A stretch of DNA of 52,638 nt from positions 1 through 52,638 of the forward strand of contig WGMU01000054.1 of the NCBI GenBank assembly GCA_016124895.1, given 5' to 3'. Positions 1-52,638 of this stretch are shown here, in pieces. The DNA comes from a bacterium (GTDB lineage Bacteria > Planctomycetota > Planctomycetia > Planctomycetales > Planctomycetaceae). The stretch's first letter is position 1. Each line of letters begins with the position of its first letter. The position numbers were made by a program, and so were the translations under genes. The notes beneath the pieces were generated by a model. The model saw nothing but the letters and a program-made list of their open reading frames with translations, was not told the origin of the DNA and searched no databases.

Positions 1-405
<405 letters not shown>

Positions 406-437
406 GTCATCGCTGAGTCGACAACAGGGAAACGCAA

Positions 438-474
438 CGCCTGGCTGTCTCTGGCGGCCGGGCGTTTTTCTTTT
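438..474 (+). terminator. Intrinsic terminator after eno
   Basis: An 8-bp stem, CGCCTGGC (438-445) with GCCGGGCG (457-464), has one G-U pair and an 11-base loop. It is followed at once by TTTTTCTTTT (465-474). Its position just after the eno stop fits a Rho-independent terminator. The rest of the 406-626 gap shows nothing else I recognise. Confidence 0.8.
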
Positions 475-626
475 CCCGGATCGAGTTCCCGGCGCACGCG
501 GCTGCAGCGTATTCAGTCAGTCGGAACGGGCCAGTGGTGGTGACGAGTTTCAGCGTCGCCAGTCAGCGAACGTCCCTGGCAGAGAACCAACTCTGGCCTT
601 CCGTTTAAGCGAGCATCGTCGAGCGC

Positions 627-1271
627 ATGGTTTCAGCTACGGCTCAGTTGCCCCGCAAAGTCACTCGCCCGTCACGGGCTCCGCGGCCGGCGAGTCTCGG
701 TCCGCAGCCGCCGTCCGAAGTGCGGGCGATCGAGTGGGTCGTCTCGCTGCTGTTCTGGGCACAGTTGCTGGTCGCGGCCGTGCTGTACGCATCCGTCGCT
801 CTGGCGCCGAAGGTCACCACACTGCTCGATCTCTCGGCTGATTCGCAGAGCCTGAATTCACAGCTTGTCGCTCTTGAGCGTCAGGTCACCGACATGAAAA
901 AAGTGACCGAGGCCCTGGAGCACGACCCTCGCGTGCTTGAAGAGCTCGCACGGCTGAATCTTGACGTCACGCGTCCCGGCGAAGAGAGCATTCCGGTCGG
1001 TCCCGATCTGATGCTGCAGAACGAGATGACGCGCGCCCGCAGCTATCAGCCAGAGGTCGTGCAGCCGTGGTACGCGACACTGATCGAGGCGTTCGCGAAG
1101 AATCAGAGGCTGCGACACACACTGCTGTTTGTGTCCGCAGCGCTGGTACTTGTCTCGTTCACGTTCTTCCACGCGTCGCAGGTACCGCAGTTCAGCAGCG
1201 GCCTGAAGAATGTGCGCGACGGGGCCACAAGGCTCTCGACCCGCTACCGCCGCATCGACTCGCGCCACTGA
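627..1271 (+). CDS. FtsB/DivIC-like septum formation initiator family protein
   Basis: A 214-residue membrane protein. Residues 1-35 are Pro/Arg-rich and cytoplasmic-like. A hydrophobic segment at about 38-60 (WVVSLLFWAQLLVAAVLYAS) is followed by a polar region at about 68-100 (SQSLNSQLVALERQVTDMKK) that looks like a short coiled coil, then DPRVLEELARLNLDVTRPGEE. Membrane helix, coiled coil and a 'DPxxLExxAR..L.....GE' motif is the FtsB/DivIC pattern (divisome scaffold). Unlike classical FtsB (about 100 residues), this one has a second hydrophobic helix at about 165-185 and a basic tail. The position right after eno matches the eno-ftsB order known in proteobacteria. The role in this phylum, which often lacks FtsZ, is inferred. 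Confidence 0.72.
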   Translation: MVSATAQLPRKVTRPSRAPRPASLGPQPPSEVRAIEWVVSLLFWAQLLVAAVLYASVALAPKVTTLLDLSADSQSLNSQLVALERQVTDMKKVTEALEHDPRVLEELARLNLDVTRPGEESIPVGPDLMLQNEMTRARSYQPEVVQPWYATLIEAFAKNQRLRHTLLFVSAALVLVSFTFFHASQVPQFSSGLKNVRDGATRLSTRYRRIDSRH

Positions 1272-1454
1272 GCGATCCGGCTACGTGCCGTCGAAAAGCC
1301 ATGCGGTTGCTGAGTGAAACTCTGCGCGACGATACTGACGCCCGGAGAATTCATGAAGAACTGCGGATTTCGCAGATGGGCTTCCGGCCTGCTTCCGTGA
1401 ATCCGAGGTTGTCGGCGTCCATCCGTGGTTCACAACTGGCAGGTCCGGAGTGTC

Positions 1455-2912
1455 ATGCAGATTTCAGAGCCGTCACTGCTCAGTTCAACGCGGCGATACT
1501 TCCTCGGCCGGGCATCCGGATTGACGCTCGGCGCGATGGCACTTGCCGGGATGGATTCACCAACCGCTGACGCAGCGCCGACACGCAACTCTGCGACCGG
1601 TGGGTTGCTCGGTCTGCCGCACTTTGCACCCCAAGCGAAACGCGTGATTTTCCTCACGCAATCCGGTGGCCCATCGCAGATCGAGCTGTACGACGAGAAG
1701 CCCGACCTCGGACAGTGGGCAGGCAGAGAGCTGCCGGAATCCGTTCGCCAGGGGCAGCGGCTGACGCTGATGACCGCGCAGCAGCAGCAACTCGTCATGC
1801 CATCGAAAACCAAGTTTCGACGCTGCGGTGAAAGCGGGGCGACGGTCAGTGAATGGCTGCCGCACATCGGCTCAGTCGCCGACGACATCTGCTTCATCAA
1901 GTCGATGTTTACTGAGCACATCAACCACGCACCCGCGATGACGTTTCTGCTGACCGGACATCAGATTCCGGGCCGGCCGAGCGTCGGAGCGTGGGTGAGT
2001 TACGGCCTCGGATCATTCAACCGCAACCTGCCTGACTTCGTGGTGCTCGTTTCCAGAATGGAGCGGCCCAGCGATCAGCCGCTGTACGACTACTACTGGG
2101 GCTCAGGCTTCCTGCCGACTCGGTACCAGGGTGTGAAGTTCCGCAACGCCGAGTCACCGGTGCTCTACCTCAACGATCCCGAGGGCCTGCCGCGACATCT
2201 GCGGCGATCGATGCTCGACACGCTGGCTACACTCAACCGCCAGAAGTTCGACGCGACCGGCGATCCGGAAATCACGACGCGCATCCAGCAGTACGAAATG
2301 GCCTACCGGATGCAGACGTCGGTGCCCGAGCTGACCGACCTGTCAGGCGAATCGAACGAGACGTTCGATCTGTATGGTCCCGAGTCGCGCAAGCCGGGCA
2401 CGTACGCGGCGAACTGCATCCTCGCACGAAGGCTCGCCGAACGGGGCGTCCGCTTCATTCAACTGTTCCACCCGGACTGGGATCATCATCGACAATTGAC
2501 GGCCTGGTGCCCGGCCCGCTGCCGCGATACCGATCAGCCGACTGCGGCGCTGATCCAGGACCTCAAACGACGCGGGCTGCTGGACGATACGCTGGTTGTG
2601 TGGGGCGGTGAGTTCGGCCGCGGCGTTGCTGGTCAGGGTGACTGGAAGACGCCGCAGGCCGGGCGCGATCATCACCCGCGCTGCTTCACAATGTGGCTCG
2701 CCGGCGGCGGAGTCCGCTCGGGCACGACGTACGGAGCAACCGACGACTTCAGCTACAACGTGGCCGAGAATGGTGTCCCGGTTCACGATCTCAACGCGAC
2801 GATCATGCACCTGCTGGGCGTTCGACACGACGGCCTGACGTTCCGTTTCCAGGGTCGCGACTACCGCCTGACTGACATCCACGGCCATGTCGTCGACGGC
2901 GTTCTGGCGTGA
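1455..2912 (+). CDS. DUF1501 family Tat-exported protein (copy 1)
   Basis: A 485-residue DUF1501 protein (alkaline-phosphatase-like/sulfatase superfamily fold, function unproven, expanded in planctomycetes). The ATG at 1455 is chosen over a GTG 30 bases upstream because it puts a twin-arginine signal (STRRYFLGRASG) near the N-terminus. Family signatures are visible: VIFLTQSGGPSQIELYDEKP, the EFGRG motif, GRDHHP, MWLAGGGVRSGTTYGATD, and the C-terminal FRFQGRDYRLTDIHG. It resembles the copy at 18466-19902 closely in the C-terminal half but has an extra loop (QGDWKTPQA) before GRDHH. DUF1501 genes usually follow a DUF1549/DUF1553 gene, and none is present here. A short gap of about 180 bases upstream holds no gene. 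Confidence 0.93.
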   Translation: MQISEPSLLSSTRRYFLGRASGLTLGAMALAGMDSPTADAAPTRNSATGGLLGLPHFAPQAKRVIFLTQSGGPSQIELYDEKPDLGQWAGRELPESVRQGQRLTLMTAQQQQLVMPSKTKFRRCGESGATVSEWLPHIGSVADDICFIKSMFTEHINHAPAMTFLLTGHQIPGRPSVGAWVSYGLGSFNRNLPDFVVLVSRMERPSDQPLYDYYWGSGFLPTRYQGVKFRNAESPVLYLNDPEGLPRHLRRSMLDTLATLNRQKFDATGDPEITTRIQQYEMAYRMQTSVPELTDLSGESNETFDLYGPESRKPGTYAANCILARRLAERGVRFIQLFHPDWDHHRQLTAWCPARCRDTDQPTAALIQDLKRRGLLDDTLVVWGGEFGRGVAGQGDWKTPQAGRDHHPRCFTMWLAGGGVRSGTTYGATDDFSYNVAENGVPVHDLNATIMHLLGVRHDGLTFRFQGRDYRLTDIHGHVVDGVLA

Positions 2913-2948
2913 CTCAGGGGTCTGTCATTGATTGATGAAGATCATGCC

Positions 2949-2987
2949 CCGCGGAGCGGGGCGCCACAGTGACACCCCGCTCCGCGG
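2949..2987. repeat. Palindromic intergenic repeat (GC-rich, 13-bp perfect arms)
   Basis: CCGCGGAGCGGGG (2949-2961) is repeated inverted at 2975-2987 with a 13-base spacer. The left arm can also fold on itself (CCCCGC..GCGGGG). It lies in the 166-base gap after the DUF1501 stop and has no T-run, so it reads as a dispersed hairpin element and not a classical terminator. Confidence 0.7.
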
Positions 2988-3078
2988 CGTCAGCCCATGT
3001 GTCGCTTGAAGTTCGACGCCGGACTGGTTTCGTTTCAGTCTTTACAGCGTGCGTCCTCAAATTACGGGAGACTGCCTG

Positions 3079-3989
3079 ATGGAAGCGATGAGAGCGGTGA
3101 ACGTCACCTCGCGGCGACGGTTTCTTGGCGCGGTCGCGGCATTGGGTGCGGCAGTGGCCCCGGTTGGCCTGTTCGCCAGAGAGGGCTTCAAGCCATCGCT
3201 GGCCGGCGAAGTCGGAATCACGACCTCGTCATTGTCTGGCCATCTGGTGGCTCGTCCGCAGAAGCCAGGGGAGTTCACGCTGCTGGAACTGCCGAAAATC
3301 CTGCGCGACGAACTCGACATGCGCGTGATCGACCTCAACACGTCGACACTGGGCCGGTTCGACAAAGAGTGGCTCGATCAGGTGCGAGCAGCCGTCGACG
3401 CCGCAGGCTGCGTGCTCACGAATCTCAAGATGAATCAGAGCGGGCTCGATATGAACAGCCCGGACGCTGCTGTGCGCGAGCGGGCGCTCACTGAGTACCG
3501 CCGCTCGATCGATGCCGCGGCGCAGCTCGGTATCCCGTACGTTCGACCGTTGCCGCTCAAAGAACGCCCGGACATGGCGATTCACGTCGCGTCGTACCGG
3601 GCTCTGGCTGACTATGGAGCCGACCGCGGCGTCAAACTGCTTGTCGAGAACTATGGCTGGATGGAGTCCGATCCGCAGTCCGTGCCGAAGCTGATTGCCG
3701 CCATTGATCGCGACGTCTCTGCAACGCCGGATACCGGCAACTGGGCCAGCGACGAAGTCCGCTTTGCCGGCCTGAAAGCCGCATTTCCCTACGCGGTCAG
3801 TTGTGACTTCAAGGCCCGAACGGCGAGCATTCTCTGTACGATCTGAAACGCTGCTTCGAGATCGGCTGGCAGTCCGGCTTCCGCGGTCCGTGGTGCCTCG
3901 AACACGCTCACCGCGACCGGACGCAATTGTTCAGGGACCTGTCACTGCTGCGTGATCGGCTGCGTGAGTGGATAAAGGAAGTCGCGTGA
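3079..3989 (+). pseudogene. Sugar phosphate isomerase/epimerase (xylose isomerase-like TIM barrel), frameshifted
   Basis: A Tat-signal protein (SRRRFLGAVAALGA at residues 11-24) of the sugar phosphate isomerase/epimerase family. It starts at ATG 3079 behind GGGAG at 3065-3069. The barrel is recognisable through VGITTSSLSG, MRVIDLNTSTLG, AAQLGIPYVRPLPL, GVKLLVENYGWME and SATPDTGNW. The frame stops at 3846 after a nonsense tail (TASILCTI). The missing C-terminus continues in the -1 frame from about 3823 to a TGA at 3987-3989: EHSLYDLKRCFEIGWQSGF then RGPWCLEHAHRDR, which has the substrate-site E/H pattern of the family. One missing G in the 'acggcgag' stretch at about 3822 explains the break. 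It is either a recent mutation or an assembly error; joined length would be about 303 residues. Confidence 0.85.
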
Positions 3990-4185
3990 CCATGAAGCGA
4001 GATTGCTTTCAGAAAACTTCAGGCATGCAAACGCAACAAGCCGACGTCTACGGCGAAGCCATTATCGCCAACAGCTTCCGCGAGCCCGTCACTCGATGGG
4101 CAAACAGGCGGCGGCATGTAATATCTGACAGAAATCCACGTTGTTGATCGCACGCCGACCGTTCGCCTCCCTCAGGACCGCACCA

Positions 4186-5547
4186 ATGCCTGCAGCCCGT
4201 TCGCGTATCGAGCAGCTCTTCTCGGATCGCTTCAGTCAATCGGCAGAACTCTTTCAGCGATCGAAGAAGCTGTTCCCCAGTGGTGTGACACACGACTCAC
4301 GGTACCTCAAGCCGTTTCCGATCTTCGCCGATGAGGCACTCGGGTCGCGGAAGACCAGCGTCGAAGGTCACTCGATCATTGACTACTGGGTTGGCCACGG
4401 CGCCATGCTGCTTGGGCATTCGCACCAGGCGATTGTCGAGGCCGTGCAGAAACAGGTCGCTCGATCGACGCACCCCGGCGCCTGCCATCAGCTCGAACTG
4501 GAATGGGGTGAACGCGTACAGAAACTTGTGCCGTCGGCCGAGCAAATGCGATTTACGAACAGCGGCACGGAAGCGACGCTGATGGCGCTCCGCGTCTCCC
4601 GCATCGTCACGGGGCGCAACAAGGTCATCAAATTTGCCGGCCACTTTCACGGCTGGCATGACAGCCTGATTAACGCGTCCGCGCCGCCGCACGATGGCGA
4701 CTCGCAGGACCCCGGTATCACGGACGGTGTCTACGAAGACATCATCATTATCCCGCCAAACGATCCGCTGGCTCTGGAAGCGGCGATCGACGAGCACGAG
4801 CCTGCCTGCGTGATTCACGAAGGCAATGGTGCCCGCTGGGGAGTTGCTCCGACGCGGCCCGAATTTCTGCGTGACGTCCGCCGGATTACCAGTGAGAAGA
4901 ACACCATCTTCATCCTCGATGAAGTCATCACCGGGTTCCGCGTCGCCCCCGGCGGTTTTCAGAGCGTCTGCGAAATCGTGCCGGACATGACGACGATGGC
5001 AAAGGTTCTTGCGGGAGGCTTACCAGGTGGCTGTCTCGCGGGACGAGCGGACATCCTGCAGGCGCTGGCGTTCGACAACCCGCTTGGCCGCAAGATGAAG
5101 CATCCGGGAACGTATAACGCCAACCCGCTGTCCGCAGCGGCTGGAGTCGCCGCACTTGATCTTGTCGCAACCGGTGAGCCCTCACAAAAAGCCAACGAGG
5201 TCGCTGCTGCCGTGCGAACTGCGCTCAATCAGGTCTTTGCGGACAAGTCAGCGCGGATGGTCGCGTACGGGGCGTTCTCGGCGATCAAGATTCTGGCGGA
5301 CTATGACGGCCCGCGACCGGACAGCGACGACTTTGTGCCGTTCGATGGCGACTGGCGACTGCTTGACCGTTCGTTCGACAAGAGCTTCGGCCACGCATTC
5401 CGTTGTGCCCTGTTGCTGGGTGGAGTCGACTGGATGGGCTGGGCCGGCTCGACGTCGCTGGCTCACGACAGCCGCGACATCGATCAAACTGCCACCGCAT
5501 TCGCTCAGGCGATCGATCTGCTTCGAGAAGATGGCTTCGCTGTTTGA
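4186..5547 (+). CDS. Class III aminotransferase, glutamate-1-semialdehyde 2,1-aminomutase-like
   Basis: A 453-residue PLP enzyme of aminotransferase class III, closest in layout to glutamate-1-semialdehyde aminomutase (HemL, tetrapyrrole synthesis). Landmarks: LFPSGVTHDSRY near residue 30, TNSGTEATLMALR (phosphate-binding turn), KFAGHFHGWHD, FILDEVITGFR (Asp binding the pyridine nitrogen), and MTTMAKVLAGGLPGG with Lys273 as the likely PLP Schiff-base lysine. Start ATG 4186 is preferred to TTG codons at 4141/4144; the ribosome site is weak. The protein is slightly longer than HemL, and members of this family in other planctomycetes include non-HemL paralogs, so the exact substrate is uncertain. 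The upstream gap 3990-4185 has no gene. Confidence 0.85.
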   Translation: MPAARSRIEQLFSDRFSQSAELFQRSKKLFPSGVTHDSRYLKPFPIFADEALGSRKTSVEGHSIIDYWVGHGAMLLGHSHQAIVEAVQKQVARSTHPGACHQLELEWGERVQKLVPSAEQMRFTNSGTEATLMALRVSRIVTGRNKVIKFAGHFHGWHDSLINASAPPHDGDSQDPGITDGVYEDIIIIPPNDPLALEAAIDEHEPACVIHEGNGARWGVAPTRPEFLRDVRRITSEKNTIFILDEVITGFRVAPGGFQSVCEIVPDMTTMAKVLAGGLPGGCLAGRADILQALAFDNPLGRKMKHPGTYNANPLSAAAGVAALDLVATGEPSQKANEVAAAVRTALNQVFADKSARMVAYGAFSAIKILADYDGPRPDSDDFVPFDGDWRLLDRSFDKSFGHAFRCALLLGGVDWMGWAGSTSLAHDSRDIDQTATAFAQAIDLLREDGFAV

Positions 5548-5584
5548 AACCCGCGTTGTGATTCAGAATTGTCAGTCCGACAGC

Positions 5585-5607
5585 GGGACAGATTGCCAAT
5601 CCGTCCC
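5585..5607. repeat. Short palindrome GGGACA..GTCCC
   Basis: A 23-base near-palindrome: GGGACAGATTG pairs with CCAATCCGTCCC. It lies in the 117-base gap between the aminotransferase stop and the histone-like gene. No T-run follows. It looks like a small dispersed hairpin; a role in transcription cannot be read from sequence. Confidence 0.5.
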
Positions 5608-5664
5608 ACAAGTATCGATCTCCGTTTCGGACAAGTTTCTGACTCTCGTCGAAAGCCAGCATCG

Positions 5665-6228
5665 ATGGCGAAGAAGAAATCAACAAAAAAGAAAGCCGCA
5701 ACCGGCGCAGTCGCAAAGAAAGCAACTTCGCGAAAAGTGACGGCGGGAAAATCCGCGGCGAAGAAATCCGCGGCGAAGAAAACAGCGGCGGCATCCAGCA
5801 CCAGACCAACCGGAAAGGCATCCACAAAAGCCGCTGCGGGAAAAAAGCCTGCCGCCTCGAAGACCGCGTCGGGCAAGTCTCCCACCGCAAAGCCAAGCGC
5901 TGGTGCAAAACTCGGCCGAGCCCGCATCACTGGCGACGCGAAGCTCGACGAGTTTTTCAAACGCGACTACGAAGCGCGGCAGGTGTTCGAATTTCTGCGC
6001 GTCCACACGGTGAAGGAACTCGAAGAATTCGGACCGCAGGAAATCGTTGAGCGACTAACCGGCCCGATGGTGCGCACGATCGATCGCATCCGTAAGGCAC
6101 TGGCACTCAACAATCGCAGTCTGAAGGGGGACGAACGCTACGCCGTCGACTTCCTCTCCACGATCGGCGGCACACCGCGGACGCGCAAGGCGGTCGAACG
6201 GCGTGAGCCATCTGAGCGCGATCAGTAG
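5665..6228 (+). CDS. Histone H1-like Lys/Ala-rich DNA-binding protein
   Basis: A 187-residue basic protein starting at ATG 5665. Residues 1-88 are built almost wholly of Lys, Ala, Ser, Thr, Gly and Pro, with short AAKK/SAAKK repeats ([28 protein letters not shown]), resembling the tail of bacterial and eukaryotic H1-type proteins. Residues about 95-165 are a folded-looking domain, with [20 protein letters not shown] then [19 protein letters not shown], that could be a small helix-hairpin-helix-type module. A nucleoid-associated role is inferred from composition; the domain itself is not one I can name. The 3' end overlaps the convergent aldolase gene by 7 bases, so the two transcripts are antisense at their ends. 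Confidence 0.8.
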
Positions 6229-7019
6229 CGAGCCAGATCAGCAGCGCCGGACTTCAGATCGAGGGCACTGACGATCTGCTGAGCGCTGTTCATCATCATC
6301 TTCAGCTCGCTGGCGATGGCGATGAACTGCCAGCCTTCGGCGACGCGTTTCTGCACCTGTTCGGGCGTCTGAACGTGCAGGCCGACCGGTGTGCCGACCT
6401 TTTTGCCGGCGGCCAGCACTCGCTGCAGCATGGCTTCCAGTTCGTCCGGCGTCGGATCGATCCCGTCCGGGCCGCGCATCTGAAACGTCAGATCGTTCGG
6501 GCCGACAAAGATCGCATCAACACCTGGCAGACTGTAAATCGCCTCGGCGTTCTCGACACCTTCGGGCGATTCGGTCTGCAGGATCACCAGGATCTCGTCG
6601 TTCGCGTGCTTGTAGTAGTCGCCAGCGGTGGCGTCGAAGTTCAACGCGTGCAGAGCGCCGCCGACTGAACGGTTTCCGGTCGGCGGGTACTTCGCTGCCG
6701 CGATCGCTTCTTTCGCCTGCTCGACCGTATTCACCATCGGGACAACGATGCCGTGTGCGCCGGCATCGAGTACCCGTTTGATGTGGTCATGATCGCCGCG
6801 CGGCACGCGGGCAAGCGGCACGCAGCCGGCGTCGGCAATCGCACCAAACAACAGCCCGGCTTCGCTCCAGTCAATCGGCGAATGCTCAATGTCGACCGTC
6901 AGCCACGGAAAACCAACTCGCGCCATCAGCCGCGTCGCGAACACGTTACCAAAGGACAGCCACGTGCCCACTTGCGGTTTACCGGCCTTCAACGCCGCTT
7001 TGACTGGATTCTTTTTCAT
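6222..7019 (-). CDS. HpcH/HpaI aldolase/citrate lyase family protein
   Basis: A 265-residue class II (metal-dependent) 2-oxo acid aldolase of the HpcH/HpaI family, cytoplasmic, cleaving or forming hydroxy-keto acids. Visible motifs: [52 protein letters not shown], the metal-ligand Glu in [13 protein letters not shown], and [11 protein letters not shown] with the metal-ligand Asp. Length matches the family (250-270). The substrate (for example 2-keto-3-deoxy-L-rhamnonate or 4-hydroxy-2-oxoheptanedioate) cannot be told from sequence alone. It is divergent from the cupredoxin-like gene across a 127-base gap that must hold both promoters, and convergent with the histone-like gene. Confidence 0.92.
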
Positions 7020-7146
7020 GGGACCTGCCAGACTTGGGAGTCAGTTCTCGGAACACAACAGGCCGGATTGTGGCCGGTCCAACTGGAACTGCAACCGACC
7101 TCGAACGTTGAATTACGCGCCCGACATGGCGCTCAGGAAAACAATA

Positions 7147-7959
7147 ATGACGCAGTTCCCCGGCCGGATTGTGGCCGTACTGGTTGCAGCAACCGCCCTC
7201 GGTTTCAGCGGACCCGGCACGTGTTCGCACGCCGCCGAGTGGGGTCATCTGAAAGCCCGTTTTGCGTTTGACGGCACGGTTCCCCAGCGGGAAAAGATTC
7301 TGCTTAACAAGGACGAGGAGGTCTGCTCAAAGAACCATCCGCTCGATGAGGACCTGATCGTTAATCCGGAGAACCGCGGAATTCAGAACGTCGTGGTCTG
7401 GCTCGAATTAAAACGCGGCGAGAGTCTCCCGGCGATTCATCCGTCCTATGCCGAGACCGAACGCGCCGAAGTGCTGCTTACCAACCGGCACTGCCGCTTC
7501 GAACCGCGGATTGCACTGCTGCGCACGACACAGACTCTGGTCCTGGGAAACGAAGATCCCGTCGCGCACAGTACAGTGGCCTTTCTGACTTACAACCAGC
7601 CGTTCAATTACGGCATTCCGCCCGCCGGTCGCCGCGGAGTCGCGTTCAACCTGTCAAAGGTGGAAACAAAACCCGCGCAGATCAGTTGTCCGATCCATTC
7701 CTGGATGAAAGCCTTCCTGCTGGTTCAGGATCACCCCTACATGGCCGCCAGCGACACCGACGGTCGTCTGATGATTCATGACGTTCCGGCGGGGGACTGG
7801 ACCTTCCGCTTCTGGCACGAGAAAGCGGGTTACATCACGTCGATCCCACTCGACGGTAAAAAGGCCGAGGATAAAAAAGGCCGCTTCACGCTGACGATTC
7901 GAGGTGGAACAGACACCGATCTCGGAGAAATCCCCTTGAACCCGACCGTCTTCGAATAG
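7147..7959 (+). CDS. Secreted cupredoxin-like protein
   Basis: A 270-residue exported protein. ATG 7147 follows CAGGAAA (7133-7139) and begins a clear signal peptide (IVAVLVAATALGF, cleavage near HAA-EW). ATG 7126 is an in-frame alternative. The mature part has CSKNHPLDEDLIVN, then NVVVWLELKRG, a DPVAHSTVAF strand and ISCPIHSWMKAFLLVQDHPY. The His in DPVAHS plus Cys-x2-His-x2-Met resembles the type-1 copper ligand set of cupredoxins, although the Met spacing is shorter than the classical C-x2-H-x4-M. The tail (DGRLMIHDVPAGDWTFRFWH) is a carboxypeptidase-regulatory-like beta domain. Similar proteins in planctomycetes are often labelled 'methylamine utilization'; copper binding is inferred. Confidence 0.75.
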   Translation: MTQFPGRIVAVLVAATALGFSGPGTCSHAAEWGHLKARFAFDGTVPQREKILLNKDEEVCSKNHPLDEDLIVNPENRGIQNVVVWLELKRGESLPAIHPSYAETERAEVLLTNRHCRFEPRIALLRTTQTLVLGNEDPVAHSTVAFLTYNQPFNYGIPPAGRRGVAFNLSKVETKPAQISCPIHSWMKAFLLVQDHPYMAASDTDGRLMIHDVPAGDWTFRFWHEKAGYITSIPLDGKKAEDKKGRFTLTIRGGTDTDLGEIPLNPTVFE

Positions 7960-8071
7960 CACTCAAAGTCCGTTGATCACGTTGGGATGTCCGTGTTTCA
8001 GGACGTCTGTTCTAACCGAATCCCACTCTGCTGAGCGTCCTCGGAAGAACCTGCCTGCCGAAAACCAAACC

Positions 8072-8755
8072 ATGCCCAGTCTGACCGTCGAAAACTATCT
8101 CAAGACAATTCTGCAGATCGAGCTGCAGAGCGGGCAGCCGTCGGTCTCAACGGGGCAGATCGCGGCGGCGCTCGATGTCTCGCCCGGAACAGTCACCAGT
8201 ATGCAGAAGACGCTGGCCGACGCGGGACTGGCGAATTACCGGCCGTACGAAGGCGTCACGCTGACTGAAGCCGGCCGCATCATTGCACTGCGTATGGTTC
8301 GGCGGCATCGGCTGATCGAGCTGTTTCTCGTCCAGACGCTCGATCTGAGTTGGGATCAGGTTCACGAAGAGGCGGAGCACATGGAGCACGCGGTGAGCGA
8401 CGTCCTGGTCGATCGAATTGACCATTTCCTCGGACGACCGGATTTCGATCCTCACGGCGATCCGATCCCGTCGGCCGATGGCGAGCTGCGCGGTGCCGAA
8501 CAGGAAACGCGACCGCTTTCGACGTGTCCAGCCGGAGCCCTCGTCCGATCAGCCCGCGTACTCAACCAGAATCCGGACTTTCTGCGGTTCCTCAGCGATG
8601 CCGGGTTTGAGATCGGCTGCGGCGCGAGCATCCTGAGCAATCGCCCCGAGGCCGGAATCATCGAACTGAGGATCAACTCGCAAACGGTCTCGATCGGGCA
8701 CAGTGCTGCTGAGCAACTGCTGGTCGAACTGGTTCCAGTCGGGGCAGAACAATGA
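8072..8755 (+). CDS. DtxR/MntR family metal-dependent transcriptional regulator
   Basis: A 227-residue regulator. Residues 1-60 are a winged helix-turn-helix (SLTVENYLKTILQIE, STGQIAAALDVSPGTVTSMQKTL, LTEAGR). Residues 65-140 form the metal-binding/dimerisation domain (RRHRLIELFLVQTL, VHEEAEHMEHAVSD). In VHEEAEHMEH the residue at the position of DtxR Cys102 is Glu, which is the MntR pattern and suggests manganese sensing; this is an alignment-based inference. The C-terminal 60 residues match the SH3-like FeoA-type domain (IELRINSQTVSIGHSAAEQL). The start at ATG 8072 gives the standard family N-terminus. It overlaps ruvX by four bases (ATGA), so the two are co-transcribed. Confidence 0.92.
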   Translation: MPSLTVENYLKTILQIELQSGQPSVSTGQIAAALDVSPGTVTSMQKTLADAGLANYRPYEGVTLTEAGRIIALRMVRRHRLIELFLVQTLDLSWDQVHEEAEHMEHAVSDVLVDRIDHFLGRPDFDPHGDPIPSADGELRGAEQETRPLSTCPAGALVRSARVLNQNPDFLRFLSDAGFEIGCGASILSNRPEAGIIELRINSQTVSIGHSAAEQLLVELVPVGAEQ

Positions 8756-9243
8756 GCGACTCGGCCAGAACTGCAGGCACATCCGCCGCGGGAGTTCCGG
8801 ATTTCGGCGCGCTGCTGGGGATCGACTACGGCACGAAACGGCTGGGCACCGCGATCTGCAACGAGGAGCAGACACTGGCGGTGCCGCTCGAGAATTACGA
8901 CCTGTCAGCGCCACACATTGACGGCCCGTGGCTGCGGCAGATCGCGCGCGGATACGGCTGCGTCGGTCTGGTCGTCGGCCTGCCGGTTCACATGAGCGGC
9001 GACGAAGGCGGTAAAGCGCGCGAAGCCCGCGAGTTCGGCAAGTGGGCCGCCGAAGCAACCGGACTGCCTGTGACCTGGTGGGACGAACGCTTCTCGTCAG
9101 CGACCGCCGACATGCACCTCGATGAAACCGGCTTTACGAAGAAGCGCCGCAAAGCCCGCCGCGACAAGATCGCGGCGCAGGTCATCCTGCAGTCGTTCAT
9201 CGACAGCGACGACCGCTCGGCGGCACCGATCGCGTTTGATTGA
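8752..9243 (+). CDS. ruvX: RuvX/YqgF family Holliday junction resolvase-like protein
   Basis: A 163-residue RNase H-fold protein. GIDYGTKRLGTAI carries the first catalytic Asp, VGLPVHMSGDEGGKA is the conserved middle strand, and WWDERFSSATAD carries the second acidic motif, followed by KKRRKARRDKIAAQVILQSF with the last conserved Asp. Family roles include pre-16S rRNA 5' processing and Holliday junction resolution. It starts within the ATGA overlap with the MntR-like gene. The length is about 25 residues longer than E. coli YqgF, mostly from an N-terminal extension (SDSARTAGTSAAG). Coupling to a metalloregulator is not a common arrangement. Confidence 0.93.
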   Translation: MSDSARTAGTSAAGVPDFGALLGIDYGTKRLGTAICNEEQTLAVPLENYDLSAPHIDGPWLRQIARGYGCVGLVVGLPVHMSGDEGGKAREAREFGKWAAEATGLPVTWWDERFSSATADMHLDETGFTKKRRKARRDKIAAQVILQSFIDSDDRSAAPIAFD

Positions 9244-9269
9244 GGGCGTCCCGACGAGGCCACTCGACG

Positions 9270-10145
9270 TCACTCTGTTTCTGGAATCTGAATTCCATCG
9301 CGATTCAAACTGTCCGGATCGAACCAGCGATCGGTCAGCAGATTCTCAGACCAGAGGTCCTCACCAATTTCAGTAAACAACTCGGCCCGCAGTCCCCACA
9401 ACTGCTGCTGGCTCGGCGTGAAGATTTTATTGATCTCAGCATCGGGAATTCGATAGGCCCAGGCGAGCGTGTAAAGCTGGCCGAACAGGTGCGACGAGAC
9501 CGGAATTGTTGCCTTGGACAGGTGCTGGCGCAGTAACGGTTTCACTCGGGCTTGCTGCTGCTCAGTCAGCAGATAGTCCTGATCGAGACGGTCGAGTATC
9601 CAGTTGACAGCGACGTCGATCTGTCTCTCATCGCGTTTCCGCCCTTTGGCTTCGACGAACTCACGCTGCTCCGGCGTCAGAGTTTTCTGCAGCGTCTGCT
9701 GCCAAAGTGGCTCTCGCTGAATGATCCGAATGATCTGCCGGGTACCAACTGCCCAGGCAATCTCACGCGTGTCTTCCGGATCAAAGAACGAACCTCCGAG
9801 TTCCGGCTCTTCGTCCTTTTCTTTCATCACGATCAGTCGTATGGCAACAGCATCGGTCCAGCGTTTCACGTAACGTTCGACGACGCCTTTGGCGGCGACA
9901 TCCAGATGCCGTTTCTGATCGGCGTTCAGACGGCAGTCGGCAGCGATTTCGTCAGCATGCATCTGCATTGCGCCGAGAAAAAACTGACGCCAGCCCGCGA
10001 TGGCCGTACGTGTCTCCTCGTCGTCGTGAGCCGACTTGCGGAACTCGGCCAGCTTGACCGCGCGGTCCTTTTCGTCGGCTGAGGCTCCGGCGTCGAAACT
10101 CGTCAGAACAATCAGCAGTGCGGCCGCTGAAGTCAGAAGTCGCAT
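9270..10145 (-). CDS. Secreted helical protein of unknown function
   Basis: A 291-residue protein with a signal peptide (LLTSAAALLIVLTSFDAGASA, cleavage near ASA-DE). I do not recognise the family. The mature part is highly charged and predicted helical, with Leu-x-x-x-Gln patterns (LWQQTLQKTLTPEQREFVEA, LTEQQQARVKPLLRQHL, FTPSQQQLWGLRAELF). These 'LTxEQ..' helices resemble the periplasmic Spy/LTXXQ-type proteins in style, but this is only a resemblance. It is convergent with ruvX (26-base gap) and lies 167 bases downstream of the pilin-like gene on the same strand. Confidence 0.7.
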   Translation of the reverse strand: MRLLTSAAALLIVLTSFDAGASADEKDRAVKLAEFRKSAHDDEETRTAIAGWRQFFLGAMQMHADEIAADCRLNADQKRHLDVAAKGVVERYVKRWTDAVAIRLIVMKEKDEEPELGGSFFDPEDTREIAWAVGTRQIIRIIQREPLWQQTLQKTLTPEQREFVEAKGRKRDERQIDVAVNWILDRLDQDYLLTEQQQARVKPLLRQHLSKATIPVSSHLFGQLYTLAWAYRIPDAEINKIFTPSQQQLWGLRAELFTEIGEDLWSENLLTDRWFDPDSLNRDGIQIPETE

Positions 10146-10312
10146 GGGAATCCCTCCCCGCAGGATGCGAGACAGAACCAGAAGCCCGGAGCCGGCAGCA
10201 ACTCACGTGTCGCAGGATTGTGCGGCCAGGGAGGAGCTTTCGGCAAGGCCTCGCCGATTGACTGGGGATGGGATTTCCGACTCTTGCCTCGATCAACGCT
10301 TTCTGCAGTGGC

Positions 10313-11083
10313 TCAGCGGCTCGTCCGACCACAGTCGAAGACCTTTTGTTGCTCCAGCCGGGTTCGCAGCCGGCGGATGCGGAGTTCGAGTTCCTGCAGC
10401 TCATCGAGCGGGCATGCCTCTTTTGCTGCGGCCGTCGCTGACTGGGCCTGTTCCAGACGCGCGGCTTCCGCCTCCAGTGCAGCAAGTCGCTGTTTGAGTT
10501 GCCGCTCAAGATCGGCCTCGGAAACGGCCTCCGCGACCTCAGCCACTTCGGCCACCTCAGCAACTTCTGCGACCTCCGCGACTTCGGCCACTTCTGCGAT
10601 CTCGTCAACGACGAGTGTCGACTCCTCGACCAGAGCCATTGCCTGACCAGCCACTGCGGTATTTGCTGCAACAGCGTTTGTCTCAATAAAACCGCCCAGC
10701 GACTGATTGAATGAGCCGGCGATTGATGCCTGCACAGGCTGAGCAACAAAACTGTTTCCGGAGTCGCTGAAACCCATGCCGCGATTGAAGGCGTGATACG
10801 CCGCTCCGCCACCGCCACCGCCAGTCCCGCCTCCGCCCCCAGCCGAACTACCGGCATAGTGACCGGAGATGTTGTACGACTGGTCGAGTCCGGCCAGTGC
10901 GTTGGCAACGTCGGTGAATTCAAAATTCAATGCTGACGCGACCGCGCTGACACCTGACAGCAGCGACAGGACGCCGACCGTCATAATGATCATCAGCTCG
11001 GCTGAAACGACCAGGCCGTGGTCGTCGTTCCAGAGTCGTTGCAGCAGGCTCATCGAGGGAGCCAAACGGGGCGAAGTTCTCAT
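10313..11083 (-). CDS. Pilin-like (class III signal) protein with Gly-rich and (Glu-Val-Ala)n segments
   Basis: A 256-residue protein. ATG 11083 follows GAGAGGA, which decides this start over longer options. Residues 16-55 contain NDDHGLVVSAELMIIMTVG and a 20-residue hydrophobic stretch, like Flp/TadE-type prepilins with a Glu shortly after the cleavage Gly (at +6 here, where +5 is usual). Next come a poly-Gly stretch (AGGGGGTGGGGGG, about residues 82-94), then from about residue 163 the tract EIA followed by seven EVA triplets (9-bp period, bases about 10529-10600) and a Leu-rich coiled coil ending in CGRTSR. Membrane or pilus location is inferred. There is no tad assembly gene nearby. It could instead be a membrane-anchored coiled-coil protein. 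Confidence 0.65.
   Translation of the reverse strand: MRTSPRLAPSMSLLQRLWNDDHGLVVSAELMIIMTVGVLSLLSGVSAVASALNFEFTDVANALAGLDQSYNISGHYAGSSAGGGGGTGGGGGGAAYHAFNRGMGFSDSGNSFVAQPVQASIAGSFNQSLGGFIETNAVAANTAVAGQAMALVEESTLVVDEIAEVAEVAEVAEVAEVAEVAEVAEAVSEADLERQLKQRLAALEAEAARLEQAQSATAAAKEACPLDELQELELRIRRLRTRLEQQKVFDCGRTSR
10529..10600 (-). repeat. 9-bp degenerate tandem repeat encoding Glu-Val-Ala
   Basis: About eight consecutive copies of a 9-base unit encode EIA then seven EVA triplets within the pilin-like gene. Codon third positions vary between copies (GAG/GAA, GTC/GTG/GTT, GCG/GCC/GCA/GCT), so the peptide is conserved while the DNA has drifted. Confidence 0.8.
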
Positions 11084-12073
11084 CAGGTCTGTCCTCTCGC
11101 TATTGCCGGGGTGAAGCGGCGGATCGAGAACAAGACCTGAAGACTTTCGCGGCGACGCGAGCGACCAATGCGCGACCAGGCACGCGGATCTCAAGGCTCA
11201 CTGACGCTGCTGCGGAACGCGTCCTCGAAAGCGGGACATCCGACCGAGTGAGGCATCGCCGAAGATTGCGATCGCCAGGCGACTGTTCCACGAGCCAGCT
11301 AAGCTCGGAACCGGCCATCAGTTCCCGGTCCCGGAACAGTCTGTTGACGAACTTCGGTGAAGCCGACCTGCCGGCCGACCTCGTTGCGATGCCTCACTTC
11401 AGTCAGGTGTCAGAGCAAATCCGGTTGCGACGGAACTGCTCCCGTCTGGTGGTCTCTCAGGTCACCAGACAACGCTGCGAGGGTCTCTCTCTCCCACGCC
11501 ACACAAGCTGTACGGTTTGCCGGACGACTCAGGCGTCTCAACCTGCCATGCCCGGGCGATCGATAGAAAAAGCACAACCTGTACCACAGGCACAATCAGT
11601 ACGACTGGAATAACCTGTCACTGACACTAACTGACTGTTGCTCAACAGGTTGTGGCAATCGAGCTGATTTCGGGCGGACTTCAGAGAAGCTTCGCACGAC
11701 TCATCTACTGAACAGTCCTGAGCGCAAAGCGCGAAGGTGGCTTTACAGTCAAGGAGACAGTCGGACGGACTCTGCTGGCACGAATCGAACACGGATGACG
11801 GACGGATTCGTCTCAGTTCAACTCCCCAACAGCCAACTCAAATCTCGAACGGGGAGACCCGCCTTCTGAACGGGCCTCGGCGTTCAAAGCGACGTATGAG
11901 AGACGTATGAGATCCGTGCGACACTCGTGTTCAATCAGTGGCACCTCTTCGCGTTCCTGCAGCGCGCAAAAAAAACGAGCCGCCTCGGTGAAGAAGCAGC
12001 TCATCGCGATCTCGAATCTCAGATTTCAAATCCCGGATCGTCAGGCACGGCCGTCCGTGCGACTGCGCTTCGA
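11084..12073. other. About 1 kb without a convincing gene
   Basis: Short open frames occur on both strands, but none has a good ribosome site, family motif or coding-like composition. A perfect 11-bp tandem duplication (GACGTATGAGA at 11891-11901 and 11902-11912) is present. The base composition is less GC-skewed at codon third positions than in neighbouring genes, which fits non-coding or long-decayed DNA. Confidence 0.6.
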
Positions 12074-12373
12074 TCAGAAGACGTCGAGGATGAAGTGGTG
12101 GCCTTTGTGGTACGGCTTCGCAGTCGGATAGAAGTTGTACCAGTTTTTGTTGTAGACGGGGATTCGTCGCTCTGGAGCGTAGCGGTAGTAAAGGTGATCG
12201 TAGCTGCCGCGCTGCTGCTGAAAGTTCTGGGGATAGTACACGTAGGGGTAGTAGTAGAACCGGTTCCAGTCGGTCGGCTGCCCGTTTCCGGCGGCCTGAG
12301 CGTCGGCCGGCGCTGACAGTCCGACCAGCACGGTCGCGAGCAGCACAGCCAGCAGCGAGATTCGTCGTCGCAT
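12074..12373 (-). CDS. Small secreted Tyr-rich protein
   Basis: A 99-residue protein. ATG 12373 follows a strong GGGGGAA ribosome site. It has a signal peptide (SLLAVLLATVLVGL, cleavage near AQA-AG) and a mature part of about 75 residues very rich in Tyr, Asn, Pro and His (NRFYYYPYVYYPQNF, HLYYRYAPERR, NWYNFYPTAKPY). Similar small Tyr-rich secreted proteins are common in planctomycetes, some labelled 'calmodulin-binding' by automatic annotation without proof. An inverted repeat lies about 64 bases upstream of the start in its leader. A structural or cell-surface role is only a guess. Confidence 0.75.
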   Translation of the reverse strand: MRRRISLLAVLLATVLVGLSAPADAQAAGNGQPTDWNRFYYYPYVYYPQNFQQQRGSYDHLYYRYAPERRIPVYNKNWYNFYPTAKPYHKGHHFILDVF

Positions 12374-12436
12374 CACGTTCCCCCGTTCGTCGGATGTCTC
12401 GGAAGCCGCGTTCGCGGTCCGTGGGCAGGTTGAGAA

Positions 12437-12478
12437 GGAGCCTCCCACCAATCACTTCCCTGTTTGAGGGGAGGCTCC
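12437..12478 (-). promoter_or_regulatory. Perfect 10-bp inverted repeat in the leader of the Tyr-rich protein
   Basis: GGAGCCTCCC (12437-12446) and GGGAGGCTCC (12469-12478) form a perfect 10-bp stem with a 22-base loop, 64 bases before the start codon at 12373. It could be an RNA hairpin or an operator. The rest of the divergent gap to 12816 shows nothing else I can name. Confidence 0.4.
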
Positions 12479-12815
12479 AAAGCTGGGCTCGGACTGTTCC
12501 CGTCTGAACCCGCGATCCCCAGCCGTGCGCCCTCCGTGGCGACTGGTTCTCGCGTGGCCGTGACCGTTGCGATCCCTCGCTTTCACGACCGTCCTTTTTA
12601 TCGGCACTCGCACAACCGCTTCCGCAGGAAACTTCCGCAGAACCGGCAGAGTCGCTCGGCGGGCGTGTTCGACAGACCCACACAGAGAAGCCGCCCGGCC
12701 GCGAAAGTCATGCCTCGCTGATATCCCAGGCCAGTCGTTTTCGACCATCACCGGTGACCAGTACGATCAGACGACGAGCTTGCCCCCACGATTGTCCTGC
12801 CGGAGGAACTCCGCG

Positions 12816-14228
12816 ATGCGCTGCCGAACAAGTGTTACCTGCCTGCTGTTCCTGACCGTTGCACTCCTGACTGTGACCTGCCGCGCGGCTTCCGCAGCCG
12901 ACGCGAAGCCGAACCTGATCTACATCCTGCTGGACGATGCCGGGTATGGAGACCTGTCGTGCTACGGTCAGAAGCATTTCAAAACGCCGAACATCGACCG
13001 CCTCGCCGCCGAGGGGCTGCGGTTTACGGATCACTACTCCGGCAGTACGGTCTGCGCTCCAACGCGATGTACTCTGATAACGGGCCTGCACACAGGGCAC
13101 TGCGTTGTACGCGGCAATCGCGAAGTAAAGCCGGAAGGCCAGGCTCCGATGCCGGCCGACACGGTCACACTGCCGCGGCTGCTCGCGAAAGCCGGTTATG
13201 CGACGGGGATGTTTGGCAAGTGGGGCCTCGGAGCACCGGGCTCGACGTCCGACCCAATGGAGCACTTCTCGCGGTTTTACGGCTACAACTGCCAGCGGGA
13301 GGCTCACACCTACTACCCCGACCATCTGTGGAGTGACCGGACTAAGGTCGAACTCGACGGCAAAACGTACTCACACGACCTGATCGTCAACGCGGCCTTC
13401 GAGTTCATCCGCGACAGTCACCTGAGCCAGCAGCCGTTTTTCTGCTATCTGCCCGTGACGATCCCTCACGCGGCGATGCACGTTCCGGAGGAAGACGCGG
13501 CACAGTTCCGCAAGCAGTTCACGCAGTTCGAGGACAAAACCGGCAAGTACCGTGGCCCGCTGGTGAAGAATCCGGCCGCCGCATTCGCTGGAATGATGAC
13601 GCGACTTGACCGTAACGTCGGACAACTGCTCGAACTGCTGGTGGAACTCGACATCGACGACAACACCCTGGTCATGCTGAGTTCGGACAACGGCCCTCAC
13701 CAGGAAGGTGGTCACATGCCGGATTTCTTCGACAGCAACGGCCCTTTCCGCGGCCACAAGCGTGATCTGTACGAGGGTGGCATTCGAGCCCCGCTGATCG
13801 CCCGCTGGCCGGGCAGGATCGCCGCTGGTCGAACAACCGATCTGATCTCCGCTCACTGGGACACGCTGCCGACCTTCTGTGAACTCGCCGGCGCAGACGC
13901 ACCCCGGAAGACCGACGGTCTCTCGCTGGTGCCGACGCTGCTGGGCCGCGGCGAGCAGCAGCAACACGAGGTGCTCTACTGGGAATTCACCGAACGCGGC
14001 AGCAGCCAGGCCGTGCGTATGGGCCGCTGGAAAGGCGTCCGCACCAACCTGAAGAAGAATCCCGACGCGCCGCTGGAGCTGTACGACCTTGAAACAGACA
14101 TCGGCGAAACAACGAACATCGCCGGCACGAATCCCGACGTCATGCGGAAACTCAACGCGGCCCTAAAAGCTGAGCACGTCGAGTCTGCAACGTTTCCGCT
14201 CTTCGGAGCAATGTCTTCAAATCCGTGA
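12816..14228 (+). CDS. Secreted sulfatase (arylsulfatase family)
   Basis: A 470-residue sulfatase with a signal peptide (LFLTVALLTVTCRA, cleavage near ASA-AD). ATG 12816 has CGGAGGAA 15 bases upstream. Metal ligands appear in LIYILLDDAGYGDLSCYG. The formylglycine motif is C80-A-P-T-R (VCAPTRCTLITG), so activation by an FGE-type enzyme is expected. GKWGLG, HAAMHVPEE and MLSSDNGPHQEGG supply the later conserved Lys, His and Asp-Asn. Family enzymes hydrolyse sulfate esters of polysaccharides or aryl sulfates; the substrate here is unknown. It is a lone sulfatase: no glycoside hydrolase or SusCD-like partner is near. It is divergent from the Tyr-rich protein. Confidence 0.95.
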   Translation: MRCRTSVTCLLFLTVALLTVTCRAASAADAKPNLIYILLDDAGYGDLSCYGQKHFKTPNIDRLAAEGLRFTDHYSGSTVCAPTRCTLITGLHTGHCVVRGNREVKPEGQAPMPADTVTLPRLLAKAGYATGMFGKWGLGAPGSTSDPMEHFSRFYGYNCQREAHTYYPDHLWSDRTKVELDGKTYSHDLIVNAAFEFIRDSHLSQQPFFCYLPVTIPHAAMHVPEEDAAQFRKQFTQFEDKTGKYRGPLVKNPAAAFAGMMTRLDRNVGQLLELLVELDIDDNTLVMLSSDNGPHQEGGHMPDFFDSNGPFRGHKRDLYEGGIRAPLIARWPGRIAAGRTTDLISAHWDTLPTFCELAGADAPRKTDGLSLVPTLLGRGEQQQHEVLYWEFTERGSSQAVRMGRWKGVRTNLKKNPDAPLELYDLETDIGETTNIAGTNPDVMRKLNAALKAEHVESATFPLFGAMSSNP

Positions 14229-14496
14229 TTGACGCACTGCCCACGCAACTGCGACACGACGGAAGTCGCCGCGCGAAAGCACGGATCATTCCGGAATTGC
14301 CCGAGCCCAGGGCTCCAAAGCCTGCCGCCGACTCTTCGATCTGGAAGCAGATTCTCACCCCGCCTTCGGAATCCACTATTGCCGCTGCATTGCTCATATC
14401 AGCCGCCGCCGATACGATCCCGCGCCATTGGCCCGTCTTGATGCGTTGAGCGCCGACCGAGACGGGCAGAGCGGCTGCTGGGGGGTCGAGGAAACG

Positions 14497-16374
14497 ATGG
14501 CACGAAAGGCTGCCAGGTCATCAGAAAAACTGCATGGGCACGCACTGCGGAATGCGAATCTGCGTAAGCGGTCGCTCAAGCGATCAGAAACCGCACCGCC
14601 GCTGGCACGCAAAGCGGTTGAGATTCGCGTTGGCGAACTCGGTATGACGCGGATTGAACTGGCACGGCAGTCCGGAATCAGTCGCGGTGCCTTGCGGGAT
14701 CTGGAACTCGGAGTTCACACGCCGACGCGCAACACACTCGAACGTTTTATCGAGTTCTGCGAAGAGCGAGGTGTTTCCGAGCGAGTGATCGACGAACTGC
14801 GCGATCTGTATGCCGGCCCGGCTGACTCGATTGAGCATGTGATCGCGCGGCTGGAACTGCGAGCCGGTTCGTCACCGAAACTCGCCCGGAAGGTCGGCGT
14901 CAGCGCGGCGACGATGTGGGAATACCGTCGTGGAAATTTTCCCGTCCCGCACGAACTGCTGAAGAAGATGTGTCGGGCATTGCGGGTTGATTTCGAGCCG
15001 CTCGAACCGATCTGGCATCAGGCCGAGCGGGAGCGGTTTATCAATCGCGGCTTCCCGGAGGCGCTCGCCGAGTTCTGTGTGCTGCGTTTGCGAGCCGGTC
15101 ATGCAGAATCCGACCTGCTGAACCTGGGTCTCGGAACGGCCGAACTTCGGCGTCTCTGTTACCTCGAACTGCTGCCGTGGGCACGCGTTTCCAGAGTCGC
15201 GAAGACTCTATGCCGAGACGACGAGGAACTCAGGGAGCTGCGTGATCTCTGGCAGCGTGACTACAACAAACAGAAGACCGAGGGCCTGCACGACTTTGGA
15301 CTGCGGCTGAAGAAGATTCGCGAGAAACAGAAAGTCACTCGCCGCGAGATGGCTGACCTGTTTCTGATCGGCGGCAAAAAGCCGGCACGCATCATCAAAC
15401 ATATTGAAGAGGACGGGCACTATTCCCAGCAGGCCTATCCGGCTGGCATTGTGGCCCTGCTGACCGAACCGGATCGAGAGATCCTGCCTGACGAAATCGC
15501 CGAGCCTGCGGACGCTGCAGCCGGAGGAGCGGTTGAGGCCGGAGAAGCTCCGTCGCGTAACGGCTTCCTCGCGTGCGAAACGGCGGCAGAGTTACGCGCG
15601 CTCTGGGAACGCCGCCGCATCCGGTTCCATTTGCGTCACCGGCCGGAGATGCAGCTCGATCTGCGTCTGCAGCGCGAGTATTTCGGATTCGATGTCGCAC
15701 AGGCCGCGGAACTGCTCGGTTATTCCAATCTCGAATATCAGAAGATCGAACGCGGCATCGAGTCGCTGACGGATTCTGCACGGCAGCGCATCATCGACGC
15801 TCTGGAAGACGCAGGACATCTCAAGCTGCGCGAGGTCTTCATTCGCCGATCGCTGCGGGATCAGCGGCGGCAGGCCTGGCGTCAGCCCCGAACCGTCACC
15901 GGCATGTTGAAGCTGCTGGCCGAACGCGAAGGTGGCGTCGTTCCGCTGGCGCGGCTGCTCGCCGACGCCGGGCTGTACGGCATTTCGCCGCCTCGCCTGC
16001 GGTCCTACATGATCGAGGAGGAAACTCCGACCTGGTATCTGCTGCAGCAGATTGCCGAGACGTGCGGCATCCTGAAACTTCAGGCGGTGCATATTGACTG
16101 GATTCACCGCTATCGGTCGCAACTGCAACAGAAAAGTGAATCACTGCTGGCCGTCGAGTTGCGGCTGCTGGTGGCCGAAGTCGCCCCGACGCTGCGGGCT
16201 TTCAGCGACCGACTGCCGTTCAATTATTCTGTCCTGCTCCGCGATCTCTACCGTGTCGAACGTCGGGAGGCGTTCAAGTGGTACCACGTCGAGCGAATAC
16301 TCGAAGCCGCCGGCCTGCCTAAAGAATCCGAACGCTGGCGAGTCATCCACCGTCTGTGGCTGAATCTGAACTGA
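14497..16374 (+). CDS. Protein of about seven tandem helix-turn-helix (XRE-like) units
   Basis: A 625-residue protein starting at ATG 14497 behind GAGG. Residues 1-40 are basic. I read about seven degenerate HTH/lambda-repressor-like units of 65-80 residues: about 40-103 (MTRIELARQSGISRGALRDLE), 110-180 (SPKLARKVGVSAATMWEYRRG), 185-255 (AESDLLNLGLGTAELRRL), 262-325 (VTRREMADLFLIGGKKPARI), 385-455 (DVAQAAELLGYSNLEYQKIERG), 460-535 (PLARLLADAGLYGISPPRLRSY) and 545-625 (NYSVLLRDLYRVERREAFKW). Units 1, 2, 4 and 5 are clear; 3, 6 and 7 are weak. A Pro/Glu/Ala linker at about 330-360 splits the array. There is no other domain. It is likely a large DNA-binding or scaffold protein; I know no characterised homolog. 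Confidence 0.78.
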   Translation: MARKAARSSEKLHGHALRNANLRKRSLKRSETAPPLARKAVEIRVGELGMTRIELARQSGISRGALRDLELGVHTPTRNTLERFIEFCEERGVSERVIDELRDLYAGPADSIEHVIARLELRAGSSPKLARKVGVSAATMWEYRRGNFPVPHELLKKMCRALRVDFEPLEPIWHQAERERFINRGFPEALAEFCVLRLRAGHAESDLLNLGLGTAELRRLCYLELLPWARVSRVAKTLCRDDEELRELRDLWQRDYNKQKTEGLHDFGLRLKKIREKQKVTRREMADLFLIGGKKPARIIKHIEEDGHYSQQAYPAGIVALLTEPDREILPDEIAEPADAAAGGAVEAGEAPSRNGFLACETAAELRALWERRRIRFHLRHRPEMQLDLRLQREYFGFDVAQAAELLGYSNLEYQKIERGIESLTDSARQRIIDALEDAGHLKLREVFIRRSLRDQRRQAWRQPRTVTGMLKLLAEREGGVVPLARLLADAGLYGISPPRLRSYMIEEETPTWYLLQQIAETCGILKLQAVHIDWIHRYRSQLQQKSESLLAVELRLLVAEVAPTLRAFSDRLPFNYSVLLRDLYRVERREAFKWYHVERILEAAGLPKESERWRVIHRLWLNLN

Positions 16375-16571
16375 CCCTGGTGACTCGGCTTCAAAGTCCG
16401 GTGGACAGGGTATCCTGTCGATGTGTCGGGACACTTCCTCGACCGTCTCGCTGCAGTCCTGACACGGGTGGCTACGAGGTGACTGTTCTCCTCGCTTAAA
16501 CTGCCGGTCGGCGCGTGACATGCTCTGCGCAACGGTAACTTCGATTCACGCCTCGCTGACAGGGAATTCTC

Positions 16572-17798
16572 ATGAGTATTCAACTTCGACGTCGTGACTT
16601 TGTTTCTCAACTTGGCGCGGCAACGGCCGGAGCAATCGCTGCCGGTTATTCATCCACGGCGCTCGGTTACCAGGCGAACGAAACAATCAACATCGCGTGT
16701 ATCGGCACAGGCGGACGTTGCCGGCGGCTGATGCAGTCGCTGGTAAAGATACCCGGTGTGAAGATCACCGGCGTCTGCGATGTGTGGGACACGCATCTCG
16801 AAGTCGGCAAGGCTCTGGCCGACGAAAAGGCGTTTGCCACGAAGCGTTATCAGGACGTGCTGAAACGCAAAGACGTCGACGCCGTGCTGATCGCGACCCC
16901 GGATCACTGGCATGTGCCGATCACCGTTGCGGCGTGCGACGCGGGCAAGGACGTCTACGTCGAAAAGCCGCTGACGCACGACCTGTCCGAAGGCCAGGCC
17001 GTCATCAACGCGCAGAACCGCAACCGCCGAATCGTGCAGGTTGGGATGCAGCAACGTTCGATGCCGCACATTCAGAAGGCTCGTGAAATTCTGCAATCGG
17101 GCGCACTTGGGAACATTCACAAGGTCCATCTGACCTGGAACCGCAACACGCCGCGGACCAGCAGCCGCAATATTGACATCAACGCCAGCACGGTCGACTG
17201 GAAGACCTTTCTGGGCAGCGCGAAGGATCAGCCGTTCGACGCCTACCGCTTCCGGCACTGGCGGTGGTTCTGGGACTTCGGGGGCGGCATCTTCACCGAC
17301 CTGATGGTTCACTGGATCGACGTCGTCCACTGGCTGCTGGACCTCGACCATCCGGCGGAAGCGTCGAGCATCGGCGACTGGTTCATGGCTCAGGACCTGT
17401 GGGAAACGCCGGATACCGTGCAGACGATCCTCCGCTATCCCGAGCAGTCCGTCCAGGCGTACTTCGAGGGCACGTTCAGCAACGCCCGCAACGGCGCGAT
17501 GGTCGAATTCATGGGCGACAACGCGACGTTGTACATCGACCGCGGGCGGTACGAGATTCATCCTGAGCGGAAAAAGAAGATCGAGTACAGCGAGTGGGTG
17601 CTCGGCAGCGGCCCGCGCGGCGCCGATTTCTACGACCAGCCGGACGGCGAACTCGTCCACCTGACGAACTGGGTCGAGTGCATGCGCAGCCGCAAAACGC
17701 CGACCGCTCCCGCCGAAGCCGGAGTCAGTTCGGCGTCCGCGGCCCACCTTTCAAATCTGGCCCTGCGCCGCAGCCAGACGGTAAAGTGGCAGGCGTAA
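16572..17798 (+). CDS. Gfo/Idh/MocA family oxidoreductase with Tat signal
   Basis: A 408-residue NAD(P)-dependent oxidoreductase. Start ATG 16572 gives a Tat signal (LRRRDFVSQLGAATAGA). The Rossmann domain starts at INIACIGTGGRCRRLM, then VLIATPDHWHVPIT and the family's VYVEKPLTHD catalytic Lys. The C-terminal alpha/beta domain has RHWRWFWDFGGGIFTDLMVHWIDV, typical of the planctomycete/Bacteroidetes secreted subgroup, and ends near AHLSNLALRRSQTVKW. The family acts on sugars or cyclitols. Export of a nucleotide-cofactor enzyme via Tat fits folding with bound NAD(P). Substrate unknown. It stands alone, with Uma2 31 bases downstream. Confidence 0.95.
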   Translation: MSIQLRRRDFVSQLGAATAGAIAAGYSSTALGYQANETINIACIGTGGRCRRLMQSLVKIPGVKITGVCDVWDTHLEVGKALADEKAFATKRYQDVLKRKDVDAVLIATPDHWHVPITVAACDAGKDVYVEKPLTHDLSEGQAVINAQNRNRRIVQVGMQQRSMPHIQKAREILQSGALGNIHKVHLTWNRNTPRTSSRNIDINASTVDWKTFLGSAKDQPFDAYRFRHWRWFWDFGGGIFTDLMVHWIDVVHWLLDLDHPAEASSIGDWFMAQDLWETPDTVQTILRYPEQSVQAYFEGTFSNARNGAMVEFMGDNATLYIDRGRYEIHPERKKKIEYSEWVLGSGPRGADFYDQPDGELVHLTNWVECMRSRKTPTAPAEAGVSSASAAHLSNLALRRSQTVKWQA

Positions 17799-17829
17799 CC
17801 GGGCCACTCTCTTTTGATCGAGGGACGAT

Positions 17830-18396
17830 ATGTCGACCGCAACTCCATCACGTCTGATGACCGTCGAAGAGCTGCTTGCTCTTCCCGAGGATGAGTCCGT
17901 CGTGCGCGAGCTGATCGAAGGAGAGCTGAGGGAGTATCCCATGACGAAACGCAGTCTCAAGCACTCGGCAGTTGTCGCTAACCTCTGTTTTCTGATCAAA
18001 ACCTGGCAGACATCAGTTGAGTCAGAAGGAGCTGTCGCAGCGGGAGAAGTCGGCGCCATTCTGAAACGAGATCCAGATATTGCTGTCGGAATCGACGTTG
18101 CCTGGATTTCGGGAGAACTGACGAATTCAGCGTCCGACACGACATTGATCGACGGTCCGCCGACGCTGGCCGTTGAAGTCCTCTCGCCGTCCGACACGCA
18201 CCAGTCGATCAGCGAGAAAGTCGACCTGTATCTGAAGTGCGGCGTGCCGCTCGTCTGGGTCGTCGATCCGCATTTTCAGACGGTCACCGTTTACCGTCCG
18301 GATCAACTGCCGGAGCAGTTCAATATCGAGCAGGAACTGGATGGCTCGCCGGCGCTGCCCGGTTTCCGCTGTTCGGTCGCTGCGATCTTCAGGTAA
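17830..18396 (+). CDS. Uma2 family endonuclease (DUF820)
   Basis: A 188-residue PD-(D/E)xK-fold protein of the Uma2 family. Signature pieces: MTVEELLALPEDE, ELIEGELREYPMT, KRDPDIAVGIDVAWIS (catalytic Asp), PTLAVEVLSPSDT (the ExV acidic motif), and SEKVDLYLKCGVPLVWVVDP with the conserved Lys. These genes are multiplied in cyanobacteria and planctomycetes and are often mobile; their role is not established. Start ATG 17830 follows GAGGGACGAT. Length is normal. There is no partner gene. Confidence 0.92.
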   Translation: MSTATPSRLMTVEELLALPEDESVVRELIEGELREYPMTKRSLKHSAVVANLCFLIKTWQTSVESEGAVAAGEVGAILKRDPDIAVGIDVAWISGELTNSASDTTLIDGPPTLAVEVLSPSDTHQSISEKVDLYLKCGVPLVWVVDPHFQTVTVYRPDQLPEQFNIEQELDGSPALPGFRCSVAAIFR

Positions 18397-18465
18397 ACGC
18401 TGTCGAGTTCCGGCGGCAGAGCCAATCCACTCAGAACGAGCCACTTCAGAATTGAGCGTTTCGTC

Positions 18466-19902
18466 ATGCTGACTTCACAACTGGCCCGTCGTGCGTTTCT
18501 TGGCCGATCGTCTCAGGGAGTCGGAGCGTTTGCGCTCGCGTCGCTGCTGGGTGAGTCACTCGCTCTGTCGGCCGTTCCTGGCGGAGTTGAGACCGGCGAC
18601 AGTGTCGAACGCTGGCCGGGAGCCGTTCGCGAGTTGCACCATCCGCAGAAGGCGAAACGCGTCATCTTCCTCTGCATGGCCGGAGGCTGCTCGCATTTGG
18701 AGACGTTCGACAATAAGCCGAAGCTGGCAGAAATGGACGGGCAGCCGATGCCCGAGTCGTTCACCAAAGGCCAGCCGATCGCGCAGCTCCAGGGTCAGTC
18801 GCTCAAGTGCCTGGGACCGCAGCATCCCTTTGTGAAATGCGGTGAGTCCGGCGTCGAGATGACGACCGCCTTTCCGCATCTGGCGAAGGTCGCGGACGAG
18901 CTGTGCGTCATTCGGTCACTGAAGACGCAGGCAATCAATCACGACCCGGCGCACACCTTCATGAATACCGGCACGACGATCAGCGGCCGACCGGCGATGG
19001 GCGCGTGGCTCAATTACGGGCTCGGAGCCGAAACCGACAACCTGCCGGGCTTTGTCGTGATGACGTCCGTCGGCGGCGGTCAGAGCCAACCGATCGCGGC
19101 GCGACAGTGGCACAGCGGTTTCCTGCCGAGCCGTTTTCAGGGTGTCGAGTTTCAGTCGCAGGGCGACCCGGTCCACTACGTGACGAACCCACCTGGTGTC
19201 AGCAGCGACCAGCAGCGCGACATCATCGATGCAGTGCAGGCTCTCAATCGCCAGCGCAACGAAGTTGTCGACGACCCGGAAATCGCCACACGCATCGCGC
19301 AGTACGAACTCGCCTTCCGGATGCAGACCAGCGTGCCGGCACTGATGGACTTTTCGGATGAGTCCAAAGAGACGCTCGACCTCTACGGCACTCAGGGAGC
19401 CGACGGAACGTTTGCGGCGAACTGCCTGCTGGCGCGGCGACTGGCCGAACGCGGTGTCCGCTTCATCCAGCTCTATCATCGCGGCTGGGATCATCACGGC
19501 GGGATCAAGAACGGCGTTGAGGTCACTGCGAAGCTGTGCGATCAGGGAGCCGCCGCACTGATTGCCGACCTCAAGCAACGCGACATGCTGAAAGACACAC
19601 TGGTCATCTGGGCGAGCGAGTTCGGCCGCACGCCGATGGCTCAGGGCAGCGGCCGCGACCATCACATCAAGGGCTTCTCGATGTGGATGGCCGGTGGCGG
19701 CATCAAGGGCGGTCTGACGTACGGAGCGACCGACGAACTTGGCTACAACGCGGTCGACAAAGTCGTCACCGTTCACGACATGCACGCAACGATGCTGCGC
19801 GTGCTGGGCATCGACCACCTGCGGATGACCGTCCGTTTCCAGGGCCGAGACTTCCGCCTGACCGACGTGCATGGCGAAGTGCTGCAGGACATCCTGGCCT
19901 GA
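18466..19902 (+). CDS. DUF1501 family Tat-exported protein (copy 2)
   Basis: A 478-residue protein with a Tat signal (ARRAFLGRSSQGVGAFA). DUF1501 signatures: VIFLCMAGGCSHLETFDNKP, INHDPAHTFMNTG, RPAMGAWLNYGLG, IWASEFGRTPMAQGSGRDHH, MWMAGGGIKGGLTYGATD and VRFQGRDFRLTDVHGE. It is closely related to the copy at 1455-2912. The expected upstream DUF1553/DUF1549 partner is absent; Uma2 ends 69 bases upstream instead. The fold is alkaline-phosphatase-like and the substrate is unknown. The gap after it carries a palindromic repeat. Confidence 0.94.
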   Translation: MLTSQLARRAFLGRSSQGVGAFALASLLGESLALSAVPGGVETGDSVERWPGAVRELHHPQKAKRVIFLCMAGGCSHLETFDNKPKLAEMDGQPMPESFTKGQPIAQLQGQSLKCLGPQHPFVKCGESGVEMTTAFPHLAKVADELCVIRSLKTQAINHDPAHTFMNTGTTISGRPAMGAWLNYGLGAETDNLPGFVVMTSVGGGQSQPIAARQWHSGFLPSRFQGVEFQSQGDPVHYVTNPPGVSSDQQRDIIDAVQALNRQRNEVVDDPEIATRIAQYELAFRMQTSVPALMDFSDESKETLDLYGTQGADGTFAANCLLARRLAERGVRFIQLYHRGWDHHGGIKNGVEVTAKLCDQGAAALIADLKQRDMLKDTLVIWASEFGRTPMAQGSGRDHHIKGFSMWMAGGGIKGGLTYGATDELGYNAVDKVVTVHDMHATMLRVLGIDHLRMTVRFQGRDFRLTDVHGEVLQDILA

Positions 19903-19934
19903 GATTTGTTGGGACGACCCCGACGGGCAGATTA

Positions 19935-20069
19935 CTGACGCAAAGGCGCTCAGACGCAGAGCAGCGCAAAGATTTGTCCAAACTCGGCAATTCCAGCGAC
20001 AGCCAATTTTGGCAGCCTTCACTGTTCAGACTCTTTGCGAAACTTAGCGTCTTCGCGGCTTTGCGTCAG
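19935..20069. repeat. Dispersed palindromic repeat, 'GACGCAAAG' family, copy 1
   Basis: The left arm begins CTGACGCAAAGGCGCTCA and contains GACGCAGAG. The right arm ends TAGCGTCTTCGCGGC then TTTGCGTCAG. Arms pair imperfectly over about 35 bases around a 60-base centre. Two further copies lie at 21823-21961 and 39836-39935. Confidence 0.8.
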
Positions 20070-20116
20070 ACCAAGCCATTGAGATGACTCGCTGCAAGCA
20101 ACGGGAGCCAAGACGA

Positions 20117-20779
20117 ATGGATGCGTCTGAGATCGTGAGTCGGACCGCTGACTACGTGCGTTCGCAGATGGCGGACGACGCGACCGGGCACGACTGGTGG
20201 CATGTCTGGCGAGTCTGGCAGACGGCGAAGCAACTCGCCGCACGGGAAGGCGCCGATCTGTTCGCTGTCGAACTCGCGGCGCTGCTGCATGACGTCGCCG
20301 ACTGGAAGTTGCACGACGGCGATCTCTCCGCTGGCCCAAAGGCCACGCGTGACTGGCTGCAGCGACTCGACGTTGATGAAGTCGTCATCACCCACGTCTG
20401 TGAGATCGTCGGTGGAATCTCATTCAAAGGGGCCGGTGTTGAGACTCCGATGGCAACCGTCGAAGGCCGCTGCGTGCAGGACGCCGACCGGCTCGACGCG
20501 ATCGGCGCCGTCGGCATCGCCCGCTGCTTCGCCTTCGGCGGCGCGAAGCAGCGACTGATCTTCGATCCCGAACACCCGCCGGAACGACACGATTCGTTCG
20601 AGGCTTACCGCACCAAGTCCGGCCCGTCGATCAACCACTTCTACGAAAAGCTGCTGCTGCTCAAAGGCCGAATGCAGACTGACTCCGGTCGAGAACTCGC
20701 CGAGGAACGACACCGGTTTCTGGAGACGTATCTCGCGCAGTTCTTTGCCGAGTGGGGCGTCGCGGCTCCGTCAATCTGA
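20117..20779 (+). CDS. HD domain phosphohydrolase
   Basis: A 220-residue metal-dependent HD protein. Ligands: H29 in GHDWWHVWRVW, H58-D59 in ALLHDVADWK, and a late Asp in VQDADRLDAIGAVG. This layout matches the YedJ/YpgQ-type HD hydrolases, which act on nucleotides or dinucleotides. ATG 20117 behind GGGAG (20103-20107) is chosen over ATG 20084, which has no ribosome site. The 3' end overlaps the convergent formyltransferase gene by nine bases. Substrate uncertain. Confidence 0.9.
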   Translation: MDASEIVSRTADYVRSQMADDATGHDWWHVWRVWQTAKQLAAREGADLFAVELAALLHDVADWKLHDGDLSAGPKATRDWLQRLDVDEVVITHVCEIVGGISFKGAGVETPMATVEGRCVQDADRLDAIGAVGIARCFAFGGAKQRLIFDPEHPPERHDSFEAYRTKSGPSINHFYEKLLLLKGRMQTDSGRELAEERHRFLETYLAQFFAEWGVAAPSI

Positions 20780-21775
20780 GCTGCCTTCCAGTCTGGCGAT
20801 GCGCGCTTCAAGTTCGATGACGCGCGATTTCAAGGCGGCGACTTCGTCCTGCAGAACCAGGCCGAGTTTCCAACCGACTCGTAAAGACTGTCCGGGGGCG
20901 CAATGTACTGAGTCGTCGCCCCAGGATGCTTCCGTCAGCCACAACAGGCCATCCCCGGTTTGAATCAGAACGCCGCGGTCGGGGTCGGTCAGCAGGATGC
21001 GCCCCGGCACGCCGCGCCAGGGAAGCCGGGTTTCCAGTTCGGCCCGCCAGATGATGAGCTTGCGGTCGCCGAGCCACGTGTACGCTCCGGGATGCGGGGC
21101 TGAGGTGGCGCGAATCAGTGCCTGAATTTCAGCCGCCGGATGCGACCAGTCGATCAGGCCGTCGTCGGGACCGCGACGGCCGTTGTATGTCGCGAGGGCT
21201 TCGGACTGCGGCTTCGGATCCCATTTGCCGGCGAGCAGTTCCGGCAGCCAGCGGTCGAGGGCTCGCGTCATCGCGTCGAGCAGTTTGAGGCCGACGTCGC
21301 CCGCGTAGTCGTCGGGTGTGATCTCAAACGGCTCCTGGACGAAAATCGGGCCGGAATCGACACCGTCGTCGATCAGAAAAAAAGTCGCCGCGCCGGGGCC
21401 GCCATCGAGCGTCAGCCAGGCCAGCGGTGCCCGACCGCGGCCAGCGGGCAGAAACGTCGGATGAAAACCGACGCTGCCCAGCTTCGGGACCGCCATCAGG
21501 TCGGCGCGAACAAGCTGCGAAAGGCCGACAACAAACATCAGGTCCGGCTGCCAAGCGCGGACCTGCTCGACGATCTCGTCATCGTTGATATTGCGAAACG
21601 TGACGCACGGAATGCCGGCCGGTCCAGCGACTTCATCGAGCGAATCAAAGCCGGTGACCGTGTGCGACGATTCGCCGCGAAGCTGCAGCACACCGACGAC
21701 ATCCGCTCCATGTCGGATCAAGGCTTCGAGCGTCAGCTTCGTGCTGGAGACTGCGCCGGCAACAACAATTCGCAT
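20771..21775 (-). CDS. Formyltransferase-family protein (Fmt/ArnA-N-like fold) with altered active site
   Basis: A 334-residue protein with an N-terminal formyltransferase Rossmann domain (IVVAGAVSSTKLTLEALI, PDLMFVVGLSQLV) and an Fmt-C-like domain from about 205. In Fmt the active site is Asn-x-His plus Asp; here GSVGFHPTFLP gives Gly103-x-His105, and DDGVDSGPIF gives Asp140, so the Asn is missing. The loop GRGRAPLAW is otherwise conserved. The C-terminus ends in a short leucine-zipper-like helix (VAALKSRVIELEARIARLEG). It is probably a sugar- or amino-formyltransferase relative and not the housekeeping Met-tRNA enzyme; this is inference. It overlaps the HD gene by nine bases tail to tail. 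Confidence 0.8.
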   Translation of the reverse strand: MRIVVAGAVSSTKLTLEALIRHGADVVGVLQLRGESSHTVTGFDSLDEVAGPAGIPCVTFRNINDDEIVEQVRAWQPDLMFVVGLSQLVRADLMAVPKLGSVGFHPTFLPAGRGRAPLAWLTLDGGPGAATFFLIDDGVDSGPIFVQEPFEITPDDYAGDVGLKLLDAMTRALDRWLPELLAGKWDPKPQSEALATYNGRRGPDDGLIDWSHPAAEIQALIRATSAPHPGAYTWLGDRKLIIWRAELETRLPWRGVPGRILLTDPDRGVLIQTGDGLLWLTEASWGDDSVHCAPGQSLRVGWKLGLVLQDEVAALKSRVIELEARIARLEGSSD

Positions 21776-21822
21776 CGTTCAGGCCGCCTTGCCTGCCAGA
21801 GTCGTCAGGACTGAAATTCATT

Positions 21823-21961
21823 CTGACCGCAGCGCAAAGACGCAGAGGTGCAAAAATTCGCAAAGTACTTTCTTCACTGGATCGCGACGAAGTGCAGCTC
21901 GCGTCAAATGCTTCGTTCGGCTCTTTGCAATTCTCTGCGTCTTCGCGCTGCAGCCTGTCAG
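21823..21961. repeat. Dispersed palindromic repeat, 'GACGCAAAG' family, copy 2
   Basis: The left arm has CTGACCGCAGCGCAAAGACG, then CAGAGGTGC and TTCGCAAAG. The right arm has CTCTTTGCAATTCTCTGCGT, then CTTCGCGCTGCAGCCTGTCAG. It fills nearly the whole gap between two minus-strand genes and ends one base from the dehydrogenase stop codon. Confidence 0.8.
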
Positions 21962-21962
21962 G

Positions 21963-22730
21963 TTACCGAACCGCGCCGCCGTTGCAGTTGATGACCTGGC
22001 CGGTCATGTACGAAGCGTCGGGGCTCGACAGGAAGCGGGCGAGTTTAGCGATGTCCTGCGGAGTTCCCCAGCGGGCGAGCGGCGTTTCGCGGAGTACGCG
22101 TTCCTGCCAGACATCGCTGGCGACTTCGCCCCAGGCCGTCCGGATCCAGCCGGGGGCGATACAGTTCACCCGGACCTTTGGCGCCAGCGAGACCGCCAGC
22201 GACCGGGTAAACCCCATGATGGCGTTCTTCGCCGCCGCAAACAGTTCGCCGCTGTCGCCTTCCATGCCGCGGTCCGACTGGTCCCACCCGATGTTGAGAA
22301 TGCTGCCCGAACCGGCCTCGGCCATTCGACGGCCAGCCTCTTTCGACAGCAGCAGTGCGGAACGTACGTCGCCATCGAGCAACTGTGCCAGCTTGTCGGC
22401 AAAGTCGAGCTTCGCCAGAGCGCCGGTCAGCAGATCAACGCCGGCATTATTCACCCAGACGTCGACGCGGCCGAAACAGGCCCAGGCGTCGTCGACGAGT
22501 TTCATCAGAGCTGCAGCCTCGTCCCGGATATCGCCCTGCACGATCTCCGCCCGCCGGCCGAGATTCCGAATCTCGGCAGCCACGTCGCGGCAGGCATCGA
22601 TCGACTGCCGGCAGTGCAGGACGACGTCGGCGCCGGCTGCTGCAAACTCAAGCGCCATCGCGCGACCAAGCCCGCTCGACGATCCCGTCACGACGGCGAT
22701 CTGGTTTTCGAGACTGCCAAACTGAGCCAC
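21963..22730 (-). CDS. Short-chain dehydrogenase/reductase (SDR) lacking the catalytic Tyr
   Basis: A 255-residue classical-type SDR. The cofactor site TGSSSGLGRAMALEF (TGxxxGxG) and NNAG (VDVWVNNAGVDLL) are intact, as are PGWIRT and the C-terminal YMTGQVINCNGG. The YxxxK catalytic motif reads Phe164-A-A-A-Lys168 (codon TTT at 22239-22241), and the usual catalytic Ser strand reads ILNIGWDQSD with Gln at the expected Ser position. The fold and cofactor site therefore remain, but the standard proton donor is missing. It may be a divergent SDR, a binding protein, or inactive. It is on the same strand as the formyltransferase gene, separated by a palindromic repeat. Confidence 0.9.
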   Translation of the reverse strand: MAQFGSLENQIAVVTGSSSGLGRAMALEFAAAGADVVLHCRQSIDACRDVAAEIRNLGRRAEIVQGDIRDEAAALMKLVDDAWACFGRVDVWVNNAGVDLLTGALAKLDFADKLAQLLDGDVRSALLLSKEAGRRMAEAGSGSILNIGWDQSDRGMEGDSGELFAAAKNAIMGFTRSLAVSLAPKVRVNCIAPGWIRTAWGEVASDVWQERVLRETPLARWGTPQDIAKLARFLSSPDASYMTGQVINCNGGAVR

Positions 22731-22906
22731 TCAGCTACCTCACGGAATAACTTGTCTGTAGAAATGCGAACTCAATACAGACTGGGGTTGAACAGAAGGG
22801 AAGAAGACAACGAAGAAAAGTGCAGTCGCTGCCTTCTGAAGGTTCGATCGCTGACACCTTCGTTACCTTTTTGACTTCTGTTCGATTCGAGCATTGACGA
22901 CCTCAG

Positions 22907-24190
22907 TCACTCGCCTGTCAGGCAGCACAGAAACTCCTGGCGGCCGTCGGCTCCGCGTTGGGCGACGCGCATGTAGATTCGGCTGCCGCAGATCGTTGGC
23001 GTCGCGAAGACTTCGTCGCCGAGTCTGTTTTGCGCAACCTCGCTGTAGCCTTCCGGGCTCGCTCGATAGACGAACGTCGTACCGGCTTCGTTCGTTGCAT
23101 AGATCAGATCGCCGACGAGTACGGGCGACGAACTGAAGTTGCCGTCGAGGCGTTCCTTCCACAGTTCCTCGCCCGTGTCCGACTTCCAGCACGAGGCGAT
23201 GCCGGCATCCAGAACGCCATAGATGATCCCGTCGCGGAGCAGCATCGACGGCACGTAAACACGGTTTTTATTGCTCCAGGCGACCTTGCCTGAACCGTCA
23301 GCCTCGACCGCCGACATATGGTTCGTCGGGTATCCACCGCTGGTCAGAATGCGGCGGCCGTCCGTCACGGTTGATGTCACGCATTCGGTCGTCGAGCCCT
23401 CGATCTCCCACAGGGTCTTCCCGGTCAGCGGATCGAAACTCGAAACCAGGTCGCAGCCGGTCATGATGAGCTGGTCTCGCCCGGCGGCGTGCAGAATGAT
23501 CGGCGAGGGATAATTCGGCGTCTTCGGCCGGTCGCGTTTCCAGACGATCCTGCCTGTCCTGCGGTCGAGCCCCGCGATCGCTCCGCCGCCTTTGTTGTCG
23601 GACGTCACGATGACCAGCGACTGGTAGATCGCTGGCGACGACCCGTAACCCTGATGCACGATGTAGTCGCCGATCTTCTGCTGCCAGAGCTGCTTGCCAT
23701 CGAGGCCGAGTGCCGTCGTGTAGAGGGCTCCGCTGTTCGGAAAGCAGGCAAAGAGCCGCTCGCCGTCGCAGGCCAGCGTCGTCGAGGCCGCCGTCGACTT
23801 CGAGTTCTTCCGCATCGCGCCGCTGGAGTGGACTTCTTGCTGCCAGATCTGTTTGCCCGTCTTCCGGTCGAAGCACAGCACGCTCTGGCTGCCGGCTGCT
23901 TCGTCGCACGTCGCCAGGTAGACGTACCCGCCCACGACCGTCGGCGAACCGTGCCCTCGTCCCGGAACCGGAGTCTTCCACGCAACGCCTTTGCTTTCGC
24001 TCCAGTGCGTCGGCGGAGTCTGATCTGGCGACGCGATCCCGTTCCGCAGCGGCCCCCGCCACCACGGCCAGTCGGCAGCGTCGATGTCAAAGCCGTCGTT
24101 GGCGCCGGCAGGTTCGGCAGCAGGAGATTGAGATACGACAGAAAACCCCGTCAGCAGGAGGGCCGCGGCGGCCAGAAGCGGTTTCGTCAT
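22907..24190 (-). CDS. Secreted PQQ-like beta-propeller repeat protein
   Basis: A 427-residue exported protein with a signal peptide (LLAAAALLLTGFSVVSQSPA). The mature part starts with ADWPWWRGPLRNG (the 'WPxWRGP' signature of planctomycete PQQ-like proteins) and holds repeated propeller blades with tryptophan-docking-type motifs: VLCFDRKTGKQIWQQ, LDGKQLWQQKIGDY, LDRRTGRIVWKRDRP, FDPLTGKTLWEIEG and WKSDTGEELWKERL. The C-terminus ends in CCLTGE. There is no catalytic dehydrogenase motif, so PQQ binding is unlikely and a scaffold or sensor role is more plausible. The gap 22731-22906 downstream holds no gene. Confidence 0.92.
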   Translation of the reverse strand: MTKPLLAAAALLLTGFSVVSQSPAAEPAGANDGFDIDAADWPWWRGPLRNGIASPDQTPPTHWSESKGVAWKTPVPGRGHGSPTVVGGYVYLATCDEAAGSQSVLCFDRKTGKQIWQQEVHSSGAMRKNSKSTAASTTLACDGERLFACFPNSGALYTTALGLDGKQLWQQKIGDYIVHQGYGSSPAIYQSLVIVTSDNKGGGAIAGLDRRTGRIVWKRDRPKTPNYPSPIILHAAGRDQLIMTGCDLVSSFDPLTGKTLWEIEGSTTECVTSTVTDGRRILTSGGYPTNHMSAVEADGSGKVAWSNKNRVYVPSMLLRDGIIYGVLDAGIASCWKSDTGEELWKERLDGNFSSSPVLVGDLIYATNEAGTTFVYRASPEGYSEVAQNRLGDEVFATPTICGSRIYMRVAQRGADGRQEFLCCLTGE

Positions 24191-24475
24191 TGTTGTTTCC
24201 GGATCGGAGGAAAAAGAATCAGTCAGTACGAGGCACTGATGATGACTCCAGCCCGGTAGATGATCCAGCGGATCGGGGTTGACTGGTCAGAGAACTTGCT
24301 ATCGTTGTGTGACTGCGGAATGCGTCTGAAACAAGTCTTGGACTCCGGCTTGCGTATATCGGCCCAGTACGTCGGTGAACGGCAGGGATCGGGGCCGCCT
24401 GCGAAAAAACGGGATGTTGTTTCCGCCACGTTCCTGAGCGTCGCGTCAGCAAGGGATCTGCAGGACGACTCTGGC

Positions 24476-25414
24476 ATGAAAACGTTTCTGCGTGAGTTCT
24501 GGCTGTTCGGCATCAAGCAGGCATCGGCCAGTATTTTCGGTGGGTATCTGCTGTTTCTGATCCTGCTGACGAAGTTCTGGTACCCGTTCGAGTCGCTCTA
24601 CCGCAACGACTTTCTGTTTCTCGCTGCCCTCGGTTTTCAACTGGCCCTGCTGGCGCTGCAGCTTGAGTCTCCGCGCGAAGCAGCCGTGATCCTGATCTTT
24701 CACGCCGTCGCCACCGCGATGGAAGTCTTTAAGACATCTGATGCCATCGGTGCCTGGCAGTATCCCGGCGAGTTCCGCATCGGGATTGGCAACGTGCCGC
24801 TGTTCGCCGGCTTCATGTACAGCGCCGTTGGCAGTTACATCGCGCGAGTCTGGCGAATCTTTGACTTCCGGTTCTCGAACTACCCGCCCAAAGCGGCGAC
24901 GTATGTCCTCGTGGCGCTGATCTACGGCAACTTTTTCACGCACCACTTCATCTTCGACCTGCGAAATGGACTGCTGCTGGGAGCGGCGTTGTGTTTCGGC
25001 CGCTCGGCAATCTTCTATCGAATCGACCGGGCATACAGATATATGCCGGTTCTGCTGGGATGCTTCCTGGGGTCATTCTTCGTCTGGATCGCTGAAAACG
25101 TTTCGACGTTCTCCAACATCTGGATCTATCCCAACCAGACCGACGGCTGGCAGATGGTTCCGTTTGGAAAGCTCGTCGCCTGGTTCCTGCTGATGATGCT
25201 CAGCTTTGTTCTGGTGACGCTGGTCAATCAGCCTCGGCCGCTGGATTGCCCAACAGACAGCCTGTCACATAAGACCGCGGCACGACCGGACTCTGCAGTT
25301 TCAGCGGGCGAGACTCGCGAGCCCAGACTGGCGGCCTGGTTGCTGGGACGCGTTGAATCTATTCCGCAGGGATCTCCGGATCGGGTCGATTCTGAAGACT
25401 TCCGCGCCGCTTGA
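24476..25414 (+). CDS. DUF817 family membrane protein (YoaT-like)
   Basis: A 312-residue polytopic protein. ATG 24476 is chosen because the family motif [16 protein letters not shown] follows directly and AGGA lies upstream. About eight hydrophobic helices are visible, with conserved polar pieces FEVFK-like [61 protein letters not shown] and [13 protein letters not shown]. This matches DUF817 (B. subtilis YoaT); function unknown. The C-terminal 60 residues after PRPLDCP are a hydrophilic tail not usual for the family. About 285 bases upstream and 254 bases downstream have no gene. Confidence 0.88.
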
Positions 25415-25668
25415 AACCGTTCTTCGCAGAGTGACACCGCCCAGGCTTCTGGCTAAACTGCCGCCACTGTTCAGGAATTGCAGTGCCCGGCTTTGGACGC
25501 AACCACTGTCCCGCTCCGAGCCATGCTTCAACCGATCGCCGCGGACGGAGTTTCCGCGGCTGAGGAAATCGCGAACGACCGGCGCCCGTATGTTGTCCTG
25601 CCGAGCGTTCAGTCGGTCCCGTTCATTTGCCCTGTCGCACCGGTGCGACTTCATTTGAGACAGAATTG

Positions 25669-27090
<1,422 letters not shown>

Positions 27091-27095
27091 CCATC

Positions 27096-27171
<76 letters not shown>

Positions 27172-27197
27172 ATACTGAAAGCGACTGATCAATTCTG

Positions 27198-27214
27198 GTG
27201 CGTTGCACGCACCC
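27198..27214. repeat. Small palindrome GGTGCGT-TGC-ACGCACC
   Basis: Seven-base perfect arms with a 3-base loop, followed by CTAC. The sequence GGTGCGT...ACGCACCCTAC matches the ends of the larger element at 49165-49240, so it may be a collapsed copy. It sits 18 bases before the leuD start and close to its GAGGAAA ribosome site. Confidence 0.6.
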
Positions 27215-27231
27215 TACTGAGGAAAGCAATC

Positions 27232-27825
<594 letters not shown>

Positions 27826-27961
27826 GGACGTTTCTGGAATGGCCGCAATCTGTAGCGAACGTCGCGCAGACTTTCGGCGGCTGGTTGCCAAATCTGCCGA
27901 CACTCTTCGCGAGTTTCGCTACTTGTCCAACAACCCTTCGCACACCTCACTGAGACTCGCC

Positions 27962-28945
27962 ATGAAATCACTTCGTCTGTCCGCCGTTCTGTCGATTGTC
28001 GCTGTGATTGTGAGTCTAGTTTTCGCAAGCCAGTGCTCGGCCGAAGAGAATCCCGGATTCCACTGGGAGAACAACGAGGAAGCTGGTGAGGCGACGTTGA
28101 TCGTCCGCGATCAGCCGGTCATCCGGTACATGTACGCGTTCGACAAATCGTCGGACGAGCGGGCTCATGAGACTTACAAGGTTTATCACCACGTCTTCGG
28201 ACCGGGCTCAAACACGATCATCACCAAAGGTCCGCACGGGAAGTACACGCACCATCGCGGGCTGTACGTCGGCTGGAACAAGACCGGTTTCGAGGGCACG
28301 TCGCTCGACTTCTGGCACTGCACCAAAGGGGCGCATCTGCGGCATGTGAAGTTCCTTGAGCTGAAGGGCGGTGCTCAGTCCGGAACGATGACTGCTGAGA
28401 TTCACTGGAACGATGCCGACGGCAAGCCAGTCATCATCGAAGAGCGAACCGTCACAGTCAGCGAGGAACCGGACACCAAAGGCTGGCAGATCGACTGGTC
28501 GACCGTCCTGAAGAGCCAGCGTGGCGACATCACGCTCGACGGCGACCGCCAGCACGCCGGATTCCAGTTCCGAGCCGCTCAGCCAGTCGCCGACGCCAAC
28601 GGAGCGACGTTCCTGCGTCCGGCGAACTTCCCGCAGAAGCCGGAAGCGATTCAGGTCGGCGACAAAGGCGACCCGCCAGCGCACATCAATCTGGGCTGGT
28701 TCGCGATGAGCTACGAACTCGACGGCCGCCGCTACAACGTCGAGTACTTCGACAACCCCGGCCTGCCCAAGCCGTCACTCTACTCCGAACGCCCCTACGG
28801 CCGCTTCGGAACGTTCTTCAAAACGACGCTGAAAGCCGACCAGCCGCTTGAGATGCGCTACCGGGTCGTCATCTCGGTCGGTGACAGGCCCGCTGTCGCC
28901 GACATTCAGAAACGCTGCGACCGGTTTGTCGATCTGGTTCAGTAA
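27962..28945 (+). CDS. DUF6807 (PmoA-like) secreted protein
   Basis: A 327-residue protein with a signal peptide (LSAVLSIVAVIVSLVFA, cleavage near CSA-EE). The conserved core reads VIRYMYAFD, YHHVFGPGSNTIITKGPHG, YTHHRGLYVGWNK, DFWHC and HAGFQFRAAQPVA, and ends with NLGWFAMSYELDGRRYNVEYFDN. This is the DUF6807/PmoA-like family common in planctomycetes and Bacteroidetes; it is not methane monooxygenase subunit A. The function is unproven, and the His-rich GPHGKYTHHRG could bind a metal. It follows leuD by 136 bases. Confidence 0.92.
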   Translation: MKSLRLSAVLSIVAVIVSLVFASQCSAEENPGFHWENNEEAGEATLIVRDQPVIRYMYAFDKSSDERAHETYKVYHHVFGPGSNTIITKGPHGKYTHHRGLYVGWNKTGFEGTSLDFWHCTKGAHLRHVKFLELKGGAQSGTMTAEIHWNDADGKPVIIEERTVTVSEEPDTKGWQIDWSTVLKSQRGDITLDGDRQHAGFQFRAAQPVADANGATFLRPANFPQKPEAIQVGDKGDPPAHINLGWFAMSYELDGRRYNVEYFDNPGLPKPSLYSERPYGRFGTFFKTTLKADQPLEMRYRVVISVGDRPAVADIQKRCDRFVDLVQ

Positions 28946-28987
28946 ATGAACTCGGTATGAATGGTCTGTCGGGTCTCAGTTTTCGGA

Positions 28988-29058
28988 TGGCCGGGGCTGG
29001 AGCGAGGGACGAGCGAAGCCCCGAGGCTTCCTTCGCAGGTTCAGTCCAGCCCCGGCCA
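28988..29058. repeat. Palindromic repeat, 14-bp perfect arms
   Basis: TGGCCGGGGCTGGA (28988-29001) and TCCAGCCCCGGCCA (29045-29058) are perfectly complementary. The centre (AGCGAGGGACGAGCGAAGCC...) holds further short inverted stretches. It lies between the DUF6807 stop and the convergent 42-residue gene. Confidence 0.8.
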
Positions 29059-29089
29059 CCCAACTCGATCATCAAGACGCGGCAGGCCT

Positions 29090-29218
29090 CTACCTGCCCT
29101 TCGTCTGCGACGGCTTCTGAGTCTGCGGTTTGGACGTCTGCGATTTGCCGAGCTTCTTCTGCAGGTGACCGAACTTCGTCGCCGGCTTGCGGACCATGCG
29201 CCGTTCGTTGCCGCTCAT
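29090..29218 (-). CDS. Small basic peptide (42 aa), unknown
   Basis: A 42-residue frame from ATG 29218 to TAG 29090. The start is supported by a strong AGAGGGGAAA ribosome site five to eight bases upstream. The product is Lys/Arg/Gln/Thr-rich (ERRMVRKPATKFGHLQKKLG, then SQTSKPQTQKPSQTKGR) with no hydrophobic segment; net charge is strongly positive. It may bind nucleic acid. I do not recognise a family. The 29219-29581 gap upstream has only a small CCACC/GGTGG hairpin. Confidence 0.5.
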   Translation of the reverse strand: MSGNERRMVRKPATKFGHLQKKLGKSQTSKPQTQKPSQTKGR

Positions 29219-29581
29219 TGTTTCCCCTCTGCTTTCGCCTTTGACGCTACACCACCACTTTGGTGGATTGGACGCCGAAGCCGACGTCGCGGTCAAGAAG
29301 TTCCTCTGAATCAATTGCGTCAGGAATCCGTTGACAGCCACGCATATACAGGTCGACTCAACATACGGAACCCACTCAGACTGCAGGAGTCGGAGCGGAG
29401 ATATCAGTTCTGCTGTTGAATCAGGCAGCTTTTCGCGTAGTGATTCCAGAGGTACGCCGCCTGTCGGCTGATTGCGTCCGAAACTCTGGCAGGCTTCCGC
29501 GGTTTATGACAAGTCGGCAGAATCGGAGCCGGGACCTTCAAACCGAGTTCGCTCGCTGACCCTCAACGGGATGTGTTTTGC

Positions 29582-30640
29582 ATGAGTTCATTCACGACCG
29601 AATCTCAGACTTCAGCAGCGTCGGTGGCGCTGGAGGCTGATCGTCCGGTCGAGGCGACGGTCACAGAGGCACGTCCACTGAACTCGGCCACGGCTCCTGG
29701 CTGGTTTCAGAAGCGACGCCAGCGGGCCGCGGCGTCTGAATCCCAATCTTCAAGCGCCGATCCAGTTCAGCAGAAACCGCAGACAGCGGAAACGTCGGTG
29801 TCGCAGAGTGCCACGCTAAGACAGCTCGCACCGGCGATCAAAGCGTCACTGGAAGCCGAGGAGCCGATCGACGACCGCAACTGGAAACAGAAGACGATCG
29901 ACTGGCTGCGCAGAGCCTCTGCAGAAAGTTACGGGGCTTCTCTGCTTGTTCACGCGCTGCTGTTGTTCTGCATGTCGCTCTACATCTTTCAGCTACGAGC
30001 CGACAATGACGCTCTGGCACTTGTCGCGTCGGAAGCGAACACGCTTCCGACGGAGTTCGAGGAAATCGTCGCACTGCAGCTCGATTCTGCAGGCAACGCC
30101 GACGAAACTGCGTTGCCTCAGAACCAGACGGTGCCGTTTCAGGCTGACCCGCTCGTGTCGAGCGACGCGGCAATCGACTTTGCAAAGTACGCCGGCAGTG
30201 GCGACGGCCAGCAGGGCGACGATTCGACCGGTCTGCTCTTTCAATTGCCCAGCGGCGGCAAGGTTGTCTCAGCAGGCAGCTTCACTGCGTGGACTGTGCC
30301 CAAAGATCCCCGCCCCGGAGAAGACTACAAGATCGTCATCATGATCAAGGTTCCGGAAAAGCACCGCCGCTACCGCATCAGCGATCTCAGCGGACAGGTC
30401 ACCGGCACCGACGGTTTCAAACTGGAGATCCCGTTCGGCCGCTTCCGTGACCGCTTCGGCACGCGGATTCAGCGCAGTACCGAGCTGGTCTTCCCGCGCC
30501 GATCCGACTCGGCTCGCGTCGTCGACGGCAATGTGCAGATCGTCGTCGATGTTCCCGGCGCAACGCGGCTGGTCAAGGACACGATCGAGCTGAAATCGCG
30601 GATGCTCAAAGATGAGCAGACACTTGAGATCGAGTTCTGA
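29582..30640 (+). CDS. Single-pass membrane-anchored protein, unknown
   Basis: A 352-residue protein; ATG 29582 is preferred to GTG 29573. Residues 1-115 are polar and cytoplasmic-like (Ser/Ala/Gln-rich). A single hydrophobic helix at about 118-138 (YGASLLVHALLLFCMSLYIF) is followed by an acidic linker (NTLPTEFEEIVALQLD). A folded periplasmic-like domain spans about 215-352 (AGSFTAWTVPKDPRPGEDYK, YRISDLSGQVTGTDGFKLEI, RVVDGNVQIVVDVPGA). The N-in single-helix layout recalls TonB- or FHA-type anchors, but no such motif is present. I do not recognise the family. Confidence 0.75.
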   Translation: MSSFTTESQTSAASVALEADRPVEATVTEARPLNSATAPGWFQKRRQRAAASESQSSSADPVQQKPQTAETSVSQSATLRQLAPAIKASLEAEEPIDDRNWKQKTIDWLRRASAESYGASLLVHALLLFCMSLYIFQLRADNDALALVASEANTLPTEFEEIVALQLDSAGNADETALPQNQTVPFQADPLVSSDAAIDFAKYAGSGDGQQGDDSTGLLFQLPSGGKVVSAGSFTAWTVPKDPRPGEDYKIVIMIKVPEKHRRYRISDLSGQVTGTDGFKLEIPFGRFRDRFGTRIQRSTELVFPRRSDSARVVDGNVQIVVDVPGATRLVKDTIELKSRMLKDEQTLEIEF

Positions 30641-30763
30641 CCGTCGTTGTTGATCACTCCGGCCGCTCCTGCAGACGAGGCAGCAATCGCTCGACGAAGC
30701 AGACGATTCGATAAGTGCCGTCCGGCAGCAGACACGCTTCGATCGCGGAGCGATCAACGACTT

Positions 30764-32110
30764 TCAGCTCAGCCGCAGCCACAGCGCTTTCAGGTAGTCG
30801 GACTCGGGGCAGTTTGTCGCCGTCGGGTGGTCGGGGCCGGCACCTGTGCGATCGAAGATCTGGACGTCTCGCGGAGTGCGCCGCGCGTTCTCGTCGGGAG
30901 CAGCTCCGGGTTCCGGCGGGCCGGCCTGCCGGGCGGCGGAGCAGACCAGCTTCTCGAACTCTTCGCGCGACAGCAGACCGGCACAGGTGAATGTCGCCAT
31001 GATCCCCCCCGGCTTGACAAGCTGCATGGCCAGCCGATTCAGATCGAAGTGTGCCCGGCGGCCCTCTTCGAGTTCCGCTCGCGAGCGAATCAGCTTGGGC
31101 GGGTCGAGCACCAGCACGTCGAACTGCCGACCGTTGCGGACCATGTCGCGCATCCACGCGAACGCGTCGGCGTGAACGCAACGCACGCGGGCCTGATTGA
31201 GATTGGCATTGGACTTCGCAAGCGCCAGCGCGGTTTCGTCGAGATCGATCGCCGTGACATCGCTCGCATTGCCGAGCTTCGCGGCCTGAATCGCAAAGCC
31301 GCCGGTGTAGCAGCAGACGTCGGCAACTGATCGTCCCGCAGTGAACTCAGTCAGCTTGCGACGATTCTCGCGCTGATCGCAGAAGAAGCCCGTCTTGTGG
31401 CCTTCGTCGAAGCGGATGCGGAAACGCGTTCCGAATTCCTGAATCGTCACGCTGTCCGGAGTACCCGGCGACGCGATGACCGGTGCGTCGAAGCCTTCCT
31501 GCGTTTCGCTGTGCGGGCTCGTGCGAATAACAACGTGCTCGGCATCTGTCAGTGACAGCAGTTTCGTTGCCAGAGCCTCGGCCCGCTGAAACATCGCCAG
31601 CGAGAACGCTTCGAGCGACAGCACGTTCGCGTACTGATCGACAACGATGCCCGGCAGGAAATCGCCTTCCGCGTGCAGCAGCCGAACCGCGTCGGTTTGC
31701 TCGCTGATCGAGAACAGATCGCGTCGCAGCGAGACCGCTCGTTCCAGTGTCGCATCCCAGAACGCCTCGTCCGGAGGCACTTCGCCCCAGCGCACAATGC
31801 GGATGCCGACTTCCGCCATCGGGTTGTACCAGCCGAATCCGAGCCGTCCGCCTTCGGTACTGTCGACAGCGACCAGATCGCCCGGCTGAACGGAGTCCGG
31901 TACGTGAGCGATCCGCTTGCGGAAGATGTTCGGATGCGGAAACGTCGTCCGCACGGTGACAACGGGAAGCGACGCCGCGTCATCAACAACGTCGAGCGGT
32001 CGTGGCGCCGTACTGATCTCGAAGGTTCGAGCGTGACGGGGGCGGTTCTCGCGTCGGTACTGGGGACGGTCGGGACGGCGAGGCTTGTCAGAACGGTAAG
32101 GAGCAGGCAT
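30764..32110 (-). CDS. RlmI-like class I SAM-dependent rRNA methyltransferase
   Basis: A 448-residue methyltransferase. The first 30 residues are a basic, Arg/Pro-rich extension (KPRRPDRPQYRRENRPRHA). A PUA domain follows (HPNIFRKRIAHVPDSVQPGD), then the RlmI-type middle domain (GDFLPGIVVDQYANVLSLEAF) and the Rossmann methyltransferase domain: FFCDQRENRR, VADVCCYTGGFAIQAAKLG (SAM motif I), VTAIDLDETAL, and VLVLDPPKLIRS (motif IV). The catalytic-Cys region CAGLLSREEFEKL matches the TCS-type motif site. RlmI methylates C1962 of 23S rRNA in E. coli; the same target is likely here but not certain. It is divergent from hemW. Confidence 0.9.
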   Translation of the reverse strand: MPAPYRSDKPRRPDRPQYRRENRPRHARTFEISTAPRPLDVVDDAASLPVVTVRTTFPHPNIFRKRIAHVPDSVQPGDLVAVDSTEGGRLGFGWYNPMAEVGIRIVRWGEVPPDEAFWDATLERAVSLRRDLFSISEQTDAVRLLHAEGDFLPGIVVDQYANVLSLEAFSLAMFQRAEALATKLLSLTDAEHVVIRTSPHSETQEGFDAPVIASPGTPDSVTIQEFGTRFRIRFDEGHKTGFFCDQRENRRKLTEFTAGRSVADVCCYTGGFAIQAAKLGNASDVTAIDLDETALALAKSNANLNQARVRCVHADAFAWMRDMVRNGRQFDVLVLDPPKLIRSRAELEEGRRAHFDLNRLAMQLVKPGGIMATFTCAGLLSREEFEKLVCSAARQAGPPEPGAAPDENARRTPRDVQIFDRTGAGPDHPTATNCPESDYLKALWLRLS

Positions 32111-32223
32111 CAGGCAGGCTTCAAACAGGACGAATGCCCGATCTGCTGGCGAGTCGGTAAGCTGCGTCCCTGTGTTGCAAAACGTTGTTTGTCGAGCCGT
32201 CTTCCGCAGCCAGAGCTGACCGA

Positions 32224-33348
32224 GTGACTCAACCGCGAGCAGTCTACATTCACGTTCCGTTTTGTGCGCACCGCTGCGGGTATTGCGATTTCACGCTGAT
32301 CGCCGGGCGGGATGACCTGGCGGGAGCGTACCTCGACGCCCTGCAGGCCGAGATCGAACGCTCGCCGCTGACCGAACCGCTCGACACGCTGTTTCTGGGC
32401 GGCGGCACTCCGACGCAGCTTGACGAGCCGCACCTGCAGCGGCTGCTGGATTTGCTGCGTTCGGCGTTTCGATTCAGTCCGGACATCGAATTCAACGTCG
32501 AGGCCAATCCGGACGGTCTGACCGACGCGAAGCTCGACGCGCTGGCCAATGCCGGTGTCAAGCGGCTGAGTCTCGGTGTGCAGTCGTTCGATGACCGGTT
32601 CCTGAGCGTGCTCGAACGTCGACACTCCAGCGAGTCCGCGATCGAAGCGTTTGGTCGTTGCCGGTCGAGGTTTCCAGATGTCAGTCTCGACCTGATCTTC
32701 GCCGTGCCGGGTCAGACGCTCGCCGACTGGCAGCACGATCTGCAGACGGCAATCGCCCTGCAGCCGAATCAGGTCTCGACGTACGGTCTGACGTTTGAAA
32801 AGGGCACGACGTTCTGGACGCGGCGCGAGAAAGGCCAGCTCGATCAGGCCGACGATTCGCTTGAACGATCAATGTACGGCGCCGCGATGGACCAGCTTGC
32901 CGCTGCCGGGTTCGAGCATTACGAAATCTCCAGCTTCGCCCGGCCAGGCTTCCGCTGCCGGCACAACCAGGTTTACTGGAACGGCGGCGAGTACCTCGGT
33001 TTCGGGCCCGGTGCAGCGAGCTTCGATGGCGGCGTTCGCTGGCAGAACCACCGCAGCACAACAACCTGGATCCGCAAAGTGCTCGCCGGAGAAGACGCCA
33101 TCGGCGATCGCGAACAACTCGACCCCGAAGCCTCCGCCCGCGAACACCTCATTCTCGGCCTGCGCCAGATCGAGGGCCTCAACGTCGCCGCCTTCGAGAC
33201 ACAAACCGGCTTCGCCCTTGAACCTCTCGGCGGCGAAGCGCTCAGCCGTCTCCAGGATCAGTCCCTGCTCGAACTGACGGATGACACTCTCCGCCTGACC
33301 CGTGAAGGCCGGTTCTTCTACGACACAGTCGCGGCAGACCTCGTTTGA
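32224..33348 (+). CDS. hemW: HemW-like radical SAM protein (heme chaperone)
   Basis: A 374-residue radical SAM protein. The cluster motif C-x3-C-x2-C is CAHRCGYCDF after YIHVPF. LDTLFLGGGTPTQL, FNVEANPDGLTD, VKRLSLGVQSFDDR, FPDVSLDLIFAVPGQTLADW and YEISSFARPGFRCRHNQVYW are the standard HemW/HemN-like blocks. GTG 32224 puts the usual few residues before YIHVPFC; TTG 32185 is an alternative. HemW proteins act in heme trafficking and not as coproporphyrinogen oxidases; the DF after the third Cys fits HemW. The stop codon at 33346-33348 lies inside the arm of a palindromic repeat. Confidence 0.92.
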   Translation: MTQPRAVYIHVPFCAHRCGYCDFTLIAGRDDLAGAYLDALQAEIERSPLTEPLDTLFLGGGTPTQLDEPHLQRLLDLLRSAFRFSPDIEFNVEANPDGLTDAKLDALANAGVKRLSLGVQSFDDRFLSVLERRHSSESAIEAFGRCRSRFPDVSLDLIFAVPGQTLADWQHDLQTAIALQPNQVSTYGLTFEKGTTFWTRREKGQLDQADDSLERSMYGAAMDQLAAAGFEHYEISSFARPGFRCRHNQVYWNGGEYLGFGPGAASFDGGVRWQNHRSTTTWIRKVLAGEDAIGDREQLDPEASAREHLILGLRQIEGLNVAAFETQTGFALEPLGGEALSRLQDQSLLELTDDTLRLTREGRFFYDTVAADLV

Positions 33349-33420
33349 CCCGAAGCCGCAGGCGACGGCGTTGCTGTCGCTGCCAAACTCAAACGCCATC
33401 GCCTCCGGCTTAGGGTCAAA
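33344..33420. repeat. Palindromic repeat, 29-base arms, overlapping the hemW stop
   Basis: The left arm 33344-33372 (TTTGACCCGAAGCCG...) and the right arm 33392-33420 (...CCGGCTTAGGGTCAAA) pair at 26 of 29 positions. The TGA stop of hemW (33346-33348) is inside the left arm. The remaining gap to the next start at 33585 shows nothing else. Confidence 0.85.
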
Positions 33421-33584
33421 CTGGTTACAGGGGAAATCCTCGTCGTAAGTGCTGTAAACGCTCACAGAAACCAAGCTCCTACTTGCCGTGTTCATGGCGG
33501 TCGGCTGATAATCTATGGCTTCGTCGCGCACTCTCGAATCTTTCATTCGCGACGCTGGTTGAATTCGACTGTGGGAGACACGCT

Positions 33585-35039
33585 GTGACGTCTGATTTTC
33601 CTCTGCCGGCTGCTGATTCGGGACGCGTTCTCGGGCGTCTGTCGCGGCGTGATGTGCTGAAGGTCGGATCGTTGAGTGTCTCAACGGGTCTGTTGCCGGC
33701 CATGGGGGTTCAGGCGGCGAATTCAGTGACTGCGGATCGGCAGCATCCGGGGCGGGCTCAGTCCGTCATCTTCCTCTGGATGGGCGGCGGCGTTACGCAG
33801 CTTGAGTCGCTCGATCCAAAACCCGACGCGCCCGAGGAGATCGGCGGAACGTGCTCGGCGATCGACACCGCGCTGCCCGGCGTTCACTTCAGCGAGACCT
33901 GCCCGAACCTGGCCCGCATCGCCAATGACCTCGCCGTGCTGCGGACGTTTTCGCATGACAGCAACGATCACCTGCTGAGCCAAGTCTACACGTTGTCGGG
34001 CCGCAAGGTCACCGCGCAGCAACTCTTCTCCGAACCGAATATCGGAGCGATCGTCTCAAAGCTGTACGGACCGCGAAACGGCCTGCCGGGTTATATCGCC
34101 GTGCCGGGGATCACTCGGCCAGGTCCGCCGCCGCATAACCTGTTTGTCGGTGGCTGGCTGGGAGCGCAGTACGCTCCGTTCTGTCTGGGCGGCCAGCCCG
34201 AGCAGCCGGACTTCACCGTCGGTGAGAAGGAGCCGAACCCGTCGCCCGAGGCGCACGAGGATCTCGTACCGACGATTCTGGAAATGCCGGAGGGCATCAG
34301 CGTCAGTCGCGTTGATCGGCGGTCCACTCTTCGCGATCAGATCGAATCGGCTCTGCGGAACTCGGAAGCGAATGGCCGGCTCGCTGCGATGGAAGGTCAC
34401 TACTCAAGTGCCATGCGGCTGCTGACCTCGGCGGGTATTCGTGACGCATTCGACGTGACAAAGGAAGACGTGGCCACTCGCGAGGCGTACGGCGCGACGA
34501 AGATCGGCGGACGCTGCCTGATGGCTCGTCGGCTGGTCGAAGCCGGCGCCCGGTTCGTCATGGTCGATTACGGCTACGACCCGGATTACGGCAACCTGTG
34601 GGACAACCACAACGCTCCGTCACAGAACTTCCCGCACATCTGCGAGATGGCCAAACGCGGCTACCACGTTGCCGGAATGGACCGCGCCTTTGCCGGACTG
34701 ATCACCGACCTGAAACAGCGCGGGTTGCTCGACTCAACGCTCGTCGTCTTCCTGACCGAGTTCGGCCGAACGCCCAAGATCAACAGCAATGGCGGCCGCG
34801 ATCACTGGGGAGCGTGCGGTTCGCTCTTCTTCACCGGAGCCGGCACGCAGGTCGGACAGGTTATCGGCCAGAGTGACGAGCAGGCGGCCTACCCGGTGAC
34901 TCGACATTACGGCCCGGCCGACGTCGCGGCGTCTATCTACACAGCCATGGGCATCGACCCGAACGATCGTGTCTACGACCGACAGAACCGTCCGGTCGCG
35001 ATCCTCGACCACGGCCAGCCGATTGAAGGGCTGCTGTAG
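33585..35039 (+). CDS. DUF1501 family Tat-exported protein (copy 3, divergent)
   Basis: A 484-residue DUF1501 protein. GTG 33585 follows GGGAGA and gives a Tat signal (LSRRDVLKVGSLSVSTG) starting near residue 22. Signatures: VIFLWMGGGVTQLESLDPKP, HDSNDHLLSQVYTLSGRK, LVVFLTEFGRTPKINSNGGR, DHWGACGSLFFTGAGTQVGQ and the C-terminal NRPVAILDHGQPIEGLL. It is of another subgroup than copies 1 and 2: GRDHW in place of GRDHH, and no FRFQGRD tail. Like them it has no DUF1553 partner. After it, 35040-35191 holds no gene. Confidence 0.93.
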   Translation: MTSDFPLPAADSGRVLGRLSRRDVLKVGSLSVSTGLLPAMGVQAANSVTADRQHPGRAQSVIFLWMGGGVTQLESLDPKPDAPEEIGGTCSAIDTALPGVHFSETCPNLARIANDLAVLRTFSHDSNDHLLSQVYTLSGRKVTAQQLFSEPNIGAIVSKLYGPRNGLPGYIAVPGITRPGPPPHNLFVGGWLGAQYAPFCLGGQPEQPDFTVGEKEPNPSPEAHEDLVPTILEMPEGISVSRVDRRSTLRDQIESALRNSEANGRLAAMEGHYSSAMRLLTSAGIRDAFDVTKEDVATREAYGATKIGGRCLMARRLVEAGARFVMVDYGYDPDYGNLWDNHNAPSQNFPHICEMAKRGYHVAGMDRAFAGLITDLKQRGLLDSTLVVFLTEFGRTPKINSNGGRDHWGACGSLFFTGAGTQVGQVIGQSDEQAAYPVTRHYGPADVAASIYTAMGIDPNDRVYDRQNRPVAILDHGQPIEGLL

Positions 35040-35191
35040 CAGCGTTCCAGACAGGCTGACTTTGAACAGGAACAAACGGAGAGAACAGAGTCTCTATAGC
35101 CTCTGTTTTCTCCAATCCACACCCTGAATCACTTTGTTGTATACAGGGCGTTTGATCATGCGCCGTCGAAGCAGGCAGCGTGGCCGCTGCA

Positions 35192-35386
35192 TCAGATCGA
35201 AGCAGGAACAGGAATCTGAAGAACCCGGCAGATGCCGCGAACTGTCCCGTTCTTGATTTCCCGGAACAGGGACGCGAGTCAGCTCAACCGGGTTGAGCCA
35301 CACGTCGTGTTTCCCGCCATGATGATGCAACACACAGCCGTGACTCCGCAGATGCTCTTCTGCTCTTCCAGTTTCTGACGAGTCAC
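35192..35386 (-). pseudogene. hicA toxin remnant (multiple frameshifts)
   Basis: A decayed HicA-type mRNA interferase toxin. From GTG 35386, which overlaps the hicB stop as GTGA, the frame reads TRQKLEE and is then broken by a perfect 8-bp tandem duplication (TGCTCTTC at 35353-35360 and 35361-35368, plus strand). Past it, another frame reads EHLRSHGCVLHHHGGKHDVW then LNPVELTRVPV, with the HicA catalytic His in the G-G-K-H motif. A second break near 35261-35272 shifts to EIKNGTVRGICRVLQIPVPA ending at TGA 35192. Together the pieces make about 60 residues of a HicA. At least two frameshifts make function very unlikely. Confidence 0.85.
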
Positions 35387-35615
35387 GGCGCGGAACTCGA
35401 CGGAGCATTCAGCGCGAGCTGGCTGACAAGTTGCAGACGCGACTGCTTGAGCGCTTCGGCGGCGTCGCGAGCGTTCTCGAACGCTTCTTCCAGCGTTTCA
35501 GCCTGCGTGATCAGTTCCGGGCGAACGGCGAATTGACGACGAATCCGCCTTCTTCCGCAGATTCCAGCGTGATGACAGACTCGCCGTTGCTGACGGTGTA
35601 AAGTTGACTGCTCAC
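35383..35615 (-). pseudogene. hicB antitoxin remnant (one frameshift)
   Basis: A short HicB-like antitoxin. GTG 35615 follows GAGGAGAAA and reads SSQLYTVSNGESVITLESAE then EGGFVVNSPFARN-stop. The -/+1 frame continues PELITQAETLEEAFENARDA then AEALKQSRLQL to TGA 35383, the partial RNase H-like HicB core. Loss of one base between 35521 and 35522 (restoring SPFxPELITQ) would join both parts to about 78 residues. It overlaps hicA by four bases as in intact modules, so this was a true hicBA operon, now dead. Confidence 0.85.
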
Positions 35616-35931
35616 GCGATTTCTCCTCGCTCATCTATTCGACGCGTACGTCCCGTTTCGTTCCGCCATACTCCCCCCGACCACAGCGACTTGACAGCAC
35701 AGGATTGCGCTCCTGTTCCTGCGTCCGTTGACTTATCACGGAACAGAACTTGCAAACGCTGACTCGCGGCGGCAGGCCGCATTGTCGGATCGATGGCCGT
35801 GGATTAGTCTCTTCGGGTTTGACCCCGCTGTCCGGGATCGTCTGGCGACACTTCTGATTGAACGGCGTGGCGACTGAGTGGTCGCTGACTGGTCAAGGAT
35901 GAAAATCGCCGCGGACCAGGGAAGGGCGTTG
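35616..35931. other. Gap of about 316 bases, no gene seen
   Basis: This holds the presumed promoter region of the decayed hicBA pair (minus strand) and of the TPR-peptidase gene (plus strand). I see no repeat, RNA gene or convincing -35/-10 pair. Confidence 0.5.
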
Positions 35932-38733
35932 ATGTCGGGACGTCGTTCGCAGAGTTGCCGATCGGCCGCTGCATCGCGGTTAGTGTCGATCCTCGCGAAG
36001 ACCGTTCGGCTTCCCGCATTCGCCGTTGCTCTGCTGCTTCTGTCCGGCAGCCTTTCACCATCTGCCAGCGCCGCGGAACTCAACGAATGCCGCGAGATGC
36101 TGCGGACCGGGCAGTATGCCGAATGCATTGCGGCAACCGCCGAAGCCTTTGCGAAGCGTCGGTACGGCGAATCCTGGCCGGTGCTGCAGACCGAAGCCGA
36201 GATGGCACTCGGACGATACGGGGAAGCACTGCGCACAGTCGAACTCGGTGTCGAACGTTATTCGTGGAGCATCCGCCTGCGGTGGCTGGGGCGCGACGCG
36301 GCCCTGCGGAACGGGCAGCCGGAACTTGCTGAGACGCGGCTGGCAGAGATTCGCGAGCTGATTCAGAAGTTCTCGTGGCGTTACACCGACGCCGAAGAAC
36401 TGGTCGTGCTCGGACAGATCGATCAGCTCGACGGGAAGGACGCGAAGGACGTTCTGGCGGATCGGTTCGAGAAAGCTCGTGACCGCAACAAGTACACGCG
36501 CGGTCCGTGGCTGGCGATCGGGCAACTGGCGCTCGATAAGGACGACGCGGCGTTCGCTGCCGAGACGTTCGGCGAGGCACTTAAGCAGTTTGAGAATGAT
36601 CCCGACCTGCACTTCGGCATGGCGCAGGCTCTGTCGAGTTCCGATTCCCAGGCGTCGATGCTGCATCTGGCGGCGGCGCTTGAAGCGAATCCCAAACACA
36701 TTCCGACGCTGCTGTTTCAGGCTCAGCGTCTGATTCAGGCGGAATCGTACGAGCAGGCGGAATCGCTGATTCAGCGGGTGCTCGACGTCAATCCGCTGTG
36801 GCCGGAAGTCTGGGCCTGCCGCGCGGCGATCGCGCATCTGACGAACGATCCTCGCGGTGAGATCGCGTACCGCGACGCGGCTCTCGCACGCTGGAAGTCG
36901 AACGCGAAGGTCGACTATCTGATCGGGAAGCTGCTGTCTCAGCACTACCGCTTCAGCGAGGGGGCCGCGTATCAGTACCGGTCGCTGCTGATCAATCCGG
37001 AGTTTATCGCGGCGAAACGGCAGCTCGCTCAGGACCTGCTGCGGCTGGGCGACGAAGCGGACGGCTGGGACCTGGCGAACGAAGCTTACGGACTCGACCA
37101 GTACAACGTCGCGAACTTTAACCTGCTGGAACTGCACGACGAGCTGAAAAAGTTTGTCACGCTACAGGACGAATCATTCACCCTGCGGATGGATCGCCAG
37201 GAAGCGCTGCTGTACGGCGACGAAGCGCTGGCGCTGCTGAACCGCGCGAAGCAGACGCTTTGTGCGAAGTACGGCCTCGATCTGAAACAGAAAGTCGTCG
37301 TCGAGATCTTCCCGAACGAGGACGACTTCGCGGTGCGAACATTCGGGATGCCGGCGGTCGAAGGGTTCCTCGGTGTCTGCTTCGGGCGAGTGATCACGGC
37401 GAACAGTCCGGCATCACGGCGGGAGAATCCGTCGAACTGGCAGTCGGTGCTGTGGCACGAGTTCTGTCACGTCGTGACGCTCGAACTGACCAGTAACCGC
37501 ATTCCGCGCTGGCTCAGCGAGGGCATGTCGGTTTATGAGGAACTGCAGGCGGATTCCCGCTGGGGCCAGCGAATGACCCCGAAGTACCGCGCGCACATCC
37601 TCGACGGAAAACACACGCCGCTGAGTGAACTCAGCAGCGCGTTCATGAATCCCGAAAGCGGCTGGCATTTGCAGTTCGCGTATTTCGAGTCGTCGCTGGC
37701 CGTCGCGTTCCTGATCGAAAAGTTCGGCACCGAAGCCATGCAGAACGTACTGCGCGATCTGCGAGCGGGCCTGCCCGTCAACGTGGCACTTGACCGCCGC
37801 TGCGAGGACATCGCCAAACTCGAAGCTGATTTCGATCTCTGGCTCCGGCAGCAGGCCGCGGGACTCGCGCCGAAAGTCGACTGGGGACCGATGCTGCCGG
37901 ACGAGCCAGTTGCGGCGAACTCGACCGAAGAGAAGCCGGCAGCCGACCCGTCTGACGCTAAGCCGCCCCCGACTCCGAAGCATCCGCTGCTCGACGAAAA
38001 CGGTGTGCTGAACTGGCCGCGTCTGGAAGCGTGGCTGCGCGAGCATCCGAATCACTTCGTCGGGATGATGCTGCGAGCTGACGCCGAACTGAAAAAGAAA
38101 GACTGGCCGGCGGCCGAGCAGACGCTCAAGCAGCTCATCGAGATTTATCCCGAGTACAACGGTGGCGACAATGCGTACGAAAAGCTTGCCAGCGTTTATC
38201 AGACGACCGAACGACCGCAGGATGAGCGGGCGGTGCTCGAGCGCTTCGTTCAGCAAACCGCCGATGGTGTCTCGGCCAACCTGCGGCTCGTCGAACTGCA
38301 GTCAGACGCGGATGATTGGCTCGCAGTGCGAGCGTCCGCTCAGCGTCTGCTGGCGGTTGATCCGTTGCTGAGGAACGTTCACGAAGCCGCGGCGACGGCG
38401 GCGGAGCATCTTGATCAGCCGAACGAAGTCGCGACGGCGCTGCGGCGAGTGGCTCAGCTCGACCCCGACGACCCGGCGGGCGTCCACCTGAGACTGGCAC
38501 AGGCGCTGCATTCGATTGGCCGGAATGACGAAGCAAAACGGCACGTCCTGCAGGCGCTCGAAGAGGCTCCGCGTTACCGCGAGGCTCACTGGCTGCTGCT
38601 GAAACTGGTCCGTGGAACATCGGCCTCCGAAGCCGGATCCGACTCACCGGCGGCTTCTCAGGTTGATGCTGTCTCGCAGCCTGCAGCGGCGGGTACGATC
38701 GAACCGGAAACGAAACCGCGAGTCAATCAGTAA
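35932..38733 (+). CDS. Exported TPR protein with HExxH metallopeptidase (peptidase MA-like) domain
   Basis: A 933-residue protein. ATG 35932 behind GGGAAGGG is preferred to ATG 35899. Signal: LPAFAVALLLLSGSLSPSASA. Residues 50-430 are helical TPR-like repeats (CREMLRTGQYAECIAATAEA, PWLAIGQLALDKDDAAFAAE, LLFQAQRLIQAESYEQAESL). The gluzincin core has H509-E-F-C-H513 in VLWHEFCHVVTLEL and Glu530 in WLSEGMSVYEE, the zinc ligands and catalytic Glu of the peptidase MA family. Then an acidic/Pro linker (about 660-690) and more TPRs (PAAEQTLKQLIEIYPEYNGG, DEAKRHVLQALEEAPRYREA). A secreted or periplasmic protease with protein-binding repeats is likely; the substrate is unknown. It heads the co-directional block with DUF4159 and MoxR. 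Confidence 0.92.
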   Translation: MSGRRSQSCRSAAASRLVSILAKTVRLPAFAVALLLLSGSLSPSASAAELNECREMLRTGQYAECIAATAEAFAKRRYGESWPVLQTEAEMALGRYGEALRTVELGVERYSWSIRLRWLGRDAALRNGQPELAETRLAEIRELIQKFSWRYTDAEELVVLGQIDQLDGKDAKDVLADRFEKARDRNKYTRGPWLAIGQLALDKDDAAFAAETFGEALKQFENDPDLHFGMAQALSSSDSQASMLHLAAALEANPKHIPTLLFQAQRLIQAESYEQAESLIQRVLDVNPLWPEVWACRAAIAHLTNDPRGEIAYRDAALARWKSNAKVDYLIGKLLSQHYRFSEGAAYQYRSLLINPEFIAAKRQLAQDLLRLGDEADGWDLANEAYGLDQYNVANFNLLELHDELKKFVTLQDESFTLRMDRQEALLYGDEALALLNRAKQTLCAKYGLDLKQKVVVEIFPNEDDFAVRTFGMPAVEGFLGVCFGRVITANSPASRRENPSNWQSVLWHEFCHVVTLELTSNRIPRWLSEGMSVYEELQADSRWGQRMTPKYRAHILDGKHTPLSELSSAFMNPESGWHLQFAYFESSLAVAFLIEKFGTEAMQNVLRDLRAGLPVNVALDRRCEDIAKLEADFDLWLRQQAAGLAPKVDWGPMLPDEPVAANSTEEKPAADPSDAKPPPTPKHPLLDENGVLNWPRLEAWLREHPNHFVGMMLRADAELKKKDWPAAEQTLKQLIEIYPEYNGGDNAYEKLASVYQTTERPQDERAVLERFVQQTADGVSANLRLVELQSDADDWLAVRASAQRLLAVDPLLRNVHEAAATAAEHLDQPNEVATALRRVAQLDPDDPAGVHLRLAQALHSIGRNDEAKRHVLQALEEAPRYREAHWLLLKLVRGTSASEAGSDSPAASQVDAVSQPAAAGTIEPETKPRVNQ

Positions 38734-38795
38734 TCAGGGCTTCAGGCGGGAAGACTCAGGAATGGGTTCAACAGAACTTTGCGAACTGAATTGAT

Positions 38796-38853
38796 AGCGG
38801 AAGGGCGCAAGCCCTCCGGCAACGCGGGGCCGGACGGCTTGCGCCGTTCCGCT
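38796..38853. repeat. Palindromic repeat, 25-base arms
   Basis: The left arm 38796-38820 (AGCGGAAGGGCGCAAGCCCT...) pairs with 38829-38853 (...GGCTTGCGCCGTTCCGCT) over 25 bases with a short loop. It lies between the TPR-peptidase and the DUF4159 gene. Confidence 0.8.
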
Positions 38854-38904
38854 AAAAGGGAACAGGTTTCAGCACGTTGCTCAGGCAGAAACGAACGGCT
38901 CATC

Positions 38905-39828
38905 ATGAGAAGCGACGAAACGACGGATGATCGAAGCAACAGCCCGATGGGCTCTCGCCCTGATTCCGCTCCTGCTTCGCGAGTCGCTGCTGTTTCGATT
39001 CTCGCGTCGCTGATCGCAATCGTTGGCTTCGCCGTGATCTTTCAGTTGGGTGCCGACACCAGTGAAGCGCAGCCGCGGTTTCGGCGGCGCACTTTTGATC
39101 TCGATGCGCCGCCCGATCGGCGCGGTGTGCCGGACTGGGAAGTCAACCAGCGGTTCAAGCACGACGTCTTTACGTTCGTCCGCCTGAAGTACAACTCGTA
39201 CGGACGCGGCGGCGGCTGGCAGACCGACTACCCGGACAGCGACCTCAACTTCAGCTACCGGCTGCAGCAGCTCACGTCGATGAAGGTCGACCCGAACGGC
39301 AAGATTCTGGAGATCACCGACCCGCGGCTGTTCGACTACCCGTGGGTCTACATGATCGAACCCGGCGGCATCGTGCTCAGCGAGGAAGAGGTCGTCACGC
39401 TGCGGAAGTACCTGCTCAACGGCGGCTTCATGATGGTCGACGACTTCTGGGGCGAGGCCGAGTGGTACGACTTCTACACCGAAATCAAACGCGTCTTCCC
39501 CGACCGCGAACCGATCGAACTGCCGCCCGAACACCCGCTCTTCCACTGCGTGTACGACCTGCCCGAGAAGCCGCAGATCCCAAGCATCAACGCCGCTCAG
39601 CAGGGTCGCTTCGCCGGCATCACCTGGGAACGCCCGGACGCTCGCGAGGTCCACTACAAGGGCATCTTCGACGACAAGGGCCGGATGATGGTCATCGTCT
39701 GCCACAACACGGACCTCGGCGACGGCTGGGAACGCGAAGGCGAAGACCCGTGGTACTTTAAGGAGTTCTCTGAAAAGAAGGCCTACCCACTGGGGATCAA
39801 TATTGTCTTTTACTCGATGACGCACTGA
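38905..39828 (+). CDS. DUF4159 domain protein
   Basis: A 307-residue protein with one N-terminal hydrophobic segment (VAAVSILASLIAIVGFAVIF) as anchor or uncleaved signal. The DUF4159 core follows: DVFTFVRLKYNSYGRGGGW, WQTDYPDSDLNFSYRLQQLT, YPWVYMIEPGGIVLSEEEVV, KYLLNGGFMMVDDFWGEAEW and a C-terminal PYPLGIN-like AYPLGINIVFYSMTH. The fold is glutamine-amidotransferase-like, and the family sits beside MoxR/BatA genes in many planctomycetes and Bacteroidetes. ATG 38905 is chosen because upstream in-frame codons lie inside a palindromic repeat. No enzymatic activity is known. Confidence 0.9.
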   Translation: MRSDETTDDRSNSPMGSRPDSAPASRVAAVSILASLIAIVGFAVIFQLGADTSEAQPRFRRRTFDLDAPPDRRGVPDWEVNQRFKHDVFTFVRLKYNSYGRGGGWQTDYPDSDLNFSYRLQQLTSMKVDPNGKILEITDPRLFDYPWVYMIEPGGIVLSEEEVVTLRKYLLNGGFMMVDDFWGEAEWYDFYTEIKRVFPDREPIELPPEHPLFHCVYDLPEKPQIPSINAAQQGRFAGITWERPDAREVHYKGIFDDKGRMMVIVCHNTDLGDGWEREGEDPWYFKEFSEKKAYPLGINIVFYSMTH

Positions 39829-39835
39829 CCTGACT

Positions 39836-39935
39836 CTGACGCAAAGGCGCAGAGTCGCAAAGGAACGCAAAGAGGAACTGATTGATGAATTGCTGTTTTC
39901 TTTGCGAATCTCTGCGTCTTAGCGGCTTTGCGTCA
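39836..39935. repeat. Dispersed palindromic repeat, 'GACGCAAAG' family, copy 3
   Basis: Left arm CTGACGCAAAGGCGCAGAG and right arm CTCTGCGTCTTAGCGGCTTT then GCGTCA. It lies in the 136-base gap between DUF4159 and moxR and so would be transcribed if the two are one operon. Confidence 0.85.
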
Positions 39936-39964
39936 AACTCGTACCTGCCTGCCTGAGGAATCCA

Positions 39965-40981
39965 ATGAGCCTGTCAGTTGCCCCTGAACACGGTGATGAG
40001 GAACGTCGCGTTGTTGAGCTGCTGCGGGGGGCTCGGACGACGATCTTTTCGGAACTGAAGAAGGTCATCATCGGGCAGGAAAAAGTGATCGAGCAGTTGC
40101 TGCTGGCGCTGTTCTCCGGTGGGCACTGTCTCATCACCGGAGCACCGGGGCTGGCGAAGACGCTGCTGGTGAAGTCGGTCTCCGATCTGTTCCATCTGAA
40201 GTTCAACCGCATCCAGTTCACTCCCGACCTGATGCCCGCAGACATCACCGGCACCGAGATCCTCGAACAGGACGAGGACGGACAGCGGAAGATGGTCTTC
40301 GTGCCGGGGCCGATCTTCGCCAACGTGATCCTCGCCGACGAAATCAACCGCACGCCGCCGAAGACGCAGTCAGCACTGCTCGAAGCGATGCAGGAAAAGC
40401 AGGTCACCGCCGCCGGTCGCCGGATGCCGCTGGAAGCTCCGTTCTTTGTGCTCGCGACGCAGAACCCGATCGAGATGGAAGGCACGTACCCGCTGCCCGA
40501 AGCACAGCTCGACCGCTTCATGTTCAACGTCATCGTCGAGTACCTGCCCGAAGACGACGAAGTCGCCGTCGTGACGAAGACGACGTCCGGACCGCAGGAA
40601 GAACTCAAGCCGTTGTTCGCCGGGACCGACCTGCTGAGCTTTAAGTCCGTCGTGCAGTCGGTGCCGATCGCCGAAGACGTCGCCCGTTACGCCGTCCGTC
40701 TGGCGGCTGCGTCACGGCCTGGCGAAGCGAAGACGCCGGCGTTCATCAACGACTGGGTCAACTGGGGCGCCGGTCTGCGAGCGGGCCAGTACCTGGTCCT
40801 CGGCGCCAAAGCCCGAGCCGTCCTCAACGGTCGCTCGCACGTCTCGATCGACGATATCAAAGCCGTCGCTCACCCGGTCATGCGGCACCGCATCCTGGTC
40901 AACTACCGAGCCGAAGCCGACGGAATCAGCGTCGAAAAAGTCATCAGCCGCCTGATCGAAGAGGTTCCAGAACCAGCCTGA
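39965..40981 (+). CDS. MoxR family AAA+ ATPase
   Basis: A 338-residue AAA+ ATPase of the MoxR type. Walker A GAPGLAKT (residues 59-66), Walker B VILADEINRTPPKTQSALLE, sensor 1 FFVLATQNPIEMEGTYPLPE, and the arginine-finger region AQLDRFMF. The C-terminal lid has AVLNGRSHVSIDDIKAVAHP. MoxR ATPases act with DUF58 and VWA proteins as chaperones or metal/cofactor insertion machines at the membrane; that is family knowledge. Here it leads the DUF58-BatA-VWA gene set, separated from it by a 394-base repeat-rich gap and a small membrane protein. Confidence 0.97.
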   Translation: MSLSVAPEHGDEERRVVELLRGARTTIFSELKKVIIGQEKVIEQLLLALFSGGHCLITGAPGLAKTLLVKSVSDLFHLKFNRIQFTPDLMPADITGTEILEQDEDGQRKMVFVPGPIFANVILADEINRTPPKTQSALLEAMQEKQVTAAGRRMPLEAPFFVLATQNPIEMEGTYPLPEAQLDRFMFNVIVEYLPEDDEVAVVTKTTSGPQEELKPLFAGTDLLSFKSVVQSVPIAEDVARYAVRLAAASRPGEAKTPAFINDWVNWGAGLRAGQYLVLGAKARAVLNGRSHVSIDDIKAVAHPVMRHRILVNYRAEADGISVEKVISRLIEEVPEPA

Positions 40982-41016
40982 AGTAGGGCCGGTTCCCACC
41001 GGCCAGCCCCCCTCCT

Positions 41017-41115
41017 GTAGGCCGGACCCAAGAGCGCAGCGACGCCGTTCCGGCAGTCAGAATCGCAAATCAAAATCACCATTGCCGGAGCGGCGCTTCG
41101 CTTGATTCGGCCTAC
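41017..41115. repeat. Palindromic repeat 'GTAGGCCG...CGGCCTAC'
   Basis: The left arm (GTAGGCCGGACCCAAGAGCG...) and right arm (...CGCTTCGCTTGATTCGGCCTAC region) pair imperfectly over about 33 bases. A separate small hairpin, GGCCGGTTCCCACCGGCC, lies at 40987-41004 just after the moxR stop. Confidence 0.75.
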
Positions 41116-41163
41116 GAACTCAGAACAACGAGCCATTCAACGATGATCGAAACGGAATCTGCC

Positions 41164-41361
41164 TTGAGCCGCGAAGCGGCGGCAGCCTGTAGCCTCGGGC
41201 GTAAGCCCGAGGTAACGGTCCGCCCAATTTCATTGAGCCGCGAAGCGGCGGCAGATGTCTGTTCTGGACTCTGCTGCCGCCGCTTCGCGGTTCGACTTGT
41301 GTTTGCTCCTGGTCCGTGGGCTGACGCCCACGGCTACAACCTGTCGCCGCTTCGCGGCTGA
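41164..41361. repeat. Nested repeat cluster
   Basis: The 22-mer starting TTGAGCCGCGAAGCGGCGGC occurs directly at 41164-41185 and 41233-41254, and inverted at 41274-41295. Between them sit hairpins CCTCGGGCGTAAGCCCGAGG and CGTGGGCTGACGCCCACGG, and a last partial copy, CGCCGCTTCGCGGCTGA, at about 41345-41361. This looks like several insertions of related short elements into one another. Confidence 0.75.
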
Positions 41362-41375
41362 ATCGCCCAACAATC

Positions 41376-41861
41376 ATGACCGACCGCCGCAAACCAAACG
41401 TCGACGTGCCGCGAGCTGCAAAGTGCCTGTCACTTGCTGCGTGCATCCTGACGTTGGGCGCGATGCCCTTTGAATTCGCCGATTGGGGAAACAAGGGAAT
41501 GCTCGGGGCAGGAATTCAGTCTGGGTTCAACACGATGGGAATTATCTGCACCTGGCTGCTCTTCTACGGCGGCTTTGTCGTCTTTTTGGCCAACATCTTT
41601 GTGTTTGGAACCTGCCAGGAGATTCTTGGACGTCACAAGCGAACCGGCAGCGGCTGGTGGTTCTGCACGCTGCACTGGATCGTGTCACTGCTGAGCGTTT
41701 GGGGTCTTGAGAAGTCACTGAAACTTGACGGCTTCATTGCTGCCCGCGCGTGGCAGATTGGACAGGTCAGTTCAGCGGTGGCTGCAACGATCTATGCCGC
41801 ATCCGTCGGCAGACAATTGAGAGCCCAACCCACGACACAGAACCCGTCACCGAATATTTGA
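41376..41861 (+). CDS. Small membrane protein, unknown
   Basis: A 161-residue protein with three to four hydrophobic segments (AAKCLSLAACILTLGAMPF, MGIICTWLLFYGGFVVFLAN, WFCTLHWIVSLLSVW, and AVAATIYAASVG). The start has no strong ribosome site and lies at the edge of the repeat cluster, so the gene is less certain than its neighbours. Its stop codon is directly followed by the DUF58 start (no gap). I do not recognise the family. Confidence 0.6.
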   Translation: MTDRRKPNVDVPRAAKCLSLAACILTLGAMPFEFADWGNKGMLGAGIQSGFNTMGIICTWLLFYGGFVVFLANIFVFGTCQEILGRHKRTGSGWWFCTLHWIVSLLSVWGLEKSLKLDGFIAARAWQIGQVSSAVAATIYAASVGRQLRAQPTTQNPSPNI

Positions 41862-42839
41862 ATGGCCAACTCAACCAACACATCTGGAATTGGACGCTAC
41901 GCGGATCCGGCCGTGCTGATGCGGATTCGGGCGCTGGATCTGCGCGTGCGGCTGATTATGGATGGGTTTTACAACGGGTTGCATCGCAGTCCGCTGCACG
42001 GGTTCTCGGTCGAATTCTCTGAATACCGGCAATACACGGAAGGCGACGATCCGCGGTTTATCGACTGGAAGATCGCCGCTCGGTCGGACCGCTACTTCAT
42101 CAAGCTGTTCGAGGATGAGACGAACCTGCGGTGCCATCTGGTCGTCGACAACAGCCGCTCGATGGCGTTCGGAACGACGCAGACGGACCAGGGCGGAACG
42201 TACACGAAGGCGGACTACGCGAAGACGCTGGCCGGTTGTCTGGCTTACGCACTGATCGAGCAGCGCGATGCTGCCGGGCTGGTTGTCTTCGACGAGGAAG
42301 TCGACGAGTACATCCCGGCTCGGTTCCGGCACGGTCAGTTGCGGCAGATTTATCAGGCTCTGGAAAAGGCCGAGGGCGGCAAGTCGACAGACCTGACAAA
42401 GCCGCTCGAACGAGTCGCCAGTCAGATGCGGAAGCGCGGGATGGTGATTCTCATCTCGGACTTCCTCGCGCCGATCGACGGGCTGGAACGGGACCTCGGG
42501 TATCTGGCGTCGAGCGGGCACGAGCTGGTCGTCTTCCAGGTGCTTGATCCGCAGGAACTGCACTTCGAGTTTGAAGACGCGGCCCTGTTCACGGATCTCG
42601 AAACAGGCAGGCAGCTTTACATCGATCCCGGCCAGGCTCGCGCGTCGTACCGGAAGAAGCTCGACGAGCACCTGGCCGCCGTGAAGAAGTCGTGCGAGAA
42701 GCTGGGAGCGGTTTACGAACTCACGACAACCGACCGGCCCCTGGAGCTGGCGTTGACCGAGTTCTTCGTTCGGCAGCAGCACCAGCGGGCGAATGGCGGG
42801 CGGGTCCGGCAGCGACGCAGCTCAGGGAGGGCCGGATGA
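41862..42839 (+). CDS. DUF58 domain protein
   Basis: A 325-residue protein. The DUF58 hallmark is FSVEFSEYRQYTEGDDPRFI then DWKIAARSDRYFIKLFEDET. A VWA-like fold follows: HLVVDNSRSMAFG (DxSxS MIDAS), then KRGMVILISDFLAP. It starts directly after the previous stop and overlaps batA by four bases (ATGA), so it is translationally coupled. DUF58 proteins work with MoxR ATPases; the exact action is unknown. Confidence 0.96.
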   Translation: MANSTNTSGIGRYADPAVLMRIRALDLRVRLIMDGFYNGLHRSPLHGFSVEFSEYRQYTEGDDPRFIDWKIAARSDRYFIKLFEDETNLRCHLVVDNSRSMAFGTTQTDQGGTYTKADYAKTLAGCLAYALIEQRDAAGLVVFDEEVDEYIPARFRHGQLRQIYQALEKAEGGKSTDLTKPLERVASQMRKRGMVILISDFLAPIDGLERDLGYLASSGHELVVFQVLDPQELHFEFEDAALFTDLETGRQLYIDPGQARASYRKKLDEHLAAVKKSCEKLGAVYELTTTDRPLELALTEFFVRQQHQRANGGRVRQRRSSGRAG

Positions 42840-45031
42840 GTTTCCTGACGCCGCTGTATCTCGCCGGTCTGATCGCCATCGCGGGGCCGATCCTGTTTCA
42901 CATGATCCGCCGCACGCCGAAGGGGCAGGTGCCCTTCAGCACGCTGATGTTCCTGGAACCGTCGCCGCCGAAAGTCACCAGCCGGTCGCGGATCGAACAC
43001 TGGCTGCTGCTGTTGTTGCGAGCCGCCGCGGTCATCCTGCTGGCGATGGCATTCTCGCGACCGTTCCTGCGGCAGGCTGAAGATCAACTGGTTGCTTCGT
43101 CCGGCGAACGGGTTGTCATTCTGCTCGACACGAGCGCCAGCATGCGCCGCGATTCACTGTGGACCGACGCAGTTGCCGAGTGTCGGAAAACGATCGACGC
43201 TCTGGCCGACGACGATACCGCCGCGCTGTACACGTTCAATCAGTCGCTGCAGAAGGAACTCTCGATCGAGGACTGGCAGCAGCTGGAACGCGGCCAGGCA
43301 AAGGCGCTGCTGCTCAAACGGCTCGACGAACTCATGCCCGGCTGGGGCGGTACGGACATCGGTGAGATCCTGCCCGACGCCGTGTCAGCAGCGATCGAGA
43401 CTTCCGAAGAAAACAAAGCGGCGGTCGCGACGCGAATCGTGCTGATCTCCGACCTGCAGCGAGGCAGCCGAGTCGACGCGTTGCAGGCGGTCGAGTGGCC
43501 GGAGACGCTGACTGTTGACGTCCGGCCTGTCGCGACGAAGAAACGCTCGAATGCCGGCGTGCAGATCGTCGGTGACACGCGCGGCGATCGCGGCCTGCGA
43601 GTGCGGATCGAGAACTCGCTCGAGTCGACACTCGACCGCTTCGACGTGCTGATCAGCGATGCGGCGGCGAAGTCGAGTCTTCCGCCAGTAGCGCCCGCCG
43701 TCGTGCAGGCGTCGCAGGCAACTGGTTCGTCTGAGATTCAGCAGGTCTCGCTGGAGACGACGGTGTCGGAACCGTTCGCGCGGCGCGGCGTTCTTGTCCC
43801 GCCGGGGCAGAGCCGCATCGTGCGGTTTGACGATGTGCCGGACGAGTGGCTCGGCGTTGAAGTTTCGCTGACCGGTGACGAAACGAGTTTCGACAACCGC
43901 GTCTGGAGTGCCCGTCTGCAGCCAGCAGTGGTTCCGGTCGTTTATTACGGAGCGGGTGCAATGAACGATCCCGAGTCGCTGCGGTTTTACGTCGAAGGAG
44001 CACTGCTGCCGACGCCCGAACGCACGATCGATTTTGTATCGGCGGACGAGACACTCACCGAGGCCGCTCTGCAGACGCAGGGGTTGATCATCGTCGCGCG
44101 GGAGCTGACGCCGGACGAAGCTCAATCGATCCACTCCGCCGTGCAGCGAGGTTCGCACGTCGTCTCGGTCGGGCAGTCGGTTGTCGAATGCCGCCAGGCG
44201 TTTGAGCTCGCGGGCCAGTCAGCCCCGGACGTGACTGAAGCTAACGTCAGCAATTATGCGATGCTCAGCGATGTCGACGTCACGCACCCGCTGCTGTCTG
44301 CGTATGCCGATGCCAAGCTGGCGAACTTCACCAGTCTGACGATCTGGAAGCACCGAACGATCGCGGGACTCGATTCCGACGCGAACGACAAAACGAAAAT
44401 CAGCTCGCTGGCAAAACTCGATGGCCGATCGCCCGGCATTGTTGAACTCGATGCGGATCCCGGTCGCGTGACGCTGTTCACATTTGGCTGGTTTGACGAC
44501 CAGAGCAACTTCTTCCGCTGGTCGCGCTTCCCGCCGCTGCTCAAGGAACTGGTCGACGCAACACCGGGACGGATCGAAACGCCGACGCGGTTGACGGTCG
44601 GCCAGTCGGTCGCGCTGTCGGACTTCGCGGGGAAGCTCGCGGACAAGGTCAAAGTGACGCCGCCATCGGAATCGTGGTCGTCGTCGCAGGACAGTGCGGC
44701 GGAAGTGCCGCTGACCGAACCGGGCATCTACCGGCTGAAGTGGGACTCGGAGAACGGCACGCAGGACGTGCGGCTGGCGGCGAATCTTGATCCGCTGGAA
44801 AGCCGGACGTCGCCGCTGGGGCTTGATGAGCTGATCGCTCTGGGCGTGCCCGTCAGTGAGAATTCGGCTCCGTTGTCTCTCGAAGAGACGCGGCAGCTTC
44901 AGGCTCGTGAGCTGGAGTCGCGGCAGCGGTTCTGGCAGTGGATCATCTTCGCGGCACTACTGCTGCTGCTCGTCGAAAGCTGGCTCGCCGGCCGGCTGAC
45001 AACGACGGCTGCTCCGGCATCGTCGGAGTGA
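42836..45031 (+). CDS. BatA-like VWA membrane protein
   Basis: A 731-residue protein. ATG 42836 in the ATGA overlap follows AGGGAGGG. The BatA N-terminus is clear: LTPLYLAGLIAIAGPILFHM then RRTPKGQVPFSTLMFL, with a second helix at about 58-76 (WLLLLLRAAAVILLAMAF). The VWA domain has VVILLDTSASMRRDS (intact DxSxS MIDAS), GWGGTDIG and IVLISDLQRGSR. A Rossmann/GATase-like part follows at about 370-600, and a last membrane helix near the C-terminus (WIIFAALLLLLVESWLAG). Bat proteins were linked to aerotolerance in Bacteroides; here the role is inferred as part of a MoxR-linked envelope complex. Confidence 0.93.
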   Translation: MSFLTPLYLAGLIAIAGPILFHMIRRTPKGQVPFSTLMFLEPSPPKVTSRSRIEHWLLLLLRAAAVILLAMAFSRPFLRQAEDQLVASSGERVVILLDTSASMRRDSLWTDAVAECRKTIDALADDDTAALYTFNQSLQKELSIEDWQQLERGQAKALLLKRLDELMPGWGGTDIGEILPDAVSAAIETSEENKAAVATRIVLISDLQRGSRVDALQAVEWPETLTVDVRPVATKKRSNAGVQIVGDTRGDRGLRVRIENSLESTLDRFDVLISDAAAKSSLPPVAPAVVQASQATGSSEIQQVSLETTVSEPFARRGVLVPPGQSRIVRFDDVPDEWLGVEVSLTGDETSFDNRVWSARLQPAVVPVVYYGAGAMNDPESLRFYVEGALLPTPERTIDFVSADETLTEAALQTQGLIIVARELTPDEAQSIHSAVQRGSHVVSVGQSVVECRQAFELAGQSAPDVTEANVSNYAMLSDVDVTHPLLSAYADAKLANFTSLTIWKHRTIAGLDSDANDKTKISSLAKLDGRSPGIVELDADPGRVTLFTFGWFDDQSNFFRWSRFPPLLKELVDATPGRIETPTRLTVGQSVALSDFAGKLADKVKVTPPSESWSSSQDSAAEVPLTEPGIYRLKWDSENGTQDVRLAANLDPLESRTSPLGLDELIALGVPVSENSAPLSLEETRQLQARELESRQRFWQWIIFAALLLLLVESWLAGRLTTTAAPASSE

Positions 45032-45070
45032 TTTGCAAAAGCGCTTCCGCACGCATCGAAAGGTCATTCG

Positions 45071-48000
45071 ATGGACGCACAGGTTTCGCGACAATTGAAG
45101 CAGGTCATAAACCGGACACGGAATGCGAAACGGCTGAAGAGCCTTACGTGGCTGTGGTCGCTGCTGGCACTCGTTGCCGCTCTGGCCTGGTCGATTGCTC
45201 CTGCAGCGATCTCAGGTGCCACTGTCGCGCAGCTACTGCCGGTTGCTGGACTACTCGGGACGTTGTGGACTCTACGTCCGCGTGAACTGTCGGCTCTGGA
45301 AACACACGACGTGGCAGCGGCGATTGAAGCCCGTTTCCCCGACCTGCAGCAGCGGTTGCTGACAGCGATCGAGCAGAAACCAAATCCCGAAACCGGTCAC
45401 TTTTCGTGGCTGCAGACTGTGCTGGCAGCCGAGGTACGCTCGCACTCGTACGTTTATGACTGGCGGAAAGCGGTACCCTTGCCGGGCCTCTTGCTGCGCG
45501 GTGCGACGGCGTTGACTGCCGTCTGCATGACGTCGTGGCTGGCAACGCAACTCTGGGAGATCAAGCCGACGCTGGTTGCCGATTCGTCATCGACGGAAGA
45601 GCCCAAGAACCCGGAAGCCGGCACGCGGTTTCAGCTCTCAGTTGATCCCGGTAACGCGGAAGTCGAACGCGGCAGCAGTCTGTTGATCCTCGCTCGCTTT
45701 GCGGGACCGCTGCCGGCTGAGGTTTCGCTGAACCGGACGACGGCAGACGGCGAATCCTCACTGCCGATGGCCAAAGCACTCGACGACCCGCTCTTTGGTA
45801 TTCGGCTCCCCGGTGTGACGAGCGACTTTGAGTATTCGGTCCGCTACGACGATGAAAACTCGGAACGATTCCGCATTGCGGTTTACGAACTGCCGCGGGT
45901 CGAGCAGATCGACGCGACTGTCGAGTTTCCGTCGTACGCCAATCTGCCGAACGAGACGATCGAAGACACCTGGCAGGTCGCTGCGGTGGAAGGTTCGAAC
46001 GTGCTGCTGAAGTGCCGGTTGAACAAGCCGATCGCCGACGGTTCACTGTTCAGCGAGCATGGCGACGAGTTTCCGCTGGCGGCAGTGGAATCGCGCGCCG
46101 TGCCGGCTGACCCAGCAGGTGGTAAGGACGCCGGGCAGGCGGCGAGACAATTTCTCTACGCGGCCAGGATCCCGGTGCGTAAGTCGCTGAAGCTGCGGTT
46201 CGCGCTGCAGGATGACAGGGACCGAGAGAACCGGGACGAAGATGAATTCCGCATCGACGCGCTGCCGAACAAGCCGCCGGAAATCAAGCTGACGTTTCCG
46301 GCTCGTGACCTCCGCGTTTCGCCGGTTGAGGAACTGCAGCTTGAAGCGAACGTCTGGGACGACTTCGGGCTGAGTGGGCTGGGTCTTGAGCTGGCGGTCG
46401 CCGATCAGCCGACGAAGACAATCACTCTGACAGAGAAGGCAGCCGGTCGGGAAATGCACCAGCTCGCGCATATGGTGCAGCTCGAACTGGAGAACGCCGA
46501 GCCCGACCAGCTCGTTTCGTACTACTTCTTCGCTGACGACTTCGACTCGGCGGGCCAGCCGCGACGGACGATGTCCGACATGTTCTTCGCGGAGGTGCGG
46601 CACTTCGAGGAGATCTTCCGCGAGGGCCGGCAGCCACCCGGTGGTCAGCAGCAGCAACAACAGCAACAGCAGCAGGGCCAGAACGCTCAGCAGGCCGAGC
46701 AGCTTGCCGACCTGCAGAAACAGATCATGAACGCGACCTGGAACATCATCCGCCGCGAGACGCGAGACGAAGTCTCAGCGTCGTTTGCCGAAGACACCGG
46801 GGCGCTGATCGAGTCGCAGCAGGAAGCTCTCTCGCAGCTCAGCGAACTGGCCGAGAAAGTGCAGGATCCGGTCTCGAAGGGACACGTCACGAATATCGCG
46901 AAGGCGATGACGTCGGCGATCGACCGTCTGACAACTGCGCGGACGGACAAGGATGCCGACGTGCTCGAAGAAGCGCTGCGGCACGAGCGGTCGGCCTATC
47001 AGGGACTGCTGAAGCTGAGGGCTCGCGAGCACGAAGTTACGCAGCAACAACAGCAGCAATCGCAGAGCCGCAGCCAGCAGCAGAACAGCCGCTCGCAGCA
47101 GCAGCTCGACCAGCTCGAACTCGACAACGAAAAGAATCGCTACGAAGCCGAGCGGCAGGCTCAGCAGCAGGAGAGCGAGCAGCAACAGAACCAGGAGCAG
47201 TTGCAGGTGCTCAATCGGCTGCGGGAACTCGCACGGCGGCAGGGCGACCTGAATCAGAAGCTGCGCGAGCTGGAACTCGCACTGAAGGCCGCCGAGGACA
47301 AGAAGAAGCAGGAGGAAATCGAGCGGCAGCTCAAGCGCCTGCGTGAGGAGCAGCGCGAACTGCTGCGCGACTTCGACGAACTCCGCAACCGCATGGAGCA
47401 GCCGCAGAATCAGCAGCAGCTTGCCGAAGAGAGTCAAAAACTTGACGAGACGCGCGACCGAGTGCGTCAGGCCTCCGAGGCGCTCGAAAAGGGCCAGGTT
47501 TCGCAGGCACTTAACGAGGGCACGCGAGCCGAGCGGGAGCTGCAGGAGATTCGTGACGATGTCAGACAGAAAGCTGCCGGCCAGTTCGGCGACGAGATGC
47601 GCGATCTCCGGCAGCAGGCTCGGGAGATCGGCGAACGGCAGGATCAGATCGCTCAGCAACTGAACGGTGACGAGAAGAAGGAAGCCGGTGCCCGGCCATC
47701 GCTGCGGAGTGCTGAGAAGCGAGAAGACCTGCGGGACGAATTTCGCGATCAGCGCAAGCAGCTCGAACAAGTGATGGACCGGATGCGCGAGGTTGTCGAG
47801 AAGGCCGAAACCGCAGAGCCGCTGCTCGCGCGGCAGTTGTACGAGACCGTTCGGCAGGCGAGATCAGACCGGACCGACGAAGCGCTCGAGCAGGCTAATC
47901 AGCTTCTGCAGCGTGGCCTTGTTAAAGAGGCGGCCGAGGCCGAGGACTTCGCCCACAAAGGCATCGACCGTTTGCAGCAGGGCATTGAGCAGGCAGCGGA

Positions 48001-49159
48001 ATCGGTGCTCGGCAACGAACTGGAAACGCTGAAACGAGCCAGCCGCGAACTCGCCGACGCCCGCGACGCGATCGCCCAGGAACTGGGCGAAAAGGCTGAG
48101 TGGCGAGGGTTGAGGGACGAGGGCCAGGAACGGCAGGGCTCGCAGTCGCAAACCGGGCAACCGAACGGTCAGGAGCAGCGTCCGCAACAGGGGCAGCAGA
48201 ATTCTGAGCAGCGCGGTGAGCAATCGCAGGAACCAGGCCAGCAGGGTCAACCGCAGGAAGGACAGCCTCAGGGCCAACAGGTTCAGCAACCCGGACAGCG
48301 AGGGCAGCAGCAACCGGGAGAGCAGAACGGTGACCAACGCGGCCAGAGTCCCGGTCAGCAGCCGGGTGAGAATCCCGACGGCCAGCAGTCTCAGCAGGGA
48401 CAGCAACCGCAAAACGGTCAGCCTCAAAATGGGCAGCAACCGAATAGCCAACAGCAAGGACAACAGCCCGGTCAGCAACCAGGACAGAGTCCGGGCCAGG
48501 GCCAGCAGCCCAACGGCCAGTCACCGGGTTCGCAGCAGCAACCGAACGGGCAACAACCCAGCTCTCAGCAGCAGAGCCAGCAAGCTGGGCAGCAACCCGG
48601 AGGACAAAGTCAGCAGGGACAACCACAGTCCGGCCAGCAGCCGCAGAGTGGGCAGCAACAAGGTGGCCGTCAGCCGAGCGAGCGGCAGCGACCGGGGTTG
48701 CGGAACTCGCAGCAGCAACAGCAGGGTCGCGGGGGACTGCAGACCGAATCGGGTGAGCACAATTCGCAGGGCGGACCGCCGACTCCTGCAGCGCCGCTGA
48801 CCGGCGGGGACTTCGTGCAGTGGTCCGACCAGTTGCGGAACATCGAAGAGCTGGTCGACGACCCGAAGCTGCGGGCCGAGGTCGCTCGGATTCGCGAAGC
48901 CGCGCGCAACATGCGCGTCGAATTCAAACGACACTCGAAGGAGCCGGAGTGGGGGCTGGTGCGGATGCAGATTCTCGAACCGCTCAACGAACTGCGAAAG
49001 CAGCTTCAGGAAGAGATCGCTCGTCGTGAGTCCCCGGATTCGCTGGTGCCAATCGACCGTGATCCGATTCCGGAGAAGTATTCGGACCTGGTTCGGCAGT
49101 ACTACGAACGCATTGGTGCCGGCCGCGTGCTGGCACCTGAAACAGATACAGACGGGTAA
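45071..49159 (+). CDS. Giant membrane-anchored coiled-coil protein with Gln/Gly/Pro-rich domain (DUF4175-like)
   Basis: A 1362-residue protein. Three hydrophobic helices lie near the N-terminus (LTWLWSLLALVAALAWSIAP, VAQLLPVAGLLGTLW, LLLRGATALTAVCMTSWLA). Residues about 190-500 are beta-rich, Ig-like. A run of ten Gln (about residues 526-535, bases 46646-46675) starts a long coiled coil to about residue 1015 (ERQLKRLREEQRELLRDFDE, NRMEQPQNQQQLAEESQKL). Residues about 1020-1235 are almost only Gln, Gly, Pro, Ser, Asn and Glu (QPGQQPGQSPGQGQQPNGQ). The last 110 residues fold again (QWSDQLRNIEELVDDPKLRA). The layout resembles DUF4175 proteins of Bat loci. It is likely an envelope scaffold; function unknown. 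Confidence 0.88.
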   Translation: MDAQVSRQLKQVINRTRNAKRLKSLTWLWSLLALVAALAWSIAPAAISGATVAQLLPVAGLLGTLWTLRPRELSALETHDVAAAIEARFPDLQQRLLTAIEQKPNPETGHFSWLQTVLAAEVRSHSYVYDWRKAVPLPGLLLRGATALTAVCMTSWLATQLWEIKPTLVADSSSTEEPKNPEAGTRFQLSVDPGNAEVERGSSLLILARFAGPLPAEVSLNRTTADGESSLPMAKALDDPLFGIRLPGVTSDFEYSVRYDDENSERFRIAVYELPRVEQIDATVEFPSYANLPNETIEDTWQVAAVEGSNVLLKCRLNKPIADGSLFSEHGDEFPLAAVESRAVPADPAGGKDAGQAARQFLYAARIPVRKSLKLRFALQDDRDRENRDEDEFRIDALPNKPPEIKLTFPARDLRVSPVEELQLEANVWDDFGLSGLGLELAVADQPTKTITLTEKAAGREMHQLAHMVQLELENAEPDQLVSYYFFADDFDSAGQPRRTMSDMFFAEVRHFEEIFREGRQPPGGQQQQQQQQQQGQNAQQAEQLADLQKQIMNATWNIIRRETRDEVSASFAEDTGALIESQQEALSQLSELAEKVQDPVSKGHVTNIAKAMTSAIDRLTTARTDKDADVLEEALRHERSAYQGLLKLRAREHEVTQQQQQQSQSRSQQQNSRSQQQLDQLELDNEKNRYEAERQAQQQESEQQQNQEQLQVLNRLRELARRQGDLNQKLRELELALKAAEDKKKQEEIERQLKRLREEQRELLRDFDELRNRMEQPQNQQQLAEESQKLDETRDRVRQASEALEKGQVSQALNEGTRAERELQEIRDDVRQKAAGQFGDEMRDLRQQAREIGERQDQIAQQLNGDEKKEAGARPSLRSAEKREDLRDEFRDQRKQLEQVMDRMREVVEKAETAEPLLARQLYETVRQARSDRTDEALEQANQLLQRGLVKEAAEAEDFAHKGIDRLQQGIEQAAESVLGNELETLKRASRELADARDAIAQELGEKAEWRGLRDEGQERQGSQSQTGQPNGQEQRPQQGQQNSEQRGEQSQEPGQQGQPQEGQPQGQQVQQPGQRGQQQPGEQNGDQRGQSPGQQPGENPDGQQSQQGQQPQNGQPQNGQQPNSQQQGQQPGQQPGQSPGQGQQPNGQSPGSQQQPNGQQPSSQQQSQQAGQQPGGQSQQGQPQSGQQPQSGQQQGGRQPSERQRPGLRNSQQQQQGRGGLQTESGEHNSQGGPPTPAAPLTGGDFVQWSDQLRNIEELVDDPKLRAEVARIREAARNMRVEFKRHSKEPEWGLVRMQILEPLNELRKQLQEEIARRESPDSLVPIDRDPIPEKYSDLVRQYYERIGAGRVLAPETDTDG
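48120..48780 (+). repeat. Low-complexity Gln/Gly/Pro/Ser/Asn coding tract
   Basis: About 220 codons of imperfect QPGQQ / GQQPN / NGQ units with mixed codons (CAG/CAA, CCG/CCC/CCA). Composition and length are prion-like or collagen-like in style, with few hydrophobic or charged residues. Confidence 0.85.
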
Positions 49160-49164
49160 GGCCC

Positions 49165-49240
49165 GTAGGGTGCGTGAAGCGCAGCGTAACGCACCGTCAA
49201 TTTGGGAGTGGTGCGTTACGCTGCGCTTCACGCACCCTAC
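49165..49240. repeat. Perfect 31-bp inverted repeat inside the operon
   Basis: The left arm 49165-49195 and the right arm 49210-49240 are perfectly complementary over 31 bases (GTAGGGTGCGTGAAGCGCAG...), with a 14-base loop. It starts six bases after the coiled-coil gene stop and ends 27 bases before the next start. It would form a very stable mRNA hairpin. Confidence 0.95.
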
Positions 49241-49266
49241 AGATTGCAAACCGTAGAGCGTCAAAC

Positions 49267-51783
49267 ATGATTTCCTTCAGCAGCCCGCAATGGTGGATTC
49301 CGGCAATCCTTCTGCTGGTCGTTGCGGCGCTGCTTGTTGGCTGGGCCGCGAAGCGGGGCCGGCTGACTGGGCAGGCTCGGCTGCTGACAGTGGGCTGCAA
49401 GCTGTTTGCTCTCGCCTTGCTGGCGCTGTGCCTGATCGAGCCGGTCTGGAGCGGTACGCATCCAAAGCCGCACTCGAACCTGTTCGTTCTGCTGGCTGAT
49501 AACAGTCGCAGCCTGATGGCTGAGGTCGAGAACGGTGACAGGCAGAGGTCTGCGGGACACGATTCGCTGGCGAAGAAAATCACCGCGGAACTGGCGCCGC
49601 GCAATGGCGAGGATCACTGGCTCGACCGTCTGGCGCAGGATTTCGAACTGCATGAATTCTCATTTGACCGGCGTCTGCAGCATCTGGACATGCCCACTGA
49701 TCTGAAATGGGATGGCCCGTCGTCGGCGCTGAAATCCGCGTTGCGGGATGTTTCGCGGCGCTTCGCCGGACGGCCGACGGGCGGCATTCTGTTACTCAGT
49801 GACGGCAACGCGACGGACGTTTCGACGGAGGAACTGACGTCGGTGTTGAACGAGATCGACGAACTGCCGCCGGTGTATCCCGTTGTCTTTCCAGAAGGTG
49901 CTGGAAAGCCGGACGTGCTGATCACGACGCTGTCGGTCAGCGAGACGCCGTTTGAGGATGCTCCGGTCACCGTCCAGTGCGACGCCGAGTTTCACGGTCT
50001 GGCAGGACTGGCAGCCAACATCGATCTGCTCGCTGAGTGCCGGCTATTGAACTCAAAAGGCGAATCGGTCGCGGTTGAGCGGCAGCCTGTTGATCGATCG
50101 TCGGACGTGCTCGCCTTCAGGCTGCAGTTCCGTCCGGTCGTGATCGGCGTCGCTTTTTATCGGGCAGTCGTTTCCGTGCGGGATCTTTCGGGCGACCGCG
50201 AAGAACCGCTTGACGAGCTGACGCTGATCAACAACTCGCGGATCGTGCAGATTCAGCGCGGCAGTACGCCGAAGCGGATTCTGTACCTCAGCGGGCGGCC
50301 GAACTGGGAGTTCAAGTTTCTGCGCCGCTCGCTGGAAGACGATCAGAACGTCGACCTGATGGCGATGATCCGCGTGGCGAAGCGCGAGGCGAAGTTCGAT
50401 TTCCGCGGCCGAGACGGCCAGTCGAGCAACTCACTGTTCCGTGGTTTCAAATCGAACGCCGATGAAGAGACCGAGCGCTTCGACGACCCGGTGCTCGTGA
50501 GGATCAACACAAAAACGCCGGAGGAACTTCGTGGCGGATTTCCTCAAGACAAGGACGAGCTGTTTCAGTTCGACGCGCTGATTCTCGACGACATCGAAGC
50601 GTCGTTCTTCACGACAGCTCAACTGATGCTGATCGAGAAGTTTGTCAGTGAACGCGGCGGAGGCTTTCTGATGCTCGGCGGAACCGAATCGTTCCTCACC
50701 GGCGATTACGACCGAACACCGGTTGCCGATCTCCTGCCGGTGTACCTTGACCGGGCTGAGTTCCCCGCGGAGAACGAGTCAGTCACGCTCGACCTGACCC
50801 GCGAAGGCTGGCTGCAGCCCTGGGTGCGGCTGAGGTCAACCGAGTCCGAAGAGCGGACGCGGCTGTCGTCGATGCCCGGCTTCCGCACGATCAACCCGTC
50901 GCACGGCATCAAGCCGGGGGCTTCTGTTCTCTCAACAGTGAGCGATCAAAGCGGTGCCGTCTGGCCGGCGCTGGTGACGCAGCAGTACGGCCGCGGTCGC
51001 GCAGGGGCGGTCATGGTTGGCGATCTGTGGCGGTGGCAGTTGCGGAACACCGAGGATCATCCGGACGACCTGGCGCGCGCCTGGCGGCAGACGCTGCGCT
51101 GGCTGGTGGCGGACGTTCCACAGCGTGTCGACGTGCAGACGCTGCCGGCTCCGGATGTCGCACCGGAGGCTGTGCGGATTCGAGTTCGCGTGACCGATCA
51201 GGAATACTCGCCGCTGGATAACGCGCGCGTCGAAATCGCCGTTCGCAGCTCAGAATCTCCGCCGCGGGAAGCAGCCGAGTCATCAGAACGAGAGACTTCC
51301 GGTGACGGAATCGAGGTCGCGAAAGCCGATCGTTCGCAGGAAGCGGCGGCCGTCGAAGCGAAGCCTGAGACGCTGCCCGTTCTGACTCTGAATGCCGAAG
51401 CGGCGCTCGATGAAGGCGGTGTTTACACAGCGGTCTTCGTCCCGCAGGAACCGGGAACGTGGACGCTGACCGCATCAGCCTTGACGGCGGACAGTGAGAC
51501 GCTCGATGCGGATGAGACCGGCGTCATGTTCGATCCGGAAGTCGACGAGTTCCGTCATCCGGGGCTGAACCGCGAACTGCTGGAACAACTGGCCGAGCGA
51601 ACCGGCGGGGAAGTCGTCGAAGCGGAGAGGCTCGACGATTTTGTGTCGGAACTGCAGAACCGGCCGGCGCCGGTCATGACGACCTGGACGATGCCGCTGT
51701 GGGATCAGCCATACGTCTTTTTAGTCGTGCTCGGCTGCCTGCTCGGCGAATGGGGCCTGCGCCGCACGAAGGGACTGCCATGA
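49267..51783 (+). CDS. VWA/glutamine amidotransferase-like membrane protein
   Basis: An 838-residue protein. ATG 49267 begins the standard N-terminus (SSPQWWIPAILLLVVAALLV), with a second helix LLTVGCKLFALALLALCLI. The VWA-like region has VLLADNSRSLM (DxSxS). A GATase1-like domain follows: KRILYLSGRPNWEFKFLRRS, LILDDIEASFFT and GGGFLMLGGTESFLTGDY. A beta domain (about 640-760) and a last membrane helix (PYVFLVVLGCLLGEWGL) end it. No GATase catalytic Cys-His-Glu is evident, as is usual for these Bat-locus homologs. The stop overlaps the next gene by four bases. It lies 27 bases after a perfect hairpin. Confidence 0.92.
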   Translation: MISFSSPQWWIPAILLLVVAALLVGWAAKRGRLTGQARLLTVGCKLFALALLALCLIEPVWSGTHPKPHSNLFVLLADNSRSLMAEVENGDRQRSAGHDSLAKKITAELAPRNGEDHWLDRLAQDFELHEFSFDRRLQHLDMPTDLKWDGPSSALKSALRDVSRRFAGRPTGGILLLSDGNATDVSTEELTSVLNEIDELPPVYPVVFPEGAGKPDVLITTLSVSETPFEDAPVTVQCDAEFHGLAGLAANIDLLAECRLLNSKGESVAVERQPVDRSSDVLAFRLQFRPVVIGVAFYRAVVSVRDLSGDREEPLDELTLINNSRIVQIQRGSTPKRILYLSGRPNWEFKFLRRSLEDDQNVDLMAMIRVAKREAKFDFRGRDGQSSNSLFRGFKSNADEETERFDDPVLVRINTKTPEELRGGFPQDKDELFQFDALILDDIEASFFTTAQLMLIEKFVSERGGGFLMLGGTESFLTGDYDRTPVADLLPVYLDRAEFPAENESVTLDLTREGWLQPWVRLRSTESEERTRLSSMPGFRTINPSHGIKPGASVLSTVSDQSGAVWPALVTQQYGRGRAGAVMVGDLWRWQLRNTEDHPDDLARAWRQTLRWLVADVPQRVDVQTLPAPDVAPEAVRIRVRVTDQEYSPLDNARVEIAVRSSESPPREAAESSERETSGDGIEVAKADRSQEAAAVEAKPETLPVLTLNAEAALDEGGVYTAVFVPQEPGTWTLTASALTADSETLDADETGVMFDPEVDEFRHPGLNRELLEQLAERTGGEVVEAERLDDFVSELQNRPAPVMTTWTMPLWDQPYVFLVVLGCLLGEWGLRRTKGLP

Positions 51784-52638
51784 TGCGCCAACGATTCCTT
51801 GATCTCAGAGTGCTCGTTCCCGCGCTCCGCGTTGGAACGTCGCTGCCGCCACTCTGCGGTGATTGTGGACGCGGAGCGTCCAGGTCTGCGTTCCCACATA
51901 GAGCGTGGGAACGAGTTGTTGTTGCCGTTGTCGCGATGCTTGCTTTCTTCGTTTCTCTGTCCGCCAGCATCGCACAGGACGCAACGCAGCCAGCGGGATC
52001 TGAGCACCGACTGGTGCTGGTCGTACGTGGAACGTCCGGCACCGAGGAGTACGGGCGGCAGTTTGATGAGTGGTCGGAGCGCTGGCTGCAGGCGGCGAAT
52101 CAGGGACGTGCCACAGCCGTGCGGATCGGTCCAAAGGAATCCGCTCAAGCAAACAACGGCGGCAGTGAGACCGATCATCAGAAGCTGCAGAAGATACTCA
52201 GCACGTTTGCAACGAAGACCAGTGATGAAGCGAACGCTGAACTCTGGCTCGTGCTGATCGGGCACGGGACGTTTGATGGACGCACGGCGAGGTTCAATCT
52301 CGAAGGGCCGGACGTTTCTGCCGAGGAGCTGTCGCACTGGCTGGAGTCGCTGCGCTGCCGGACAGCGATCGTCAACTGCGCGTCGTCCAGCGGACCGTTT
52401 CTGAAAACGCTGGCCGGAAACGGGCGAGTCGTCGTCACGTCAACGAAAAGCGGAGTCGAGCAGAACTTCTCGCGGTTTGGCGATCACCTGTCGCAGGCGA
52501 TCGGCGATGCGGCGTTCGATCTCGATAAGGACGGGCAGACGTCGCTGTTCGAGGCGTTTCTGTCGGCGAGCCGGCAGACGGAGCAGTTCTACGAAACCGA
52601 GGGACGGCTGGCGACGGAGCACGCGCTGCTCGACGACA
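51780..52638 (+). CDS. Caspase-fold protein with repeat-interrupted signal peptide (3' end outside window)
   Basis: An open frame from ATG 51780 (ATGA overlap) to the window end, 286 codons. Residues about 11-45 (LVPALRVGTSLPPLCGDC...) are encoded by a palindromic repeat; without it MRQRFLDLR joins VVVAVVAMLAFFVSLSASIA into a clean signal peptide. The mature part shows a caspase/C13-like core: ELWLVLIGHGTFDGRTARFN (His of the dyad), SAEELSHWLESLRCRTAIVN, then CASSSGPFLKTLAGNGRVVV. Aligned with 'DACHSG' of caspase-like enzymes, the nucleophile position is Ser (codon 52383-52385), with a Cys two residues before. LDKDGQTSLFEAF is EF-hand-like. Activity is uncertain; the fold call is by motif only. 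Confidence 0.75.
   Translation, partial: MMRQRFLDLRVLVPALRVGTSLPPLCGDCGRGASRSAFPHRAWERVVVAVVAMLAFFVSLSASIAQDATQPAGSEHRLVLVVRGTSGTEEYGRQFDEWSERWLQAANQGRATAVRIGPKESAQANNGGSETDHQKLQKILSTFATKTSDEANAELWLVLIGHGTFDGRTARFNLEGPDVSAEELSHWLESLRCRTAIVNCASSSGPFLKTLAGNGRVVVTSTKSGVEQNFSRFGDHLSQAIGDAAFDLDKDGQTSLFEAFLSASRQTEQFYETEGRLATEHALLDD
51813..51915. repeat. Palindromic repeat within the caspase-fold gene
   Basis: The left arm 51813-51839 (CTCGTTCCCGCGCTCCGCGT...) and right arm 51889-51915 (...ATAGAGCGTGGGAACGAG) match at about 21 of 27 positions. The inner part has GGACGCGGAGCGTCC. The length keeps the gene's frame open. Confidence 0.85.

Follow-up and report, generated by a model that had tools for sequence, protein, structure and literature searches.

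A dispersed palindromic repeat in frame in the signal-peptide region of a translationally coupled gene of Planctomycetaceae

RESULTS

A repeat lies in the leader of a coupled gene

The window, by which we mean the whole 52,638-nucleotide stretch of DNA analysed, ends in two overlapping genes, here called A and B, with a palindromic element close to the 5′ end of gene B. The following features lie on the + strand.

49174..51783, +, gene A, GATase1-like (Pfam); its true start is perhaps ATG 49267, by our own reading
51768..51774, +, SD-like GAAGGGA in the last codons of gene A, the same in the congener G001 (duplex -5.0 kcal/mol)
51780..51785, +, coupled start ATGATG, overlapping the gene A stop TGA (51781-51783)
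51780..52638, +, gene B, coding for a caspase-like protein that is probably secreted; truncated at the end of the contig
51813..51915, +, full copy (103 bp) of the dispersed element with four hairpins and CTC...GAG ends
51815..51839, +, hairpin A, CGTTCC..GGAACG, with an 11-bp stem in the consensus (93.3% of cells paired in 19 copies)
51847..51861, +, hairpin B (96.5% of cells paired in 19 copies)
51867..51881, +, hairpin C (95.6% of cells paired in 19 copies)
51889..51913, +, hairpin D, the inverted counterpart of hairpin A (89.5% of cells paired in 19 copies)
51915..51974, +, predicted hydrophobic core and c-region of the signal peptide, VVVAVVAMLAFFVSLSASIA (from translation, hydropathy and the predicted helix 40-65)
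51936..51938, +, rival internal start ATG, without an SD-like sequence (duplex -2.2 kcal/mol)

The frame from ATG 51780/51783 is open through the element into gene B, with no stop up to the contig end, and the N terminus reads MMRQRFLDLR, then the element, then VVVAVVAMLAFFVSLSASIAQD. In the congener G001, the gene pair, the gene A end, the SD-like sequence and ATGATG recur in the same upstream context, and MMHRRLLLLAAVVAASVSSQSFAQ is encoded without the insert; the G001 gene B protein is 78% identical to that of the window, and both contigs stop inside gene B. The original prediction, made from the letters of the window, had described an in-frame insert in a living reading frame, translational coupling of gene B to gene A, and an n-region lengthened to about 45 residues and containing Arg and Cys; all of this agrees with what we found. 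Since the G001 site matches otherwise and lacks the insert, the contrary possibility, that all orthologs carry the segment, fails. The prediction had also held that removing the element restores a textbook signal peptide, which is correct for the peptide but not for the DNA: deleting exactly 103 bp throws downstream gene B out of frame, so one must suppose either that the net insertion measured 102 or 105 bp or that a small indel followed it.

An open frame is not much to ask of this element. Of the 114 frames of 19 copies, 88 were stop-free, compared with 55% of 5000 stretches of 104 nt drawn at random from the window. The element being stop-poor, chance could well have left it open and in frame (about one third x 0.77), and the open frame alone is weak evidence of translation.

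The element is a structured, multicopy unit

The usual ends of the family, CTCG...CGAG, fall at 51813 and 51915 exactly, and two 27-nt inverted arms were recovered between them, so the dispersed palindrome had been placed with exact coordinates. The element RNA folds at -59.7 kcal/mol, compared with a mean of -38.9 for shuffled sequences (z -6.3; 0 of 200 shuffles as good). In an alignment of 19 copies, 103 to 117 bp long, 16 begin with CTCG and all 19 finish with AG, hairpins A and D adjoining the ends. The four local hairpins had 93.0% of cells paired, with changes on both sides in 10 of 34 pairs, and end-to-end pairing was found in 438 of 507 cells. The covariation score of this alignment was reached by 0 of 500 shuffles, a control limited by the kinship of the rows and by a structure drawn from the consensus. 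Inspection of the 12-nt flanks of the copies by eye showed no target-site duplication of the kind expected for a MITE, and an Rfam scan of 51600-52100 gave a single match, far under its gathering score.

A DNA search of the window's own genome with the element gave 26 matches, some of them the same place on both strands. A covariance model built from the 19 copies gave 79 two-strand matches that correspond to 40 distinct places, and under stricter filters it matched 69 of 170 genomes of the family Planctomycetaceae. Eight Y1_Tnp matches were obtained in a RAYT search of the genome, and the eight loci were inspected for flanking copies. A strong copy flanks one side only of locus L046 (3.4e-19), and the C132 Y1_Tnp gene (overlapping loci L040/L044) has weak matches only, on both sides (E 0.018 to 0.37). 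These flanks do not establish a RAYT gene as the mover of the element.

We scored the coding context of 39 of the 40 copies using a hexamer model trained on 26 ORFs of the window. Sixteen of the 39 copies lie between called genes and 23 overlap a called ORF, which in 11 cases extends from the copy in just one direction. Three of the 39 copies (L288, L057 and L296) are flanked, both upstream and downstream, by 30 or more codons with a positive coding score. The window copy fails this two-sided test, the 38 codons before it scoring -4 and the element itself +5. The L288 copy precedes a UvrD domain recognised by Pfam downstream; the N-terminal part of that protein looks PHP-like to the eye, although Pfam did not recognise it as such, and the match in G001 ends short of this helicase copy. 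The L296 copy lies between glycosyltransferase and acetyltransferase domains and the L057 copy downstream of FecR and VIT domains (Pfam).

The L057 copy is a half copy. It is in frame, with conserved flanks, in the FecR-VIT proteins of the window genome G000 and of G001, the two species of the genus (cmsearch E 3.7e-8 and 1.3e-10, respectively), with a four-codon indel beside it, and it was kept in frame across a species split with dS of about 0.5-0.6. Its pN/pS is 0.42 over 30 codons, compared with 0.37 in the other 146, in what is a small sample. At the more distant FecR-VIT loci L314-L317, the model match is absent from the place of the half copy. This half copy is a member of the same family in a clearly coding place and is the best control for the window copy.

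Other repeats occupy the same junction in related genera

We collected 131 ortholog loci, 30 from one search that included some other families of the class and 101 more; some cut or weak matches were left out, so the set does not include every genome with a match. The gene A end was recognised in 91 of the loci; in the other 40 the pattern was not found, and they were set aside. In 60 of the 91 loci, fewer than 125 nt separate the gene A end from the mature anchor, and 55 of these have an open in-frame start at the gene A end. Among the 31 long loci (at least 125 nt), such a start is open in 19, closed in 2 and lacking in 10. The 19 long open loci represent 10 genera, with 8 loci from genus g72, and loci within a genus are not independent.

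An unrelated inverted repeat, with 37-nt arms, is in frame at this junction in G007; it has 56 matches in its own genome, many of them to one arm only. Among the matches listed, further copies in their own genomes were also found for junction segments of G106, G119, G104, G105, G099, G097 and G140, the multicopy part being the stretch between two short palindromes in G119 and the 3′ arm in G140. The frame from the gene A end is open in G106, G119 and G140 and is closed or without a start in G104, G105, G099 and G097. The G097 repeat belongs to the same family as the window element but is incomplete, and the G119 insert is placed after the hydrophobic core. The insert of G016 (L031) was rejected as a repeat, being single copy in its own genome. 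The full segments of G141 (728-797), G162 (798-835) and G142 (836-939) matched only their own place among the matches listed and are not counted as verified repeats. Other repeat families seem to have been built into the signal peptide of the same gene in related species.

We do not claim this junction as a hotspot for repeats. Six further palindromes occur among the 39 called genes of the 52-kb window (19935-20069, 27096-27171, 38795-38854, 39832-39940, 41164-41363 and 49165-49240), three between called genes and three where a called ORF begins, so that finding repeats at any one junction in a good many genomes may reflect background.

A repeat arm seems to form the signal-peptide core in genus g72

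The leaders of G131, G133, G134, G137 and G140 end in ...G[IF]WSLV..WTL.FGN..., with the mature part immediately after it, and G135 has the diverged form LALVVHWTLGFGDW. The DNA that codes for this leader end is the 3′ arm of a repeat with inverted arms, CCAATGTCC...GGACATTGG, that is dispersed and differs from the window element; the arm is in frame in five species and altered in the sixth, G135. Seven places fetched elsewhere in G140, G104, G141 and G142 contained both arms in six cases, the weaker arm scoring 38 to 64, and one arm only in L319.

In these six leaders, a start just past the gene A stop (ATG or GTG, +0 or +3) has duplex energies of -4.9 to -8.8. Of the in-frame starts listed further on but still ahead of the mature part, all are in or 5′ of the arm except a TTG (+156) in G135, so the arm would have to be coding for export to occur. 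Judging from these leaders, the repeat arm seems to serve as the hydrophobic core of the signal peptide in this genus. Three other g72 species, G138, G139 and G141, have the ordinary leader MTAFLMLLC..GWADP at this position, and G132 has a similar one, MTSFLLLLSSMGWVDP, plus an open upstream start. The pN/pS of the arm was 0.29 over 15 codons, with 16 synonymous differences over 10 overlapping pairs. Its pS was low (0.16, compared with 0.42 in the mature part), and purifying selection on the protein is therefore not separable from repeat conversion or constraint on the DNA.

The gene B product is probably secreted

The putative Sec signal peptide of gene B has a hydropathy peak of 3.14 from residue 46, with SIA before QD by reading, and the product is probably secreted. 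The AlphaFold model (mean pLDDT 77.2) has residues 1-35 below 50 and a helix at 40-65. Foldseek matches listed for it include MALT1, metacaspases, caspases and legumain, with a best E of 4.1e-6; as the TM scores are about 0.3-0.5, caspase-like is a fold-level label only. Pfam C13 scored under its cut-off (E 0.084). Of the His/Cys dyad expected in such a fold, the candidate His of GHG is invariant in 30 rows of the alignment, and the Cys of NCAS falls outside the 90% list. Among the best 80 matches, the top relatives are mostly Planctomycetota MAGs, with Verrucomicrobia and Phycisphaerae also present lower down.

Translation likeliest begins at the coupled start

We computed SD duplex energies against a generic anti-SD tail. 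The coupled ATG 51780 gave -5.0 kcal/mol, equal in G001 and only moderate, and GTG 51810, which is also 5′ of the element, gave -5.8. The internal ATG 51936 gave -2.2 and has neither an SD-like sequence nor a charged n-region behind it. No other in-frame start was found in G001 when we looked before the mature anchor. In G007, the coupled start has -7.9 and the internal ATG -2.0.

The wider comparison is less tidy. Several loci that lack an open coupled frame have a strong best internal ATG (L012 -6.8, L093 -10.9, L094 -12.9 and L108 -8.7), but internal sites are weak (-4.2/-5.3) in L135, a closed locus, so the contrast between open and closed loci is not clean. Strong internal sites also occur despite an open coupled frame, in L136 of G106 (GTG -11.4, TTG -12.9), L107 (GTG -11.6), L110 (TTG -9.6) and L031 (ATG -7.8). 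An open frame is thus no proof that the coupled start is used, and the internal GTG of G106 makes translation of its repeat doubtful.

These observations bear on the main alternative, in which the element is only a 5′ leader and gene B starts at ATG 51936 with MLAFFVSLSASIA as its signal peptide, any action of the hairpins being on coupling or on the stability of the mRNA. By reading, the signal peptides of several orthologs are short and carry few charges, such as this start would give; the junction repeats of G097, G099, G104 and G105 come without an open coupled frame; in G138, G139 and G141 a repeat-like stretch precedes the start of an ordinary signal peptide; and many N-terminal REPs are probably untranslated, according to PMC3733652. 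Against this stand the poor duplex at ATG 51936 and the retention of the coupled start, its SD-like sequence and its frame. We regard a purely 5′-leader role as unlikely, although it is the strongest of the alternatives. On sequence grounds, initiation at ATG 51936 is disfavoured, and translation of the window gene through the insert from the coupled start is the likeliest reading.

DISCUSSION

We consider it probable that the element was inserted into the leader of gene B, is read through from the coupled start and encodes an extended signal peptide. A dispersed element of about 104 bp would have entered gene B some 11 codons from its start, either once the lineage had separated from G001 or before that, in which case G001 would have lost it. 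Ribosomes ending gene A would restart at the overlapping ATGATG and read the element, giving a 45-residue n-region with Arg and Cys before the old hydrophobic core. Signal peptidase would then cut away the element-encoded part, leaving the mature caspase-like protein unchanged, so that the insertion would be tolerated. Translation, export, cleavage and movement of the element are all inferred in this account.

The repeat might instead be chiefly a regulatory RNA or DNA structure at the gene A/B boundary, an mRNA stabiliser or damper whose in-frame state is incidental. The strong RNA fold is consistent with this, as are the 16 of 39 copies between called genes and the positions of the six other window palindromes, three intergenic and three at an ORF 5′ end. 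The element is absent from the congener site, however, and repeats of unrelated families are found at this junction, a pattern that points to tolerance more than to a single function. We consider this explanation improbable. That the insert broke gene B, which is now decaying, is scarcely credible given that 206 mature-part codons have a pN/pS of 0.28 relative to G001 and that the frame is stop-free to the contig end, even though the 3′ end of the gene lies beyond it.

REPINs consist of two inverted hairpin units that form one dispersed unit. Hairpins A and D make up such a unit, whereas the spacer of the window element is structured by hairpins B and C. REPINs were described in 2011 (PMC3116915). 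A 2013 paper (PMC3733652) describes GTAG- and CGTC-tagged REPs as short palindromic units, often paired in opposite orientation and mostly intergenic, with some in ORFs, including those of UvrD/REP helicases, and with Planctomycetes among the hosts. The window element shares with them a palindromic unit of 20-40 nt in many copies (hairpins A and D span 25 nt, at 40 places), but it is without an unpaired GTAG or CGTC end tag and has two extra internal hairpins.

In-frame repeats are also covered in PMC3733652. It reports REPs inside ORFs, in frame in Rickettsia, and different REPs at about the same recB site in two Xanthomonas species; it cautions that many N-terminal in-frame REPs are possibly untranslated, depending on the start site, and gives N-terminal RPE cases as expressed in vivo. 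As with RPEs, small dispersed palindromes are found here in frame within unrelated protein genes (3 of 39 copies); unlike RPEs, the window element is in another phylum, has a four-hairpin architecture and has CTC/GAG ends. In-frame REPs and RPEs are prior art, and the window case is a well-placed example of a known phenomenon. The original prediction had called such a case rare, which is not supported, given the in-frame repeats known in Rickettsia and other bacteria (PMC3733652), the three further copies in this genome with positive coding scores on both sides and the other repeats in frame at the gene A/gene B junction in related genera. In the open-licence literature, we found no description of the window element or of a repeat-derived signal peptide, and six peptide strings gave no matches there.

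The gene B leader appears to have been rebuilt with repeats several times, and the window copy is most likely translated. We suggest, tentatively and with some doubt, that in Planctomycetaceae the leader of this coupled gene has repeatedly been rebuilt from unrelated dispersed palindromes, in the n-region here and in G007 and in the core in g72, and that secretion signals may be a nursery in which mobile repeats turn into protein, because signal peptidase discards the leader. The g72 repeat arm as a hydrophobic core is the boldest part of these findings. G000 and G001 are two species that differ cleanly in whether the gene B leader carries the insertion, and the FecR-VIT half copy provides a second in-frame copy kept over the same species split. 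This one gene family thereby makes it testable whether REP-like repeats are truly translated and whether leaders are the first site at which they become protein.

Repeats within coding sequences of the genus and its relatives

Copies of the dispersed four-hairpin element, or repeat-like fragments, were found in other reading frames of the same genome.

L288 1501-1610 (G000:C87): complete element copy, in frame, ahead of a UvrD helicase domain
L296 1501-1625 (G000:C158): several repeat-like fragments in a single open frame, with a glycosyltransferase domain on one side and an acetyltransferase domain on the other

The second gene is perhaps a glycosyltransferase/acetyltransferase fusion, with the repeats as its bridge. 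UvrD/REP helicases also appear among the REP hosts given in a paper on GTAG/CGTC REPs (PMC3733652). A FecR-VIT protein carries half an element in frame, which is kept in both species of the genus (L057 1601-1691; L313 1707-1777). In the related genus g72, the hydrophobic leader segment of the gene B ortholog is encoded by the arm of another dispersed inverted repeat (L098 1326-1494; L103, L111, L113, L127, L121). The leader in genome G142 (L116 803-1000) is filled by a different repeat-like stretch (AATGACGAATGA...); next comes LGFENWTFAD, apparently what is left there of the g72 arm.

A Y1_Tnp transposase gene (L040/L044, G000:C132) is flanked on both sides by weak element-like matches, possibly belonging to another hairpin family.

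Palindromes in the window and the gene A/gene B operon

Other palindromes were noted in the window.

19935-20069: between called co-directional genes
39832-39940: between called co-directional genes
41164-41363: between called co-directional genes
49165-49240: perfect 31-nt inverted repeat (GTAGGGTGCG...), overlapping the 5' end of the longest open reading frame of the GATase1-like gene A

By eye, the first two resemble the CAAAGACGC-type repeat, which is in frame in the G007 ortholog. The contigs of both species stop inside the caspase-like gene B (window 52638; end of L010), at most ~15 codons apart. The true start of gene A may be the ATG at 49267, in which case the palindrome at 49165-49240 would likewise lie at a gene boundary of the gene A/gene B operon.
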